Source: Streptomyces sp. NL15-2K
Lineage (GTDB): Bacteria > Actinomycetota > Actinomycetes > Streptomycetales > Streptomycetaceae
Reading direction: 5' to 3'
NCBI RefSeq assembly: GCF_030551255.1
Contig: NZ_CP130630.1
Span: 7,793,501 to 7,857,500, forward strand
Length of the DNA: 64,000 bases
The translations under genes and the position numbers were made by a program. Positions within the stretch are counted from its first letter, which is position 1. Each line of letters starts with the position of its first letter. The notes under the pieces were generated by a model, which made no database searches, was not told the DNA's origin, and worked only from the letters and a program-made list of their open reading frames with translations. Shown here piece by piece: positions 1-64,000 of the stretch.

Positions 1-496
1 CGAAGCCGGCCTTCTCCGCGACGCGGCAGGACGCCGGGTTGGCCACCGAGTGGCACAGCCGGAGCCGGTGCAGGCCGAGATCGTCCAGGGCCCACCGGGT
101 GAGGCGGCGCGTGGCCTCGACCGCGACGCCGGCGCCGCGTCCGGCGGGCAGGACCCAGTAGACGAGCTCGGCGCTGCCGCCCCCGAGGTCGATGTCGTTG
201 CAGCCGATCAGACCGACGACCTCGCCGCCCGCCGGCCGTGCGATGGCCCAGATCGCGGCGGTCTCCGCCGTCCAGCGCGTGTGCATGCGCGCGATGCGGG
301 TGCGGGCCTCGGCGGGGGACTGTGCGGGCAGCAGGTTCCACCGGCTGATGTCCGGGTCGTGACTTGCGGCGACGAGGGCATCGGCGTCCGTCGCCCGCCA
401 CGGCCGTAGCTCCAGGCCGTCGGGAAGGCCGAGGACCGGCTGGGCGTTCTCGGACATGCGACCGGCGGGCACCACCGGGGGTATCGGAGCGATCAT
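1..496 (-). CDS. GNAT family N-acetyltransferase (RimJ/RimL type), partial
   Basis: The reverse strand encodes a GNAT acyl-CoA-dependent acetyltransferase whose 3' end runs off the left edge. Visible landmarks in order are LELRPW near the N-terminus, GLIGCNDIDL, LVYWVLPAGRGAGVAVEA (the Q/RxxGxG/A acetyl-CoA loop) and SVANPASCRVAEKAGF, the last being the usual C-terminal strand-helix of the RimJ/RimL clade. Two in-frame ATG codons (496 and 457) could be the start; neither has a strong ribosome binding site, and the upstream one adds 13 residues. The substrate cannot be told from sequence. It is divergent from the next gene, itself a GNAT. Confidence 0.8.
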   Translation of the reverse strand, partial: MIAPIPPVVPAGRMSENAQPVLGLPDGLELRPWRATDADALVAASHDPDISRWNLLPAQSPAEARTRIARMHTRWTAETAAIWAIARPAGGEVVGLIGCNDIDLGGGSAELVYWVLPAGRGAGVAVEATRRLTRWALDDLGLHRLRLCHSVANPASCRVAEKAGF

Positions 497-497
497 C

Positions 498-881
498 CGC
501 GCAGGATGGCAGACCTTCGATCGGGCGAGTGGCTCAGGCGTCACTGTCCAGTGCCGCAGGAGGTTGCATGGGGCGGTGGCCGTGGTCAGCGGGATGAAGG
601 TTTTGTCTGCGCGGTAGGCGCAGGAGTTGTGCAGATCAACCTTGCGTTTTCGGAGGGTGGGAACGCCCGGTTCTCTTCACGAATCCCGACAGCAGATGTA
701 CGGCGCTCCGGGAGGCGGCCCGCCACTGCCGACGTCGATGTTCACGAGAACGGGAGACATCCCGTCCCTGGCCGACGTGGCTGTAGGGTCCGGCTCCGTT
801 GGTGAGGGTGGGGTTTGGGCCTGTGGCCTGATCGGTCTGCGAATCTTGATCGCTGCCGAGCCTGCTGATTGGGTGGCTGGC
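498..881. other. Intergenic region between divergent GNAT genes, no gene seen
   Basis: About 385 bases with no open frame that looks coded. The frame of the downstream GNAT stays open upstream as far as 627, but residues before the ATG at 882 do not resemble the family and the codon bias is poor. No terminator-like hairpin or recognisable operator was seen. Confidence 0.4.
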
Positions 882-1421
882 ATGACTGAGCTCGGACCCG
901 TCGCCTGGCCACCTGCCCTGATCAGGACCGAGAGGCTCGTGCTCCGTGAGCCCGAGGCCCGGGACCGTGCGGCGTTCATCGAGTTGCACGCCTCGCCGGA
1001 GGTGCACACCTACCTCGGCGGTCCCCGGCCGCGTGACGAGCTTGAGCGCGAGATGCCCGAGGCGCCCGGGCGGCGGCCCGGGAGTTTCGTCGTTGATCTC
1101 GACGGGGCGATGATCGGCCAGATCCTGCTCAGGAGAGCGACGGAGCACCGTCGCCCGGCTGCCGTGGGGAAGGTCGATCTCGGCTACCTGTTCCTGCCGC
1201 GAGCGTGGGGATTCGGGTACGCCGCCGAGGCGTGCGCGGCGGCACTCGACTGGTTCGACGGCGTCCTTCCCGGCGAGCCGGTGGTGCTCGCCACCCAGAC
1301 CGCCAACGTCGGCTCGATGCGCCTCGCGGCGAAGCTGGGGTTCACCGAGGTGGAGCGGTTCCAGGCCTGGGACGCCGAGCAGTGGCTCGGCCTGCGGTCC
1401 CCGGTCACGCCCTCCGATTGA
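882..1421 (+). CDS. GNAT family N-acetyltransferase
   Basis: A 179-residue GNAT acetyltransferase. It opens with the family hallmark LIRTERLVLREPEARDRAAF, continues with a central strand pair (SFVVDLDGAMIGQILL), the acetyl-CoA loop region LGYLFLPRAWGFGYAAEACA (RxxGxGYA variant) and ends with TANVGSMRLAAKLGFTEVERF. Its length matches single-domain RimJ/RimL-like enzymes. The ATG at 882 is chosen because homology-like sequence begins there; the frame is open further upstream. The acceptor (ribosomal protein, antibiotic or small amine) is not predictable. Confidence 0.85.
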   Translation: MTELGPVAWPPALIRTERLVLREPEARDRAAFIELHASPEVHTYLGGPRPRDELEREMPEAPGRRPGSFVVDLDGAMIGQILLRRATEHRRPAAVGKVDLGYLFLPRAWGFGYAAEACAAALDWFDGVLPGEPVVLATQTANVGSMRLAAKLGFTEVERFQAWDAEQWLGLRSPVTPSD

Positions 1422-1725
1422 GCTCGTGCTCGACAGCGGCGGATCCGCACTCAACAGCACTGCTGGGACGGCTGACTCTGAACGGCTTCTCCGGCCCCAG
1501 AGGAACGAGTCCGGTGGCCCCATGGGGTTGATCGGGAAATGAATGTTCGTCAGAAGTGGCCACCAGGGGCGGTCTTGCGGTGGGAGCATCGTTGTGCTTC
1601 CGACAGTCAGGGGCCTGGATGGACGGCCCAGTGCCGTGTCCGGATAGGTTCACCGGTTGCCTCCCGATCGCTCCAAAGAGTCGCCGGGTACGCTCCTTCG
1701 GTCCTTGATTGAGAGGAGTTGCTCA
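1422..1725. other. Intergenic region, no gene seen
   Basis: About 300 bases between two GNAT genes. Short frames on both strands do not resemble known proteins. The GC content is lower here than in neighbouring genes and the sequence could be the remains of older DNA, but I could not assign it. The last 15 bases hold the ribosome binding site (GAGAGGAG) of the next gene. Confidence 0.4.
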
Positions 1726-2793
1726 GTGGCCAGGTTAAGTGGACCCGTTCTGCGCACCCAGAGGCTTGTGATGGAGCCGATCCGCCGCGGGGACAGCGAC
1801 GATCTCTTTGAGGCCGTGGTCAGTCAGGACAGCGTCATGCGATGGCTGGCGACCGGCCGGGCGGACAGTCGATCTGCGGCCGAGGCCATGTGCGACGACC
1901 ACGTCGCCCACTGGACCAGACACGGCTACGGCGACTTTGCGGTCAGGGATGCCGCAACGCACGCGTTTCTCGGCCGGGTGGGACTGCGTAATCGGGCCCA
2001 GCACGGAGTCGACCTCGGTTTCGCCGTGCACCCACGGGCGCAGGGTCGCGGGATCGCTGGCGAGGCGGGCCGTGCGTGCCTGGACCTGGCGTTTCGCCGC
2101 CTCTCGCTCCCCGCCGTTTTCGCCTTCGTCCTGCCCGGCAATGCGGCCTCGATCGCGGTACTGCGCCGCCTGGGCGCCCAGGCGGACGGGACGGTCCAGT
2201 CCAGTGGCCTGCATTGTCTGCGCTACCGGTTCGACCCCGCCGCCGCGGCCGCTGCGGAGCATGCGGGGGACGACGGTGGTGCGGACCTCCAGCTGCTCCA
2301 TGCGCCGGGCCCCGGTTCTCCGGAGGACAAAGCCGCACTCCGCGATGGCCTGTCCGACCCATCCGGGGTGAAGGGGCTCGGTCTGGTGTGGGCCGACAAG
2401 CAGCACACCCTCACCGCCGTCTCCGAAGGCCGGCCGGTGGCTTCCGCGGGATGGCTGCTGCGGGACATGGCCTTCGACGGACTGCCGCGCCGCGCCGCGG
2501 GGCTGGGCGGTCTGCTGGTGCACCCCGCCCATCGAGGCCAGGGCATCGCCCGGACGGTGATCAGCGTGGCGGTCGAGCACGCACGAGCGGCCGGCGCCGA
2601 GACGATGATTCTGCTCTGCCGCCCGGACCTGGTCCCGCTCTACAGGCAGCTGGGATGGAGCCGGCTCTCCGTGCCCGTCACCCTCCAGCAGCCCGACGGC
2701 GCGCGGACATCGCCACTGACCACCATGATCTACGACCTGGCCGGCCTGCCTCATCCCACCATCAGTGTGGACCTGCGGGGCCTGCCCTTCTGA
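1726..2793 (+). CDS. Tandem double-domain GNAT acetyltransferase with early TTA codon
   Basis: A 355-residue protein made of two GNAT folds. Domain 1 (about 5-165) has LRTQRLVMEPIRRGDSDDLF, LGFAVHPRAQGRGIAGEAGRA (acetyl-CoA loop) and PGNAASIAVLRRLGAQ. Domain 2 (about 190-330) has GGLLVHPAHRGQGIARTVIS (a second RGQGIA loop) and VPLYRQLGWSRLS. The GTG at 1726 is preferred over upstream in-frame codons because GAGAGGAG lies at a suitable distance. The fourth codon is TTA, the rare leucine codon read by the bldA tRNA in Streptomyces, so translation may depend on developmental stage. Both acetyl-CoA loops look intact. The substrate is unknown; two-domain GNATs include mycothiol synthase and aminoglycoside acetyltransferases, but no specific match is claimed. 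Confidence 0.85.
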   Translation: MARLSGPVLRTQRLVMEPIRRGDSDDLFEAVVSQDSVMRWLATGRADSRSAAEAMCDDHVAHWTRHGYGDFAVRDAATHAFLGRVGLRNRAQHGVDLGFAVHPRAQGRGIAGEAGRACLDLAFRRLSLPAVFAFVLPGNAASIAVLRRLGAQADGTVQSSGLHCLRYRFDPAAAAAAEHAGDDGGADLQLLHAPGPGSPEDKAALRDGLSDPSGVKGLGLVWADKQHTLTAVSEGRPVASAGWLLRDMAFDGLPRRAAGLGGLLVHPAHRGQGIARTVISVAVEHARAAGAETMILLCRPDLVPLYRQLGWSRLSVPVTLQQPDGARTSPLTTMIYDLAGLPHPTISVDLRGLPF

Positions 2794-2862
2794 TGCGCTG
2801 AGCAGGATTCACCGTGCGGTCAGGCCGCTAGCATCCGCCTCGCTTCGAGATGGGAGCGGAGC

Positions 2863-3780
2863 CTATGCGGGAGAGGGCCAGCCCAAGTCGGATGTCAGAA
2901 CACGATCGAGCGCCGCCCGGCCTGCGGGCCCCCAGGTCGGCTTGCCGCCAGGAAGGCCCCGCTCCCCGTTCTGCCCCATGAGCATAAGGAAGAGGCTCTT
3001 CATAGCGGCCAGCCCGCGGGCGCGCCGGATCGCCGCCTCGTCCGCATGCGCGTACATGTCGAAGAACCGTGAGGCCGTACCCGCGGGTAGCAGCACCCAT
3101 GCGGCGGCGAGATCCCATGCCGGATCGCCGGCGAACATGGCACCGAAGTCGACGATGCCCGAGAGCGTTCCGTCCGAGACGACGACGTTCGCGGGATGAA
3201 GGTCACCGTGCACCCACACCGGCGGGCCCTCCCACTCGGGGGCCGCAACGGCATCGTCCCAGACGGCCCGGACCTCGTCGGCAATGCCGCCGGGGACAAC
3301 GGCTTCAAAGAAGTGGTCGAAGCCGTCCGTGCACTTCTTGGGGTGAGCGCCGAAGTCCGAACTGATCGGCGCCTCGGCGGGCGCCTCCACGTGGAGCGCC
3401 CTGAGGAAGCCCGCCAGTGTGTCGGCCGCGTGGGCGCCGCGGCTGATCGAGCCGTGGTCCAGCGGCTCGCCGGGAACCCACGTCATGACGGTCCAGTGCT
3501 TGGGGAAGCGCTCGGACGGTTCGCCGAACCGCACCGGGGTCGGCACCGGGAGCGGCAAGCGCGGGGCCAGCACGGGTAGCCACCGCCGCTCCTTGAGCTG
3601 GAGCTCCGGGGTGGGGTCCATGCGCTGCATGCGCACGGCCAACTCGTCCCCGAGGCGCCACATTTGGTTGCCCCAGCCGCCCGCCACCTCGCGGATGGCC
3701 AGCCCTGCAAGGTCTGGATGCTGCTCCTGCAACAGGTCGCGGACCAGGTCTGCGGTGATCTCGATCTCGGCGGCGGTCAT
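2863..3780 (-). CDS. Aminoglycoside phosphotransferase (APH) family protein
   Basis: A 305-residue ATP-dependent phosphotransferase of the APH/choline kinase fold. The signature is VWVHGDLHPANVVV (HGDxxxxN catalytic loop, with Asp as base) followed by GIVDFGAMFAGDPAWDLA (metal-binding DFG-like Asp). The N-lobe contains EVAGGWGNQMWRLGDELAVRM, with the conserved nucleotide-binding lysine position apparently taken by Arg. Proteins with this layout are often called macrolide or aminoglycoside phosphotransferases in Streptomyces, but the substrate cannot be fixed from sequence. The gene converges with the tandem GNAT (69-base gap) and starts just beside the left boundary region of the Tn7-like element. 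Confidence 0.85.
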   Translation of the reverse strand: MTAAEIEITADLVRDLLQEQHPDLAGLAIREVAGGWGNQMWRLGDELAVRMQRMDPTPELQLKERRWLPVLAPRLPLPVPTPVRFGEPSERFPKHWTVMTWVPGEPLDHGSISRGAHAADTLAGFLRALHVEAPAEAPISSDFGAHPKKCTDGFDHFFEAVVPGGIADEVRAVWDDAVAAPEWEGPPVWVHGDLHPANVVVSDGTLSGIVDFGAMFAGDPAWDLAAAWVLLPAGTASRFFDMYAHADEAAIRRARGLAAMKSLFLMLMGQNGERGLPGGKPTWGPAGRAALDRVLTSDLGWPSPA

Positions 3781-3993
3781 GCGAAGCCACAGTACGTGAG
3801 ACAGCGGAGCGGACTCTCACTCTCCGGAATGCCCACCGCCACGCCCGTTCCGTCAGCGGTCCTCTCCAGAGCAAGAGGACGCCACGCTACCGGGCATTGG
3901 CGTTGGGCTCAGGTGGAACCAATTGACTCGTTCACAGCGGGCCCCGAAGATCGCTAGCCGGGGCCAGAAGACTCGTTCGAAGCCAGACGGCCA
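3781..3993. other. Non-coding junction holding the left end of the Tn7-like element
   Basis: No gene is seen between the phosphotransferase start and the tniQ stop. The left transposon end must lie here because tniQ ends at 3994. A 9-bp direct repeat GACTCGTTC occurs at 3925-3933 and 3970-3978 (45-bp spacing), the kind of spaced repeat expected for transposase binding sites. I could not find a matching terminal inverted repeat, so the exact boundary is open. Confidence 0.4.
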
Positions 3994-5061
3994 TCAGGAG
4001 AGCGTGTAGTAGCTGTCTCCATTCCGGAGAAGAGTGTGGGTTCGGAAGGGGTGCCAGGCACGCCGGAACACGGTGGCGAGGTGGCGGTGCGCGGTGAGTG
4101 CGTCGCCAGCTCGGTGGGATGGATTGAAGGCGTGGGCATGGCGTTGCTGTGTGCGTTGGGTGGCGGTGCGCGGGGCTGGTTTCCGAAGGTGATGTTTCTG
4201 GTCGTGGACCCGGATAGGAGCAAGCGGCGGGCGCTTGGCGGTCATGTTGGCCCAGTGGCTAATGGGGTCGTTCTCGTGTTGGCCGTAGCGAGGGTGTCGT
4301 AGCCGTCGGGCGATCTCGGCGTTGAAAAGGTGGCGGTCCCAGGCTGTCCTCTGTGCTTGCTGTCTCCAGTGGGGCGATGCGAAGAGCGGGGCCAGTGCAA
4401 CGGCTTCGGGATAGACCGCGGCGCAGAGGCGTGAGACCGAGAAGGTCGCTTCGGCTGTGCCGGGCGGGATGAGGATGTTGGCCCGGCGGATCCAGTCGTG
4501 CCACGCTTCGCCGTTCTCGTTCTCCGGAAGGGACCAGAGCTGGCCGCAGATGAATATGGCGGTGAGGACGGCGTCGTAGGTGATGGCCCAGCCGTGGCGC
4601 TGGAGGATGCGCAGATGTCTGCGTTGTGCCTGGACGATTTCTGGGAGGGCGTCGAGAGGTGTGGTGTGTCCGTCGGCGTCGGACGGGCAGAGCCATAGCC
4701 GGTGTCGGGTGCAGACGTAGCGGTGGTGCGGCAGGATCCTGGTGACCTCGCCGCCGGGGTGTTTGGCGTTGCAATGGTGGCAGCCGGGTTGTGGCTGGTG
4801 GCGGAACATGGCCCAGTCGGGCTGTGGGGTGCGTAGTTCGGGCAGGGCTCCGGCGAGGGCGTGCACCGTCCGGCCCGTGATGGCGGCGAGGCGTTCGGGG
4901 AGGACGGCGCGGCGCATCCCGCCGGAGGCTTCGCGTTCGGTGACGCACCGCCAGAGGGTGTTGATGTCGAGACCGTGGAGCCGGGCCAGACGGCCGATGT
5001 AGGAGGCGGCGATCTCGTGCTGTGCGGGCGGGACGGGGTCGGGCAGGCGGGGGAGAAGCAT
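3994..5061 (-). CDS. tniQ: TniQ family transposon targeting protein
   Basis: A 355-residue TniQ protein, the target-site adaptor of Tn5053/Tn7-like transposons. The N-terminal TniQ domain is recognisable from HEIAASYIGRLARLHGLDIN, followed by the paired zinc-binding motifs CHHCNAKHPGG and YVCTRHRLWLC. The C-terminal half is longer than in short TniQ adaptors and closer in size to TnsD-like versions, but no clear DNA-binding helix-turn-helix was identified. Its ATG overlaps the TGA of tniB (ATGA), so it is the last gene of a translationally coupled operon. It probably recruits the TniB ATPase to the insertion site; the site recognised is not known. Confidence 0.88.
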   Translation of the reverse strand: MLLPRLPDPVPPAQHEIAASYIGRLARLHGLDINTLWRCVTEREASGGMRRAVLPERLAAITGRTVHALAGALPELRTPQPDWAMFRHQPQPGCHHCNAKHPGGEVTRILPHHRYVCTRHRLWLCPSDADGHTTPLDALPEIVQAQRRHLRILQRHGWAITYDAVLTAIFICGQLWSLPENENGEAWHDWIRRANILIPPGTAEATFSVSRLCAAVYPEAVALAPLFASPHWRQQAQRTAWDRHLFNAEIARRLRHPRYGQHENDPISHWANMTAKRPPLAPIRVHDQKHHLRKPAPRTATQRTQQRHAHAFNPSHRAGDALTAHRHLATVFRRAWHPFRTHTLLRNGDSYYTLS

Positions 5062-6149
5062 CAGGCGATGCGCCTCCGGCGTGAGCGGGTTTTCTCCGGG
5101 GCGGTGAGGGCTTGGGAGCGTTCGGCGGCGTAGTCCACCGGGACCGTCTCCAAAAGGTCTTCTGTGATGCGTTCGCTGCCGTCCTCGATGGCGAGCACCG
5201 CGGCGCCGCGGATGAGCTGCGAGAGGCTGCCGATCATGCCGCCGGAGCGGTGGTAGAGGTATTCACTCAGGCCGGGCAGCGTTCCGGGCTGGTGGTGGTG
5301 GAGCCGGAGTATGGATTCCAAGGTGCCGACGAGGGAGTGCCAGGCGTCCCGGTCCGCTCCAGGCGCGTAGGGGAATGGGGTGGTGGGGATGACGGTGAAC
5401 CGACCGGCGATTTGGCGGCCTCGGGTGCCGGCGAACAGGCCCTGGTCCTCGACGTCGATGCCCGCGTAGGCGAAGGTGGCGGGCAGCCTTTCGGCGAAGT
5501 ACTTCAATTGGTCTGAGGCTTCGGCGCCGGTGCGGGTAGCCAGGTTCAGCTTGTGCAGTTCGTCGATTAGGACGAGGTCGACGTGGACGTGTGCGGCGGT
5601 GGCACAGACGGCGTTGACGACGTCGGTGATGTTGAATCGGGTGGGGAAGTCCAGGCCGATGAAGCGGGCGAACTCCATGGCGAGCATTTTCGGGGTGGCG
5701 GCCGGCGGGACGGTGGCGTAGAGGACCGGGAGCCGGGAGCGGTCGCGTGGGTGGCGCTTGCGGACGGCGATCTCGTGGGCCCGTCCGAGCTGGGAGAGGG
5801 CGGTGGTCTTCCCGGTGCCAGAGGCGCCGCTGATGATGACTCCCCGACGGGCGGAAATCTGCTGCCGGTTGAGCTGGACCAGCAGCCGCGAGGTGGCGAT
5901 GACCTTCCGGATGGTCGGGGTGTTCACCAGCGGCAGATCGGCGTGATAGTTCCGGCGTACTTCGTCGTCGTGCAGCTTCTCCTTCCGGGACAGGGCGGCG
6001 CGCTGGGCCGCGGTCAGCAGCGGGGGTGGGGAGGGTTCGTGCTCGACGAAGCGGCGCCACCCCTCCTTCGTGGTCAGCGGGCTGTCCGGCGGCGGCTCCT
6101 GCTCCGTGGCCTGCTGAGGGACGAAGGATGTGCGGGAGGGCCTGGTCAT
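5061..6149 (-). CDS. tniB: TniB/TnsC-like AAA+ ATPase
   Basis: A 362-residue AAA+ ATPase regulating the transposase, equivalent to TniB or TnsC. It has a Walker A motif GASGTGKTT, a Walker B motif LVLIDELHKL and a downstream sensor-like region around YAGIDVEDQGLF. In the family this ATPase polymerises on DNA, links the targeting protein to the transposase and gives target immunity. The ATG at 6149 is chosen because it overlaps the tniA stop (ATGA) and sits where homology begins, although the frame stays open upstream inside tniA. The C-terminus is very basic (RSRRRRIA), consistent with DNA contact. Confidence 0.92.
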   Translation of the reverse strand: MTRPSRTSFVPQQATEQEPPPDSPLTTKEGWRRFVEHEPSPPPLLTAAQRAALSRKEKLHDDEVRRNYHADLPLVNTPTIRKVIATSRLLVQLNRQQISARRGVIISGASGTGKTTALSQLGRAHEIAVRKRHPRDRSRLPVLYATVPPAATPKMLAMEFARFIGLDFPTRFNITDVVNAVCATAAHVHVDLVLIDELHKLNLATRTGAEASDQLKYFAERLPATFAYAGIDVEDQGLFAGTRGRQIAGRFTVIPTTPFPYAPGADRDAWHSLVGTLESILRLHHHQPGTLPGLSEYLYHRSGGMIGSLSQLIRGAAVLAIEDGSERITEDLLETVPVDYAAERSQALTAPEKTRSRRRRIA

Positions 6150-8173
6150 AGCCACCTTTCGGCTTCTGCGTGGGCGTCGAAGACACCGAACGGGATCACC
6201 TCGGCCGGTTCGGTGCCGGGGTCGGGCGGGGTTGGTTCCGGGGCGGTGCGCGGTGCGGGCGGCCTCTGGGAGGCGGCTGCGGCGCGGGTGCGGGCGGCCA
6301 CCTTCGCGGTGCGGGTGTCCGGGCCGTGTTCGGCGCGGGTCAGCAACTCGTCCAGGACCCGGGCTACCGCCGCCTCGTTGGTGTCGTCCAGCCCGGCCTC
6401 GGCGGCCAGACGCCGTGCGTGCTGCCAGGTGAAGTCCGCGAACGGCGCGTTCACCAGCGGAAGATGCACCCAGGGGACGGTGATCCAACCCTGCTGGGTG
6501 CGTACGAACACCTGGGACAGGTCGTAGGGGTCGTAGTGGACCTCCCAGAGACCGCGCTTGGCCGCATGTCCGGAGTGCTGGCGCCGCAGGGGCCCCAACT
6601 CGGAGCTGTCGTAGGTGCGGTAGTTGATCCGGATGCCGTAGCCGTTGATGGCCCGCCAAGTCACCGGCAGTAGTTCCAGATAGTCCTCACCGCGTAGGAC
6701 CAGCGGCAGGTAGCCGCAGGCCGCGACCAGGGAGGCGTACTTGTCGTTCGGCGACATCGCTTTCTTCGGCCGGAACGGGTCGCGCAGAGCATCGTGCACT
6801 CTGGCCTGCCACCCGGCCAGCAGCCACTCGTCCAGCAGGTCCTGGAGCTCGGGAACCGTCCAGATGGCCCGGTCCTCGACCCGTTCGCCTCGGCGGGAAA
6901 CCTCCCGGCCGGTGTAGGCGGGAAGGTGCTGGACGAACAGTGTGTTGATCGCGGAGAACGTCGCCTCCACGATGGCCTTGTCGGTCGGCGTGCGCGGACG
7001 TGCCCTCTGCACCGAGATGCCGAGCCGGTCACAGGCCCGCACGAAGGTGTCGGAGATGAACACCTTCCCGCCGTCGATGACGACGGTGTCCGGCACGATC
7101 ACCGGTTTCGCCGCGGCCTGTTCCATCCGCGCGTCCACGTCCAGTAGGCGCAGGTGGGGCATCCGCGACGCCGCCATCCGCAGCGAGGCAGGCCAGCCAG
7201 GCCGCATTGGCTCGGGCACCAGCATCCGGGCCAGCAGCAGCGAGGCGTCCACCGCCTTGGTCCCCACCGGCCGCAGCACCGCGGTGCAGATGGTCCGCGT
7301 CGCGACGTCGACCGCGATTGTCAGATCCGCGCGGGCAGTCAGCCCTGAATCGAGCACCACCATCACGTCCAGAGGGGTGGAGTCGATCTGGACTTGCTCT
7401 CCGGGACGGTCCGCGAAAGTCGGTGTGAACGGCCCTTCGGGCCGGTTCGCCGTCTGCCGCCGCGTGACCGCCGAACCGAAGGTGTGCCTCCCCGTGGACA
7501 GCGCGTCGATCAACTTGTAGAAGGTCCGCTGACTCGGCAGCGGCACCACCCCTTCGCCGTAGGTAGACTCCACCAGCTTGACCACTCGGCGGATCAGCCG
7601 TGACCGGGTCCCTGTGGAGGTGTGCGTCTCCGCTTCCAGGGCCTCCTGGACGGCCGCGACCAGCCGTGCATCCGCCCGCCCCGTCGCCTCCCAGGTCTGG
7701 GTCGCCCGCTGGTCCACCAGCCCCCAGACCCCTTGCCGGACGTAGCGCGACCGTCGGCTCTGCACGGTCCGAACGGTCACTCCCAGCTCTCGCGCCTTCG
7801 CGGCCATCCGTTCCATCAGCGAGAACGCAGCCGGGTCATATCCAGGGCGCGGCGGAGTACCCGGCGTGGTGCTGGGCGGCAGCCCGGTCTCGATCTCCAC
7901 CATGTGCCGTTCCCACTCACGCGCCGCCTCCCGCACCGCCTCCGGCAACGTGGCCAGCAGCCCGGACGGCTCCACCGCGGGCAACGGCTCCGTGCCGGTG
8001 ACGGCGAAGTCCGGCGCCGCCATCAGGCGCGACGCCAGCACCACCGACTCCGCCTCCGTCGCCGACCGAAGCCGCACGGACGTGCCGGCGAGCGCCACCA
8101 CCTGGTGATCGCCGTCGTCGTAGGTGACCCAGTCCCCTGGCCGCAACACCGGCCTGCCCGGCCCGGCCCTCAC
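6146..8173 (-). CDS. tniA: TniA/TnsB-like DDE transposase (Mu-type integrase core)
   Basis: A 675-residue transposase that would join the element's 3' ends to target DNA. The integrase core carries a plausible DDE triad: D264 in VQIDSTPLDV, D367 in VVIDGGKVF and E403 in TDKAIVEATF. A helix-turn-helix-like N-terminal region (about 115-210) precedes it and a Mu transposase C-terminal-like beta region follows (about 500-600, around INYRTYDSSELG). The GTG at 8173 overlaps the TGA of the upstream nuclease (GTGA) and is exactly in frame with the stop; the frame is open far upstream, but that part overlaps the nuclease gene. Length fits TniA/TnsB. Together with the TnsA-like protein it would form a heteromeric transposase. 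Confidence 0.92.
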   Translation of the reverse strand: MRAGPGRPVLRPGDWVTYDDGDHQVVALAGTSVRLRSATEAESVVLASRLMAAPDFAVTGTEPLPAVEPSGLLATLPEAVREAAREWERHMVEIETGLPPSTTPGTPPRPGYDPAAFSLMERMAAKARELGVTVRTVQSRRSRYVRQGVWGLVDQRATQTWEATGRADARLVAAVQEALEAETHTSTGTRSRLIRRVVKLVESTYGEGVVPLPSQRTFYKLIDALSTGRHTFGSAVTRRQTANRPEGPFTPTFADRPGEQVQIDSTPLDVMVVLDSGLTARADLTIAVDVATRTICTAVLRPVGTKAVDASLLLARMLVPEPMRPGWPASLRMAASRMPHLRLLDVDARMEQAAAKPVIVPDTVVIDGGKVFISDTFVRACDRLGISVQRARPRTPTDKAIVEATFSAINTLFVQHLPAYTGREVSRRGERVEDRAIWTVPELQDLLDEWLLAGWQARVHDALRDPFRPKKAMSPNDKYASLVAACGYLPLVLRGEDYLELLPVTWRAINGYGIRINYRTYDSSELGPLRRQHSGHAAKRGLWEVHYDPYDLSQVFVRTQQGWITVPWVHLPLVNAPFADFTWQHARRLAAEAGLDDTNEAAVARVLDELLTRAEHGPDTRTAKVAARTRAAAASQRPPAPRTAPEPTPPDPGTEPAEVIPFGVFDAHAEAERWL

Positions 8174-8931
8174 CTCCGCACCCCTGCTGACACCAGCGAG
8201 ACAGCATGCAGCGGCACCGACACATCCGCCGTCAGCTCGTGCGACCACAGCAGGTGGAACAGCACCGGCAGCACCCTGATCGGGTCCCCCACCGCCGAGG
8301 CCCCGCCCATCACCGGCTGTGGCTCGGCGAACGCCGTCAGCAGCTCGGAGGCCACGGGTTCCAGCCGGTGCCGGGGATGGCGGTAGCCCGCCAGCCAGCG
8401 CACATTGCGCACCACGATCGCGTCCGGCGCCCCGACAAGCAGGAACTCCCACCCCACCTGGGCGCAGGCTGCCTGCGTCGTCTCGAACTTCATCACGTCC
8501 CGAGGCTTGCGCCGATTCGCCGGACGGCAGTCGACTACCACCCCCGTGCCGTTCTCGCGGCGGGCGAAGTAGTCCGGCGCATGCGAGATGCCCTTGCCCG
8601 CATCTGACCGCCAGAACAGCCAGAACGGCTGAGACGAGATCCCCACCACCGACGGGTCGAAGTCCAGGAGCATTACGTGGTCGCGCTCCAGCCAGGACTC
8701 GTACCCGATGTGCCCGCCCACCGTGGACGACCACCACAGCCCCGGCAGATGCCGCTGACCCTTGTACGACTTGAACGCGCGTACGGGCGCGACGTCCTCG
8801 AATCGGACTGCCCAGGCATCCACCAGCGGGCGACGAAACTCAGACCCGTCCCGGTTGGCGTACGCGACCTCGAACCCCTCCGCCGGCGGCCCGGAGACCC
8901 CGCCCGGCAGTACCTCTAACGAACCTGCCAC
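8170..8931 (-). CDS. tnsA: TnsA-like transposase endonuclease subunit
   Basis: A 253-residue protein with the TnsA N-terminal nuclease layout, which cuts the 5' strands at transposon ends so that the element moves by cut-and-paste. The acidic residues are visible in YESWLERDHVML (Glu) and HAPDYFARRE (Asp), followed by a strand VVVDCRP where TnsA enzymes normally carry a Q/ExK motif. Here the sequence reads D-C-R, so the usual lysine is absent or replaced by Arg. The C-terminal third is probably a TnsA C-domain-like linker to the ATPase. It is the first gene of the transposon operon and overlaps tniA by 4 bases. Activity of the altered active site is uncertain. Confidence 0.82.
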   Translation of the reverse strand: MAGSLEVLPGGVSGPPAEGFEVAYANRDGSEFRRPLVDAWAVRFEDVAPVRAFKSYKGQRHLPGLWWSSTVGGHIGYESWLERDHVMLLDFDPSVVGISSQPFWLFWRSDAGKGISHAPDYFARRENGTGVVVDCRPANRRKPRDVMKFETTQAACAQVGWEFLLVGAPDAIVVRNVRWLAGYRHPRHRLEPVASELLTAFAEPQPVMGGASAVGDPIRVLPVLFHLLWSHELTADVSVPLHAVSLVSAGVRR

Positions 8932-8952
8932 GACTCACTAACCCGAACCCGC

Positions 8953-9010
8953 GACGAAAGGTCACTCTGCAAGACGAAAGACCAGACGAAGCATGAAGCT
9001 GCAAAGCGAA
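8953..9010. repeat. Short repeats near transposon right end (possible transposase binding sites)
   Basis: The octamer GACGAAAG occurs at 8953-8960 and 8973-8980, GACGAA at 8985-8990 and GCGAAG at 9006-9011. These closely spaced direct copies lie between the start of the TnsA-like gene and lon, where the transposon end must be. Tn7-like ends carry several copies of a TnsB binding site, so these are candidates. No matching array was recognised at the left end. Confidence 0.4.
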
Positions 9011-9089
9011 GAGATCCACGTCAAAGGACAGTCACGAGGTGATCGCTCACAGCGAACGCCGCCAGGGGAACAATGCAGGGCTCACAAGC

Positions 9090-9110
9090 ATTGAGTCGGC
9101 ATAGCTCAAC
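9090..9110. promoter_or_regulatory. HAIR-like HspR operator upstream of lon
   Basis: The sequence ATTGAGT-N7-GCTCAAC matches the HspR-associated inverted repeat (consensus CTTGAGT-N7-ACTCAAG) with the exact 7-base spacer. It lies 21 bases before the lon start. In Streptomyces HspR, with DnaK as co-repressor, is known to control lon, clpB and the dnaK operon, so the placement fits. Mismatches are at the outer base of each arm and the inner base of the right arm. Confidence 0.8.
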
Positions 9111-9131
9111 TTCATTGTCGAGAGGAAGATC

Positions 9132-11564
<2,433 letters not shown>

Positions 11565-11582
11565 CGGACGCCATCGGATGAG

Positions 11583-11620
11583 GGAAGGCCCGGCCTCTCG
11601 TGAGGGAGGCTCGGGCCTTC
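11583..11620 (+). terminator. Rho-independent-like hairpin after lon
   Basis: AAGGCCCGGCCTC and GAGGCTCGGGCCTT form a long imperfect GC-rich stem with a short loop, 19 bases after the lon stop codon. There is no strong U tract, as is usual in Streptomyces terminators. Confidence 0.75.
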
Positions 11621-11742
11621 GCCGTGTGGGAAGGGCCCGGATGCTGCCGTTGGTCCAGTCCTGCGAAATACTGGCGGAGCTGTGGCGATGACGCGATTTC
11701 GCGAAGAGTTTCAGGACCGGGAAGACCGAGGCAGGGGCTGAC

Positions 11743-12276
11743 GTGCACGAAGACGGGAACGGCGACGGGAACGGCGACGGACGCCGAGCCGAAGCCGAGG
11801 TGTCGCCGAGTGGTGCGGCGCCGGGCGGTACGCGGCCGAGCGGCGCGGACCGGGAGTTCCTCGCTCTGGAACGCGAGCTGACCGTGCTGTTGCGGCGGGC
11901 CCGGGCGTCCTCGGGCGAGATGGCGCGCGAGGTCCATCCGGACCTGGAGTCGGCGGCGTACGGCCTTCTCGTCCGCCTGGACGAGTGCGGCCGCCAGCGC
12001 GCCACCGAGCTGGCCGCCTACATCGGCGTCGGCAAGGCCACCATGTCCCGTCAGCTGCGCGCCCTGGAGCACCTGGGCCTGGTCGCCCGTGAACCCGACC
12101 CCGCCGACGGCCGCGCCTGGCTCGTCCACCTCACCGAGGAGGGCCACCGCCGCGTGGCCAAGGTCCGCGAGGCCCGCCGGGCACGCTACGTGAGCCAGCT
12201 CGCGCACTGGGACCGGCGTGAGGTGGCGGAACTGGCGCGCTTGCTGCAGCAGCTGAACCGGGGCATGGAGAAGTAG
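11743..12276 (+). CDS. MarR family transcriptional regulator
   Basis: A 177-residue winged-helix regulator. The MarR core spans about 40-170: SAAYGLLVRLDECGRQRATELAAYIGVGKATMSRQL is the helix-turn-helix, followed by the wing LVAREPDPADGRAWLVHLT, whose DGR is typical of the family. The first 40 residues are a low-complexity tail that begins with Gly-Asn-Asp repeats encoded by a tandem GGAACGGCGAC motif. A GTG at 11743 is used; the true start could lie later. The gene is convergent with the phosphatase gene (10-base gap). Ligand and targets are unknown. Confidence 0.88.
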   Translation: MHEDGNGDGNGDGRRAEAEVSPSGAAPGGTRPSGADREFLALERELTVLLRRARASSGEMAREVHPDLESAAYGLLVRLDECGRQRATELAAYIGVGKATMSRQLRALEHLGLVAREPDPADGRAWLVHLTEEGHRRVAKVREARRARYVSQLAHWDRREVAELARLLQQLNRGMEK

Positions 12277-12286
12277 GAGCCACAGG

Positions 12287-13075
12287 TCACAGCTCCGCGT
12301 ACACCACCGTCGCATCGTCGTGCGTCTTGCTCCGGCCCAGGTACGTCCGCTCCTCCGCGTCCCTCCGCTCCAGCTCCCGTACCCGTTCCACCAGCGCCCC
12401 CGCCCCCTCCTTCCGTACGAAGGTGAAGCAGTCCCCCCAGCCGCCCTCCCGGAACTTCTCCACCCACCGCGTCGCCCCGTCCGTGAGGGCGACGAGGGTG
12501 CGGACCTCGGAGCTGGGCAGGGTGCCCGTCACCGCTCTCTGAGCCACCGACGGATCCGCCGCCGCCGTGAAGAAGCCGCCCTCCTTGTTGCGGACCGTGG
12601 AGTCGACCAGCGCGTCCGTGGCCAGGGCGGAGCGGGGGAGGCGGGAGAGGCGGTCGTCCAGTACCGGGGTGACCGAACCGGCCGGGGATTCCAGGAGGAG
12701 GGCCGAATCCGACAGGACCAGGTACTCGACCGTCTCCGGCGACCAGCGCGCCACAACCACGGTTGCCTGTGGGGTGCGTGGGTGAGAAAGGTCACAAGTG
12801 GCCGCGTGCGCCTCGGCTGTTCGGAGAATCGCTCGGGACAGGATCTGGGGCAGTGTCACATCTCGGCATGAAGTGGTCAGTTCGGTCAGGGCCCCGCCGA
12901 GGCGCGCGGTGAACCAGGGCACCGAATGCAGACAGCCCGTGGCGTCCTTCGGTGGTGTCACCCCGTCCAGGACCACGAGTGCTCCGCCCAGTCCGGAAGC
13001 CGGAAGTCCGACACTGGCGAAGTCCTCGTTGGGGCGGGCCGGATCACCAGGGGCCGAAATGAGTTCCGTGCGCAT
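12287..13075 (-). CDS. PP2C-like serine/threonine phosphatase domain protein
   Basis: A 262-residue protein resembling the PP2C fold. Supporting elements are DPARPNEDFA (metal-binding start), GGALVVLDGVTPP (the DGV/DG metal motif), a central VEYLVLSDSALLLE strand pair and the C-terminal THDDATVVYAEL (the DDxT/V metal-binding ending of PP2C). The canonical DGMGG is altered to DGVTPP, so activity is likely but not certain. The ATG at 13075 (MRTELIS) is preferred; an in-frame ATG 16 codons upstream is possible. In Streptomyces such proteins are usually uncharacterised; the substrate is unknown. Confidence 0.75.
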   Translation of the reverse strand: MRTELISAPGDPARPNEDFASVGLPASGLGGALVVLDGVTPPKDATGCLHSVPWFTARLGGALTELTTSCRDVTLPQILSRAILRTAEAHAATCDLSHPRTPQATVVVARWSPETVEYLVLSDSALLLESPAGSVTPVLDDRLSRLPRSALATDALVDSTVRNKEGGFFTAAADPSVAQRAVTGTLPSSEVRTLVALTDGATRWVEKFREGGWGDCFTFVRKEGAGALVERVRELERRDAEERTYLGRSKTHDDATVVYAEL

Positions 13076-13123
13076 CCGGCCAGTCTGCACGAGCTCTTCA
13101 CAAGGTGCGCCAAAGGCTGGCAT

Positions 13124-13420
13124 CTGTTGCCGAATTGACGAACCCGCGCAGGTCAGGAGCCTGGTTTGGGATGGAATGGTGCGCTCCGGGAAGACGTGGC
13201 GGCGAATATTGCCACCGCCCGCCGCAGACGTCCAACCGGCCCGCCCGGCGAGGGTGTCGGATACGCCGCGGGAACTTGCCCGTCAACTCTCCTCCGATGT
13301 TCACTCCTTCGGGTGGCGGGTCCGGTGATGCGCGACCACTGCCCACCGGCACTGGGAGGGTCGGGATCCGTACTGGGTGTACGCAGAGTCGACACTAGTG
13401 ACGGAGCGTAACCCGGGCCC
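13124..13420. other. Promoter region of the conservon, no gene seen
   Basis: About 300 bases between the divergent phosphatase gene and cvnA. No convincing coding frame is seen. It must carry the promoters of both flanking genes, but no clear -35/-10 pair or operator stands out by eye. Confidence 0.35.
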
Positions 13421-16273
13421 ATGGGTACTCACGAGTCAGGAATGCGAGCACCGGTGCAGAAGATGCGGCCTCGTCGCACAGGCAAGCAGGCGGCCTCCGG
13501 CAAAGGCACGGAGCCCACGCCCGGCACCCCCCACTCCGGCACCGGCTCCGGCACCTCTGTCGGCAAGGGCCGCCCCACCCACGTACGCACCCGGCTCATC
13601 CTCGCCGTCGCCGTGGTCGCCGCCGCCATCGCCGGTGCCGGCGTGCCCTCCGTCGTCACCACCTCGGGAGAGCTCAGTGACGCGCAGGACCTGGTGACCC
13701 TCGCCGAGCAGACCCAGGACGCCCTCGCGCTCGCCCACTCGCTCGCCGACGAGCGGGACGAGGTCACCTCGTACATCGCCGCCGGGCGGTCCAAGTCCAA
13801 GGCGCCCAGCGAGCAGCGCAGCGTCCGCGTCGACCGGCAGGTCGAGGAGCTGCGGGCCGACGGGGACGCGCCCGCCTCCCTGCGCGGCGACCTCGACGGC
13901 ATAGACGCCGTACGCAGGGCGGCGCTCACCGGCAAGAGCAGTGCCCTCGAAGCGCACCAGGCCTACTCCGCCACCATCACCGAGCTCCACCGGCTCGCCG
14001 AGCACCTGGCCGAGCAGATGCCGCCCCGCGCGGGCTCCGGCGCGTACGCCCTCGCCGAGCTGGACTCCGCCGTCCAGCAGGCCGCCGCCACCCGCGGGCT
14101 CCTCCTCGCGGCCCTGAACGTGCCGACGACGACCCAGACCGTCATCGACCCCGTCACCGGCCTGCCGACGACCGAGAGGACCACCTCGGACGCCGACGCC
14201 AAGCAGCGCGACGCCCTGACCGCCGCCGCCCAGCAGGCCCGCCTCCGCTCCGCCGCCGCCCTCGCCGGCTTCCAGGACTCCGCGCCCAAGGCCGCTGTCA
14301 CGTCGTACGACTCGACCGTCACCGGCCCCGAGGTGAACTCCGCCGAGAAGTACCTCGCCACCCTCACCGACCAGCCGACCCTGAGCGACGGCGAACTCGG
14401 TGCCAGCGCCACCAAGGTCGACGCCGCCCTCTCCGCCCGCATCGACGCCATGCGCGGGGCGGAGGCCGCCCTGTACGACCGCCGGGTCAAGGACCTCGCG
14501 CAACTGCGGGACGACGACGTCACCGCACTGGAGATCCGCATCGCCGTCCTCGGCGCCCTCCTGCTGCTGGCCGTCGGCATCGCCACCGCCATGGCCCGCA
14601 CCCTCACCCGGCCGCTGTCCGTCCTGCGGCGCGGCTCGGCCCGGCTCGCCGAGGCGGAGGACCCCACCGCCCAGGAACCGGTCACCTTCACCGGCCGTAA
14701 CGACGAGTTCGCCCAGGTCGTCCGCTCCGTCAACGCCCTGCACGCGCACGCCGCCGCCCTCGCCGAGCGCGTCGCCACCCTGGAGGCCGACCGCAAGCAC
14801 CTGGTCGGCCAGCGCCAGAGGATGGCCGACGCCCGCGAGCAGCTCAAGAGCGAACTCGCCGAGTCCGCCGCCCAGTTGGAGCGGCTGCGCACCGGCATCT
14901 CCGCCACCTTCGTCAACCTCGCGCTGCGCACCCTGGGCCTCGTCGAGCGCCAACTCGCCGTCATCGAGGGCCTGGAGGAGCGCGAGCAGGACCCGGACCG
15001 GCTCGCCACGCTCTTCAAGCTCGACCACTTCGCCACGGTCATGCGCCGGCACAGTGAGAACCTCCTCGTCCTCGCCGGCACCGAGCATGTCCAGCAGAGC
15101 GCGGGACCCGTCCCGCTCGTCGACGTCGTACGCGCCGCGGTCAGCGAGATCGAGCGGTACGAACGCGTCCGCATCGCCGCGCTGCCGCCGCACGCGCACG
15201 TGGCCGGCTTCGCCGCGGACGACCTGTCCCATCTGCTGGCCGAACTCATGGAGAACGCCACCTCGTTCTCCCCGCCCGACCTGCCCGTCGAGGTCTCCGG
15301 CTGGCTCCTGGAGAGTGGCGAGGTCATGCTCTCCGTCCATGACGAGGGCATCGGCATGACCGCCGACCGGATGAGCGCCCTCAACTCCCGGCTCGCCGAC
15401 TTCGATCCCGAGACGCCGTACGACCCCTACGACCCCTACGACCCCTACGACCCCTACGACCACGAGGGTGAAGAGGGCCTCGGCCTCGGTCTGTACGTCG
15501 TGGCCCGCCTCGCCCACCGGCACGGCGTGCGCGTGCAGCTGCGCGAGCAGAAGCAGGGCGGTGTCGCCGCCGTCGTCGTCCTGCCGAGGACCCTGCTGGC
15601 GGCCGCACCGTCCGCGGCCGTCCCCGCCTCGTCCTCGTCCTCCCCGGCCGGCGCAGGCGCGCACAGCTTCTCCCTGCCGGGCGCGGACGCGGAGGCCAAC
15701 TCCAACGTCCTGCACGGCCGTTCGGAGAGCGGCGACCCGCTGGTCGCGCTCGCGGAGAAGGCAGTACGACGGTCCGAGGCGACGCCCCCGGACGAGGCCT
15801 CGGCACCGGAGACCCCGGCACCGGAGACCCCGGCACGGGAGACCCCGGCCGAGACCACGATGGCACTCCTGGTCCCCACTCCCGCAGTCGCCGACGGCGA
15901 CGACGCCCCACAGGGGCCACCCGCACCCGACGACGAAAGCAGCACGGGTGGTGCGGGTGGGAACGAACCCGTCGAAGGCGAAGCCGAGACGGAACACGAA
16001 CGCGCCCCGGATGAGCAGCTCACCGACAAGGGCCTCCCCAAGCGCACCCCCAAGATCACCGCCCCGGCCCCGCCGCCCCGCCGGCGCAGCGGCTCCGTGG
16101 ACGCCGACGCCCTCCGCCGCCGTCTCGGTGGCTTCCGCCGGGGGGCGGAGGCCGGCTACCGCGACGTAGAGGCGGAGATCGCCGAAGAGACGGGCCAGAC
16201 GAAGAGGCCGGCAGCAGGACCCGCAGAATCCGAAGAAGCCACGGGGGGCACAGTCGAGGAGGCAAGCAGTTGA
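13421..16273 (+). CDS. cvnA: Conservon sensor histidine kinase-like protein CvnA (nitrate-sensing type)
   Basis: A 950-residue membrane kinase-like protein. It has a basic N-terminus, a first membrane helix (about 55-75, LILAVAVVAAAIAGAGV), a large extracytoplasmic region like the nitrate/nitrite sensing domain, a second helix (about 370-390, VLGALLLLAVGIATAMA), a HAMP linker, a helical region and an ATPase domain with N-box HLLAELMENATSFSPP and G-boxes VHDEGIGM and GLGLYVVARLAHRHG. No phospho-acceptor H-box of classical kinases is evident, as expected for CvnA. A 320-residue Pro/Glu-rich tail follows. The start is uncertain: ATG at 13442 has a better upstream TCAGGA than ATG at 13421. Its stop overlaps cvnB by 4 bases. 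Confidence 0.88.
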   Translation: MGTHESGMRAPVQKMRPRRTGKQAASGKGTEPTPGTPHSGTGSGTSVGKGRPTHVRTRLILAVAVVAAAIAGAGVPSVVTTSGELSDAQDLVTLAEQTQDALALAHSLADERDEVTSYIAAGRSKSKAPSEQRSVRVDRQVEELRADGDAPASLRGDLDGIDAVRRAALTGKSSALEAHQAYSATITELHRLAEHLAEQMPPRAGSGAYALAELDSAVQQAAATRGLLLAALNVPTTTQTVIDPVTGLPTTERTTSDADAKQRDALTAAAQQARLRSAAALAGFQDSAPKAAVTSYDSTVTGPEVNSAEKYLATLTDQPTLSDGELGASATKVDAALSARIDAMRGAEAALYDRRVKDLAQLRDDDVTALEIRIAVLGALLLLAVGIATAMARTLTRPLSVLRRGSARLAEAEDPTAQEPVTFTGRNDEFAQVVRSVNALHAHAAALAERVATLEADRKHLVGQRQRMADAREQLKSELAESAAQLERLRTGISATFVNLALRTLGLVERQLAVIEGLEEREQDPDRLATLFKLDHFATVMRRHSENLLVLAGTEHVQQSAGPVPLVDVVRAAVSEIERYERVRIAALPPHAHVAGFAADDLSHLLAELMENATSFSPPDLPVEVSGWLLESGEVMLSVHDEGIGMTADRMSALNSRLADFDPETPYDPYDPYDPYDPYDHEGEEGLGLGLYVVARLAHRHGVRVQLREQKQGGVAAVVVLPRTLLAAAPSAAVPASSSSSPAGAGAHSFSLPGADAEANSNVLHGRSESGDPLVALAEKAVRRSEATPPDEASAPETPAPETPARETPAETTMALLVPTPAVADGDDAPQGPPAPDDESSTGGAGGNEPVEGEAETEHERAPDEQLTDKGLPKRTPKITAPAPPPRRRSGSVDADALRRRLGGFRRGAEAGYRDVEAEIAEETGQTKRPAAGPAESEEATGGTVEEASS
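15419..15463 (+). repeat. Tandem 9-bp repeat inside cvnA (Tyr-Asp-Pro units)
   Basis: Four perfect copies of TACGACCCC plus a partial fifth encode (YDP)4-YDH. They lie in the loop between the first G-box and the second G-box of the ATPase domain (the ATP lid). Such a microsatellite keeps frame when it gains or loses units, so lid length may vary between strains. Confidence 0.85.
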
Positions 16274-16830
16274 CCGCGCCCAGTACCTTCGGAACCTTCG
16301 GACTGAGCCGTGAGGCCCGCAATCTGCACTGGCTGCTGACCAATCTCGTCGAGGAAGTGCCCGGCATCCAGTCGGTCGCCGTCGTCTCCTCCGACGGCCT
16401 GCTGCTGCTCTCCTCCGACGCCGGCCTCCCCCACGCTCGAACAACCTCGCGCGGGGGGACCCCCATCGCCGCAGCACGGGAGGTACAGGACGACAAACCG
16501 ACCGGCCCGCGCGGCTCCTCCGCCGACCTCGCCACCATCGTCTCCGGCATCGGCAGCCTCACCATCGGCGCCGCGAAGCTGATGGATTCCGGGCCCGTGA
16601 AGCACACCATGGTCGCGATGGACGAGGGCAGCCTGTTCGTCATGTCGATCAGCGACGGCTCGCTGCTCGGTGTGCACGGCTCCGCGGACTGCGACATGAG
16701 CGTGGTGGCGTACCACATGGCGCTGTTCGTGGGCCGCGCCGGCCACGTTCTGACGCCCGAACTCCGCAGCGAGCTGAGGCAGTCCCTGGAGAACGACCTG
16801 GAGTCCAAGGCGACGGGGAGTACCCGATGA
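16270..16830 (+). CDS. cvnB: Conservon roadblock/LC7 protein CvnB with in-frame insertion
   Basis: A 186-residue roadblock/LC7 domain protein, acting in the conservon as the MglB-like partner of the CvnD GTPase. The fold is recognisable from NLHWLLTNLVEEVPGIQSVAVVSSDGLLLLSSD at the start and VAMDEGSLFVMSISDGSLLGVHGSADCDMSVVAYHMALFV at the end. Between them lies an unusual stretch of about 30 residues (roughly 55-85) beginning GLPHARTTSRGG, which is encoded by a Streptomyces intergenic-type repeat. Most CvnB proteins are about 130-140 residues, so this one is longer by the insert. The gene starts with TTG or with ATG-less overlap at 16270 and overlaps cvnC by 4 bases. Confidence 0.9.
   Translation: MTAPSTFGTFGLSREARNLHWLLTNLVEEVPGIQSVAVVSSDGLLLLSSDAGLPHARTTSRGGTPIAAAREVQDDKPTGPRGSSADLATIVSGIGSLTIGAAKLMDSGPVKHTMVAMDEGSLFVMSISDGSLLGVHGSADCDMSVVAYHMALFVGRAGHVLTPELRSELRQSLENDLESKATGSTR
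16424..16466 (+). repeat. Intergenic-type Streptomyces repeat inserted in frame in cvnB
   Basis: The segment begins GGCCTCCCCCACGCTCG, passes through AACCTCGCG and ends GCGGGGGGACCCCCATC, a near-palindrome with C5 and G6 arms. I know this type from Streptomyces intergenic regions, where it is usually palindromic and non-coding. Here it sits within the roadblock gene without breaking the frame. Confidence 0.65.
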
Positions 16831-17246
16831 CCAGTACGCCGAAGAAACTTCCCGTGCGCGGCGCCGACCGCAAACCCGCCCGCGTACGCCCCTACTCGCT
16901 CACCGGCGGACGGACCCGCTTCGGGCACGTCCTGCTGGTCGAGACGTTCGTAGCGAGCACCGCGGCCCTCGAAGCCCCCGAGGACCGCAAGGAACTGACG
17001 AATGGTTCCCTCAACACCCGGGTCATGCCGGAGATGCGGGCCATCGTCGAACTGTGCCGCCGTATGCGCACGGTGGCCGAGATCGCCGCGCTGCTGAAGA
17101 TGCCGCTCGGTGTGGTCCGCGTGCTGCTCAGCGACCTCGCGGACCAGGGAAAGATCCGTGTGCACGGAACCGGAACCGGTCACGGCACGGGCCGTCCGGA
17201 CCGCGCTCTGCTGGAAAGGGTGCTGAGTGGACTCCGTCGTCTCTGA
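16827..17246 (+). CDS. cvnC: Conservon DUF742 protein CvnC
   Basis: A 139-residue DUF742 protein. It has the family's VRPYSLTGGRTRFGHVLLVETFV start and a winged-helix-like C-terminal part (EMRAIVELCRRMRTVAEIAALLKMPLGVVRVLLSDLADQGKIRV). In conservons CvnC binds CvnA and CvnD to form a membrane complex resembling eukaryotic G-protein coupled signalling. It overlaps both cvnB (4 bases) and cvnD (20 bases), so the operon is tightly coupled. Confidence 0.93.
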   Translation: MTSTPKKLPVRGADRKPARVRPYSLTGGRTRFGHVLLVETFVASTAALEAPEDRKELTNGSLNTRVMPEMRAIVELCRRMRTVAEIAALLKMPLGVVRVLLSDLADQGKIRVHGTGTGHGTGRPDRALLERVLSGLRRL

Positions 17247-17880
17247 CGCCGCCCGTGGCGTCCCCGCCCCCCGTCCTGCCCCGCTCGTGGAGGCCGACGA
17301 GGATCTGAGGTCCTGGCAGACGGACCCCACCCGGGCCCCCATCGCCACGAAGATAGTCGTGGCGGGCGGGTTCGGCGTCGGCAAGACCACGCTGGTCGGC
17401 GCCGTCTCGGAGATCACGCCCCTGCAGACCGAGGCGCTGATGACCGAGGCGAGCGAGGAGCACGACGACCTCACCGCCACGCCCGGCAAGACGACCACCA
17501 CCGTGGCCATGGATTTCGGCCGCCTCACGCTCGACGACGACCTGGTGCTCTACCTGTTCGGCACGCCGGGCCAGCAGCGGTTCTGGTTCATGTGGGACGA
17601 CCTGGTGCGCGGCGCGATCGGCGCGGTCGTGATGGCCGACACCCGGCGCCTGAAGGACTGCTTCCCGGCACTGGACTACTTCGAGAGCTGCGGGCTGCCG
17701 TACGTCGTCGCGGTGAACCACTTCGACGGCAGCGAGCTGTTCGAGCCGGAGGACGTGCGGGAGGCGCTCACGGTCCCGCGGCACATACCTGTCATGATCA
17801 TGGACGCGCGGCGCCGGATCTCGGTGATCGAGACCCTGCTGGCGCTCGTGGCTCACGCACTCGAGGAAACCCCCGAGTAG
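17227..17880 (+). CDS. cvnD: Conservon small GTPase CvnD
   Basis: A 217-residue Ras/MglA-like GTPase. It shows G1 GGFGVGKTT, a switch segment KTTTTVAMDFGRL, G3-like GTPGQQRFWFMWDD, G4 VAVNHFDG and a C-terminal helix. CvnD is the nucleotide switch of the conservon, with CvnB as its likely regulator. GTG at 17227 lies inside the end of cvnC. The 67 bases downstream contain several copies of GTCGTAG before the next gene's GAGGAG binding site. Confidence 0.94.
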   Translation: MDSVVSDAARGVPAPRPAPLVEADEDLRSWQTDPTRAPIATKIVVAGGFGVGKTTLVGAVSEITPLQTEALMTEASEEHDDLTATPGKTTTTVAMDFGRLTLDDDLVLYLFGTPGQQRFWFMWDDLVRGAIGAVVMADTRRLKDCFPALDYFESCGLPYVVAVNHFDGSELFEPEDVREALTVPRHIPVMIMDARRRISVIETLLALVAHALEETPE

Positions 17881-17947
17881 CCGCCGTAGACGTCGTAGTT
17901 GTCGTAGGCGTCGTAGTACGTCCAGTAGTCGAGGAGACACCACCCGC

Positions 17948-19201
17948 ATGCGGAAGATACTCGTCGTCGGAGCCGGCCAGTCCGGACTCCAGATAGCCCT
18001 CGGACTCCAGTCGCACGGGTACGAGGTCACCCTGATGTCGAACCGGACCGCGGACGAGATCCGCTCCGGCCGGGTGATGTCGACGCAGTGCATGTTCCAC
18101 ACGGCACTCCAGCACGAGCGCGACCTCCAGCTGAACTTCTGGGAGTCCCAGGCCCCGAAGATCGAAGGACTCGGCGTCTCGGTCGCGGCACCCGGCTCGC
18201 ACGACCCCGGCCCGACGCAGCGGGCGATCGACTGGGTGGGCAAGCTCGACGGGTACGCGCAGTCGGTCGACCAGCGGGTGAAGATGGCCGGCTGGATGGA
18301 GACCTTCGCGCAGCGCGGCGGCCGGCTGGTCATCCACGGCGCCGCGGTCGGCGACCTCGACTACTTCTCCCGCACGTACGACCTGGTGCTGGTGTCGGCG
18401 GGCAAGGGCGAGCTCGTGCAGATGTTCGCCCGGGATCCGGAAAGGTCCCCCTACAGCGAGCCGCAGCGGGCCCTGGCGGTCTCGTACGTCCACGGCCTGG
18501 GCCCCCGCCCGGAGCACCCGGACATGGAGGCGGTCCGCTGCAACCTGGTCCCCGGCGTCGGCGAGCTGTTCGTCATGCCGTGCCTGACCACCTCCGGCCG
18601 CGCGGACATCCTCTTCTGGGAGGGCGTACCCGGCGGCCCGCTCGACGTCTTCAACGGCGTCAAGGACCCGGCGGAGCACCTCTCCCTGACCCTGGAACTC
18701 ATGGAGAAGTTCGTCCCCTGGGAGCATGCGCGGGCCGGAAAGGTCGAACTGACCGACGCGGCCGGGACGTTGAGCGGCCGTTACACTCCGACCGTCCGCA
18801 ACCCCGTCGGCCGGCTGCCCGGCGGTGGCCTGGTCCTCGGTGTCGCCGACGTGGTCGTCGCCAACGACCCGATCACCGGGCAGGGCTCCAACTCGGCGTC
18901 CAAGTGCGCGGCTTCGTATCTCGCGTCGATCCTCGAGCACGGGGACAAGGAGTTCGACGAGGCGTGGATGACGGCGACCTTCGAGCGCTACTGGGACACC
19001 GCCCAGTACGTCACCAAGTGGACCAACGCGATGCTGGCTCCGCCGCCGGAGCATGTGCTCAACCTGATCGGTGCGGCGGGGCAGATGCCGCCGGTCGCCG
19101 AGCGGGTGGCCAACGGGTTCAATGACCCGGCCGACTTCGAGAACTTCTTCTACGAGCCGGAGAAGGCGGGCGCCTATCTGGCCTCGGTCGCCGGAGCCTG
19201 A
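17948..19201 (+). CDS. StyA-like FAD-dependent monooxygenase (styrene/indole monooxygenase family)
   Basis: A 417-residue flavoprotein. The N-terminal dinucleotide-binding motif is ILVVGAGQSGLQIALGL (GxGxxG), then EVTLMSNRTADEIRSGRVMSTQC, a hallmark of StyA-type two-component styrene monooxygenases, and a C-terminal ADVVVANDPITGQGSNSASK, the FAD-contacting GD-like motif. StyA enzymes epoxidise styrene or indole using FADH2 from a separate reductase; no reductase gene is adjacent. In other conservons the downstream enzyme is commonly a cytochrome P450, so here a flavin monooxygenase takes that place. The 3' end overlaps the convergent NlpC/P60 gene by 28 bases. Confidence 0.85.
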   Translation: MRKILVVGAGQSGLQIALGLQSHGYEVTLMSNRTADEIRSGRVMSTQCMFHTALQHERDLQLNFWESQAPKIEGLGVSVAAPGSHDPGPTQRAIDWVGKLDGYAQSVDQRVKMAGWMETFAQRGGRLVIHGAAVGDLDYFSRTYDLVLVSAGKGELVQMFARDPERSPYSEPQRALAVSYVHGLGPRPEHPDMEAVRCNLVPGVGELFVMPCLTTSGRADILFWEGVPGGPLDVFNGVKDPAEHLSLTLELMEKFVPWEHARAGKVELTDAAGTLSGRYTPTVRNPVGRLPGGGLVLGVADVVVANDPITGQGSNSASKCAASYLASILEHGDKEFDEAWMTATFERYWDTAQYVTKWTNAMLAPPPEHVLNLIGAAGQMPPVAERVANGFNDPADFENFFYEPEKAGAYLASVAGA

Positions 19202-20319
19202 CCGGCTCGGGGCGCGTCGGACGCCCCACCTGGCGGAGCGGGCGGCGCTGGTGGGGCTGATGGGGCAGGTGGCGTCGGTGGGGCGTCCGGGCGTACGGCT
19301 CCCAGGACCGGGTTGGCCGCGATCGGTGAGACCTTGATCGTCTCGCCGGGTCTCGGCGCGTGCACCACCACCCCCTCGCCGAGGTACATCGCCACGTGCG
19401 TAGCCTCCGGGAAGTAGATCACCAAGTCGCCGGGTCTCAGCTCGTTCAGCGGGATCCTCGGCAGCCGCGCCCACTGCTCCTGGCTGGTGCGGGGGATGGG
19501 CGTCCCGGCGCTCGCCCACGCCTCGGACGTCAGGCCCGAGCAGTCGTACGACTTCGGGCCCTCCGCGCCCCATTCGTACGGCTTCCCGAACTGCTGTACG
19601 GCGTAGCGCAGCGCGCGGTCGCCCTCCTTGGACGGCTTCCGGTCCTCGCTGAGCGCGCCGGACGCCATGAACTCCCTCTGCGCCTTCACGATGCCCCTCT
19701 TCTCGAACTCGGCCAGTGCGGCGAGCTGTTCGGGTGTGAGGGAGGCGAGGAGTTCCTCGACGGCCTTGAGCTGCTTCTGTACGGCGTCCCGGTCCTTCTT
19801 CTGCCGCTCGGCGAGGGCGAGTTGCTTGTCCAGGGCCTTGCGGGCCTCCCGCGCCAGCTCGTCGGCCCTCTTCTCGCCGACCGCCAGCTTGCCCACCGTC
19901 TCGGCCCGCTCCCGCGCCAACTGGCCGATCACATGGCCCTGGTCGAGCGCGTGCTGCGGGTCGCGCGCGAGCAGCAGCCGGACGTACGGGGAGATGTCGG
20001 TGCTGTTCTGGTACTGCTGCCGGGCCAGGCGGCCCGCCGCCCCTCGGCTGTCGTGCAGGGAGAGCCTCGTGCGGGCCAGCTCGGCGTCCAGCCGGGCCAC
20101 CTCGGCGCGCTGCTTCTTCAGCCGCTCCTCGGTGGCGTTGTAGGTCTCCGTGGCCCGCTCGGCCTCCCGGTACCGGTGCCGAAGGTCCGTCAGCAGTTCG
20201 GCGACGGGGCGCCGGACCGGTTCGCGGGGCTCGGGGGCCGCCGCCGCGGGCAGGGGTGCGAGGGCGGTGCCGGCCGCCATCGCCGCCGTACAGACCAGAC
20301 GCAGAAGCTTTTCTGACAC
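19174..20319 (-). CDS. Secreted NlpC/P60 cell wall endopeptidase
   Basis: A 381-residue exported peptidoglycan hydrolase. It has a signal peptide (LLRLVCTAAMAAGTALAPLPAAAA), a long coiled-coil region (about 45-220, rich in Glu/Arg/Lys) and an NlpC/P60 domain with the catalytic cysteine in SYDCSGLTSEAWASAG, His in DLVIYFPEATHVAMYLGEG and a second polar residue in VVVHAPRPGE. This matches RipA/CwlO-like D-glutamyl-diaminopimelate endopeptidases. A proline-rich tail follows. GTG at 20319 is preceded by GGAGGTGAT. A pair of tandem 17-bp repeats lies about 50-85 bases upstream. Confidence 0.93.
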   Translation of the reverse strand: MSEKLLRLVCTAAMAAGTALAPLPAAAAPEPREPVRRPVAELLTDLRHRYREAERATETYNATEERLKKQRAEVARLDAELARTRLSLHDSRGAAGRLARQQYQNSTDISPYVRLLLARDPQHALDQGHVIGQLARERAETVGKLAVGEKRADELAREARKALDKQLALAERQKKDRDAVQKQLKAVEELLASLTPEQLAALAEFEKRGIVKAQREFMASGALSEDRKPSKEGDRALRYAVQQFGKPYEWGAEGPKSYDCSGLTSEAWASAGTPIPRTSQEQWARLPRIPLNELRPGDLVIYFPEATHVAMYLGEGVVVHAPRPGETIKVSPIAANPVLGAVRPDAPPTPPAPSAPPAPPAPPGGASDAPRAGQAPATEAR

Positions 20320-20370
20320 GTCATCACCTCCGGTGCGCGAGGCGGACCTTCCGCGCTTCTCCGCATCGTG

Positions 20371-20404
20371 AGGACCAGACGTATATGAGGATTAGACTTA
20401 TATC
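20371..20404. repeat. Two tandem 17-bp direct repeats upstream of the NlpC/P60 gene
   Basis: GAGGACCAGACGTATAT (20371-20387) is followed directly by GAGGATTAGACTTATAT (20388-20404), 14 of 17 bases identical. The AT-rich ends could also supply a -10 element on the reverse strand (TATAAG or TATACG). The arrangement looks like a protein-binding direct repeat; I do not recognise the regulator. Confidence 0.6.
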
Positions 20405-20446
20405 TCGTGTTTGAGTGCCGCGTGTGCGCGGTTCGGCGTAACGGGG

Positions 20447-20764
20447 TCACCCGTCGGTGTCACCCGGCTTGCCGACCGGCCCGGCGTCCGGCTTGGACCA
20501 GGGCCACTTGAGCTTGCTGCCCCGTTTGCCCTCGGGGTCGTACTCGTACTTCCACCCCTGCTGGAGCCCCAGCCTGCTGTGCCCGCGCGGCACGCGGCGG
20601 TAGACGAGCACGGTGGGCGGGCCGCCGGCGGCGTCCGGGACGGGGATGCGGTACGTCTTGGGCGGGTGCCCGGTGGGGCCCAGCAGCACGGGCAGCACGC
20701 GGCCGTCCATGGGGCCGCCCTCGAAGGGGGTGTCTTCGCTCTTCACGGCACCAGTGTCAGCCAT
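20447..20764 (-). CDS. Hypothetical protein
   Basis: A 105-residue protein, charged and proline-rich, without signal peptide or membrane helix. Internal features are a central KTYRIPVPDAAGGPPTVLVYRR strand-like stretch and WKYEYDPEGKRG, and a C-terminal GPVGKPGDTDG. I do not recognise a family. Coding is supported by codon bias and by its fit between the NlpC/P60 and TetR genes on the same strand. The ATG at 20764 is the most likely start, although the frame is open further upstream through the TetR gene. Confidence 0.6.
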   Translation of the reverse strand: MADTGAVKSEDTPFEGGPMDGRVLPVLLGPTGHPPKTYRIPVPDAAGGPPTVLVYRRVPRGHSRLGLQQGWKYEYDPEGKRGSKLKWPWSKPDAGPVGKPGDTDG

Positions 20765-20808
20765 CGGCCGCCGGTGCCCGTCGTCCCGGGCATCCTCCGC
20801 CGGTCGGC

Positions 20809-21456
20809 TCAGACCTCCTCCGCGAGCACCTCGACCAGCGTCGAGGTCTGCGGGTCGCGGCGCGCGGTCACCGACAGGACCGCCACGAACTGCTCGACGA
20901 GCCAGTCCCGCAGCTCGTCGGCGGGCGGCTGCTTGTCCTCGTCCAGCCAGATGAGGGAGGCCGCCTCGACCGCCGTGATCCACATGCGGACGGTCATCCG
21001 CAGCCGGGGGCCCGGCTCCGAGACCTCCAGGTGCCGCAGGATGTGCTCGGCGGCGGCCCGCCGTACGCCGTCCACGATGGCCGTCGTACGGGAGGTCTCC
21101 ACGACGCTGCCCCCTTGCAGCAGCGCGCTGAAACCGGCGTCGTGCTGGTCGACGAAGGTCAGGTAGCGGTCCAGGGCGCGGGCGAGGCGGGGGAGGAGCG
21201 GGCCCTCGCGGGGCTCGTCGAAGCACTGCTGGAGCTCCTCGGCGGCGGAGCGCAGGGCCGCCTCGTACAGCTGCTGCTTGCCGCCCGGGAAGTAGCGGTA
21301 CACCAGGGGCCGCGACACCCCGGCCGCCTCCGCCACGTCGTCGAGCGACACGTCCTCGGGCACGCGGTGCGCGAAGAGGGTGAGCGCGGCGTCGAGGAGC
21401 TGGCTGCGGCGTTCCTCGACGCTCAGGCGGCGGTACGCGGGGGCCTGGGGGGTCAT
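20809..21456 (-). CDS. TetR family transcriptional regulator
   Basis: A 215-residue TetR regulator. The N-terminal DNA-binding domain is clear: RRSQLLDAALTLFAHRVPEDVSLDDVAEAAGVSRPLVYRYFPGGKQQLYEAAL. The remaining helical part would bind an unknown ligand. The ATG at 21456 is used; the frame is open upstream but enters a repeat element. The AurF-like oxygenase gene lies just upstream on the same strand, separated by a non-coding mobile element, so the regulator may once have been in one unit with it. Confidence 0.9.
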   Translation of the reverse strand: MTPQAPAYRRLSVEERRSQLLDAALTLFAHRVPEDVSLDDVAEAAGVSRPLVYRYFPGGKQQLYEAALRSAAEELQQCFDEPREGPLLPRLARALDRYLTFVDQHDAGFSALLQGGSVVETSRTTAIVDGVRRAAAEHILRHLEVSEPGPRLRMTVRMWITAVEAASLIWLDEDKQPPADELRDWLVEQFVAVLSVTARRDPQTSTLVEVLAEEV

Positions 21457-21489
21457 GACCAGCAGCGTATCGGCCCCGGCCCGGGTCAC

Positions 21490-21717
21490 AGTGCCCCGGC
21501 AGGCAACGTTTGCCCGTTGAGGAGCGCCCGCCGCGCAGCGGCCAAAGACCGCAGCCGGTGCGTGCTCTCGGCGTGCCGGCCGGAAGGCTCCGTCGATGGA
21601 CCGGACGTACTTGGGCTTTCGGCCGGTGCGGCGAGTGGGGGCACCTCCCACGCCTTTAGGGCAGTGGGGGAGCGTGCCGGGCGTCGCGACGGGGCGAACG
21701 TTGCCTGTCGGGGCACT
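21490..21717. mobile_element. Non-coding element with terminal inverted repeats (MITE-like, type 1)
   Basis: A 228-bp segment bounded by 26-bp inverted repeats with two mismatches (21490-21515 and 21692-21717; the shared part reads CAGGCAACGTT). It holds no open frame of its own. Inside is a nested Streptomyces repeat (GTGGGGGCACCTCCCACGCC near 21637) and a core of about 75 bp that also occurs in the element at 23780. The right end lies 2 bases from the stop codon of the oxygenase gene. Confidence 0.75.
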
Positions 21718-21719
21718 TG

Positions 21720-22658
21720 CTAGGCCAACAGGCCAGACGACCTCCACAGCCGCCGCCCGGCCCCCCGCAGCACCCCGATGTCGTCCAGGAAGTCGGTCAG
21801 CCGCTTCGCTCCCGTCCGCATCACCTCCCGGCGGTGCCCGCTCGCCTTCACCTGTGCCATGGCCGCCCGCTTGTCGAGTCCCACGTTCGTGTACACCTCG
21901 GGATTCACGAACGCCACCGAGAACACCCGGGCGAACTCACCGGAGGTGACCCGGGTGAACTCCTGCGACCACCTCGGCGCCGTCACCATCTGCCGCCGCA
22001 GCTCCTCGCGGGCGTACCGCACATGCCGTGCCTCCTCGACCACGTGGATCCGCGTCACACCCCGGACGAGCGGCTGCACCCGCTCGTCCGGGAAGGTCAG
22101 CCGCTGCATCCAGTCCAGGACCTCCTCCCCGAGGAGCGTGGCCGTGAAGGAACCCGGCGTGGTGGAGATCGTCTTGAACAGCCGGCCCAGCGCCTGGTGC
22201 GCCCGGCTCACCGGGTACCAGGGCGTCCCGCCGTGTGTGATCAGCCGGGCGAACATCTTCGAGTGCCGGCACTCGTCCTCGATCTCGGTGAGCGCGTACC
22301 GCACGTGCGCGCTCGTCGCCGCCTTGTCGTAGATGTGCCGCACGAGCAACTGCATCAGGATGATCTCGAACCAGATGCCCAGCGAGGCGAGCGCGGCGGC
22401 CTCGTGCCGCGACAGCAGGATCCGCTGCTCCTCGCTCATCCGCCGCCACATCGGGGTGTCGTACAGCGACACCAGCTCCGGCGGCCAGAACCACTTGCCC
22501 TCCTCCAGGGGCGCGTCCCAGTCCAGCTCCTTGTCCGGGTCGAAGGAGTGCTTGGCGGAAGAGGCGAGCAGCCGCTCGGCCACCTGCTCCCGGTCCTTGA
22601 GCAGACCGAGCGCGTCACGCAGCCCGTGGAGCGCGTCGGCTTCCGTCAGGGTCGTCAT
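21720..22658 (-). CDS. AurF-like diiron oxygenase
   Basis: A 312-residue all-helical protein of the p-aminobenzoate N-oxygenase AurF / diiron oxygenase family. Two iron-ligand clusters are visible: ALTEIEDECRHSKMF (ExxxxH type) and HVVEEARHVRYARE (ExxRH), plus an earlier Glu in GIWFEIILMQLL. AurF-type enzymes oxidise aryl amines or hydroxylate other substrates with a diiron centre; the substrate here is unknown. The region upstream holds TGCT-TGTC-AGCA at 22709-22720, a possible operator for the TetR protein. The 3' end is abutted by a small mobile element. Confidence 0.85.
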   Translation of the reverse strand: MTTLTEADALHGLRDALGLLKDREQVAERLLASSAKHSFDPDKELDWDAPLEEGKWFWPPELVSLYDTPMWRRMSEEQRILLSRHEAAALASLGIWFEIILMQLLVRHIYDKAATSAHVRYALTEIEDECRHSKMFARLITHGGTPWYPVSRAHQALGRLFKTISTTPGSFTATLLGEEVLDWMQRLTFPDERVQPLVRGVTRIHVVEEARHVRYAREELRRQMVTAPRWSQEFTRVTSGEFARVFSVAFVNPEVYTNVGLDKRAAMAQVKASGHRREVMRTGAKRLTDFLDDIGVLRGAGRRLWRSSGLLA

Positions 22659-22800
22659 GGCTGATTCACCTCGTTACCCGGGGTCACATCGTCCGGGACT
22701 TATGAGACTGCTTGTCAGCAAGGTCGTCAATCCCTTCCGCGTGACTTGTTGGCCATGACTTGTCGAGCAGTGGGGCGGAGGGCGGCGCATCCGGGGCGCC

Positions 22801-23052
22801 TCAGTAGGACGTCGGTCCGAAGCCCGGAGGTTCGGGGAAGACCACCGCGTCGATGCACTGCGCGATCTCGTGCGGGAGCCGGCCGAGCGGTAACTCACCC
22901 GTCTCCGTTACGACCGGTTCCCCGAAGGTCTCCGCATAGGCGGACCGGGGACCGGTCAAGGTGAGGCTCAAGCCCTGCGTCTCGTCCACCTCGAAGCCGC
23001 GTTCGGCGAAGAACGCGCGGACCCTCGCGACGTGTTCCGGCGGGGGCAGCAT
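22801..23052 (-). CDS. Small hypothetical protein
   Basis: An 83-residue protein from an ATG at 23052; the frame stays open to 23190. The core HVARVRAFFAERGFEVDETQGLSLTLTG followed by FGEPVV faintly recalls the prodomain of sedolisin-type proteases (strand-helix then G-x-FG), but the rest of such a protease is absent, so this is only a resemblance. It ends VVFPEPPGFGPTSY. No close neighbour shares its strand downstream, and a decayed kinase gene lies upstream in the opposite direction. Confidence 0.5.
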   Translation of the reverse strand: MLPPPEHVARVRAFFAERGFEVDETQGLSLTLTGPRSAYAETFGEPVVTETGELPLGRLPHEIAQCIDAVVFPEPPGFGPTSY

Positions 23053-23318
23053 GGCCGCGACGGTCGATGCCGTCGGGCGGGTGGCGGGCGTCTGCGGAGC
23101 GAGAATCACACATGGGAGAGCAGAGCTCCGCCCGGCTCTCAGGAGCCGGTCTACGCCTGAGGTCAGTCTCGGCAGGTGAGAATCGTCCACGTTTCACAGT
23201 CGGCCGGACCTGCGCGTGAGTACCTGTGTACCGCCGTCTTACGGGCGGGAAACCGTCCCCTGACCGGCCCGCCCGTAGCCTCGTCGGGCATGACGGGGAA
23301 CGTACCGACCATCCTCCC

Positions 23319-23777
23319 GTGCACGAGGTCGTGCAGTCGGCCGTCTCCGAGGTCGAGCAGTACCGGCGCGTCGCCGTGGCCGGCGTCGAGCCGTGCCGCG
23401 TCCGCGGCCACTGCGTCGCCGAACTCTCCCATCTGCTTGCGGAGTTGGTGGAGAACGCGCTGATGTTCAGCCCGCCGAAGCAGCCCGTCGAGGTCTACGG
23501 CTGGCGGGACGGCGGCGAGTACTGCCTCGCCGTCCTCGACCGGGGCATCGGCATGACCGCCGAGCGCATGGCGGAGGCCAACGCCCTGCTGTCCGGCCGG
23601 GCCCCCTTCCTCAAGGCGCCCACCCGGTTCCTCGGTCACCACGTCGTCGGTGCCCTCGCCGCCCGTCTCGGCGCGCACGTCGAGCTGCGGCCGACCGGCG
23701 GCTCGGGCGTGACGGCGTACGTGGCCCTGCCGAACTCACTGGTCCAGGAGGCGTCAGCCGCGGCCGCCGCCCGATGA
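23319..23777 (+). pseudogene. Truncated conservon-type kinase (ATPase domain remnant)
   Basis: About 150 residues corresponding to the ATPase part of a CvnA-like protein: VVQSAVSEVEQYRRVAVAG, N-box HLLAELVENALMFSPP, G-box VLDRGIGMTAERMAEANALL, then ending in YVALPNSLVQ. The same segment of the cvnA gene in this window is preceded by about 550 residues of sensor and HAMP sequence, all missing here. The first plausible codon is a GTG at 23319 with no ribosome binding site. The lid G-box (GLGL) reads LGHHVVGALAARLG, so ATP binding is doubtful. It most likely is a 5'-truncated, non-functional copy. Confidence 0.7.
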
Positions 23778-23779
23778 AC

Positions 23780-23958
23780 CTAGGGCCTGTTGCGAAAGTG
23801 GCGCCTGCCGCGCGACGCCCGGCACGGGCTCTCGCCGCACCGCCCGAAAGCCCGAGTACGCCCAGTACGAGGGCTTCCGGGCGGCACGCCGAGAGCCCGC
23901 ACCGGACGCCGCGCGGCCGCCCTTCGGGCGACGACGCCACTTTCGCAACAGGCCCTAG
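23780..23958. mobile_element. Non-coding element with 24-bp perfect inverted repeats (MITE-like, type 2)
   Basis: A 179-bp segment with perfect 24-bp terminal inverted repeats (23780-23803 and 23935-23958) starting CTAGGGCCTGTTGCG. CTAG at both edges may be the duplicated target. There is no open frame for a transposase, so it would depend on one in trans; the termini resemble those of Streptomyces IS5-type elements as I remember them. The core is similar to that of the element at 21490. Confidence 0.85.
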
Positions 23959-23969
23959 CCCCGCCTCCG

Positions 23970-25439
23970 TCACCGCCCGCCCGATGAACCGAGCACCGCC
24001 TCCATCACCGCCCGCGCGATCGGCGCCGCGTCCCCGCCGCCGCTGATCTCCCCGCGGTCCGCCTCCGCGTCCTCCACCACCACCGCGACCGCGACCTTCG
24101 CCTCCATGTGGCGGTCGCCCCGCGCCCAGGAGACGAACCAGGCGTACGGCGTGCCGGAGTTGCCGAGGCCGTGCTGGGCGGTGCCGGTCTTGCCGCCGAC
24201 GGTGGCGCCGGGGATGGCGGCCTTCCTGCCGGTGCCCTTCCTCACCACCTCCACCATCAGCTTCCTCATCCGGGCGGCGGTCGACGGCTGCATCGCCTGC
24301 CGCGCGGGGCGCGAGCCGGCCGTCGTCAGCGTGACGCCGCTCGCCCGGGTCGTCCGCTCCACCAGGTACGGCTGCCGCACCTGCCCGCCGTTCGCGACCG
24401 CCGCCGCGACCATCGCCATCTGCAGCGGGGTGGCCCGGGTGTTGTACTGGCCGATGGACGACAGCGCCAGCTGCGCCCTGTCCACGCTCGTGTCGAAGGT
24501 GCTCGGCGCCACCGGGAAGGGGATCCGCAGGTCCGTGTCGTTGAAGCCGAAGGCCTGCGCGGTGGCCGTCATGTCGGCCACGCCCACGTCCGCCCCGAGC
24601 TTGGCGAACACCGTGTTGCACGACCACTTGAACGCCTCCCGCAGCGAGAGGTCCTCGCAGCCGTCGGACTCGTTCGTCAGCCTCGTCCTCGTCCCCGGCA
24701 GGGTGTAGGGGTCCGGCGAGTCGGTCTTCGCATTCAGGTTCTTGATCACACCCGCGTCCAGCGCCGCCGCCGCGGTGACCACCTTGAAGGTCGAGCCCGG
24801 CGGATAGGTCTTGCGCACCGCCCGGTTGAGCATCGGCTTGTCCGCGTCGCGGTTCAGCCGCGCCCAGGACCGGCCCACCGCCGCGTCGTTCCCGGACAGC
24901 GCCTCCGGGTCGTACGACGGTGTCGACACCAGTGCAAGGATCCGCCCGGTCGACGGCTCGATCGCCGCCACCGCGCCCTTGCGGTCGCCCAGCCCGTCAT
25001 ACGCCGCCTGCTGCGCGGCCCGGTTCAGGGTGGTCTCGACGTCGCCGCCGGGGTTCTGGGAGCGCGTGAAGTCGTTCCACAGCGGGAGCGGGGAGAGCAT
25101 CGGGTCCGTGCCCGACAGGAGGTCGTCCTCGGTGTGCTCCAGCAGGCTCGTCCCGTACTCCTGCGAGGCGAAGCCGGTGACGGGCGCGTACAACGGGCCG
25201 TCGACGTACGTCCGTTCGTAGCGGAGCTGCTCGCGGGTGTCCCGGGAGCCGGTGACCGGCTCGCCGCCGACCAGGATGTCGCCGCGCGGTTGGCCGTAGC
25301 GGGCGATGCTGGTGCGGCGGTTGGCCGGGTTGTCGTCGTAGGACCGGGCCTGGAAGACCTGGATGCGGGCGGCGTTGACCACGAGGGCCACGAGCAGCAG
25401 GGCGCAGAAGCAGGCGGCGTGCCGGATGTAGCGCGTCAT
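23970..25439 (-). CDS. Penicillin-binding protein 2 (PbpA-like transpeptidase)
   Basis: A 489-residue class B penicillin-binding protein. After a single N-terminal membrane helix (ACFCALLLVALVVNAARI) come a dimerisation region and a transpeptidase domain with the three active-site motifs: SxxK in PPGSTFKVVTAA, SxN in FKWSCNTVFAKLG and KTG in VGGKTGTAQHG. It crosslinks peptidoglycan outside the membrane. It is followed immediately upstream by an FtsW/RodA-like flippase/polymerase gene with a 28-base gap, the standard SEDS-bPBP pair. The chromosome of S. coelicolor has a second such pair beside the pknAB kinases; this pair is the other one. Confidence 0.94.
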   Translation of the reverse strand: MTRYIRHAACFCALLLVALVVNAARIQVFQARSYDDNPANRRTSIARYGQPRGDILVGGEPVTGSRDTREQLRYERTYVDGPLYAPVTGFASQEYGTSLLEHTEDDLLSGTDPMLSPLPLWNDFTRSQNPGGDVETTLNRAAQQAAYDGLGDRKGAVAAIEPSTGRILALVSTPSYDPEALSGNDAAVGRSWARLNRDADKPMLNRAVRKTYPPGSTFKVVTAAAALDAGVIKNLNAKTDSPDPYTLPGTRTRLTNESDGCEDLSLREAFKWSCNTVFAKLGADVGVADMTATAQAFGFNDTDLRIPFPVAPSTFDTSVDRAQLALSSIGQYNTRATPLQMAMVAAAVANGGQVRQPYLVERTTRASGVTLTTAGSRPARQAMQPSTAARMRKLMVEVVRKGTGRKAAIPGATVGGKTGTAQHGLGNSGTPYAWFVSWARGDRHMEAKVAVAVVVEDAEADRGEISGGGDAAPIARAVMEAVLGSSGGR

Positions 25440-25449
25440 GACGCCTCCT

Positions 25450-25465
25450 CTAGAACAGGCCCTAG
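25450..25465. repeat. 16-bp mobile-element footprint between the FtsW-like and PBP genes
   Basis: The sequence CTAG-AACAGGCC-CTAG fills most of the 28-base gap. AACAGGCCCTAG is exactly the outermost part of the right terminal repeat of the element at 23780-23958, and the left CTAG would be the other copy of the target. It looks like a leftover from excision or internal deletion of that element. Confidence 0.65.
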
Positions 25466-25467
25466 GC

Positions 25468-26838
25468 TCATGGGGCCACCTGCCCGTCGTACTGGCTGCG
25501 GGCCGAGTCGCTCACCCGGATCAGCAGCGCCACGATCGCCCAGTTGGTGACGACCGACGAACCGCCCTGTGCCAGGAACGGCATCGCCATGCCGGTCAGC
25601 GGGATCAGGCCCGTCACCCCGCCCGCGATCACGAACACCTGGAGCGCCACGATCGAGGCCAGCCCGACCGCGAGCAGCCGGCCGAAGGGGTCGCGCAGGG
25701 CGAGGCCCGCACGGTAGCCGCGCTCGACCAGGAGGGCGTACAGGATGAAGATCGCGGCCAGGCCCGCCAGGCCCAGCTCCTCGCCCGCCGTGGCCAGGAT
25801 GAAGTCCGACTTGGCGGCGAAGCCGATGAGGATGGAGTGGCCGAGGCCGAGGCCGGTGCCGAGGATGCCGCCCGCCGCGAAGGCGAACAGGGACTGCGCG
25901 AGCTGGTTCGGTCCCTCGCCCGCCTCGATCGACGCGATCGGGTGCAGCCAGTCCTCGATCCTGCCGTGCACATGCGGCTCCAGCCGGCCCACGGCGACCG
26001 CGCCCAGCGTGGCCAGCAGCAGGCCGACGGCGATCCAGCCGGTGCGGCCGGTGGCGACGTACAACAGGACGACGAACAGGCCGAAGAAGAGCAGCGAGGT
26101 GCCGAGGTCGCGTTCCAGGATCAGCACGCCGACGCTCACCAGCCAGACGGCGACGATCGGGCCGAGGACGCGGCCGGTGGGCAGCTGCATCCTGGTGAAC
26201 CTCCAGACCCTGCGGCCGGCGTAGGCCAGCGCGTTGCGGTTCGCCGCCAGGTACGCGGCGAAGAACACCGCCAGCAGCACCTTCGCGAACTCGCCCGGCT
26301 GGATGGAGAACCCGGCGATCCGGATCCAGATGCGGGCGCCGTTCACCGCCGGGAAGAGGATCGGCAGGGTGAGCAGGACGAGGGCGGCGGCGACACACAC
26401 GTAGGAGTAGCGCTGGAGGATGCGGTGGTCGCGCAGCAGGAGCACCACCACGATGAACAGGGCCACGCCCAGCGTGGACCACACCAGTTGGGTGGGCGCC
26501 GCCCGGTCGGCGGGCGTCTCCAGGTCCAGCCGGTAGATCAGGACCAGGCCGAGCCCGTTGAGCAGCACGCCGATCGGGAGCAGCAGGGGGTCGGCGTACG
26601 GGGCGCGCAGACGCACCGCCAGATGGGCCAGCAGCGCGAGCACGCCAAGCCCGGCGCCGTAGCCGGCGGCGCCGGGCGGGACGGTGCCGTTCTTGGCGAG
26701 GCCGACATCGCAGTAGCCGTACACGGAGAGGAATACGGCCACGACGATGAGGGCCAGTTCGATGCCACGGCGCCGTGGGAGGCGTACAGCGGGGGCGGGC
26801 GAACCCGCCCGCACCACGGTGATTCCGGCCTTGGTCAT
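25468..26838 (-). CDS. FtsW/RodA/SpoVE family SEDS glycosyltransferase
   Basis: A 456-residue polytopic membrane protein (about 10-12 helices) of the SEDS family, which polymerises lipid II glycan strands. Family motifs include GARIWIRIAGFSIQPGEFAKV, the region around LILERDLGTSLLFFG and TAGEELGLAG, and the C-terminal GLIPLTGMAMPFLAQGGSSVVTNW. It is the upstream partner of the class B penicillin-binding protein at 23970-25439. The ATG at 26838 gives a normal N-terminus. It may act in growth or sporulation; the sequence alone does not say which. Confidence 0.94.
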   Translation of the reverse strand: MTKAGITVVRAGSPAPAVRLPRRRGIELALIVVAVFLSVYGYCDVGLAKNGTVPPGAAGYGAGLGVLALLAHLAVRLRAPYADPLLLPIGVLLNGLGLVLIYRLDLETPADRAAPTQLVWSTLGVALFIVVVLLLRDHRILQRYSYVCVAAALVLLTLPILFPAVNGARIWIRIAGFSIQPGEFAKVLLAVFFAAYLAANRNALAYAGRRVWRFTRMQLPTGRVLGPIVAVWLVSVGVLILERDLGTSLLFFGLFVVLLYVATGRTGWIAVGLLLATLGAVAVGRLEPHVHGRIEDWLHPIASIEAGEGPNQLAQSLFAFAAGGILGTGLGLGHSILIGFAAKSDFILATAGEELGLAGLAAIFILYALLVERGYRAGLALRDPFGRLLAVGLASIVALQVFVIAGGVTGLIPLTGMAMPFLAQGGSSVVTNWAIVALLIRVSDSARSQYDGQVAP

Positions 26839-26887
26839 GTCCGGAACTTACCCAAATAGTGCGTATTTTCCGCCTTCGCCTTGGTCT

Positions 26888-27358
26888 TCAGCACCAACGA
26901 GGCTTGGGACCGATGTTGGCGATGTGGCGGGCCGAGCCCCAGGCCCAGGTGCCGTCCGTGAGGAGGTACCAGTGGCGGTTGCCCTGGATGGACTGGCCGG
27001 TGGTCTTGCAGAAGATCGTGACGATGTCGCCGCGCTGGGCGTACCGGACGATCCGGGAGCCGCGGTTCGGGGCGTTGCGCAGCGCCAGCGTGCTCGCGGT
27101 GACGCGGCCCTTGTAGAGGCGTGCGGTGCGGTGGTCGCCCTGGTCGCCCTGGCCGTCGGAGTCGCCGCCCTGCTGGGAGTCGCCACCCTGATTCGAGTCG
27201 CCGCTCTGGTCGGTGCCGCCGCTCTGGCCGAGGTCGTCCTGGCTGCTGAGGCCGGGGTCGTCCGCCCCCTCGTCGCTCGCGACGGCGGGCGTGGCTGCGG
27301 TGGCGACGGCGAAGACGCCGGCGGCGACGGCTATGGCGAGTCGGGAGCGCAGGGACAT
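26888..27358 (-). CDS. Secreted SH3-like domain protein
   Basis: A 156-residue exported protein. It has a signal peptide (LAIAVAAGVFAVATAATPAVA), a Gly/Asp/Gln/Ser-rich repeat segment (about 30-75, units like QGGDS) and a bacterial SH3-like domain (about 80-150) with LALRNAPNRGSRIVRYAQRGD and HWYLLTDGTWAWGSARHI. Such domains bind cell wall peptides. Two or three cysteines (CK and terminal WC) may form a disulfide. The neighbouring PBP/FtsW-like genes make a cell envelope role plausible. Confidence 0.85.
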   Translation of the reverse strand: MSLRSRLAIAVAAGVFAVATAATPAVASDEGADDPGLSSQDDLGQSGGTDQSGDSNQGGDSQQGGDSDGQGDQGDHRTARLYKGRVTASTLALRNAPNRGSRIVRYAQRGDIVTIFCKTTGQSIQGNRHWYLLTDGTWAWGSARHIANIGPKPRWC

Positions 27359-27427
27359 GGGGACCTCCGGGAATGAGGCGAAACCTGACTAATCGCCACA
27401 TTAGGGGGACTCTCGGGTCGTCGCGCG

Positions 27428-28705
27428 TCACGCTGGGCCATCGGGGAGATCGCCCTCCGGCGACGGAGACTGAGGGAGCGTCAGGGTGGCCAGGGCTCCG
27501 CCGTCCGCCGCGTTGCGGAACGTCAGCCGCCCGCCCAGCACCTCAGCCTGTCCCAGCGCGATCGTCAGCCCGAGCCCGTGACCCCGCGCGCCGCCCTCCG
27601 TGCGGAACCGCTGCGGCCCGTGCTCCAAGAGGTAGTCCGGATAGCCGTCCCCGTGGTCCCGCACGGTCACCACCGGCCCGTCCACCGTCAGCACCACCGG
27701 CGCCCGCCCGTGCCGGTGCGCGTTCGCCACCAGATTGCCGAGCACCCGCTCCAGCCGCCGCCGGTCCGTCTCCACCGCCACATCCCGTACGACGTCCACC
27801 TCGGTGTCGGTCCCCGACGCCCGCACCACCCGCTCGGCCACCGCCCCCAGCCGCTCGGTGTCCAGCTCCACCCGCTCCCGCCCGGTGTCCAGCCGGGAGA
27901 TCTCCAGCAGGTCCTCGGTCAGCGTGCGCAGCGCCGCCACCCGGTCCCGGACCAACTCGGTCGGCCGGCTCGCCGGCAGCAGCTCGGCCGCCGCGTGCAG
28001 ACCGGTCAGCGGGGTGCGCAACTCGTGCGCCACGTCCGCCGTGAAGCGCTGCTCGGCGAGCAGCTTGCCCTGCAACGACGCGGCCATGGAGTCCAGCGCG
28101 GCGGCGACCGCGGCCACCTCGTCCTGCGGGTGCGTCGGCTGCTTCGTACGGGGATCGTCGACGCGGGCGTCCAGGTCGCCCGCGCTGATCCGCCGGGCCA
28201 CCCGCGCGGTGGTGTGCAGCCGCCGGGTCACGCGGGTCACCGCGAACGCGCCCACGACCAAGGTCGCCCCGATCGCCAGCCCCGACGACCAGACGATCGC
28301 CCGGTCCAGGCCGTCTATGGTGCGCTCGCCCTGCGAGTAGTCGACCTCCACGGCCAGGGCGCGGCCGCCGTCGACCGGGCCCGCCGCCCACATCGTGGGG
28401 CGCCCGCGGTGCTCGCCGACCATCGTGCCGCGCTCCCCGGCCGCCGCGAGCTCGCGCAGCGGTTCGGGCAGGTCCGGCGGGTCGACGCCGACTCCCCAGC
28501 CCAGCGTGTCCCCGGCCTCGAACGCCGCGGTCGCCTCCGTCAGCCTGGTCAGGGCGAGATCGCGGGCCTGGCCGACCGTCTGGTTCGTCACCGAGACATG
28601 GACGAGGACGCCGAGCAGCGCGGCCAGCGCGCAGCACATCACGGTGATGAAGACGGCGGCCTTCACGGCGAGCGTGCCGGACCACCGGGGGAGCGGGAGC
28701 CTCAT
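27428..28705 (-). CDS. Orphan two-component sensor histidine kinase
   Basis: A 425-residue membrane kinase. There are two membrane helices (about 12-35 and 145-170) around a short extracytoplasmic sensor, a HAMP domain (TRRLHTTARVARRISAGDLDARV), the phospho-acceptor H-box FTADVAHELRTPLTGL, N-box RVLGNLVANAHRHG and G-boxes VRDHGDGYP and GHGLGLTIALGQAEV. The ATG at 28705 overlaps the stop of the lipoprotein gene (ATGA), so the two are co-translated. No response regulator gene is adjacent, so the partner is elsewhere or has been lost. Confidence 0.92.
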   Translation of the reverse strand: MRLPLPRWSGTLAVKAAVFITVMCCALAALLGVLVHVSVTNQTVGQARDLALTRLTEATAAFEAGDTLGWGVGVDPPDLPEPLRELAAAGERGTMVGEHRGRPTMWAAGPVDGGRALAVEVDYSQGERTIDGLDRAIVWSSGLAIGATLVVGAFAVTRVTRRLHTTARVARRISAGDLDARVDDPRTKQPTHPQDEVAAVAAALDSMAASLQGKLLAEQRFTADVAHELRTPLTGLHAAAELLPASRPTELVRDRVAALRTLTEDLLEISRLDTGRERVELDTERLGAVAERVVRASGTDTEVDVVRDVAVETDRRRLERVLGNLVANAHRHGRAPVVLTVDGPVVTVRDHGDGYPDYLLEHGPQRFRTEGGARGHGLGLTIALGQAEVLGGRLTFRNAADGGALATLTLPQSPSPEGDLPDGPA

Positions 28706-29445
28706 CGACCGCTCGCGGAGAGGGAGGAAGACGGTGAGACGGATGGTGAGGGCGTCGGGGTCGGTGTCTTCTTGCGCGGGCCGGTGCGCAGCATCTCGTC
28801 GTGCGTGAGGAGCATCGCCTTCTGCTGCGGGTCCCAGGTCCACTGGAGCCGGTACTCGTACCCGGCGACCTCCGACGGCGAGCGGATGATCACCGACCGT
28901 CCGGCCAGCTCGACCCCGCTCATGGCGTCCTCCCAGGCCATGACCTGCATGAGCCGGTGCTTGTCGACGGTGTAGACGCGTACGGCCGTCAGCTTGCCGG
29001 GCAGCTGCCGGAAGCCCAGCGTCAGGTCGTCGCGCCCGTCGCCGGTCAGGTCGCGGTAGTACGGCTGGAGGACGGGGCACCTGCCCTTCCCCGCGCCCTC
29101 GTCGCAGTCGGTCATCCGGCGGGAGGTCTCGTGGTACGGCGAACCGGAGCCGTAGTCGCCCGGATTCGAGGTGATCTCCTTGCGCACGATCGCGACCGGG
29201 TCCACCTTGCGGATGTTGTCACCGGGGACGGCGATCCCCTTGATGACCTCGGTGTTCACCTCGCCGACGACGAAGGCCGGACTCGACACCGGCGGCAGGC
29301 CCGGCCACAGCTTGTCCGGGCTCATCGCGGTCGGCGTCGGACCCGCACCGCGCAGCCCACCCGTGTCACCGCAGGCCGTCAGGGCCGCCAGGGCCGCCAG
29401 CGGCAGGGCGACGGTGGCGGCGGCGCGGACGGGTCTGGGGGGCAC
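28702..29445 (-). CDS. Lipoprotein co-encoded with the sensor kinase
   Basis: A 247-residue lipoprotein. From GTG at 29445 (AGGAGCACC upstream) the signal peptide ends in the lipobox LAALTAC, so it is anchored to the outer face of the membrane. The middle contains PYYRDLTGDGRDDLTLGFR, an FG-GAP/VCBS-like metal-binding stretch. The C-terminus is Ser/Thr/Pro-rich. It overlaps the kinase gene by 4 bases, and such lipoproteins can tune the activity of the neighbouring kinase; that role is inferred from position only. Confidence 0.85.
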   Translation of the reverse strand: MPPRPVRAAATVALPLAALAALTACGDTGGLRGAGPTPTAMSPDKLWPGLPPVSSPAFVVGEVNTEVIKGIAVPGDNIRKVDPVAIVRKEITSNPGDYGSGSPYHETSRRMTDCDEGAGKGRCPVLQPYYRDLTGDGRDDLTLGFRQLPGKLTAVRVYTVDKHRLMQVMAWEDAMSGVELAGRSVIIRSPSEVAGYEYRLQWTWDPQQKAMLLTHDEMLRTGPRKKTPTPTPSPSVSPSSSLSASGR

Positions 29446-29571
29446 GGTGCTCCTGCGGTTCGGGGCGGGTGTGATCGGCAGCCCGTACACCTTATTCCGC
29501 ACGAAGTCCTTTTTGCGTACCGGCGGAGGAGCGGGGCAGAAACGATTTACTCGGCTACTCGGCTCACTCGC

Positions 29572-30108
29572 TTATTCGGCCAGCTCCTCCAGCAGCCGGG
29601 CCGTCGCCAGTCCGGCCCGCAGGTAGTCGACGAAGAGCTCGTTGTGCAGCGCCCAGGGCGAGCGCCGGGCCCGGATCAGCCGGATCGCCTCGTCCGCGGA
29701 GCTCCCCTGGCGGATCAGGGCGTGCGCGACGACCAGGCCCGAGCGGTTGTAGCCGTGGTAACAGCGGACGAGGACCTCGCGGCCCCCGTCCAGCGCCTCG
29801 CACGCGGCCCGCGCGAGCCGGATCACCCCCGCGAGCTGCGTACCGTCCAGCGGCCCGTCGGGAATCGGCCACACATGGTGCTCCACGCCGGCGTCCGGCC
29901 CGTGCCCCGGCAGCCTCAGCAGGGTCTGCACGACGTCGAACTCGTCACGCACGACGGCGAACTCCACCGCCCCGCTCTGGCCCCTGAACTCATGTCCGCC
30001 CATCCACAGACCGGGCACGATCTCGTTCCACGGGCTGTCCGGAGCGGGTACGTCGGCTTGCTTCCTGCGCGTCCGCAACGGCGCCTCCCCAAGGCCCTGC
30101 CAACTCAC
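29572..30108 (-). CDS. Dual-specificity/tyrosine phosphatase-like protein
   Basis: A 178-residue protein of the cysteine-based phosphatase superfamily. The active site loop CYHGYNRSG fits CX5R(S/T), preceded by a candidate general acid region PIPDGPLD. The N-terminal WNEIVPGLWMGGHEF resembles the start of small dual-specificity phosphatases. The GTG at 30108 is a choice among several; the open frame extends well upstream but overlaps the divergent NERD gene. Its substrate is unknown. Confidence 0.8.
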   Translation of the reverse strand: MSWQGLGEAPLRTRRKQADVPAPDSPWNEIVPGLWMGGHEFRGQSGAVEFAVVRDEFDVVQTLLRLPGHGPDAGVEHHVWPIPDGPLDGTQLAGVIRLARAACEALDGGREVLVRCYHGYNRSGLVVAHALIRQGSSADEAIRLIRARRSPWALHNELFVDYLRAGLATARLLEELAE

Positions 30109-30204
30109 GAAAGCACCTACCCGGCCGGAGTCGGCCTCAAAGGTGACCCGGCTCCTTGCCCCGGGAGCGCCCGGCCTGTTCCCATGGTCATGGGGTGATG
30201 CTGC

Positions 30205-31011
30205 ATGAGCGGACTGCGCGTCGTACCGACTTGGCGGCACGGTCAGGAACGGCTGTACGTCTGCCTCACGGACGGCAGGAACATCGCCTGGTACGACCGT
30301 GAGGCGGCCAGGGTCAACCTGCTCAGCGAGGACCGCGAGGACGACGTACTCCACGCACTCGGACCCTTCCTGACCGGCCCGGTGGCGGTCGGGCCACCCC
30401 CGGTGCCGACCCCCGCGGAGCTGGCCCGGCTGGCCCTGCACCCGGACGACGACCTGGCGCCCAACCGCCCCGGCGAGGCGCTCCTGGTCGCCATGGACCG
30501 GGATCCGGGCCCCACGCACCGGCTCCGCCCCGACCCGCGCCGCCGGGCGCTGGCGGCCGAGCAGGCGGTCGGTGAGGCCCTGGACCGGCTGGATCGCGCG
30601 GGCTGGCACGCCCTGCACTCGATCCCGCTGCCCGGCGGCGACCGCGTCCACCATCTGGCGATCGGCCCGGGCGGACTCTTCGCGATCCACACGCTGTACG
30701 CGCGCAAGCAGCGGGTCACGGTCGCCGACCCCATGGTCGCGCCGGGCCGCCGCGAGCCGCGCCCCCTGCTGCGCCGCGTCCGCGCCGACGCCGACCGCGC
30801 CTCCTACGCCCTGACGGCCGAGGTCCACCCGGTCCTGGCCCTCGTCGCCCCCAGCGCCGTGTCGCTCACCGCCCCGCCGCGCGGGGTCCGGATCATCACG
30901 GACACGGAGGTCGAGAGCCTGGCCCGGCTGGGCGGCGTCCTGAAACCGGCGGATGTGGAGGCGCTGCACGCGATGGCGCGGGACCGCCGTACGTGGGCCT
31001 CCGGCGGTTGA
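30205..31011 (+). CDS. NERD domain-containing protein
   Basis: A 268-residue protein with a nuclease-related (NERD) domain in its second half: LAAEQAVGEALDRLDRAGWHALHSIPLPGGDRVHHLAIGPGGLFAI is characteristic. The first 110 residues are an uncharacterised domain (LYVCLTDGRNIAWYDREAARVNLL). NERD proteins are related to restriction-type nucleases, but the role in Streptomyces is unknown. The gene sits between the phosphatase gene (divergent) and a terminator-like repeat before the NHEJ genes. Confidence 0.82.
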   Translation: MSGLRVVPTWRHGQERLYVCLTDGRNIAWYDREAARVNLLSEDREDDVLHALGPFLTGPVAVGPPPVPTPAELARLALHPDDDLAPNRPGEALLVAMDRDPGPTHRLRPDPRRRALAAEQAVGEALDRLDRAGWHALHSIPLPGGDRVHHLAIGPGGLFAIHTLYARKQRVTVADPMVAPGRREPRPLLRRVRADADRASYALTAEVHPVLALVAPSAVSLTAPPRGVRIITDTEVESLARLGGVLKPADVEALHAMARDRRTWASGG

Positions 31012-31228
31012 GCCGGATCGCGGTGCCGGTTGCCTGTGCGGTGCGGGTCGGCTTTGCGGTCCGGGTCGGCAGGGGGTGCCGTGTCCCTGGGGGCTGCCGC
31101 CCCCAGACCCCCGCTTCGGCCTGGACGGCCTCGCCCTCAAGCGCCGGACGGGCTGAGAGTGCCTGACCGGCGCTGAGAGGTGCTGGGGCGCTCACGGCAG
31201 GCGTCCCGCGAGGTTGCCTCTGGGGCGC
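31012..31228. other. Terminator and repeat region between NERD and LigD genes
   Basis: No gene is seen. The stretch holds a GC-rich hairpin, a common Streptomyces repeat ending CCTCAAGCGCCGGACGGGCT, and the extra copy of a duplicated 28-bp block from the 3' end of the next gene. Confidence 0.6.
31089..31104. terminator. Terminator-like hairpin
   Basis: GGGGGC-TGCC-GCCCCC is a perfect 6-bp stem with a 4-base loop between the converging NERD and LigD-polymerase genes. Confidence 0.6.
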
Positions 31229-31247
31229 TCACGGCAGGCGTCCCGCG
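31183..31247. repeat. Direct duplication of 28 bp at the 3' end of the LigD gene
   Basis: The 28-bp sequence starting CTGGGGCGCTCACGGCAGG occurs at 31183-31210 and again at 31220-31247, separated by 9 bases. The second copy contains the last codons and stop of the LigD-polymerase gene; the first lies just outside it. It is a recent-looking tandem duplication. Confidence 0.85.
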
Positions 31248-32110
31248 TTGTCCGCGTCGAGCAGCGGCGCCAGCAGATCCCCGTGGTCCTGTAGGCGGGG
31301 TGCGATGTCCGGTGCCTGGAAGGTGAGCTGCGCGGGCGCCCCGCAGTCCTCGACCTCGACCCAGGTCACCGGCGCGGACACCAGCGGCTGTGCCCGGGCC
31401 CGCAGGGTGTAGGGCGTGGCCGTCGTCTTGCGGGCGGCGTTCTGGCTCCAGTCGACGAACACCTTGCCGGGCCTGAGGCTCCGCGTCATCCGGTGCAGGA
31501 CCAGCCGGGGCATCGCCTTCTCCGCCTCCACGGCGAGTTCCTTGGCGTACTCCGACACCTGATCGGAGGAAGCCCCCCGCACGGCTGCCAGCAGGTGCAG
31601 CCCCTTCGATCCGGCGGTCTTGACGTACGCCTCGATCCCGTCCGCCGCGAGCCGTTCCCGCAGCCAGAGCGCGACCTCGCAGCAGTGGACGATCGTCGCC
31701 GGCGGCCCGGGGTCGAGGTCGAAGACCAGCCGGTCGGCCTCGCCGGGCGCGTCGACCAGCCACTGGTGGGTGTGGAACTCGGTGACCAGGTTCGCCGCCC
31801 AGATCAGGCTCGCCAGGTCCTGCACCAGCACCATCCGGGCCGGCCCCTCCGACCTGGGCACCTCGGCGGTGGTGACCCAGTCGGGCGTACCGGGCGGGAC
31901 GTTCTTGGTGAAGAACACCTGGCCGTCGGGCCCGTCGGGATAGCGCAGGAAGGACACCGGCCGGTCACGCAGGTGGGGCAGCAGGACCTCGGCGGTGGTC
32001 GCGTAGTAGTGCAGCACCTCGGCCTTGGTGAACCCGGTCGCGGGATACAGCACCTTCTCCAGATTGCTGAGCGCGAGCCTTCGCCCCTCCACCTCTGTGA
32101 TCGGCGTCAT
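31229..32110 (-). CDS. NHEJ polymerase/primase (LigD polymerase domain, stand-alone)
   Basis: A 293-residue archaeo-eukaryotic primase-type polymerase equivalent to the PolDom of LigD. The catalytic acidic pair is in DRLVFDLDPGPPA, with conserved flanking YPATGFTKAEVLHYY, LASLIWAANLVTEFHTHQW and GLHLLAAVRG. In bacterial non-homologous end joining it adds ribonucleotides to close gaps at broken ends. The ligase and phosphoesterase domains are not in this polypeptide, as in many Streptomyces where they are separate genes. It is divergent from ku across a 73-83 base, AT-rich promoter region. Confidence 0.92.
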   Translation of the reverse strand: MTPITEVEGRRLALSNLEKVLYPATGFTKAEVLHYYATTAEVLLPHLRDRPVSFLRYPDGPDGQVFFTKNVPPGTPDWVTTAEVPRSEGPARMVLVQDLASLIWAANLVTEFHTHQWLVDAPGEADRLVFDLDPGPPATIVHCCEVALWLRERLAADGIEAYVKTAGSKGLHLLAAVRGASSDQVSEYAKELAVEAEKAMPRLVLHRMTRSLRPGKVFVDWSQNAARKTTATPYTLRARAQPLVSAPVTWVEVEDCGAPAQLTFQAPDIAPRLQDHGDLLAPLLDADNAGRLP

Positions 32111-32192
32111 ACGATAAGAATCCCAGAGATTTAGCCAGAAATTTTCGTAACTCGTCGCAAAGAGTCATAAAACTATCGAAAGGGTGCTGCCT

Positions 32193-33305
32193 GTGCGATC
32201 CATATGGAACGGCGCCATCTCGTTCGGCCTCGTCAGCATCCCGATCAAGCTGGTGAACGCCACGGAGAGCCACTCGATCTCCTTCCGCCAGATCCATACG
32301 GAGGACGGCGGCCGCATCCGCTACCGCAAGGTCTGCGAGCTGGACGACGAAGAGGTCTCCCAGGCGGAGATCGGCAAGGGATACGAGGACGCGGACGGCA
32401 CGATCATCCCGATCACGGACGAGGACCTGTCCAACCTGCCGCTGCCGACGGCCAAGACGATCGAGATCGTGGCCTTCGTGCCGGCCGACCGGATCGACCC
32501 GCTCCAGATGGACGCCGCGTACTACCTCGAGGCGGGCGGTGCGGCCGCCGCCAAGCCGTACACACTCCTGCGCGAGGCGCTCAAGCGCAGCCAGAAGGTC
32601 GCCATCGCCAAGTTCGCGCTCCGGGGCAAGGAGCGCCTGGGCATGCTGCGGGTGGTGGGCGACACCATCGCCCTGCACGGACTGCTCTGGCCGGACGAGG
32701 TCCGCGATCCCGCGGCCGTCGCCCCCGACACCAAGGTCACGGTCAACGACAAGGAACTCGACCTCGCGGACGCCCTCATGGAGACCCTCGGCGAGATCGA
32801 CCTCGACGAACTGCACGACGAGTACCGCGAGGCCGTCGAGGAGGTCGTCGCGGCGAAGGCGGCGGGGGAGGCCCCGCCGGAGGTGCCCGAGCCGGCGCGC
32901 GCGGGCAAGGTCCTCGACCTGATGGCCGCGCTGGAGAAGAGCGTGCGGGAGGCGAAGGAGTCGCGCGGGGAGGAGCCGGCCGAGGAGCCCGCGGAGGTCA
33001 GACGCCTCGCGGCGGGCGAGTCGTCGCGGGCGACGCCGAAGCAGGCGGGCGGCAAGAAGTCGACGGCGAAGAAGACGGCCGCCAAGAAGACGACGGCGTC
33101 CCAGAAGAAGTCGACGGCGAAGTCCGCGCAGGGCGCCAGGAAGACCGCTTCGGCGAAGAGTACGGCGAAGAAGAGCACCGCCAAGAGCACGACGGCGAAG
33201 AAGTCGACCGCGAAGCAGTCGGCGGCCAAGCAGTCGACGGCCAAGAAGTCGACGGCGAAGAAGTCGACGGCGAAGAAGACGGCGGCCGGCAAACGGACCG
33301 CGTGA
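32193..33305 (+). CDS. ku: DNA end-binding protein Ku
   Basis: A 370-residue bacterial Ku, the homodimeric ring that loads on DNA double-strand ends and recruits the NHEJ polymerase and ligase. The start MRSIWNGAISFGLVSIPIKL is typical, so GTG at 32193 is preferred over GTG at 32184. The Ku core covers about 1-260. The last 100 residues are a Lys/Ala/Ser/Thr repeat tail (KKSTAK units), which is typical of Streptomyces Ku and likely binds DNA non-specifically. The polymerase gene is divergent next door. Confidence 0.95.
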   Translation: MRSIWNGAISFGLVSIPIKLVNATESHSISFRQIHTEDGGRIRYRKVCELDDEEVSQAEIGKGYEDADGTIIPITDEDLSNLPLPTAKTIEIVAFVPADRIDPLQMDAAYYLEAGGAAAAKPYTLLREALKRSQKVAIAKFALRGKERLGMLRVVGDTIALHGLLWPDEVRDPAAVAPDTKVTVNDKELDLADALMETLGEIDLDELHDEYREAVEEVVAAKAAGEAPPEVPEPARAGKVLDLMAALEKSVREAKESRGEEPAEEPAEVRRLAAGESSRATPKQAGGKKSTAKKTAAKKTTASQKKSTAKSAQGARKTASAKSTAKKSTAKSTTAKKSTAKQSAAKQSTAKKSTAKKSTAKKTAAGKRTA

Positions 33306-33369
33306 CCTGCGCACCGCGCGAACGACGACTCCGCGGCCGCAGGTCCCGACAGCCCTGCCGGTCCGTCGG

Positions 33370-33870
33370 TCAGTCGAGGGTCTTGGCACCCTCGATGATG
33401 ACGGGCTGGGTGGGAACGTCCTGGTGGCCGCGGCTGCTGCCCGTCCGCACCTGCGTGATCCGGTCGACGACGTCCTGCCCCTCGGTGACCCGGCCGAAGA
33501 CGGTGTAGCCCCAGCCGTTGGGGTTCTTGGCCGTGAAGTTGAGGAAGTCGTTGTCCGAGACGTTGACGAAGAACTGGGCGGTCGCGGAGTGCGGGTCGCT
33601 GGTCCGCGCCATCGCCACGGTGTAGGCGGTGTTCTTCAATCCGTTGTCGGCCTCGTTCTGGACCGGCGCCATGGTGGGCTTCTGCACCATGTCCGGGGTG
33701 AAACCGCCGCCCTGGACCATGAAGCCCGGGATCACCCGGTGGAAGATCGTGCTGTCGTAGTGCCCGTTGCGGACGTACGTCAGGAAGTTCTCGACGGTCT
33801 TGGGAGCCTCGGCGTCGTTGAGCTCGATGACGATGCGGCCGAAGTTCGTGGTCAGCTCGACCCTGGACAT
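33370..33870 (-). CDS. Peptidyl-prolyl cis-trans isomerase (cyclophilin type)
   Basis: A 166-residue cyclophilin without signal peptide, so cytoplasmic. Recognisable parts are [22 protein letters not shown], the active-site block [18 protein letters not shown] (with catalytic Arg and Phe), and [20 protein letters not shown]. It speeds proline isomerisation during folding. ATG at 33870 follows AGAAAGGGAC. It converges with ku, separated by 64 bases. Confidence 0.95.
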
Positions 33871-33955
33871 GGAAATCGTCCCTTTCTGGCGGGGCTTGGC
33901 CGCAGCATCTTGTCACACGGCCCTCTTTCCGCCGGTCGGGCAGGCCGACGCCGCG

Positions 33956-35323
33956 TCAGGCGGCCTCCTCCAGAGCCCGCTTCGGACCCTCCTCCGGCCG
34001 ACGGGGCCGACGCACTCCCGCCCGCCACCGCCCGGAAAGCAGCACCGACGCGAGACCCACCGCCAGCCCCAGCGCGGGCAGCACGGGGAACCGCCCCTCG
34101 GGCGCGAACCCCTGGACGGCGAACCGGCTCAGGGCACCCGTGCCGGACGCCAACCCGAGCCACAGCGCCCAGGCAGGCGGAAGGCCGACGCCCGGACGCA
34201 TGCGGCGTTCATGGCCGACGGCCTCGTGGACGACGGCTTCATGGACGACCGCCAGTCCCCGCTCGACCGGCCGCAGCGCCCACACCACCCCCGCCAGCAC
34301 CACGCCGAGCACCAGCAGCCAGGGCACCCGCATCCCCCACCACGCCACGGACCCGAAGCGGGGCTCGGGCGCGAGTCCGGTCAGATAGAACGCGGCGGCG
34401 ACGACCAGCACCGGCACCATGTGCCACAGGTAGAGGGTCATGCTGGCCCCGCCCACGGGCCGCACCACCCGCCACACCCGCTCCCGTTCCAACGCCTGCC
34501 GCACCCCGGGCGCGACGAGGAGACACAGCCCCACCTGCGCCACGGCCCAGGCGAGCATCGCCGCCGAGGGCGGGTTCGTGTTGCTGGGGTCCTGTCCGGT
34601 CACCAGGATCAGGCTGACGGGGAACGGCCCGAGCCACACCAGAAGGGCGAAGGCCACCCCGCCCGCCGCGGCCAGCACGGCGGGCACCGCTCGCCGCCCG
34701 CCCAGCAACCCGTCCCGCCAGCAGAAGCCCAGCTGATAGGCGACGCCCCACACGAGGACGTAGTTGAGCAGTCCGAGATACGGCACCTGCCCCGCGACCA
34801 CGAGCGCGTCGGCGCCCAGCGCGACCGCGCCCATCACGACGGGGACGCGCGGCCCCCACCGGCGGTGCGCGGCGTGCAGCGGCGGGGTCAGGGCGCTGAG
34901 GAGGAGGTAGACCGGGAGGAACCAGAACTGCATCGCCAGGGCCCAGCCCACCAGCGCGAGCGTGTCCGCATCGACGCCGACGGCCGCACAGACCCCGACG
35001 GCGGCCAGCACCAGCCCGCTGTAGACCCCGGTCGGCAGCAGCAGCCGTAGAGCCCGCCGCCCCACCCATCCCGCGGCCGTACCGCCCGCTGCCCGCTCCC
35101 GTGCCCAGGACCCGGCCGCCGCATATCCGCCGGCGAGGAAGAACAGCGGCATGACCTGGAAGGCCAGTGTCAGCCACTGCGTCCAGGGGACCACCGCCAG
35201 CAACTCCGGCGCGTCGATCTCCCCGCCCGGCCCGTGCTCCAACGCGGTGATCAGCCAGTGCCCGAACACCACCAGCCCGATCGCCCACGCCCGCAGGAAG
35301 TCGACGTACCGATCTCTGCCCAT
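33956..35323 (-). CDS. Acyltransferase-3 family membrane protein
   Basis: A 455-residue integral membrane protein with about ten to eleven helices. It begins DRYVDFLRAWAIGLVVFGHW, the acyltransferase-3 signature (R and H in the first helices), and includes VMPLFFLAGGYAA and AMTLYLWHMVPVLV near the end of the helical part. Such proteins transfer acyl groups to carbohydrates or macrolides at the membrane. The start could be ATG 35323 or ATG 35332; no clear ribosome binding site decides. The substrate is unknown. Confidence 0.87.
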   Translation of the reverse strand: MGRDRYVDFLRAWAIGLVVFGHWLITALEHGPGGEIDAPELLAVVPWTQWLTLAFQVMPLFFLAGGYAAAGSWARERAAGGTAAGWVGRRALRLLLPTGVYSGLVLAAVGVCAAVGVDADTLALVGWALAMQFWFLPVYLLLSALTPPLHAAHRRWGPRVPVVMGAVALGADALVVAGQVPYLGLLNYVLVWGVAYQLGFCWRDGLLGGRRAVPAVLAAAGGVAFALLVWLGPFPVSLILVTGQDPSNTNPPSAAMLAWAVAQVGLCLLVAPGVRQALERERVWRVVRPVGGASMTLYLWHMVPVLVVAAAFYLTGLAPEPRFGSVAWWGMRVPWLLVLGVVLAGVVWALRPVERGLAVVHEAVVHEAVGHERRMRPGVGLPPAWALWLGLASGTGALSRFAVQGFAPEGRFPVLPALGLAVGLASVLLSGRWRAGVRRPRRPEEGPKRALEEAA

Positions 35324-35423
35324 GCGCCGCATGCTGCCGCACCACCACGGCGACCGTGCCGAAAAGGCCGTGCCGCAACCAATCCGTGCCCGGTACGACA
35401 CCGCCCGCATCCGGACACGTCGT

Positions 35424-36530
35424 TCACATGGTCAGCACGGCCTTGACGGTCTGCCCCGCCCGTACGTCCTTCACGGCCGTGTTGATGTCGGCCAGCGGGT
35501 AGGTCCGGACGAGCCGGTCGACGGGGAAGCGGCCCACGCGATGGAGGGCGAGCAGACGGGGGATCAGGGCGGCCGGATCCTGGTGGCCCATCACCGAGCC
35601 GGTGACCGTGCGGCCCTTGAGCAGTTCCCAGGCGTTCACCTCGAAGGTGGCCTCCGCCTCGGTGACGCCGAGGACGGCGGCGGAGCCCAGCGGGGCCAGT
35701 ACGTCGGTGGCGGCGCGCATGATCCGCAGCGAGCCGGTGCATTCGACGCTGTAGTCGACGCCGCGGCCCCCGGTCAGCTCCAGGACCCCCTCGACCGGGT
35801 CGGTGTCGCCGGTGTCGAGGGTGTCCGTGGCGCCCAACTCCCGGGCGAGCGCCAGCCGGTCCGCCTCCCGTCCGACCACGATGATCCGGGCGGCCCCCGC
35901 CACCACCGCGGCCATCAGCGTGCTGAAGCCGACCCCACCGGGGCCGAACACGGCGACCGTACTGCCGGGCCGTACCCGCAGGGAGTTGAGGACCGCCCCG
36001 GCGCCGGTGATGACTCCGCAGCCGAAGGGGGCGAGCGCCTCCGGCCGGATGTCGTCGTCGACGCGGATCAGGGAGCGGGGGTGGGCCAGGCCGTGGGTGG
36101 CGAAGGAGGACTGGCCGAAGAAGTGGTCGCGCACCGGTGTGCCGTCGGTGTCGGTCAGTCCTGTGGTGCCGTCGGCGCGCTGTGCGCCGAAGTTGAGGGG
36201 GATGTGGTCCTCGCAGTACATGGGCAGGCCGCGGAGGCAGTTCGGGCAGTCCCCGCAGGAGTCGAGGCAGGCCAGCACCCGGTCGCCGGGCCGCACTCCG
36301 GTGACCGCGCTGCCGACGGCCTCCACGACCCCGGCGCCCTCGTGGCCGAGGACGGCGGGCAGCGGAGTGGGCACATGGCCGACGGCGGCTTCGAGGTCGG
36401 TGTGGCACAGACCGGCCGCCTCGTAGCGGACGAGGACCTCGTCGGGCCGGGGATCGTCCAGTTCCAGCCGTTCGAGTGTGAACTCGGGTTGGTCCGGGCG
36501 GGCGACGGCGGCCGTGACCGTACAGGGCAT
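35424..36530 (-). CDS. Zinc-dependent alcohol dehydrogenase (class III / aryl-alcohol type)
   Basis: A 368-residue medium-chain dehydrogenase. Catalytic zinc ligands are in AAGLCHTDLE (Cys) and LGHEGAGVVE (His-Glu); structural zinc ligands in CGDCPNCLRGLPMYC; the nucleotide fold has VAVFGPGGVGFSTLMAA (GxGxxG). The pattern GCGVITGAGAVLNSLRV is typical of the group including benzyl-alcohol dehydrogenase and mycothiol/glutathione-dependent formaldehyde dehydrogenases. Substrate is not certain. It is transcribed alone, with no adjacent aldehyde dehydrogenase. Confidence 0.93.
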   Translation of the reverse strand: MPCTVTAAVARPDQPEFTLERLELDDPRPDEVLVRYEAAGLCHTDLEAAVGHVPTPLPAVLGHEGAGVVEAVGSAVTGVRPGDRVLACLDSCGDCPNCLRGLPMYCEDHIPLNFGAQRADGTTGLTDTDGTPVRDHFFGQSSFATHGLAHPRSLIRVDDDIRPEALAPFGCGVITGAGAVLNSLRVRPGSTVAVFGPGGVGFSTLMAAVVAGAARIIVVGREADRLALARELGATDTLDTGDTDPVEGVLELTGGRGVDYSVECTGSLRIMRAATDVLAPLGSAAVLGVTEAEATFEVNAWELLKGRTVTGSVMGHQDPAALIPRLLALHRVGRFPVDRLVRTYPLADINTAVKDVRAGQTVKAVLTM

Positions 36531-36689
36531 GTCTGCCCCCTTTGCGGCATGTGCGGGGTGCGTGCGGTGGGCGTATTCACGCTAGGTCGGGTCCCGTCGG
36601 GCCGCGCGGTGGCGTAGGCGATTCGGGCGCGGGGCGGCTGAGGGGCGGCTCCGCGGGCGGCTGCGGGGTGCTCGTCCAGTGGCCCGCGG

Positions 36690-36908
36690 CTACGCGCTGC
36701 CGTCCCAGTCGTACGGGCCACCACCGCGCCACTCGATCAGCTCGGGATCGTCGACGGCCATGTCCTCGGCGGGCAGGCCGGCGCGGTGCAGGTACTCCAT
36801 CACGTCGAACAGGCTGTACGCGGTGCCCGCGCGCTCGCCGTGGATCGTCACCTCCCGCCCACCGTCCGGCGAGGGCGGGAGCACGATCACAGGCGGGTGC
36901 TCATCCAT
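36690..36908 (-). CDS. Small conserved hypothetical protein (paralogue A)
   Basis: A 72-residue protein, starting MDEHPPVIVLPP. Its core, GREVTIHGERAGTAYSLFDVMEYLHRAG, is shared with the gene at 56265-56477, as is the ending IEWRGGGP (IEWHGGGP there). The pattern (short strands, GTAYSL, a helix, then LIEW-GGGP) suggests a compact alpha/beta fold. Function is unknown. ATG at 36908 is the natural start; the frame stays open upstream with low-complexity sequence. Confidence 0.7.
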   Translation of the reverse strand: MDEHPPVIVLPPSPDGGREVTIHGERAGTAYSLFDVMEYLHRAGLPAEDMAVDDPELIEWRGGGPYDWDGSA

Positions 36909-37175
36909 GCCACCACCATGCGCCGCAATGCGGCCGAGTGCAGCTTGGCTGTGCGATCCGGACGACAGTGAGGCGCTGTCGCAGGCCCTCTGGCCCTGTC
37001 GTGCGCCCGCCCCCGCCCGCTCCCCCCCCCGGCCCTCCGCCCCCCGCCGCACTGTCGTACATCCCGTGGCGGCATGTACAGATCACGTCCCCCTGGAGGC
37101 AACCTTCCCCACGCACCATCTGCATGCCGCCCCCCCGCCCCCGCGTCCTCGACCACCGACCGTAAGGAAGCACCT
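36909..37175. other. Intergenic region upstream of the phytase gene
   Basis: About 267 bases with a run of ten C residues near 37020 and no gene. It holds the promoters of two divergent genes and, just before 37176, the AAGGAAG ribosome binding site. I did not find convincing PhoP direct repeats, although phytases are often phosphate-regulated. Confidence 0.4.
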
Positions 37176-38486
37176 GTGAGAACGTCCCGCACCGCGCGCA
37201 GAGCCGCCGCCCTCGCCTCGGGCACCGCGCTGGCCACCCTCCTCGCGGCATCCCCGGCCGGGGCGGCCGACCTGCCGACGGTGACCGCCACCAGCGAGAC
37301 CGCCGCCCTCTACGACGACGAGGCCGGCGGCAACTCCGACGCCGACGACCCGGCGATCTGGCGCAACGCCGCCGACCCGGCCCGCAGCCTGGTCGTCGCC
37401 ACCGCCAAGGAGGGCGGCCTGCGCGTCTACGACCTGGACGCGCGCCTCGTGCAGTCGCTGGCCGCCCCGAAGCCGCCCGCCGAGGACGACGCCCCGGGCC
37501 GCTTCAACAACGTCGACCTCGTCTCCGGCCAGCGCACCTCGACCGGCCTCGCCGACGTGGCGGTGGTGAGCGACCGCGGCAACGACCGCCTGCGGATCTA
37601 CCGCATCGACCCGTCGCGCCCCGGCGGCCCGCTGACCGACATCACGGACCCGGCCGCCGCGCCCGTCTTCTCCGCCGACCAGACCGAGATCAACGACCAG
37701 CGCACCGCGTACGGCCTCGCCACCTGGAAGGACAAGTCCACGGGCCGTACCTACGCGCTGGCGAGCCGGCGCGAGCGCACCCGCCTCGCCCTGCTCGAAC
37801 TCGTCCCCACCGCGAACGGCACGGTCGGCTACCGCAAGGTCCGCACCCTCGACCTCCCGTCCTCCTTCCGCCTGCCGAACGGCACCTCCTGGACCCCCTG
37901 CCTGGAGCCCGGCGAGCTCCCGCAGATCGAGGGCATGGTCGTCGACCCGGCCACCGGCACGCTCTACGCCGGCCAGGAGGACGTCGGCATCTGGCGGCTG
38001 CGCGCCGACCTCGCCAACAAGCCGGTGCTCGTCGACAAGGTCAAGGAGTACGGCGTCCCGGGCACGTACGACGAGGCGACCGAGGAGTGCGCGCCGGGTA
38101 CCGACCCCGGCTACGGCGGCACGCGGCTGTCGGCCGACGTCGAGGGCCTGACCATCTACCAGGAGCGGGACGGCGACGGCTACCTGCTCGCCTCCAGCCA
38201 GGGCGACAACACCTTCGCGCTGTACGACCGCGAGGTGAGCGAGGACAACGAGTACGAGGGCGGCTTCCGGATCGGCGCCGCGACGGACACGCTGGACAGC
38301 GTGGAGGAGTCCGACGGAGCGGCCGTACTGAACGCCCCGCTCGGCACCCGCTACCCGCGCGGCCTGCTCGTCGTCCAGGACGGCCACGAGACCCCCGAGG
38401 TACCGGACGGAGAGGGTGGCACGCGGACGGCGACCGGCTTCAAGTTCGTCGACCTCGGCGCGGTGGTGGACGCCACCGGTATGTGA
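37176..38486 (+). CDS. Secreted beta-propeller phytase
   Basis: A 436-residue exported 3-phytase, releasing phosphate from inositol hexakisphosphate. The signal peptide (RRAAALASGTALATLLAASPAGAA) is followed by blades typical of the six-bladed calcium-dependent enzyme: NSDADDPAIWRNAADPARSLVVATAKEGGL, the acidic calcium/substrate sites around RFNNVDLV and ELPQIEGMVVD, and LSADVEGLTIYQERDGDGYLLASSQGDN. The GTG at 37176 follows AAGGAAG. A strong bidirectional hairpin follows the stop. It provides phosphate from soil phytate. Confidence 0.95.
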   Translation: MRTSRTARRAAALASGTALATLLAASPAGAADLPTVTATSETAALYDDEAGGNSDADDPAIWRNAADPARSLVVATAKEGGLRVYDLDARLVQSLAAPKPPAEDDAPGRFNNVDLVSGQRTSTGLADVAVVSDRGNDRLRIYRIDPSRPGGPLTDITDPAAAPVFSADQTEINDQRTAYGLATWKDKSTGRTYALASRRERTRLALLELVPTANGTVGYRKVRTLDLPSSFRLPNGTSWTPCLEPGELPQIEGMVVDPATGTLYAGQEDVGIWRLRADLANKPVLVDKVKEYGVPGTYDEATEECAPGTDPGYGGTRLSADVEGLTIYQERDGDGYLLASSQGDNTFALYDREVSEDNEYEGGFRIGAATDTLDSVEESDGAAVLNAPLGTRYPRGLLVVQDGHETPEVPDGEGGTRTATGFKFVDLGAVVDATGM

Positions 38487-38518
38487 CAGCCGTTGTGACC
38501 GACAGGTGACAGCCGTAC

Positions 38519-38552
38519 GGGGTCCTCAGCCGCGGATGCCGCTGAGGACCCC
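38519..38552. terminator. Bidirectional terminator between phytase and efeB
   Basis: GGGGTCCTCAGC and GCTGAGGACCCC form a perfect 12-bp stem with a 10-base loop, lying between two converging genes. Confidence 0.85.
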
Positions 38553-38575
38553 GCCGAGCGCGACCACCACGTCGG

Positions 38576-39889
38576 TCAGCCCTGTCCCAGCAGGGAGCGT
38601 CCGAACCAGTCGGACCGGTCGCGCACGCCGGGGAGGGCGAAGAAGTAGCCGCCGCCGGTGGGAGTGATGTAGTCGACCAGGGGCTCGTCGATGAGGCGTT
38701 CCTGGGTGGCCTCGAACTGCCGCTTGACGTCCTGCTGATAGCAGCAGAACACCAGTCCCATGTCGAGGTTGCCGACCTTGTCGACACCTCGGTCGTAGTT
38801 GTAGCCGCGCCGCAGGATGCGCGACGCATCCGTCCTGGCGGTACGCGGATTGGCGAGGCGGATGTGGGCGTCGAGCGGGATCGCCTCGCCCTGCGGGTCC
38901 CTGGCGTAGTGGGGCGTGTCGGTCTCGCGGGCACCGTCGAGCGGGGCGCCGGTGTCACGACGCCGGCCGATCATCTGTTCCTGCTCGGTGAGCGAGACCC
39001 GGTCCCAGAACTCCACCCGCATCCGGATGATCCGGATCACCTGGTAGCTGCCTCCGACCGCCCAGGACGGCTCGCCGTCGGCTCCGGTGACCCACACCAG
39101 CTTGTCCATCTCGCGCGCGGAGGAGGTGTCGGGATTGGCGATGCCGTCCTTGAAGCCGAGGAAGTTGCGCTGCGCGCCGGACGGCCGGGAGGGGTTCTGG
39201 AAACCGTCGATACGCCACTTGACCTGCATGGCACCCCGGGTGTGCCGGGCGATGTCGCGCAGCGCGTGCAGCACGGTGTCGGAGTGGCCGGCGCAGATCT
39301 GGAGGGACAGGTCGCCGTGACACTCGGCCGCGTCGAGGTCGTCGTTGGGGAAGGTGCGCATAGGGGTGAGGTGCTGGGGCTTGGCGGCGGAGAGGCCGTA
39401 GCGGTCGCCGCGTCCGTCGCGTCCGTCGCGGTCGTTGAAGAGGGAGGCGCCCAGGCCGACCGTGACGGTCAGACCGTCGGCGGGTATGTCGGGTCCGAGG
39501 ATGCCGTTGTCGGAGGGAGGGGCGCCGACGCCCAGGTCGTCGGGTGCGCCGCCGGTGGTCAGGAAGCGGGCCCGGGTGGTGAGGGTGCGCAGCAGATCGG
39601 CCAGCTCGGCGCGGTTCTCGGCGATGACGTCGAAGGAGACGAAGGCGGCGGCGGTCTGCTGCGGGGTGGTGACACCGGCCTGGTGGACGCCGTGAAAAGG
39701 CACCGGGCCTGTGGCTGCGGCGGTGTCGCCTTCCGCGGCGGCGGCGCTGTCACTTCCGGTGAGCTCGGCCCCGGCGAACCCGGCCGCCCCCGCCGCGCCG
39801 ACAGCGAGGGCGGTCTTGACGAACGTACGACGGCCGGTGGGGCAGGCGCCCTCGTGACCCGGGGTGGGGGCGGGCTGCTGGGACGTCAT
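38576..39889 (-). CDS. efeB: Dye-decolourising peroxidase EfeB (Tat-exported)
   Basis: A 437-residue heme peroxidase of the DyP family. The twin-arginine signal ([19 protein letters not shown]) shows export of the folded protein through Tat. The DyP GxxDG motif is in [13 protein letters not shown], and the proximal heme His and distal Arg regions are in the second half (around [13 protein letters not shown] and [11 protein letters not shown]). In the EfeUOB iron system EfeB oxidises ferrous iron or removes iron from heme at the cell surface. It is 49 bases downstream of the efeU-efeO gene on the same strand. Confidence 0.94.
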
Positions 39890-39938
39890 CGGGGTGGGGT
39901 CCTCTCTGCGCTGATACGGGGCTCACGCGGCCTTGGGC

Positions 39939-42023
39939 TCATGCGGCCTTGCGGATTTCCAACAGGTCGGGAATCGGGGCGAGTTGTTCCAGCAGCTCCC
40001 CCATGGCGCCGTCGAGCCGCGCGTGGGTGACGGCGGGAAGGCTGTCGACGGGCGTCCAACTGCCGTCCTTACGGCGAGCGGAGAGCACCAGCCGCTCGGT
40101 ACGCCGCATCCAACTGCCCACGGACGTAAGGACCTTGGGATCACGCCGCTCGATCAGCGGACGCAACAGCCCAAGCAGCACCCGAGTTCCCTCGATGTTG
40201 GCCTCGGTGGTGGCCAGGGTGGTCCCGCTGCCGTAGTCGGTGGCGTCGGTCAGCTCCTGCTGGAGGGTGCCCTCAAGGATTTCGTGGGTACGCAGCGGCA
40301 GGTCGCCCGGGTCGAAGTCCTGATGCGGGAAGTCCCGCCGCAGGCCGGCGATGTCGGAGCCGAGCCGCCGGGCAGGCGTGCGGAGGGAGTCGGCCGACTC
40401 ACCGTGCCACAGCCCGTACTCGACGCGATGGAATCCGGTGAATCGGGCGTCCTTCACGCCGTGGGGCAGCCCGGCCGTGGTCCCGTTGATCCTCGCGTCA
40501 AAGTCCCCGAACGTCCCGTAGGCGGCACCGAGCGAGGCGTACTCCTCGTGCGCGGCCAGCCAGTCCCGGCGGGCACGGTCGAGGTGCCCGGCGTCGATGT
40601 CGTGCTGGAGGCCCCGGGTCCGGCTCTGGAGCACGGCCAGCCCTTTCTGCACATAGGCCCGGTAGGAGGCGAGCGGCGCGGCGAGATCCTTCTCGGACAC
40701 CGGCAGTACGGCCGTCTCGGCACCGCCACCCGTGACGCGCACGGCGGCAGAGGTGACGGCCTTGCCGCCGGCCGGCACGCACCGCCAGGCGTAACTCCCG
40801 CTGCCGATCGTGGCGGTGAGGGTGCGGGTGGTACCGGGAGCGATGCCCTCGACCTCGCCGTAGACGGCGGCCGTGGCGGGGTCGATCAGGTAGGCCTCGA
40901 CGGTGCTCCGGCCGGAGTTGCGCACCTGGAAGGAGCGGCGGCCGGGCTCGGGGGCGGAGAATCCCTTGCCGCAGTCGGCCGGGGAGACGGTGACGGTGGT
41001 GGCGGGGGGTTTGTCACCGCTGACGGCTACGAGGATGCCGGCGAGGAGGGCTGGGGCGGTGAGGGCAGCCACGGGGACCACCCAGCGGGGGAGCCGTCGC
41101 GGAGCGGATGGTGCGGGTGCGGGTGCGGGTGCGGGTGCGGGTGCGGGCGCTGGCGCTGGCGGATTGGCCGAGGGCACGTGTGCAGCACGCGCCCCAGGTA
41201 TGGCACGCACCCCCCGCACGAACAGAGCCATCACCACGACGAGATAGGAGCCGTAGGCCGCCACCTGAAGCCACGTCATCTGCGGGGTCACGTTGAGCGT
41301 GCCGCTGACCAACGTGGCGTACCAGGACCCGGAATCGATGCTCCCCGACAGATCGAAGGCGTACGCAGCCGCCCCCGGCAGCAAGCCCCCCTCCTGAAGG
41401 TCACGCATCCCGTATCCGAGCACCCCGGCCGCGATCACGATGAGCGCGACGCCGGTGAAGGTGAAGAACCGAGTCAGATTCAGCCGAAGCACACGCCGAT
41501 ACAGCCCCCAGCAGACCCCGCCGGCCAACACCAGCCCCGCCCCCGCCCCGACGAGCGGCCCGGCGGACTCCCCGGCGGCCTGCCCCGTGGTCCACAGGAA
41601 CAGGGCGGTCTCCAACCCTTCACGCCCGACGGCGAGGAAGGAGATGACGACCAGCATGCCCGCGCCCGTGCCAGGCCCGCCCCCCAGGGCGTCGGTGACC
41701 TTCTCCTTGATCTCCCCGGAGAAACTCCGCGCCGACCGACGCATCCAGAACACCATGGCGGTGACAAAGGCGACCGCGACGACACTGAGCACACCGCCGA
41801 ACGCCTCCTGCGCCTGCCCGGACAACCCGGCCGAGGTGAAGGTCAGCACGGCCCCGAACCCCATGGACACACCCACGGCGGCCAGCACCCCGGTCCACAC
41901 ATGAGGCAGCCGCGACCGCTGACCGGCCCGCACGAGAGTGGCCACCAGCACCGAAACGATCAGCCCGGCTTCCAGCCCCTCACGCAGCCCGATCAAAAAA
42001 CTCGGCAGCGCGTTGTCCCACAC
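39939..42023 (-). CDS. efeUO: EfeU-EfeO fusion: ferrous/ferric iron permease joined to its periplasmic-type binding partner
   Basis: A 694-residue protein combining two iron-uptake components. The N-terminal half is an FTR1/EfeU permease with two REGLE motifs (REGLEAGL near residue 14 and REGLETALF near 140) and about seven helices. A (Pro-Ala)n linker encoded by GGGTGC repeats (about 41110-41160) and one more membrane helix lead to an EfeO part: a cupredoxin-like domain (VSPADCGKGF, SYAWRC) and a C-terminal M75 domain with the HxxE motif in GFHRVEYGLW. In most bacteria EfeU and EfeO are separate. GTG at 42023 follows GAGGGGAG. An iron box lies 66 bases upstream. Confidence 0.93.
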   Translation of the reverse strand: MWDNALPSFLIGLREGLEAGLIVSVLVATLVRAGQRSRLPHVWTGVLAAVGVSMGFGAVLTFTSAGLSGQAQEAFGGVLSVVAVAFVTAMVFWMRRSARSFSGEIKEKVTDALGGGPGTGAGMLVVISFLAVGREGLETALFLWTTGQAAGESAGPLVGAGAGLVLAGGVCWGLYRRVLRLNLTRFFTFTGVALIVIAAGVLGYGMRDLQEGGLLPGAAAYAFDLSGSIDSGSWYATLVSGTLNVTPQMTWLQVAAYGSYLVVVMALFVRGVRAIPGARAAHVPSANPPAPAPAPAPAPAPAPAPSAPRRLPRWVVPVAALTAPALLAGILVAVSGDKPPATTVTVSPADCGKGFSAPEPGRRSFQVRNSGRSTVEAYLIDPATAAVYGEVEGIAPGTTRTLTATIGSGSYAWRCVPAGGKAVTSAAVRVTGGGAETAVLPVSEKDLAAPLASYRAYVQKGLAVLQSRTRGLQHDIDAGHLDRARRDWLAAHEEYASLGAAYGTFGDFDARINGTTAGLPHGVKDARFTGFHRVEYGLWHGESADSLRTPARRLGSDIAGLRRDFPHQDFDPGDLPLRTHEILEGTLQQELTDATDYGSGTTLATTEANIEGTRVLLGLLRPLIERRDPKVLTSVGSWMRRTERLVLSARRKDGSWTPVDSLPAVTHARLDGAMGELLEQLAPIPDLLEIRKAA

Positions 42024-42088
42024 CAGAGAACTCCCCTCGGGAACGCCACGGACGCCCCCGACACGGCCGTATTCCGGCCAAGGTGGGC

Positions 42089-42107
42089 TTAGCGTAGGCA
42101 AACCTAA
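42089..42107 (-). promoter_or_regulatory. Iron box (DmdR1/IdeR-type operator) of the efe operon
   Basis: On the reverse strand the sequence TTAGGTTTGCCTACGCTAA matches the actinobacterial iron box TTAGGTTAGGCTAACCTAA at 15 of 19 positions with symmetric TTAG/CTAA ends. DmdR1 in Streptomyces represses iron uptake genes at such sites when iron is sufficient. The position before efeUO fits this control. Confidence 0.82.
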
Positions 42108-42294
42108 CCATCTGCGATGGGGCTGGAGTTGAGACTGGAGTAAGAGTCCGGTAGGAGCCTGAGCAGCCGCTCTCTGTCGTGGGCCGGTCATGGGGCCCGA
42201 GGCGCCACAGGGGCCAGAGGGGCCCGAAAAACGCCTGCGTTCCCCGGCGATCTCCGTCGTACGCTGACGTCCGCTGTCAGCCGAGGGAGGACGC

Positions 42295-44724
42295 ATGGGG
42301 ATAAGAAGCCTGACCCGTACCGAAGCCGAGCGCCGGGCCGCGCTGTTGACGGTCGACCGGTACGACGTGGAAATCGACCTCACCGCCCTGCCCGACGGAC
42401 CGGACATCCGATGCGTCTCCACCGTGACCTTCACCTGCGGCGAGCCGGGCGCGGAGACCTTCGTGGACTGCGCGTCACAGGTACGCAGCGCCACCCTGAA
42501 CGGCACCGCCCTCACCCCCACCGGTGACGGCCGTATCCCCCTCCCCGCCCTGGCCGAGCGCAACGTGCTGCGCGTGGAGAGCATCCAGGCCGACACGGCC
42601 ACGGGCCAGGGCGTGCACAAGGCGACCGACCCGGCGGACGGCGAGGTCTACGTGTGGATGAGCTTCGAACCCGACGAGGCCCGGTTCGTATGGGCGTGCT
42701 TCGACCAACCCGACCTCAAGGCCCCGCACGCCTTCACCGTCACGGCCCCGCCCGCATGGACGGTCACGAGCAACTCCGGCGACGCACGCGTCGAGGAGCT
42801 GGGCTCGGCTCGCCGCTGGACCTTCCCCGACACCCCACCCCTCTCGACGTACAACACCGTCGTCAACGCGGGCCCCTTCCACGAGATCCGCCGCGAGACC
42901 GACGGCCACGACCTCGGCCTCTACGCCCGCCGCTCCCTCGCCCCGATCCTCGACCGCGACGCCGACGAGATCTTCACCCTCACCCGCCAGGGCCTCGCCT
43001 TCTTCGGCGAGGCCTTCGTGATGCCGTTCCCGCAGCGCAAGTACGACCAGGTGTTCGTGCCCGAGTTCGGCGGCGCCATGGAGAACTACGGCTGCGTGAC
43101 CTGGTCCGACGCCTTCCTGCGGCGGGCCACACCGACGCCCGCCGAGAGTGAGCTGCTCGCGAAGGTGCTCCTGCACGAGATGGCGCACATGTGGTTCGGC
43201 AACATCGTCACCATGCGCTGGTGGGACGACCTCTGGCTGAACGAGGCGTTCGCGGAGTTCGCCTGTCACTGGGCCGCCGAGCGCGCCACCCGGTACACCG
43301 ACGCGTGGGCAGGCCACCTGGTGGGCGACAAGCTCACGGCGTACCTGTCCGACCAGGGCCCCGTCTCCCACCCGATCCACCAGCCCATCCACGACGTCGC
43401 TCAGGCCGCGTCGATCTTCGACAACATCACCTACCCCAAGGGCGCCTCCGTCCTCCAACAGCTCATGACGTACGTAGGCGAAGAGCGCTTCAGGGCCGGC
43501 ATGACCGCCTACTTCGCCCGCCACGCATGGGGCAACACCACACTCCAGGACCTGATCGACGCCCTCTCCGAGTCCGGCGGCCGCGACCTGGACGCCTGGC
43601 GCACGGCGTGGCTCGAGACGGCAGGCACCGACCGCTTCTCACTGGAGCGCGACGGCGAGACGGTCACGCTGGTGGCCGCCGACACCCCGCGCCCGCAGGT
43701 GCTGGCAGTGGGCGCGTACGGCGGCAACGGCGAAGCCCTGGAACGCAGGACGCTGGTGCGGGTAGAGGTGACGCAGACTCGCACCCCGATCACCGGCCTC
43801 CCACCCGAGGCGGACGTCCTGCTGATCAACGACGACGACCTGACCTTCGCCACGACCCGCCCGGATCCCACCACCAGGGACGCCCTCTTCCGTACGGCGG
43901 CACAGCTGCCCACGGCCATCTCCCGGGGCGTGGCCGCCGCCACCGTATGGGACATGCTGACGACCGGCGAGGCCACGGCAGCGGAAGCCGGACGGTGCCT
44001 CACCGCGGTCCTGGCGGCCGAGACATCCGACGCCGTGATCGAGCCGTACCTGACCCTCGCCGCGAACATCGCCGAACTCTGGGCCTCGCCCGGCGAACGC
44101 GCCGACCTGACGGCGGCGGTGGCGACAACCTGCCGCCGCCTCGCCACGAACCCCGGCCGCCGCCAGGTCGCACTGCGCGGCCTGGCCCGCACCGCGACGA
44201 ACGCGGACGACCTGACCTGGCTCCGCGAACAGGCAGGCGACGACGTGGACCTGCACTGGCGCGCGCTGGTCCGCGAGGCGGAACTGGGCGGCGACGTCTC
44301 CTCCGAAGCCGCCCTCCTCCTCGAACGCGACCCGGACCCAGACGCCTGGATCCGCGCCCTCACCGTACGAGCCGCCATCCCCGACCCCGCCACGAAGGCA
44401 GAGGTCTGGCAGAAGCTGGCCGTGGACCGCGCGGTCCCCGTCAGCTCGGTCGCCCAAGTGGCAACGGCCTTCTGGCGCCCCGCCCAGGACGCCCTGCTGA
44501 CCCCCTACACCCAGCGCTACCTGGACTCGATCCCGCACCTGCACGAAGGCGGGATGATCCCGGCGATGGTCTACACGGGCCGCCTCTTCCCACCGCACGC
44601 CATCGACTCCACGTACATCGAAAAGGCCCAACAGGCGTCCCAGGACGCAGCCCCGGTGGTCCGCAACACACTCCTGGAACGCTCGGACGCGGTCAGCCGG
44701 ATGCTGCGCGCCCGCTCAACCTGA
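42295..44724 (+). CDS. pepN: Aminopeptidase N (M1 zinc metallopeptidase)
   Basis: An 809-residue M1 aminopeptidase that removes N-terminal residues from peptides in the cytoplasm. It carries the exopeptidase motif FGGAMENYG and the zinc site HEMAHMWFGN with the third ligand Glu in WLNEAFAEF. The C-terminal ERAP1-like helical domain ends in AVSRMLRARST. ATG at 42295 follows GGGAGGAC. The 3' end overlaps the opposing ATPase gene by 32 bases. Confidence 0.95.
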   Translation: MGIRSLTRTEAERRAALLTVDRYDVEIDLTALPDGPDIRCVSTVTFTCGEPGAETFVDCASQVRSATLNGTALTPTGDGRIPLPALAERNVLRVESIQADTATGQGVHKATDPADGEVYVWMSFEPDEARFVWACFDQPDLKAPHAFTVTAPPAWTVTSNSGDARVEELGSARRWTFPDTPPLSTYNTVVNAGPFHEIRRETDGHDLGLYARRSLAPILDRDADEIFTLTRQGLAFFGEAFVMPFPQRKYDQVFVPEFGGAMENYGCVTWSDAFLRRATPTPAESELLAKVLLHEMAHMWFGNIVTMRWWDDLWLNEAFAEFACHWAAERATRYTDAWAGHLVGDKLTAYLSDQGPVSHPIHQPIHDVAQAASIFDNITYPKGASVLQQLMTYVGEERFRAGMTAYFARHAWGNTTLQDLIDALSESGGRDLDAWRTAWLETAGTDRFSLERDGETVTLVAADTPRPQVLAVGAYGGNGEALERRTLVRVEVTQTRTPITGLPPEADVLLINDDDLTFATTRPDPTTRDALFRTAAQLPTAISRGVAAATVWDMLTTGEATAAEAGRCLTAVLAAETSDAVIEPYLTLAANIAELWASPGERADLTAAVATTCRRLATNPGRRQVALRGLARTATNADDLTWLREQAGDDVDLHWRALVREAELGGDVSSEAALLLERDPDPDAWIRALTVRAAIPDPATKAEVWQKLAVDRAVPVSSVAQVATAFWRPAQDALLTPYTQRYLDSIPHLHEGGMIPAMVYTGRLFPPHAIDSTYIEKAQQASQDAAPVVRNTLLERSDAVSRMLRARST

Positions 44725-45172
44725 TCTCAGCCCAAACCGTCTTCCCTGCCGGCGGCCACGCCTCGCTACCCCACCGCGTAGCGAGCGAGCCGACGATAAG
44801 CAGCCCGCGCCCCGCTTCTTCCTCGGTGGACGGGGTGGTACGAGGCAAGGGGCGCCGATCGCCCCGCAAATCCGTCACTTCGATACGGAGCGTGTCCGGG
44901 CTCTCGACGACAAGAGCGAGCCGGAACCCTCGACCCGCCACCCGCCCATGGGTCACCGCGTTGGTCGCCAGTTCGGCCACGACCATGGCCGCAGACTCAC
45001 TGACCGAGCAGGTCTCGGGCCAGCCCCACTGGGCGAGCTGCTGCACGGCCAACAGCCGGGCGAGGCGGGCGCCGCGCGGGGTGGAACTGAGGAGTTGGGT
45101 GAAGCGGCGGGTGGATTGCGCAGCGGCGGGAGCGGCAGGAGCGGATTGAGGGGTGGAGATTTCTGACTTCAT
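44693..45172 (-). CDS. RsbW-like ATP-binding protein (anti-sigma regulatory type)
   Basis: A 159-residue GHKL ATPase-domain protein of the kind abundant in Streptomyces. Motifs: N-box MVVAELATNAVTHGRV, G-box IEVTDLRGD (weak) and GRGLLIVGSLATRWG. It lacks a sensor domain and could act as an anti-sigma factor or as partner of the adjacent XRE/DUF397 pair, with which it is commonly found. It is divergent from the XRE gene. Confidence 0.85.
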   Translation of the reverse strand: MKSEISTPQSAPAAPAAAQSTRRFTQLLSSTPRGARLARLLAVQQLAQWGWPETCSVSESAAMVVAELATNAVTHGRVAGRGFRLALVVESPDTLRIEVTDLRGDRRPLPRTTPSTEEEAGRGLLIVGSLATRWGSEAWPPAGKTVWAEIRLSGRAASG

Positions 45173-45313
45173 GTCACCGAGCGTGGCCGTCCCGCTCTAC
45201 CCTGACCAGGGAATCCTTCGGTACGCAGGGTGTGCGTACCGGTACGGACGGTGTCCTGTACGGGGTGTCGGCCGTGACCTGGTTGGGGCGTAGGACAGCA
45301 AGGCGGGTGCGAC

Positions 45314-46171
45314 ATGACGGTGACGGAGCCGCAGGAGACGTACGACGAGGGTGAGCAGGCCAGTGACCTGAACCGGGCGATCGGCAAGCAGGTCAAGGTA
45401 CTTCGGGAGCAGGCCGGCCTCACGCAGAAGGAGCTGGGGGACCGGCTCGGGTATAGCGAGGATCTGATCTCGTCGCTGGAGCGGGGGAGACGTACGCCAC
45501 AGCGGGAGTTCTTGGACGCGGCGGACGAACTGCTGGACGCCAGGGGCCTGTTGAACGCCACGGTCGAGGATGTGGAGAAGGCCAAGGCGAAGGCGAGGGT
45601 TCGGCATCCGGCTTGGTTTCGGGACTACGCGCGGCTGGAGCGAGAAGCCGTCGAGATCAACTTCTACAACAACCATGATGTCCCTGGCCTGTTGCAGACT
45701 GAGCGGCGGACCCGCGCACTGTACGAGATGCGCAAGCCGCTGTTGGACGAGGAGACCATCGAGCAGCGGGTGTCCTCGCGGATGGCCCGTCAGGAGATCC
45801 TGACCGGTTGGCCTCCGCCCATGGTCACCGCCGTCATCGAGGAAGTGGTTCTGCGGCGCTGCCTTGGCGGCCAGGAGATCCACAGAGAGCAGCTCGAACA
45901 ACTGCTCAAACTCGGACGGTTGCGCAACGTGGAGCTCCAGGTGATGCCCACGGAGCGCTTGGAGCACGCCGGGATGGGCGGTCCTTTCGTGCTGCTCACG
46001 CCGAAGGGCAAAGCCCAGATGGGATACACCGAGGCGCAGAACTCCAGCCGACTGATCACGGACCCTGAGGAAGTACGTATCCTGGCGGCACGGTACGGCA
46101 GCATCAGGGCCCAGGCGCTCACCATGCGGGAGTCCCTCGCCCTGATCGAGGACTTGCTGGGGGAACGATGA
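45314..46171 (+). CDS. XRE family regulator with DUF5753 domain
   Basis: A 285-residue regulator. A helix-turn-helix (about 20-75) reads [44 protein letters not shown]; the rest is the DUF5753 effector domain with [22 protein letters not shown] and [18 protein letters not shown]. Such proteins work together with a DUF397 partner and an ATPase, and some, like WhiJ and AbaA-locus proteins, influence development or antibiotic production. The stop overlaps the DUF397 gene start by 4 bases. Confidence 0.92.
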
Positions 46172-46362
46172 GCACTGCGGAACCCGCGCGACTCGCTTGG
46201 TTCAAGAGCAGCTACAGCGGCAATGAGGGCGGCGAGTGCCTCGAAGTCGCTGCAACTCCCGGCACCGTCCATGTCCGCGACTCGAAGGCCCCCACCCGCG
46301 CTCAGCTGGCCTTCGCCGCCTCAAAGTGGGCCGCGTTCGTACAGTACGCGGCCCAGGGGTGA
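46168..46362 (+). CDS. DUF397 protein
   Basis: A 64-residue DUF397 protein. The hallmark [18 protein letters not shown] is followed by VHVRDSKAP and [15 protein letters not shown]. It is co-translated with the XRE gene through an ATGA overlap, the standard pairing in Streptomyces. These proteins are thought to bind and modulate the XRE partner. Confidence 0.94.
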
Positions 46363-46653
46363 CGCACGGGTGGGAGCGGGGCCCACAGCGCCTACGCACT
46401 GCAGAGGACGAGTCAGTCGGTGGCATGCGCCCGCACCCAGGGACTCGAACACCATCAACAGTTCACTGACGGCGCCTAGCGAACACTCCACTCGCGGGAC
46501 GACGGAGTAGCTGCTCTCCCGGAAGCACGCCACCGCGAAGCGATCATGGTGTAAGCAAGGCTGTGGACGTGCGTCGGCGAGCTTGCAGCGTCAAGTAAAC
46601 CCGTGCGGCGCATAGCAGGACGTTCGCCTGATGTCGTTCAGGAGTGGGGGAGT
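46363..46653. other. Intergenic region at the edge of the accessory island
   Basis: About 290 bases without a gene. The GC content falls through this stretch toward the HNH gene. GGAGTGGGGGAG just before 46654 is that gene's ribosome binding site. No integrase gene or clear attachment repeat was recognised. Confidence 0.4.
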
Positions 46654-48291
46654 ATGGGTACACCACGGATCCCAAAGCCTAAGGATTCCACGCAAAGAGA
46701 ACTCTGGCGCAGAGCAAACGGCATGTGCCAAAAGTGCGGCTGTGAGCTAGATCCCGGAAGGCGGGGGCCTGCACCAACCGCTGAGGTGGCACACATCAGG
46801 GCCCTCCGCAATGGCGGCGCGCGTGCAGTGCCGGGCTTGTCGATAGAGGAAAGAAACTCGATTGACAACCTTATTCTCCTTTGTCCGCAATGCCATGACC
46901 TTGTGGACAAGGATGAGGGGAAATACACGATTTCTGCTCTGCTGAAGATCAAAGCAGAGAATGAGGAGCGGGCGGCCGCTTTGAGGCAATCTGGGCAGTC
47001 GTGGAGGATGCGATTCGCCTCTATTGACTACCTCAACCTTCCTCGCGTTGCCGCTATGCCAGGCGCGAACGTGTTATTGAAGGCTGCCGAAGAGGTGAGT
47101 CTCGATATAGAGCGCCCGTTTCGCGAGCAGGGGGCTACCTCCGGATTCTTCATAGCGAAGATTCATCCACTTTTCGCTGTATGGGATGCTCGGGCGACGC
47201 AACTCACGGATGAGACCGTAGCTCATGTGCAGCACGGTCAAATGGTTGCATTCGAGCAATCGATGCGTGCCCGTAACACATCCTCGCTGCCTGTCATGCC
47301 GAAGTCCATGTCATGGGAAAATGCTCCTCAGCTTGTATGCACTGTCGGCAAGCGGAAAGTGCGCATCCGATTTGATGCGGATTGGATAACTACTGCAACG
47401 CCTGTTGTCGACATAAAGAGCGCGGCGCGTCGATCCGTGGTATACGCCGGCCTGGGCCAGGTTGTGGGCATCACAGACACAGAAATCTTCGTGTCGGCCC
47501 GTCTCTTCGGCCAACCGCAGACATCGGAAAGCGCCATGTGGGACTATCTTAAGTCGTCGCGTAATCCAGGTCCGGATACTCTACTCGTAGACGATTTCGT
47601 GAACGAGTTATCCACGTTGCAGCAACCTCCATCTAAACCCGTCTTGAATCACGGAGCGACGGAATTGAAGACTGTAGCACTGCACTTCGACGAAGATGCG
47701 GTAATTCCTGAGCAGATAGAGCGAGAGCTGTTTGCGCAGATTCTTCGCGTCGTGCCAGAGTTTCGCCGTGATGTCCGAGTGGCTGTCTACAGCATGCCGC
47801 TAACCAGAGTCGCAAAGAGCGGCGTCATCGTGCCAAGTGATGTCGCGGTCGGAATATTGGCTGCGAAGCGCGATCTTTGGAAGACACTTGCCGTTCCGGA
47901 GATGACGACTCTCATTCACTACAAGAATGTCGCTATCGCCAAGGTGGAGGGAGTCTCCATCCAGCAGGCCGACGACCTGCACTCGGTAATGAAGGAGGTG
48001 TCGTCAAGTTATGCGGGCGCGGTAGAGGTAGATCTCGAACTGGATGCCCATCGTCTCATATATGAGGATGTCGCCCGCTATAGGCTTGTGCAATCCGACT
48101 TGCGCCTTCTATGGAGCGAGCTTGAGCGTGCCCTATCTGGTGATGACATTGATGACAAACTCAGTGAGTGGGAAGCGTCAGGCCTATTTGGTCAGGTCAG
48201 TTGGGAAGACGGTCCTGGTCTTCACGATGCCGAGATTCGCGCGCTAGGGAATGAATTCGTCCGATGGTTGGCAGAGGATGACAATCGCTGA
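46654..48291 (+). CDS. HNH endonuclease-domain protein of unknown family (low GC, TTA codons)
   Basis: A 545-residue protein. Its N-terminal 95 residues form an HNH nuclease with C25xxC28, H47 in AEVAHIRA, N72 in DNLILL, C77xxC80 and H81: metal-binding and catalytic positions look complete. The remaining 450 residues, with helices and strands such as YLNLPRVAAMPGANVLL and LHFDEDAVIPEQIEREL, match nothing I know. Base composition is far lower in GC than the surroundings, the codons include AT-ending types, and there are at least two TTA codons (near 47073 and 47606), so it was probably acquired. It could be a defence nuclease or toxin; no immunity partner is seen next to it. Confidence 0.8.
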   Translation: MGTPRIPKPKDSTQRELWRRANGMCQKCGCELDPGRRGPAPTAEVAHIRALRNGGARAVPGLSIEERNSIDNLILLCPQCHDLVDKDEGKYTISALLKIKAENEERAAALRQSGQSWRMRFASIDYLNLPRVAAMPGANVLLKAAEEVSLDIERPFREQGATSGFFIAKIHPLFAVWDARATQLTDETVAHVQHGQMVAFEQSMRARNTSSLPVMPKSMSWENAPQLVCTVGKRKVRIRFDADWITTATPVVDIKSAARRSVVYAGLGQVVGITDTEIFVSARLFGQPQTSESAMWDYLKSSRNPGPDTLLVDDFVNELSTLQQPPSKPVLNHGATELKTVALHFDEDAVIPEQIERELFAQILRVVPEFRRDVRVAVYSMPLTRVAKSGVIVPSDVAVGILAAKRDLWKTLAVPEMTTLIHYKNVAIAKVEGVSIQQADDLHSVMKEVSSSYAGAVEVDLELDAHRLIYEDVARYRLVQSDLRLLWSELERALSGDDIDDKLSEWEASGLFGQVSWEDGPGLHDAEIRALGNEFVRWLAEDDNR

Positions 48292-48375
48292 GCGGCGGAT
48301 GTGGATGCTGGACCGTGAAGTGCAACATCTAATGAGAGGCTCCTCGGCTTCGCGCCAACTGACCTTACGCGACAG

Positions 48376-48579
48376 TCACGAAGTCACAGCCTGGGCTTCA
48401 CGGAATACAGCAGCGCCGAACTCGGTCGCAGCCTGCGCCCGCAGTGCCGCGGCCAGCGCTTCGTCTGCCTTGACAGAGGCAATCTCAGACCAGCACTGCG
48501 CAATCTGCTCATCCAAGATGGCGCAGCGCCCGATCTCTTGGAGTGATCCGCTGCCTTCCGACTGTTCAGCGGGTCCCTG
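48376..48579 (-). other. Reverse-strand coding-like fragment of unknown origin
   Basis: On the reverse strand an open stretch of 60-70 codons ends at 48376 and reads CAILDEQIAQCWSEIASVKADE then ALAAALRAQAATEFGAAVF. It looks like an amphipathic helical C-terminus, but the start and the rest of a gene are missing, and it merges upstream with the opposite-strand esterase fragment. It is probably part of the decayed region. Confidence 0.35.
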
Positions 48580-48740
48580 CAAGGGACTGAAGTGGACTGC
48601 ACTGTGGTGGCCGGAGTTCGCCGCGAACGGCAAGGCGGAGATCCCGGTGCGCTGGCTGTTGTCCCACCAGGCCGGCTTGGTCGCGCTGGACCAACCGGTA
48701 CCGCTGACCGAGGCGCTGGCCTGGAAACCGATGCTGGCCT
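48580..48740 (+). pseudogene. Fragment of a beta-lactamase-fold serine esterase
   Basis: About 45 codons read ALWWPEFAANGKAEIPVRWLL then SHQAGLVALDQPVPLTEAL, which resembles the middle of EstB-like serine hydrolases (WPEFxxxGKxxI, LLSHxAGL). The SxxK active site upstream and all downstream parts are missing and the flanking sequence does not continue the homology. It is a remnant. Confidence 0.6.
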
Positions 48741-48886
48741 CGGTACGGTCGTGTCGATCAGGCTCAGCAGCGGCAACGGGTCCCAGGATGCGACCCCCCA
48801 GGCCGCGCACAACCCCTTCGCCACAGCGGCGTCGAGGGCGGCGCACGCCTGTACCAGCGCGTCCTGGTTGTGAATACGCGGAGTGA

Positions 48887-49252
48887 ATGCCGGTCCTCAT
48901 GGTCCGCGCCGGCTTGCTGGTCCGAGCCAGAACGCTCGACGCCGCGGATGCCCTCACCAAGAGGTGGGGCCTGGGCGGCGGCGACGTGTGGGGCATGAGC
49001 CCTTTCGGAGGCAGCACCAGCGCCCCGGTGTGGGCCAGGATCGACCCACGCGTCTTCCTCCGTGACAGCATCCAACTCTCGTGCATACAGGCGGCGTTCA
49101 GAGCCGCCTATCACCTCCCCCAAGCCGACTCCGTCGCCGTGGGCACCGATGATCCCGCCCATCTGGGCGAACTCGTCGGTGCCCTGGCGGCCGAGGTCGA
49201 GGAGCGAACCGTCCAGGAGTATCGGAGTCTCCTTCGGAACCGCTCGCGAGGG
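48887..49252 (+). pseudogene. Remnant resembling the C-terminal part of an oxidoreductase
   Basis: An open frame of about 120 residues includes WGMSPFGGSTSAPVWARIDP, a long helix and SVAVGTDDPAHLGELVGALA with EYRSLLRNRSRG at the end. The GTDDPAHL segment recalls the C-terminal part of aldo/keto reductase-like proteins, but no catalytic residues are present and I am not sure of the family. It has no ribosome binding site of note and runs into the end of the phosphotransferase pseudogene on the other strand. Confidence 0.4.
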
Positions 49253-49683
49253 TCAGCCCTCCTGAAGCTCCTTAATGACCTGCTCGGCCATGCGCCGGGC
49301 GGGTTCCAGCCGGGGGTCTTCCGGGTGCGCGTACGGCCCGAGGATCTTCGAGCAGGCGAACAACGTCATCAGTTTGCCGTCCCGGCTCTCGAAGTCGGAC
49401 CGGCGCTCGTGCCGTACGCGATCGGCCAGAGCCGGGACAGCAAGGGAACTCGCCCCATAGGGAGGCCGAATCCAACCCCAGCGGTGCGCTACCCCAGTCC
49501 TCCCAGTCGAAGAGGGTCACTAACAGCGGACCGATTGGCTTGGGTTTCCTTGGTGTTGCTGTGATTCTTCCGGTCTCATCGGGGTTCTTGCGGTTGCTGC
49601 GTGACCTTTCCGGGCGGGGTGCGTTGTGTAAGTGAGTTCGATGATCGGACAGCGGTTCTGGGTGGCTGGGCGGGGGTGACAGG

Positions 49684-51774
49684 GTGCGGCGGAAGGTCGA
49701 GCTGGGTGAGGGGCAGGCGGCGCGGGTGGCGTGCGCGTCGGCGTGCGCGTTCCGTGGCCTGGATGCCGTCACCGGCGAAGCCCTGGGCGCCGATGCGCTG
49801 GCCGGGAGGGTGGGCTGGCTGACGGCCCTGGTCGAGAGCATGTGTGCCGAAGTGACCGGCACCCGCTGGAACCGCCCGGACCTGGCCCGGCTCGCCTGCG
49901 GGCGGGACCGGTCGGGGCAGCGGCTGCCGTCGAACGCGTGGATGGCGCTGCGGATGCTGGGCTGGGCGGCGACTGCCCCGGAGGGGGTGTACGTTCCTGA
50001 CCGGGTGCGGCGGGTCGCCGAGGAGCAGGCCGGGCGGGCGCTGCGCTCGGCCTGGTGGCGTACGCAGATCACCGACGCGGTACTGGCCACCTGGCCCACC
50101 GGCCCCGACGCCGATCCGATGCGGCGCACCGGGGCCGAGTGGGAGGCGCTGCGGGCCGCCTGTCCGGACGGGCAAGCGGTGGCGGCCTCGGTGCTGCGCT
50201 CCCGTACCCGGCAGGTGGCCGCCTTCCACACCACGCATGGTCGGCTGCCCGCCGACCTGTGCGAGCTGGAGGCGGCGCCGGGCGGCGGCCGTCAGGTGGT
50301 GCTCGCCGCCGCCGACAAACAGCTGGCCACGCTGGCCCGCTGCGAGGACGACCCGGCCCGCTACGCGGTGCTGACCGTGCGCCTGCCGGTGCGGCCCGAC
50401 CCCCGCACCCGCGCCGACTGGCACCCCGTGGTGATCCGGTTCCGGCTGCCGCCCACCATCCCCGTCACGGCCGCCCTGCACGCCCCGACCCTGCGCCTGC
50501 GCGGCGGACGCCTGCGCCTGGACGTCGCCCACACCACCGCCGTGCCCACGACCCGGCGGGACGGGCATGTGCGGGCGGTGGCCTTCGACTACGGGCTGAA
50601 CACCCTGCTCACCGGCGGGACGCTGACCCTGGCCGGCGGCGCCCAGCCGGCCGTGCACACCGACGCCCGCCCCGTCTTCTTCCGTGCGGACGGGGTGCTG
50701 GCCAAGGCCGACCGGCTGCGCATCCAGGCCGAACAGCTCTGGGCCAAGGCCGCCCACCTGCAGTCCCTGACCGACGGCCGCACCGCATCCGGGCTGCGCC
50801 CCGATCCGCTCACGGCGGCGAAGCTGGCGGTGCTGCGCACCGAGCACGCCCGGGTGAGCAAGCGTCGTACGCGGCTGAACGAGCAGCTCGCCAAGGCCGC
50901 CGCCCACTTCATGGTCGGCCACGCCCGCGCCGCAAGAGCGTCGGTGATCTACCTGGAGGACCTGCGAGACATGGAGGCCCGGGGCAAGGGCCGCACCCTG
51001 AACACCCGCCTGTCCAGCAGTGTGCGCGGGCAGATCGTCACCCACACCCGCCACCAGGCCGCGAAATACGGCATCGCGGTAGTCATCGTCCCCGCCCGCG
51101 GCACCTCCAGGTACTGCCCCACCTGCCTGAGCGTCTTCCGGCACCGCGCCGCCCCCGACCGCACCACACCGGGCTGGAAATGGGCGAGCTGCCCCGACAC
51201 CGCCTGCGGCTACAGCACCGACCGGGACGTCGCCGCCTGGCAGCGGATCGGCGCCCGCGGCCTGCAACACCAGCACACAACCGTCCTGGACCGCGCGAGT
51301 GGCACCTACGTGATCCGCCGCACGGCCCCGGAGCTGGACCGGCCGGTCCGGCACACCACCCACCCCAGGCCCGCCATCCCCGACGGTACGCGGCAGCAGT
51401 CCGCTGTTGCCGTGGACCGGACGAAGGCGGGACCGACGAGAAACCGCCCTGTGCCCAGGCAGCGACGCAGGGTCCCCGCCCCACCCACAACACCCGCAGC
51501 GCAGACCGCCGTTGCGGGCCCGGGTGGAAAGCGTCCGGCGGGGCGGATGCCCCAGTCACCCACCCACCGCACCCAGCGGCGGCGCAGGCGGCAGGCACCG
51601 CACACGATGAGCACCCCCACCCGGCACCAGCCACGTGGGGCCAGACTCGGCGCAGGCTTCCACCTGCACACCCACGCCACCCCCGTCACACGACCGGTAC
51701 GGCCAGGGACACAGCCGAGATCACTTTTCCACCGGAGCTGGGCCGACAACCCAGCCCCACCCAGGAAAACCTAA
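49684..51774 (+). CDS. tnpB: TnpB-like RuvC RNA-guided nuclease with long basic C-terminal tail
   Basis: A 696-residue TnpB-family protein. The three RuvC motifs are intact: D302 in VRAVAFDYGLN, E425 in SVIYLEDLRDM and D515 in STDRDVAAW. The zinc ribbon is C478xxC481 and C503...C508. Typical TnpB proteins are about 400 residues; here the N-terminal part before RuvC-I is about 300 and a 170-residue Arg/Pro/Thr-rich tail follows residue 525. The tail region runs to within 10 bases of the element's right end, where the guide-RNA gene of such elements lies, so it may be translated through the RNA-coding stretch. TnpB cuts DNA using the RNA and helps the element persist. The GTG start is tentative. 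Confidence 0.88.
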   Translation: MRRKVELGEGQAARVACASACAFRGLDAVTGEALGADALAGRVGWLTALVESMCAEVTGTRWNRPDLARLACGRDRSGQRLPSNAWMALRMLGWAATAPEGVYVPDRVRRVAEEQAGRALRSAWWRTQITDAVLATWPTGPDADPMRRTGAEWEALRAACPDGQAVAASVLRSRTRQVAAFHTTHGRLPADLCELEAAPGGGRQVVLAAADKQLATLARCEDDPARYAVLTVRLPVRPDPRTRADWHPVVIRFRLPPTIPVTAALHAPTLRLRGGRLRLDVAHTTAVPTTRRDGHVRAVAFDYGLNTLLTGGTLTLAGGAQPAVHTDARPVFFRADGVLAKADRLRIQAEQLWAKAAHLQSLTDGRTASGLRPDPLTAAKLAVLRTEHARVSKRRTRLNEQLAKAAAHFMVGHARAARASVIYLEDLRDMEARGKGRTLNTRLSSSVRGQIVTHTRHQAAKYGIAVVIVPARGTSRYCPTCLSVFRHRAAPDRTTPGWKWASCPDTACGYSTDRDVAAWQRIGARGLQHQHTTVLDRASGTYVIRRTAPELDRPVRHTTHPRPAIPDGTRQQSAVAVDRTKAGPTRNRPVPRQRRRVPAPPTTPAAQTAVAGPGGKRPAGRMPQSPTHRTQRRRRRQAPHTMSTPTRHQPRGARLGAGFHLHTHATPVTRPVRPGTQPRSLFHRSWADNPAPPRKT

Positions 51775-51784
51775 GCTCATCCGT
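51260..51784 (+). ncRNA. Predicted region of the TnpB guide RNA (overlapping the tnpB tail)
   Basis: In TnpB elements the RNA scaffold is transcribed from the 3' end of tnpB up to the right border and the guide is read from the flanking DNA. Here that would be the 3' part after the RuvC-III motif up to 51784, with the guide starting at 51785 (GACGCTGAATGTCGGC). The 5' limit is unknown, and no secondary structure other than the terminal hairpin was worked out. Confidence 0.35.
51737..51755 (+). repeat. Subterminal hairpin at right end of tnpB element
   Basis: GCTGGG-N7-CCCAGC forms a 6-bp stem about 29 bases inside the right border. IS200/IS605 right ends carry such hairpins, which also form the 3' part of the guide RNA. 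Confidence 0.6.
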
Positions 51785-52540
51785 GACGCTGAATGTCGGC
51801 GCGGTCATGTTCGCCCAATTCAGGTCCGCGTGGGCCGGCACCCACCGCTCCACAGTCGTATCGAAGTCGCCGGAGAAGACACCACGGATGGACTCGGTGA
51901 CGAGGGCCTGGGTGATAGTGACGGTGTCCGGTGTGGCGACCCGCCCAGTGTCCTGTGCCGCCAGGGCGTCCAACGAGGCGTTCAAGGCCTCCCACCAGTC
52001 GTCCGGCAGTCCGGGACTTCACTCAGGATGGCGCTTCCGACGGGAGCCCCCGGCAGAAGCTCAGTTTCATCCGCCCGCCACATCACCGGCTCGTCCGTGT
52101 CCCGCCAGACCACACATCCGTGCCACTCGGGCTGGGCGATGCCTTCCAGACGCGCTGCACTCTCAGTGCCGTTCTACTCCTGATCGGGGATCTTGTCGAG
52201 CAAGCGCCGCTCGATGCGCACCCAGGTGTCGCGGACTGTTCTGGCCCCCACGGACCGGCGTTTGCGCACCAACGTATCCGGGAGCAAGCGCACTTGCAGC
52301 GACCGCTCGACGCGATCAAGAACCTCGTCAACCGGCTGTACCCGTAGATCAATAGTCTGACCGGTGGAGACCGAGAGCGTCATGGATGCGACCGTAGCAG
52401 TGGTGCGGCGAGAGGTGACGGATGTGAGGTCCCCGCCCTCTGCCGACCGCGATGGGCAGCGGCTCCGGGACCGGTCCCGACAACGACGACTACGGTTCAC
52501 GGCGGCCCGAACCGTACCCCCCACAGGGAGGAAACCCTCC

Positions 52541-53347
52541 ATGCCAAGCACCCGGACCTGCGTGCTGGCGGGCGTCACCGCGGTGGTCTCGACCGCCGTA
52601 CTCACGCTGTCCGCCCAGGCCGCCACCCAGGCCGCCACCCAGCCCGACACTTCGGCCGCGCACGAGCGGGCGGCCGCCCGGTGCTCGTCCCCGTCCGAGA
52701 TCCTGGACCTGACCGACTGGAAGCTGACCCTGCCCACCGGCGAGGACGAGGATCCCACCGAGATCACCCAGCCCGAGCTGGCGACCTTCTCCGCCGCTCC
52801 CTGGTTCCAGGCCGACGCCGCCTGCGACGCGGTCCGCTTCCGGGCCGCCGTCAACGGAGTGACGACGGGAGGCTCCAGCTACCCGCGCGCCGAGCTGCGG
52901 GAGATGACCAACGGCGGCGAGGACGAAGCCGCCTGGTCCACCACGGAGGGCACCCACACCCTCGTGGTCACCGAGGCGTTCACGGCGCTGCCCAAGGAGA
53001 AGCCCCAGGTGGTCGGTGCGCAGGTGCACGGCGGGGACGACGACGTCACGGTCTTCCGCCTCGACGGCAGCAAGCTCTACATCACCGACGGCGACGACAG
53101 CCGCCACCACCTCGTCACCGACGACTACGAGCTGGGCACCGAGTTCGAGGCCAAGTTCGTGGCGGAGGACGGCGAGATCGACGTGTACTACAACGGGAAA
53201 CCGCAGACCACGATCTCCCACGACGGCGACACCAATTACTTCAAGGCAGGCGCCTACACGCAGGCCAACTGCGACAACTCCGACCCGTGCGCCGACGGGA
53301 ACTACGGCGAGGTCCGCATCTCCGGCATCGAGGTCACCCACTCCTGA
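52541..53347 (+). CDS. Secreted alginate lyase, polysaccharide lyase family 7
   Basis: A 268-residue exported lyase. A signal peptide (VLAGVTAVVSTAVLTLSAQA) precedes the PL7 jelly roll. The three PL7 hallmarks are present: SSYPRAELRE (R-x-E-L-R), VVGAQVHG (the QIH-type catalytic motif, V for I) and YFKAGAYTQ (Y-F-K-A-G-x-Y-x-Q with the catalytic Tyr). It cleaves alginate by beta-elimination. The ATG at 52541 follows AGGGAGGAAA. It is a lone gene without transport or uronate-metabolism neighbours. The QVH form of the middle motif usually goes with a preference for poly-G or poly-MG alginate. Confidence 0.94.
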   Translation: MPSTRTCVLAGVTAVVSTAVLTLSAQAATQAATQPDTSAAHERAAARCSSPSEILDLTDWKLTLPTGEDEDPTEITQPELATFSAAPWFQADAACDAVRFRAAVNGVTTGGSSYPRAELREMTNGGEDEAAWSTTEGTHTLVVTEAFTALPKEKPQVVGAQVHGGDDDVTVFRLDGSKLYITDGDDSRHHLVTDDYELGTEFEAKFVAEDGEIDVYYNGKPQTTISHDGDTNYFKAGAYTQANCDNSDPCADGNYGEVRISGIEVTHS

Positions 53348-53495
53348 CCGGCGCACGGCGCTTACGTGCGCAGTAGCCGGGCACTTGGACTCCACAGCGT
53401 CCGCCCGGGCCATCCGCGGGCGCTGAGACACCCGACAGGCGGGCGGGGCAGGCGGGTGGTGAGTCAGGGACCGGCAGGGGGCCTGAGGAGAGACC

Positions 53496-54647
53496 GTGAC
53501 CGTCCGCATAGGAGTAGAAGAAGAGTTCCACCTGGTCGACGTCGAGAGCGGGCTGCTCGTCCCACGCGCCGGAGCGGTCCTGGACCGGATACGCCGACCC
53601 GAGTTCACGACCGAACTGCAGCAGTCGGCCGTGGAGTGGAACAGCGAGGTCCACACCTCCCTGGGCGCTCTCCACGCCGACCTCGCCCGGGCACGGCGGC
53701 GGCTGGACGCGGCGGCCTCCGCGCTGGGAGCGGCCGCGGTGGCGGCCGGGACCGCGCCGCTGGCCCGGGTGACGGGCGAGGACATCACCGCCGCTCCCCG
53801 CTACCGGCACATGGCCGACGCATACCGCAGGGTCGCCGACGAGCAGCTGATCTGCAGCGCGCAGATCCACGTCGACGTACCCGACCGCGACACGGCCGTA
53901 CGCGCCATGTGCGCGGTATCGCCCTGGCTGCCGCCCCTGCTGGCCCTGTCCGCCAGTTCCCCCTTCTGGCTCGGCATGGACACCGGCTACGCCAGCTGGC
54001 GCACGATGGTGTGGCAGCGCTGGCCCACCGCGGGCCCGGTGGGCTGCTTCGCCGGGGCCGCGGACTACGACGCCGCCGTGGACGGGCTGATCCGCACCGG
54101 GGTGATCAGTGACGCGGGCATGGTCTATTACGACGTACGGCCTTCCACGCATCTGCAGACGCTCGAGATGCGCATCTGCGACGCCTGCCCGCGCACCGAG
54201 ACGGTGGTTCTCATCGCCGGGTTGTTCCGTGCCCTGGTCCGGGACGCCTGTGAACGGTCGGCGGAACCCGACGCCGACGTGTGCGACGGCAAGCACGACT
54301 GGCTGCGTGGCGCCGCCTGGCGGGCGGCGCGCTCGGGTCTGGAAGGAGACCTCATCGAACCGGTCACCCGCCTTCCGGCGCCCGCCCCCACGGTGCTGCG
54401 CGGGATGGCCGAACGGCTGCGCCCGGCCCTGGAAGCCTCCGGTGACCGCGACACCGTGTCGGACCTGCTCGAGGACGCCCTGGCGGCGGGCAGCGTCGCC
54501 CACCGGCTGCGCCGCGTGGCGGAGGCGGACGGCTTGCTCGCCGGCGTGGATCTGCTGGTCACCGAGACACGGGGCGGGCGCGGCCGACGCCGACGGCCGG
54601 CGCCCGCCGTCCGCAGAGCCGTCGCCACGAACGTGGGTGGTCCCTAG
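53496..54647 (+). CDS. YbdK-type carboxylate-amine ligase (GCS2 family)
   Basis: A 383-residue glutamate-cysteine ligase 2-like protein. It starts VRIGVEEEFHLVDVESG (GVEEEF is the nucleotide/metal-binding signature), then SAVEWNSEVHT, CSAQIHVDVPD and ASWRTMVWQRWP, and VRPSTHLQTLEMRICDACP. These proteins make gamma-glutamyl-type bonds; several Streptomyces have multiple copies with unknown amine substrates. The GTG at 53496 is preceded by GAGGAGAG. The C-terminal 40 residues are Arg-rich. Confidence 0.9.
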   Translation: MTVRIGVEEEFHLVDVESGLLVPRAGAVLDRIRRPEFTTELQQSAVEWNSEVHTSLGALHADLARARRRLDAAASALGAAAVAAGTAPLARVTGEDITAAPRYRHMADAYRRVADEQLICSAQIHVDVPDRDTAVRAMCAVSPWLPPLLALSASSPFWLGMDTGYASWRTMVWQRWPTAGPVGCFAGAADYDAAVDGLIRTGVISDAGMVYYDVRPSTHLQTLEMRICDACPRTETVVLIAGLFRALVRDACERSAEPDADVCDGKHDWLRGAAWRAARSGLEGDLIEPVTRLPAPAPTVLRGMAERLRPALEASGDRDTVSDLLEDALAAGSVAHRLRRVAEADGLLAGVDLLVTETRGGRGRRRRPAPAVRRAVATNVGGP

Positions 54648-54677
54648 GCCCTGTCGTCAATTTTCCGCCCGCCGGCG

Positions 54678-54890
54678 TCACCGGGCGCAGCCGACGTCCA
54701 GCACTTCGACCACGTCACCGTGAATGGTGTACACGAGCCAGCACCATTCACCGAACGCCGCGGCCAGATTCGGGACCTGGATCTTCGGGTCCTCGGCCAC
54801 AGCCTCGATGAGCGTGATGATCTCCTCGTGCACGCTGTCCGGAACGTCGAACAGTGCGTTGGCGGCCTGCTGGACCAGTTCGACTTTCAT
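54678..54890 (-). CDS. Small hypothetical protein, possibly RelE-like
   Basis: A 70-residue protein. VPDSVHEEIITLIEAVAEDP is a helix, and EWCWLVYTIHGDVVEVLDVGC resembles the central strands of the RelE/ParE toxin fold, but key catalytic residues are not evident and there is no antitoxin gene next to it. The ATG at 54890 has GGGAGGGCG upstream, a good ribosome binding site. The call is a description rather than a family assignment. Confidence 0.6.
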   Translation of the reverse strand: MKVELVQQAANALFDVPDSVHEEIITLIEAVAEDPKIQVPNLAAAFGEWCWLVYTIHGDVVEVLDVGCAR

Positions 54891-55069
54891 GTCGCCCTCC
54901 CGCGGACGGCAGGAGCAGCACGTATGAAGCTGTGCACTAAACACGATAAATCCGCCGGCTCGGCTGAGTAACCGGAACGCATCCGCGTGAGCCGCACGGC
55001 CGGCCGGGTACTCGGTCCAGGACCGAAACCGCTGGGGGGATTCCGCATGATCCGGTGAAGGAGGATCCG

Positions 55070-55492
55070 ATGGCTCAGCAGGTTCGGGAAGTCATGACGA
55101 CAGACCCCGTGGCGGTATCGCCGCAGACGCCGCTGGTCGAGGTCGCGCGTCGGATGCGGGACGAGAACATCGGTGACGTACTGGTCATCGAAGAAGACCA
55201 TCTGCGCGGTGTGGTCACCGACAGGGACCTGGTGGTGCGGGCTCTCGCCGAGGGAGCCGACATCAGCAGCAAACCGGTGCGGGAGGTCTGCAGCGCGGAG
55301 ACGATCACCGTCTCTCCGGACGACGACGTGGACCGCGCGATCCAGCTGATGCGGGACCGGGCGATTCGCCGGCTGCCGGTCGTGGAGGAGGAGGACCGGC
55401 CGGTGGGCGTCATCTCGCTGGGCGACCTCGCCGTCGAACGCGACCCGCGATCGGCGCTCGGCGACATCAGCGCCGCCGACCCCAACCGGTGA
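55070..55492 (+). CDS. CBS domain protein
   Basis: A 140-residue protein made of two CBS repeats (about 5-62 and 70-128). Each has the canonical strand-helix pattern: VREVMTTDPVAVSPQTPLVEVA with GDVLVIEEDHLRGVVTDRDLV, then VCSAETITVSPDDDVDRAIQ with RRLPVVEEEDRPVGVISLGDL. CBS pairs bind adenosine nucleotides and regulate partner proteins. ATG at 55070 follows GAAGGAGGATC; the frame is open upstream for five codons. A strong hairpin follows the gene. Confidence 0.93.
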   Translation: MAQQVREVMTTDPVAVSPQTPLVEVARRMRDENIGDVLVIEEDHLRGVVTDRDLVVRALAEGADISSKPVREVCSAETITVSPDDDVDRAIQLMRDRAIRRLPVVEEEDRPVGVISLGDLAVERDPRSALGDISAADPNR

Positions 55493-55536
55493 GGCACCCA
55501 CGGATCAACCGTCCCGACCTCACAAGGTCACAGCAC

Positions 55537-55577
55537 CCGGCGGGCGGACATTCCCTCACGGAATGCCCGCCCGCCGG
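55537..55577. terminator. Strong terminator after the CBS gene
   Basis: CCGGCGGGCGGACATTCC and GGAATGCCCGCCCGCCGG form an 18-bp stem with one mismatch and a 5-base loop, between two converging genes. Confidence 0.88.
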
Positions 55578-55610
55578 CACGTTCAGGGCGGCGGCCCCGC
55601 TCTCCCGCGG

Positions 55611-55907
55611 CTACCGCTGGGGGATGGCGAGTTCACGGCCGCGATAGAAGCCTTCGCGCTCCTCGGCGACGTACGGGGCCATGTTCGCGCGCCGCTGGGC
55701 CTCCGGCTCGGAGGCCCGCCAGGAGTCGCATGCCTCCTTGGAGTCCCAGAACGACACCCCGGTGATCTCCTGTCCGTCCTCGGACCAGTACGCGAAGGCG
55801 CGGCGCATGCCCTCCGGGTGGGTCGTCGGCTGCCATGCCCTCTCGAACTCCTCCAGGGTGCCCGGCCGCAGGCGGCGCGTGGTGACCCAGACGACGTGCT
55901 CCTCCAT
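55611..55907 (-). CDS. Antibiotic-biosynthesis-monooxygenase-like (dimeric alpha/beta barrel) protein
   Basis: A 98-residue protein of ferredoxin-like layout: VVWVTTRRLRPGTLEEFERAW, a helix, ITGVSFWDSKEACDSWRASE, and a helix. The dimeric alpha/beta barrel is shared by ABM monooxygenases, EthD-like and heme-degrading proteins, so function is open. ATG at 55907 follows GGAGGAG. It lies after a two-way terminator from the CBS gene. Confidence 0.72.
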   Translation of the reverse strand: MEEHVVWVTTRRLRPGTLEEFERAWQPTTHPEGMRRAFAYWSEDGQEITGVSFWDSKEACDSWRASEPEAQRRANMAPYVAEEREGFYRGRELAIPQR

Positions 55908-55928
55908 CGACGGCTCCTCCGTTCTCCC

Positions 55929-56139
55929 TCAGGTGACGCTGCCGGTGCTTCCGGCGAAGAGAATCCGGGCGAGTTCGTCGTCCAGCGACTGGCGGACCTT
56001 GCTCATGAGGCCGCCCTCGGTGGCCTCGCCGACGACCTCGACGACGCTACGAGCCTCGTGGGTGGCCTTGGCCGCGTCGGCGCCCGCGCGCTGGGCGACG
56101 CGGCGCAGAGGCTCCTTCCGGCTCCCGTATCTCGCTCAC
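55929..56139 (-). pseudogene. Frameshifted small gene, CBS-related upstream sequence
   Basis: On the reverse strand GTG at 56139 (CGGAGGAC upstream) opens MSEIREPEGASAP, but the frame closes after 32 codons. One base shifted, the sequence reads EPLRRVAQRAGADAAKA, then RSVVEVVGEATEGGLMSKVR up to LARILFAGSTGSVT with a stop at 55929. The distance is not a multiple of three, indicating a one-base indel. Reading upstream, the sequence MREEGIGAMLVTED looks like the start of a CBS domain, so it may be part of a longer decayed CBS protein. Confidence 0.45.
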
Positions 56140-56264
56140 GTCCTCCGTTACCAGCATCGCGCCGATGCCTTCCTCGCGCATACGGCGGCCGCCATCGGGG
56201 GGTCTGCCTACGGGTGGCCGCGGCCGGGATGCGGATGCTGTCGGCCGCGGGTCAGGCTGGTGGC

Positions 56265-56477
56265 ATGTCCGAGCGCCGTGTGATCGTTTTCCCGCCGTCC
56301 GAGACCGGAGGCCGCCAGGTGGACGTCGACGGAGAGATTCTCGGCACCGCGTACAGCCTGCACGACCTGACCGTGTTGCTGCGCGACGCCGGCCTGCCGA
56401 ACTGGGACGAGGTGGACGTTGCCGAGTCGGGCCTCATCGAGTGGCACGGGGGAGGGCCGGAGGTGTGGAAGCCATGA
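56265..56477 (+). CDS. Small conserved hypothetical protein (paralogue B)
   Basis: A 70-residue protein related to the one at 36690-36908: VIVFPPSETGGRQVDVDGEI, then LGTAYSLHDLTVLLRDAGLP and SGLIEWHGGGPEVW. Shared GTAYSL, RDAGLP/HRAGLP and LIEW-GGGP motifs make the two paralogues. The function is unknown. ATG at 56265 is the natural start; the CBS-like remnant is just upstream on the opposite strand. Confidence 0.7.
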   Translation: MSERRVIVFPPSETGGRQVDVDGEILGTAYSLHDLTVLLRDAGLPNWDEVDVAESGLIEWHGGGPEVWKP

Positions 56478-56537
56478 ACGCGCGCGACGGGGCTGAACGC
56501 GCGCGACGGGCATGAACGCGTGCGACGGGCGTCCTGG

Positions 56538-56726
56538 TCAGCTTCGTGAACGATGCCAGGCCAGGATGGCAGAGGTCCAGATCATGCCGACCATCTGCTC
56601 CGCGGTCGCCTCACCGGCTCCTGGGGCCAGGTTGTTCGGCGATCCTTCCACCGGCCGGGCGGGTGGGTACGCGGGCGCGGCGTCATGAGGCAGACCGGCA
56701 GCACGATCGACCGAGGACTCCCTCAC
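56538..56726 (-). CDS. Possible small protein
   Basis: About 62 residues from a GTG at 56726 preceded by GAAGGAG. The sequence is Ala/Pro-rich in the first half and ends EQMVGMIWTSAILAWHRSRS. No family is recognised, and coding is uncertain. An in-frame ATG at 56735 is too close to the binding site. Confidence 0.35.
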   Translation of the reverse strand: MRESSVDRAAGLPHDAAPAYPPARPVEGSPNNLAPGAGEATAEQMVGMIWTSAILAWHRSRS

Positions 56727-56903
56727 AGCATGCATCTCCTTCGATCCCAGCCGGTGCCTGCGGCGGGTCACGCTACCCGCCCTTGCCCACTGAGCCCGGC
56801 ACGGACGACACCGTGGCGCGGTGCGATTCATCCGGTCGGCCGACCGGATGCCGCGCCGGCGGTGGAAGTTCTCCGATTTCCAACCCGGTGCGGGCGGCCC
56901 TCG

Positions 56904-57281
56904 TCAGTGGTCGGCCGAGGAGTGCGTGTCCTGCCGTGGCTGCTGGTGGGCGTCCGCTTCCAGCGGTGGTGCGCCGTACCGGTCGGGGCGGTGTTCCCCG
57001 GGTGTCGCGATTTTGTAGCGGGGCCTGCCGGCGGCTCCGGGGGCGAGGGGTACCGCCCGGCGGGCGGCGAGGCGGCCCACCCAGCGCCGGCCGCAGATGG
57101 GGCAGGCCGGAGCCCCCTGGGGGTCGTAGGGGGACGGGGTGCCGTGCCCGTCACGGGTGAAGTACTCCCACTCGTCCCCGTACTCGTCGCGGTAGAACTG
57201 CACGTCGTAGTCGACGCTCCACTTGTGCCAGCAGTGGCCGCAGGTGAATTCGACGCGTTCCACGGCGAGCTCGGTGATCAT
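56904..57281 (-). CDS. Zinc-ribbon hypothetical protein
   Basis: A 125-residue protein with a CGHC and CPIC pair (FTCGHCWHKW and GAPACPICGRRW) that probably hold one zinc ion, separated by an acidic/aromatic segment (YDVQFYRDEYGDEWEYF). The C-terminal third is basic and disordered. ATG at 57281 follows GGGAGGAAG. It lies 46 bases downstream of grpE on the same strand and may belong to the stress operon. Confidence 0.72.
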   Translation of the reverse strand: MITELAVERVEFTCGHCWHKWSVDYDVQFYRDEYGDEWEYFTRDGHGTPSPYDPQGAPACPICGRRWVGRLAARRAVPLAPGAAGRPRYKIATPGEHRPDRYGAPPLEADAHQQPRQDTHSSADH

Positions 57282-57327
57282 CGGCTTCCTCCCTTCGCGT
57301 GTGGTCGCGCTGTGTACTCGAGCCGCG

Positions 57328-57938
57328 TCACATCCCACCGTCGCCGGGCGGCGTTCCCGACCCTGTGCCCGGAACCGGCGGTTCGGTCACCTCCGCCTGC
57401 GCGGGCCGCAGCAGCTGGTCGCCGAGTCGGTAGCCGGGGCGGAGGATCGTGGTGCAGGTGGGCCGTTCGACGTGGCCGGCGCGCAGGCAGAAGACGGCCT
57501 CGTGCAGGGCCGGGTCGAAAGGGTCTCCGGGCGTGCCGAAGGCTTCCAGGCCCAGCGCCGCGAGTTCGCTCTCCAGCAGGTCCGCGACCCGCTGGAAACC
57601 GCCCGTGACCTCACCGTGCTTGCGGGCCTCGTCCAGGGCGTCGAGCACCGGCACGAGACCGGCGAGCACGTTGGCCACCGCGATCTCGCCGACGGAGCGG
57701 CGGTCGCGGCGGACCCGCTTGCGGTAGTTGTCGTACTCGGACTTCAGCCGCTGCAGGTCCGCCGTCCGCTCCCGCAACTGCCTGCGCAGCACATCGGTGT
57801 CGGAGGGCGCCGCCTGCCGGGGGGACTCGAGGTCGCCGCGGCGCCGCAGCTCCAGCGTTCCGCCCGGCTTGCGCCGGTCTTCGCCCCGGACGATCGCCAG
57901 CGGGCGTTCGCCAGGCCGGTGGGTCTCGTCGGCGCGGG

Positions 57939-57942
<4 letters not shown>
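57328..57942 (-). CDS. grpE: Nucleotide exchange factor GrpE
   Basis: A 204-residue GrpE-type exchange factor for DnaK. The central coiled-coil [20 protein letters not shown] and the C-terminal four-helix/beta domain with [20 protein letters not shown] and [17 protein letters not shown] are characteristic. The N-terminus is charged and disordered. Its ATG overlaps the dnaK stop (ATGA), so the pair is translated together. Actinobacterial housekeeping loci usually run dnaK-grpE-dnaJ-hspR, but no dnaJ or hspR follows here. Confidence 0.93.
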
Positions 57943-59822
<1,880 letters not shown>

Positions 59823-59854
59823 GGTCCTCTCCTCCCTCCGCGTCCTATGAAAGT

Positions 59855-59883
59855 GAATAAGAACTAACGCCCTAGATTGTCAA
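59855..59883 (-). promoter_or_regulatory. Candidate promoter of the dnaK-grpE pair
   Basis: On the reverse strand TTGACA (59883-59878), a 17-base spacer and TTATTC (59860-59855) lie 33 bases before the dnaK start. No HspR HAIR (CTTGAGT-N7-ACTCAAG) and no CIRCE element is present near it. Confidence 0.5.
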
Positions 59884-59919
59884 GAAATTCCGTTCTGCGC
59901 CTGGTTGTTGTCAATATGA

Positions 59920-60009
59920 CCCCTTTTGCTGACCATCTCGGTGGCCGAGGCGGTCAAGCCCCGCAAGATCGAGATCAGCCGCGCCGAACAGAAGGAACTC
60001 GGCGCCTGA
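59920..60009 (+). pseudogene. 3' remnant of an hsp20 (alpha-crystallin) gene
   Basis: The forward strand reads LLLTISVAEAVKPRKIEIS then RAEQKELGA and stop. This is the C-terminal end of an Hsp20 small heat-shock protein (GVLTIxVPxAExxKPRKIEIS). A TGA lies immediately before and the alpha-crystallin domain is absent, so only the last 30 codons are left. Confidence 0.75.
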
Positions 60010-60030
60010 CCACCCGGGCAACGGCCCAGG

Positions 60031-60396
60031 TCATGGCCTCTCGCCCACCCGTCGGTGCCGGATGTCCCGCACCACCTCACCGTCGGGCTCCGGTGCGCTG
60101 ACGGCCAGGCGGGCGAAGGGTGCGGACGGCCACAGGTCCACGACGACCACAGGTTCGTCGGCGCGCACGGCGACGAAGTCCCTGCCGTGGGCGTGGCGCC
60201 GCTCTCCCAGGCAGTGACCGGGACGGCACACGCCGCCCCGCGGCGTGCCGCGCAGGCTGCGCCACCAGTCCGGCTCGATCCTCACGTCCTTCACGTCCGC
60301 CACAGACACTCGCACCTCCCGGCGCCGGGCCAGGAGCCGCTCCCGCCAGGACAGGCGGAGCACGAGGTCCTCGTCTTCCAGTACCAGCCGGGCCAC
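60031..60396 (-). CDS. Hypothetical protein, PH-like small protein
   Basis: A 121-residue cytoplasmic protein. VARLVLEDEDLVLRLSWRERLLARRREVRVSV then DVKDVRIEP resembles the start of a PH-like (bPH) domain, with strands that follow a LVVxxxxxx-W pattern, and VVVVDLWPSAPFARLAVS further on. The GTG at 60396 is preferred since GGGAGG lies 8 bases before; an earlier GTG at 60417 would add 7 residues. No function is claimed. Confidence 0.55.
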   Translation of the reverse strand: MARLVLEDEDLVLRLSWRERLLARRREVRVSVADVKDVRIEPDWWRSLRGTPRGGVCRPGHCLGERRHAHGRDFVAVRADEPVVVVDLWPSAPFARLAVSAPEPDGEVVRDIRHRRVGERP

Positions 60397-60476
60397 GGAT
60401 GCCGCCTCCCTCGACACACCTCTGGACGGATATCGACCACTATGACCTGTTCCGGGTTCGGTGGCACAGTGGCGGT

Positions 60477-61268
60477 ATGTGCGGCCGGTACGTCTCCACC
60501 CGTAGCCCGGAGGACCTGGTCCAGATGTTCCGGGTCACCGAATGGCGCCCGGAGGAGGCGCTGGCGCCGAACTGGAACGTGGCCCCGACCGACGACGTGT
60601 GGGCCGTTCTGGAGCGCACCCCGCGCGACGAGCGAGAGTCCGCGTCCGTGCGGAGGGAGCTGCGGCCGCTGCGCTGGGGCCTGGTGCCGTCCTGGGCGAA
60701 GGACCCGAAGATCGGCTCACGGCTGATCAACGCGCGGGTCGAGACCGTGCACGACAAGCCCGCCTTCCGCCGCGCCTTCGTCAAGCGCCGCTGCCTGCTG
60801 CCGGCCGACGGCTTCTACGAGTGGGAGCAGACCAAGGGGAAGAACAAGGGGGAGGACAAGGGGAAGGACAAGGGGAAAGACAAGACCAAGGGCACCGGCA
60901 AGGCCCGCAAGCAGCCCTACTTCATCCATTCCGCCGACGAGCCGGTGATGGCGCTCGCCGGGCTGTACGAATACTGGCGTGACCCGGCGGTGAAGCGGGA
61001 CGACGACCCCGCCGCCTGGCTGCTGACCTGCACGATCCTCACCACCGAGGCCACCGACGCGGCCGGCCGCGTGCACCCCCGCATGCCACTCGCCCTGACG
61101 CTCGATCACTACGGCGCCTGGCTCGACCCCCACCGCCAGGACCCGGACGAACTGCGCGCGCTGCTGACCCAACCCGCGAACGGCCACTTGCAGGCCCGGC
61201 CCGTCTCCGCCGCCGTCAACGACGTCCGCAACAACGGCCCGCAGCTCCTGGACGAGGTCTCTGTGTAG
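60477..61268 (+). CDS. SRAP-type abasic-site processing protein (YedK/HMCES family)
   Basis: A 263-residue SRAP peptidase-like protein. After removal of Met1 the catalytic Cys2 (MCGRYVS) crosslinks to abasic sites in single-stranded DNA and shields them. The other family residues are visible: N in NWNVAPTD, E in LPADGFYEWEQ and H in GRVHPRMPLAL. A Lys/Gly/Asp-rich segment (about 118-142, KGKNKGEDKGKDKGKDK) is inserted after EWEQ, longer than in most homologues. ATG at 60477 fixes Cys2. Confidence 0.94.
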   Translation: MCGRYVSTRSPEDLVQMFRVTEWRPEEALAPNWNVAPTDDVWAVLERTPRDERESASVRRELRPLRWGLVPSWAKDPKIGSRLINARVETVHDKPAFRRAFVKRRCLLPADGFYEWEQTKGKNKGEDKGKDKGKDKTKGTGKARKQPYFIHSADEPVMALAGLYEYWRDPAVKRDDDPAAWLLTCTILTTEATDAAGRVHPRMPLALTLDHYGAWLDPHRQDPDELRALLTQPANGHLQARPVSAAVNDVRNNGPQLLDEVSV

Positions 61269-61434
61269 CCGATCCGACGAGGGCCCACGCCGGGCAGACA
61301 GGCGACGGGGGGTTGCGCCTGCCTGCCCTTGCGCGTGCACACCCACTCACGGGGGGAAAGCGGGTGCCGCGGGGCCCATGGCCCACTCCCCACAGCGCAG
61401 CGACCAGCCGAGGTGTCACACTCCGGCGCCCGGG

Positions 61435-62205
61435 TCATTCCTTGAGCGCGACGAGGACGTGGCTGTCGCCGACCTGCCAGACCGTGGTGATGTGGCGAAA
61501 GCCCGCCTGCCGCAGCAGTTCGATGTGGCGGGTGAGTGTCAGGTCGTTGTCGTTCCCGTCGTGGTTGCCGAGTGCGGCCTGTCGCTTCTCGCGTTCGGTG
61601 AACAGGTCGGTCAGTTCCGGGGCCCGGGCGGCCGCGCTCCACCAGGACTCCCAGTCCTCGTGGTCGCGTGTGCGGGATCGTTCGGCTCGTCGTCGCCCCA
61701 CATGGGCGGTGAGTTCCGAGCACCGCCGGTCGTCCAGGGGGAAGTGGTCGCCGTTGACGAGGGCGCCCCCCGGTCGCAGCAGGCTCGCCAGCCGGCGGTA
61801 GGTCCGCAGCAGGGTCTGTTCCGAGAGGTAGTGGAGGGCGGTCGTCGAGACGGCCGCGTCCAGGGGGCGGTCCAGGGCGAGGGCGTCGGTCCATCCGCTG
61901 TCCCCGATCACGGTGTCCACATAGCGTGCGGCTTCCGCGTGATGGGTCCGGCCGAGCTCCAGGAGCACCGGGTCCATGTCCACGGCGACGATCTCCGTGT
62001 CCGGCAGCCTCGCGGCGAGCCTGGCGGCCAGCGATCCCGGGCCGCAGCCGAGGTCGAGGAGCAACGGCCGGGACCGGTGGGCCGCGACGTGCTCGACGAC
62101 GTCGGCGATGACTCTGAAGCGCTCCTCGCGGGCGATGGCGTAGTGCTCCTGCTGGCGTTCCCAGCGCTCCACCCACAGTTTGGCCGTTTCCATGCTTACG
62201 CCCAT
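61435..62205 (-). CDS. Class I SAM-dependent methyltransferase
   Basis: A 256-residue methyltransferase. Motif I is LLLDLGCGPGSLAARLA, motif II TEIVAVDMDPVLLELG, motif IV DAAVSTTALHYLS and motif VI LLRPGGALVNGDHF. It is of the small-molecule type with a 3' extension (DHEDWESWWSAAARAPELTD). The start may be ATG 62205 or ATG 62193. It lies 81 bases from the aminotransferase gene on the same strand. Substrate unknown. Confidence 0.88.
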   Translation of the reverse strand: MGVSMETAKLWVERWERQQEHYAIAREERFRVIADVVEHVAAHRSRPLLLDLGCGPGSLAARLAARLPDTEIVAVDMDPVLLELGRTHHAEAARYVDTVIGDSGWTDALALDRPLDAAVSTTALHYLSEQTLLRTYRRLASLLRPGGALVNGDHFPLDDRRCSELTAHVGRRRAERSRTRDHEDWESWWSAAARAPELTDLFTEREKRQAALGNHDGNDNDLTLTRHIELLRQAGFRHITTVWQVGDSHVLVALKE

Positions 62206-62286
62206 GGGTTCGCGTCGCCTCTTCCGTCCGTCGACCGCCGGCTACGCTCAGAACCTATCGACTATTGGAAACGATTTCCATTCACG

Positions 62287-63489
62287 CTACTCCTCCAGGG
62301 TCGCCAGCACGGTCAGCAGACGGTCGACCTCCCGCACCGTGTTGTACACATGGAGACTCACCCGCACCGAGCCGTCCCGCCTGTCCGCACCGGCCTGGCA
62401 CAGACTGTCGGCCCGGACCATGAAGCCTTGGTCGTACAGGATGAAGCCCAGGTCGTCCGACGGGATGTCGCGATGCCGGAAGGTGACGATGCCGTGGCGC
62501 CGCTGGACGGCGGAGTCGGCGGCCAGGCTGGCCTGGCAGCCCAGGACCTCGTAGGGGTCCAGGCGGCGGAGCCCCTCGGTGAGCCGGGCCGTGAGGGCCG
62601 TGGTCCAGCGCGCGATGCGGTCCGTGCCCGCGGCCTCCAGCCAGTCGAGTGCGGCCTCCAGGGCGGCGATGCCCACGGTGTTGGGGGTGCCGTCCCAGCC
62701 GCCGGGCCGGAACTCGGGCCCGCGCCCCGGTGCGTTGCGGGCCCAGACGGCCCCGGAGCCGGGCAGGGCCAGCGCCTTGTGGCCGGAGAAGACCAGGAAG
62801 TCCACGTCGAGCCGGTCCACGGACACGGGGAGGTGGCCGATGCTCTGGGCGGCGTCGAGACAGATCGGGACGTCCGGGCCGACGGCCTCGCGGATGCGGT
62901 GCACGTTCATGTCGCCGCCGTAGACGTGGTGGACGTGGGTGGCGGCGACGAAGCGGGTGCGCGTGCCGACGGCCCCGGCCAGCGCCCGGTGGTCGTAGTC
63001 GCCGGACGACTCCTGGTACGGCAGCTCCCGCAGGTGCACCGTGACGCCCTGCCGCGCCAGCAGTCGCTGGGCCTCCAGCCAGGGGTCCAGGTTCGCCCGG
63101 TGGTCGGCGAAGGGAACGAGGATCTCGTCGCCGTCCGAGACAAGGCCGGGGAGCCAGTCCCGGGCGACGGTCCGCAGTCCCTCGGTGGTGCCGCTGGTGA
63201 AGTGGACGCCCGAGCGCTCCGGTTCGGGGTCGCCGAGGAACTCCTTGACGCGCTGCCGCGTCCGTTCCACCAGTGCCGTCGTGTGGTTGGCCCACGGATA
63301 GCTGCCGCGCCCGGCGTTGGCGTTGGACGTCGTCAGATACGTCTGTACGGCATCGAGGACGGCCCGCGGCTTCTGCGAGGTGGCCGCGCTGTCCAGGTAG
63401 GCCACATCGGGGTGTGCGGCGATGATCGGGAACTGCTGCCGCAGCTCCCGCTGCCATTCGGCCAGCTCGTTCAGTTCGGTGCCGGGCAC
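62287..63489 (-). CDS. Class V aminotransferase / cysteine desulfurase-like (SufS type)
   Basis: A 400-residue PLP enzyme. Fold-type I landmarks are AYLDSAATSQKPRAVLDAV, VHFTSGTTEGLRTVA, VDRLDVDFLVFSGHKALALPGSGA (PLP lysine in SGHK) and LGFILYDQGFMVRADSLCQAG. SufS-type cysteine desulfurases carry a catalytic Cys in the C-terminal region; a cysteine is present in LCQAG, in a roughly similar place. It is 4 bases downstream of the rhodanese-domain gene, so a sulfur-mobilising pair is possible. Confidence 0.9.
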   Translation of the reverse strand: MPGTELNELAEWQRELRQQFPIIAAHPDVAYLDSAATSQKPRAVLDAVQTYLTTSNANAGRGSYPWANHTTALVERTRQRVKEFLGDPEPERSGVHFTSGTTEGLRTVARDWLPGLVSDGDEILVPFADHRANLDPWLEAQRLLARQGVTVHLRELPYQESSGDYDHRALAGAVGTRTRFVAATHVHHVYGGDMNVHRIREAVGPDVPICLDAAQSIGHLPVSVDRLDVDFLVFSGHKALALPGSGAVWARNAPGRGPEFRPGGWDGTPNTVGIAALEAALDWLEAAGTDRIARWTTALTARLTEGLRRLDPYEVLGCQASLAADSAVQRRHGIVTFRHRDIPSDDLGFILYDQGFMVRADSLCQAGADRRDGSVRVSLHVYNTVREVDRLLTVLATLEE

Positions 63490-63493
63490 GGAG

Positions 63494-64000
63494 TCAGTCC
63501 CTCACCAGCGGGGCGCCGGCGTCACGCCACGCCACGATCCCACCGGACAGACTGCGCACGTCGGGATGGCCCATGCGGGTCAGCAGCGCGGCATAGCGGG
63601 CCGACTTCTCGCCGATCGGGCAGGCGAGCAGCACCGGCTGCCGTTTGCTGAACGGCAGGCCGCCGCGCAGGAGTTCCTCGAACAGCTCGTCGGCGATGTT
63701 GACCGAGCCGTCGATGTGCAGCACGGCGTACGCGTGCGGCCCGCGCAGGTCGACCACGAGGGGCCGCGGCCGGCCGTCCTCGATCCACCGCCGCGCGTCC
63801 GCCGTGCCGATGACCGTGGCAAGCTGTCGCACCTCGGCATCGGAGAGGGCCGCGGCGGAGTTCTTCCGGGGCGGCCGGCCCAGCAGCTCGGGGCGGCGCT
63901 GCCGTACGTAACTGAGGTAGCTCTCGGCGCGGTCGCAGACGATGAAGACCGCCGTCCGCCGCTCGGCCGCCCCGGCTTCCGCCAGTTCCGCGTCCACCGT
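63494..64000 (-). CDS. Rhodanese-domain protein, partial (N-terminus beyond the window)
   Basis: About 168 C-terminal residues are visible. A rhodanese domain occupies the second half: LVVDLRGPHAYAVLHIDGSVNI and the active-site loop VLLACPIGEKSARYAALL, with Cys in CPIGEKS. The first part (TAVFIVCDRAESYLSYVRQRRPELLG) looks like the end of another domain, possibly a PLP-dependent cysteine synthase fold, but too little remains to say. It is cotranscribed with the class V aminotransferase. Confidence 0.8.
   Translation of the reverse strand, partial: TVDAELAEAGAAERRTAVFIVCDRAESYLSYVRQRRPELLGRPPRKNSAAALSDAEVRQLATVIGTADARRWIEDGRPRPLVVDLRGPHAYAVLHIDGSVNIADELFEELLRGGLPFSKRQPVLLACPIGEKSARYAALLTRMGHPDVRSLSGGIVAWRDAGAPLVRD

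Follow-up and report, generated by a model that had tools for sequence, protein, structure and literature searches.

The TnpB proteins of IS200/IS605 elements, such as that of ISDra2, have an RNA-guided nuclease fold and use a motif on the left flank of the element together with a guide taken from its right flank. For IS200/IS605 elements in plasmids, TnpB has been reported to have a gene-drive or retention role (PMC11870625; this and the other articles cited here by PMC number are represented by part of their text). In the IS607 elements, recombination is reported to take place at an identical GG dinucleotide, and the sole target preference described is for (G)GG (PMC6188088, PMC4058570). The motifs published for IS607 TnpBs are AGGAG and GAGGG, with the RNA described as separate from the coding sequence (PMC11061315), and in ISXfa1 the transposase fixes the base that flanks the element on the right, and this base serves as scaffold rather than as guide (PMC10711439). 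Among the matches listed by a literature search of partial coverage, no title concerned an IS607 TnpB of Streptomyces.

We analysed a stretch of 64,000 nucleotides (the window) from the 12.4 Mb genome of Streptomyces sp. NL15-2K, in which a tnpB element interrupts a minus-strand phosphotransferase gene (Table 1). The system is of an already known kind, with a corrected motif and guide predicted here for this member. It is quite probably a tnpA-less tnpB element of the IS607 lineage, lodged between AGG and CT, whose guide RNA would run into the host sequence and whose nuclease would cut AGGCT followed by the guide. Like the TnpB-bearing IS607 elements ISXfa1 and ISFba1, it has a TnpB lineage tied in relatives to a serine transposase, no target duplication and a fixed right-flank base; unlike them, it is without tnpA, has AGGCT rather than GG as its target, belongs to a subfamily with one base in common between the borders, and encodes a TnpB of 696 aa whose disordered tail overlaps the predicted RNA. 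With the IS200/IS605 elements (ISDra2) it has in common an RNA-guided nuclease fold, a left motif and a right guide, all of them predicted here, but it is without a Y1 transposase (the sole one found in the genome adjoins a different TnpB) and its right flank is constrained, with CT in 11/11 close and 19/22 distant loci. Cas12f resembles the window TnpB in giving the best structural matches and in the TNB domain, yet this tnpB lies in a mobile element, and no regularly spaced repeat (CRISPR) array was found within 49300-52000.

Table 1. Positions in the window of the tnpB element, its predicted functional parts and the interrupted host gene
Feature	Position	Strand	Basis or remark
Element, tnpB-carrying	49516..51788	+	2273 bp; empty homologues and ends common to close copies
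AGG, host side of left border	49513..49515	+	empty homologue; 11/12 close copies; bases 1-3 of predicted motif AGGCT
CT, host side of right border	51789..51790	+	empty homologue; 11/11 close right ends; 19/22 distant loci
tnpB, 696 aa	49684..51774	+	ORF open from 49645
D302 codon, RuvC I	50587..50589	+	9/9 intact close copies; at least 90% of 47 homologues
E425 codon, RuvC II	50956..50958	+	9/9 intact close copies; invariant in 47 homologues
D515 codon, RuvC III	51226..51228	+	9/9 intact close copies; invariant in 47 homologues
Predicted guide-RNA scaffold	51600..51790	+	overlaps tnpB 3' end; ends GACG + host CT; fold z -5.98
Closing stem, 5' strand GATGAGC	51606..51612	+	predicted fold, alignment
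Closing stem, 3' strand GCTCATC	51775..51781	+	predicted fold, alignment
Predicted guide GAATGTCGGCGCGGTC	51791..51806	+	first freely varying position after conserved border among copies (inferred)
Phosphotransferase, N-terminal part, interrupted and decayed	51789..52383	-	homology to relatives' loci
Phosphotransferase, C-terminal part, same gene	49253..49515	-	sequence comparison

By sequence comparison, the element is real, but the borders first assigned to it were off by 2 bp on the left and 4 bp on the right. The original prediction had joined 49517 to 51785 as a base-exact empty site, with a restored frame reading FSVTLFDWEDW. Searching 199 genomes of the genus with one phosphotransferase flank gave 47 matched genomes (the own genome included, and some of them weakly); thirty phosphotransferase loci were fetched, of which one is the window itself (L037) and one gave no read (L050), leaving 28 for comparison. 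All 28 have the protein spacing FSLFDWEDW across the insertion site, with the two extra residues absent, which contradicts the earlier join. The closest empty homologue (L038, 95% identical over 65 aa) reads GAAGAGG/CTGAACG, the slash marking the junction, and the occupied site in the window reads GAAGAGG/GTCACTAAC ... GTGACG/CTGAATG; the DNA of the other empty homologues differs from that of L038 at single positions. Given the 28 loci without the extra residues and the L038 junction, host sequence stops at 49515 on the left and resumes at 51789 on the right, with a one-base (G) ambiguity that would allow 49515-51787 as the alternative. The empty site was thus recoverable from relatives, as had been foreseen, every one of the 28 loci being empty. 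The frame had seemed to be restored by the earlier join because the six element bases that it retained, GT and GACG, make exactly two codons. What does stand is a local restoration of frame on joining the flanks; it does not extend to the rest of the gene, since the phosphotransferase is also disrupted, away from the insertion, by one in-frame stop and by two breaks in the frame. An element ending in GACGCT, with the host resuming at 51791, is ruled out, as the empty homologues retain the CT. No target-site duplication is present at the empty sites, where at most one base is in common, and no inverted-repeat pair of at least 12 nt links the two ends, which match only as GTCAC/GTGAC.

The same borders recur in close copies, of which we compared twelve: eight in the own genome, counted by left end, and four from three named Streptomyces strains. 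AGG stands at the left border in 11 of the 12 (the exception is L034), GACG followed by CT stands at the right border in all 11 that have a right end, and the host sequence outside AGG and CT varies. Several interrupted host genes allow the AGG/CT join to be compared with a join of the earlier type. For L032, the three homologues fetched (16 records matched) all read ALE-[S/N]LVDA, which corresponds to the AGG/CT join, and no Pfam match was obtained with either join. The AGG/CT join scores higher against Pfam GerE in L003 (25.8 vs 18.0) and against GFO_IDH_MocA_C3 in L125 (71.4 vs 66.0), where, of two homologues fetched, L152 fits AGG/CT and L151 gave no read. L029 goes slightly the other way (AAA_16, 34.5 for AGG/CT vs 34.6; NB-ARC, 19.8 vs 21.7); its three homologues read [T/Q]RLVTLTGPGG, which is compatible with AGG/CT, though the linker varies in length.

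Some copies are rearranged. In L033 (4080-5482), the left end and the N-terminal part of tnpB are joined to the remainder of a cation antiporter-like gene without a right end, which suggests that this end was lost by deletion after insertion. In L035 (genome C1:1609026-1612464), the right end is inverted and lies ~1.2 kb away. L003 (3831-5180) has lost the middle of tnpB while keeping both ends and the RNA region, and is possibly an RNA-only element. L002 has the direct repeat CTGCACGGATAGCC on both sides, around 1095 and 3356, outside AGG and CT.

Beyond the close copies, a distant right end matched 28 of the 199 genus genomes, and from the 46 places listed we hand-picked 22 distant loci, mostly matches reaching the right end. 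The right border reads GAGACG/CT in 19 of these 22; L137, with GAGACG/TT at the right and AGA aligned at the left, is an exception to AGG/CT (its element spans 2087-4245), and in L142 and L144 neither such a right end nor a TnpB match was found. Left borders of the distant loci were called by the motif AGG[CG]TC and are therefore circular for AGG. Alignments of left ends made without the motif start at AGG or 1-4 bases earlier in 10 of 13 pairs; two of the remaining pairs extend past AGG and one starts inside it. Both borders could be tabulated for 25 sites. In 13 of them the left reads AGGCT, with CT common to both borders; the remaining 12, which comprise the window's subfamily as well as L070, L081 and L087, have GT at the left, and only one G is common to their borders. 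The tabulation leaves out L033, L034 and L035 (each with an end that is absent, atypical or out of place), L085, L124, L127, L128, L134, L135, L137, L138, L141, L142 and L144 (where a left border was not accepted or such an end was absent) and L133 (the same insertion as L131); L126 and L136 have common flanks and are not independent. Plasmid searches for the empty L069 and L070 sites returned no informative site among the matches listed (at most 10).

These borders bear directly on the motif and the guide. AGGGT or GGGT had been proposed as the target-adjacent motif, and AGGGT is indeed found at the left in 11 of 12 close copies; the empty sites, however, place the GT inside the element. Nor is GGGT constant in the wider family, in which 13 of the 25 sites read AGGCT instead, the kind of inconsistent border that the original prediction had itself named as its refutation. 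A guide from the right flank is what we too would expect, with its start moved from 51785 to 51791: GACGCT is present at 11/11 close right ends and GAGACGCT in 19/22 distant loci, and because GACGCT recurs at the right border of unrelated insertions it is not a site-specific guide. By the logic applied to the scaffold base of ISXfa1, AGG and CT together would make up the motif AGGCT, with GACGCT as scaffold and the guide beginning at 51791; CT (51789-51790) would then be the last two bases of the motif and is taken as scaffold in the predicted RNA. That AGGCT is found at every close two-ended site except L034 is not chance, since the whole window contains 67 AGGCT on both strands. A palindromic recombinase target, CAG-G-CTG, was set aside, its outer bases being no more than biased. 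In the own genome, a search for AGGCT followed by 13 bases of the guide, with at most 3 mismatches, revealed no further intact target; it gave 20 hits vs 13 for the reversed pattern, and of these hits only the right flank of the element itself has fewer than 3 mismatches.

The original prediction as a whole (borders 49517/51785, motif GGGT, guide GACGCTGAATGTCGGC) draws on a join that keeps the local frame and on the AGGGT of the close copies, and we regard it as highly improbable given the residues absent from all 28 homologous loci, the GACGCT at unrelated sites and the C-type relatives that read AGGCT. One might instead take AGG/CT for nothing but a target preference of the transposase, with a shorter or different TnpB motif and a guide that starts a few bases off. 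After the right CT, G predominates (16 of the 25 sites, vs 7 with T and 2 with C), so that the target may exceed five bases, as this proposal would allow. We think it unlikely, as in the available text published IS607 transposition prefers only (G)GG (PMC6188088), and five-base IS607 TnpB motifs are on record (PMC11061315).

Consistent with a guide RNA at the right end, 51600-51789 folds at -79.5 kcal/mol (z -5.98), and of the 73 segments scanned over 49100-52300 only this right-end stretch has a z at or below -4. The closing stem is identical in the folds of L069 (z -4.20) and L086 (z -6.31); a strong fold (z -6.39) is likewise predicted for the right end of L081, where the closing stem differs in sequence. 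In four relatives the stem GATGAGC/GCTCATC is changed to GATCAGC/GCTGATC. Over the alignment, 98.5% of cells pair in the predicted structure vs 32-38% when it is slid, and the covariation score is above that of all 500 shuffles. Only one pair is changed on both sides, a number equalled by 414 of 500 shuffles, so that covariation amounts to at most one event; RNAalifold likewise gives covariation terms close to zero. Rfam gave no credible match, its two hits (best E 0.18) both lying far below gathering.

The prediction of a tnpB gene at the core of the element holds up: the product has a Cas12f1-like_TNB domain (Pfam PF07282; 38.6 bits, cut-off 26.3) and, as had been claimed, intact RuvC residues D302, E425 and D515, so that a TnpB-type nuclease is encoded whose activity is predicted. 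The match to NCBIfam guided_TnpB is sub-threshold (45.7 bits, cut-off 100). Among 7,994 candidates scored, 753 are homologues at E <= 0.001, of which 120 were listed; the zinc cysteines C478, C481, C503 and C508 are invariant in the 47 of these that were aligned, and those matches listed that carry source names come from actinomycetes (Streptomyces, Micromonospora, Nonomuraea). In the AlphaFold2 model (mean pLDDT 72.6, pTM 0.49) the chain is disordered from residue 548. The best solved-structure matches of the model are Cas12f, with the ISFba1 TnpB at rank 15 and global TM-scores that are low, and a sequence search against the PDB returned a sole match, a Cas12f at E 0.11. A 562-aa ORF with an HNH endonuclease domain lies upstream of the element (46603-48291).

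Over 36 pairs from nine copies, median dN/dS is 0.30 for the tnpB core (dS 0.17) and 0.70 for the tail over the RNA region (dS 0.10). On these ratios the core is under purifying selection, and the low dS and higher dN/dS of the tail are what would be expected if the DNA there were kept for its RNA. Domestication or decay, in which the nuclease no longer works or has taken on another role such as gene regulation, would agree with the absence of tnpA, the decayed host gene and the ORF that is broken or truncated in 3 of the 12 close copies; with the triad present in 9/9 intact copies, the low ratio in the core and copies at many unrelated sites, we consider it very unlikely. TldR proteins are nuclease-dead regulators that lack the catalytic residues, unlike the window TnpB, which retains its RuvC triad.

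No match to a serine transposase TnpA was found in the window element or in the 11 other close copies, nor in 19 of the 22 distant loci; L135 retains a tnpA fragment. An IS607-type serine transposase precedes a homologous TnpB in an S. mirabilis plasmid (L069) and in L130 and L143, an annotated IS607 transposase lies upstream of a TnpB homologue in a Mycolicibacterium plasmid (L071), and in the own genome L081 pairs such a serine transposase with a TnpB 44% identical to that of the window. Since TnpA is absent from the element but paired with homologous TnpB elsewhere, the element is, to judge from its sequence relationships, tnpA-less and of the IS607 lineage, not a full IS607 member. The L081 transposase is a candidate for acting on it in trans. 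The Y1 transposase of the own genome is ruled out as a partner because it adjoins a different TnpB; it belongs to a separate element (L067, genome C1:2501201) with a 440-aa TnpB.

The borders themselves fit IS607 recombination imperfectly. The matching 2-bp overlap, GG in IS607, is absent in elements of the window type, which have GT at the left and CT at the right, and the family has five fixed target bases vs the (G)GG of IS607. L081, despite having its own tnpA, is of the same border type. The crossover may differ in this clade, the mismatch may be tolerated, or selection by TnpB may shape the sites that are observed. Carried to its conclusion, the last of these would have the nuclease select the sites, with insertions persisting only at AGGCT and the mismatched-border subfamily kept and spread mainly by TnpB-driven repair. 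Both borders would then look fixed because elements persist only at the TnpB motif, the transposase itself needing just a short core, and without a common border dinucleotide, clean excision by a serine transposase would be impossible. We hold this to be rather doubtful.

We thus favor insertion by a borrowed transposase: the serine transposase of another element probably placed the tnpB element between AGG and CT. Its last ~185 bases would, from their structure and conservation, give rise to a guide RNA in which GACG and the host CT close the scaffold and the host sequence from 51791 forms the guide. By analogy with published TnpBs, the TnpB and its RNA would cut AGGCT followed by GAATGTCGGCGCGGTC, an unoccupied copy of this very site, which would favor retention of the element. 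Against this explanation stand the missing tnpA, the single common border base, L034 and L137, the Pfam scores of L029, the thin covariation, the low TM-scores and the sub-threshold NCBIfam match.

For a family of long TnpBs, the locus yields a motif and a guide that can be tested, and it illustrates that a six-base error that preserves the reading frame can yield the wrong guide. The border mismatch, if upheld, has implications for the mobility of TnpB elements that are without tnpA.
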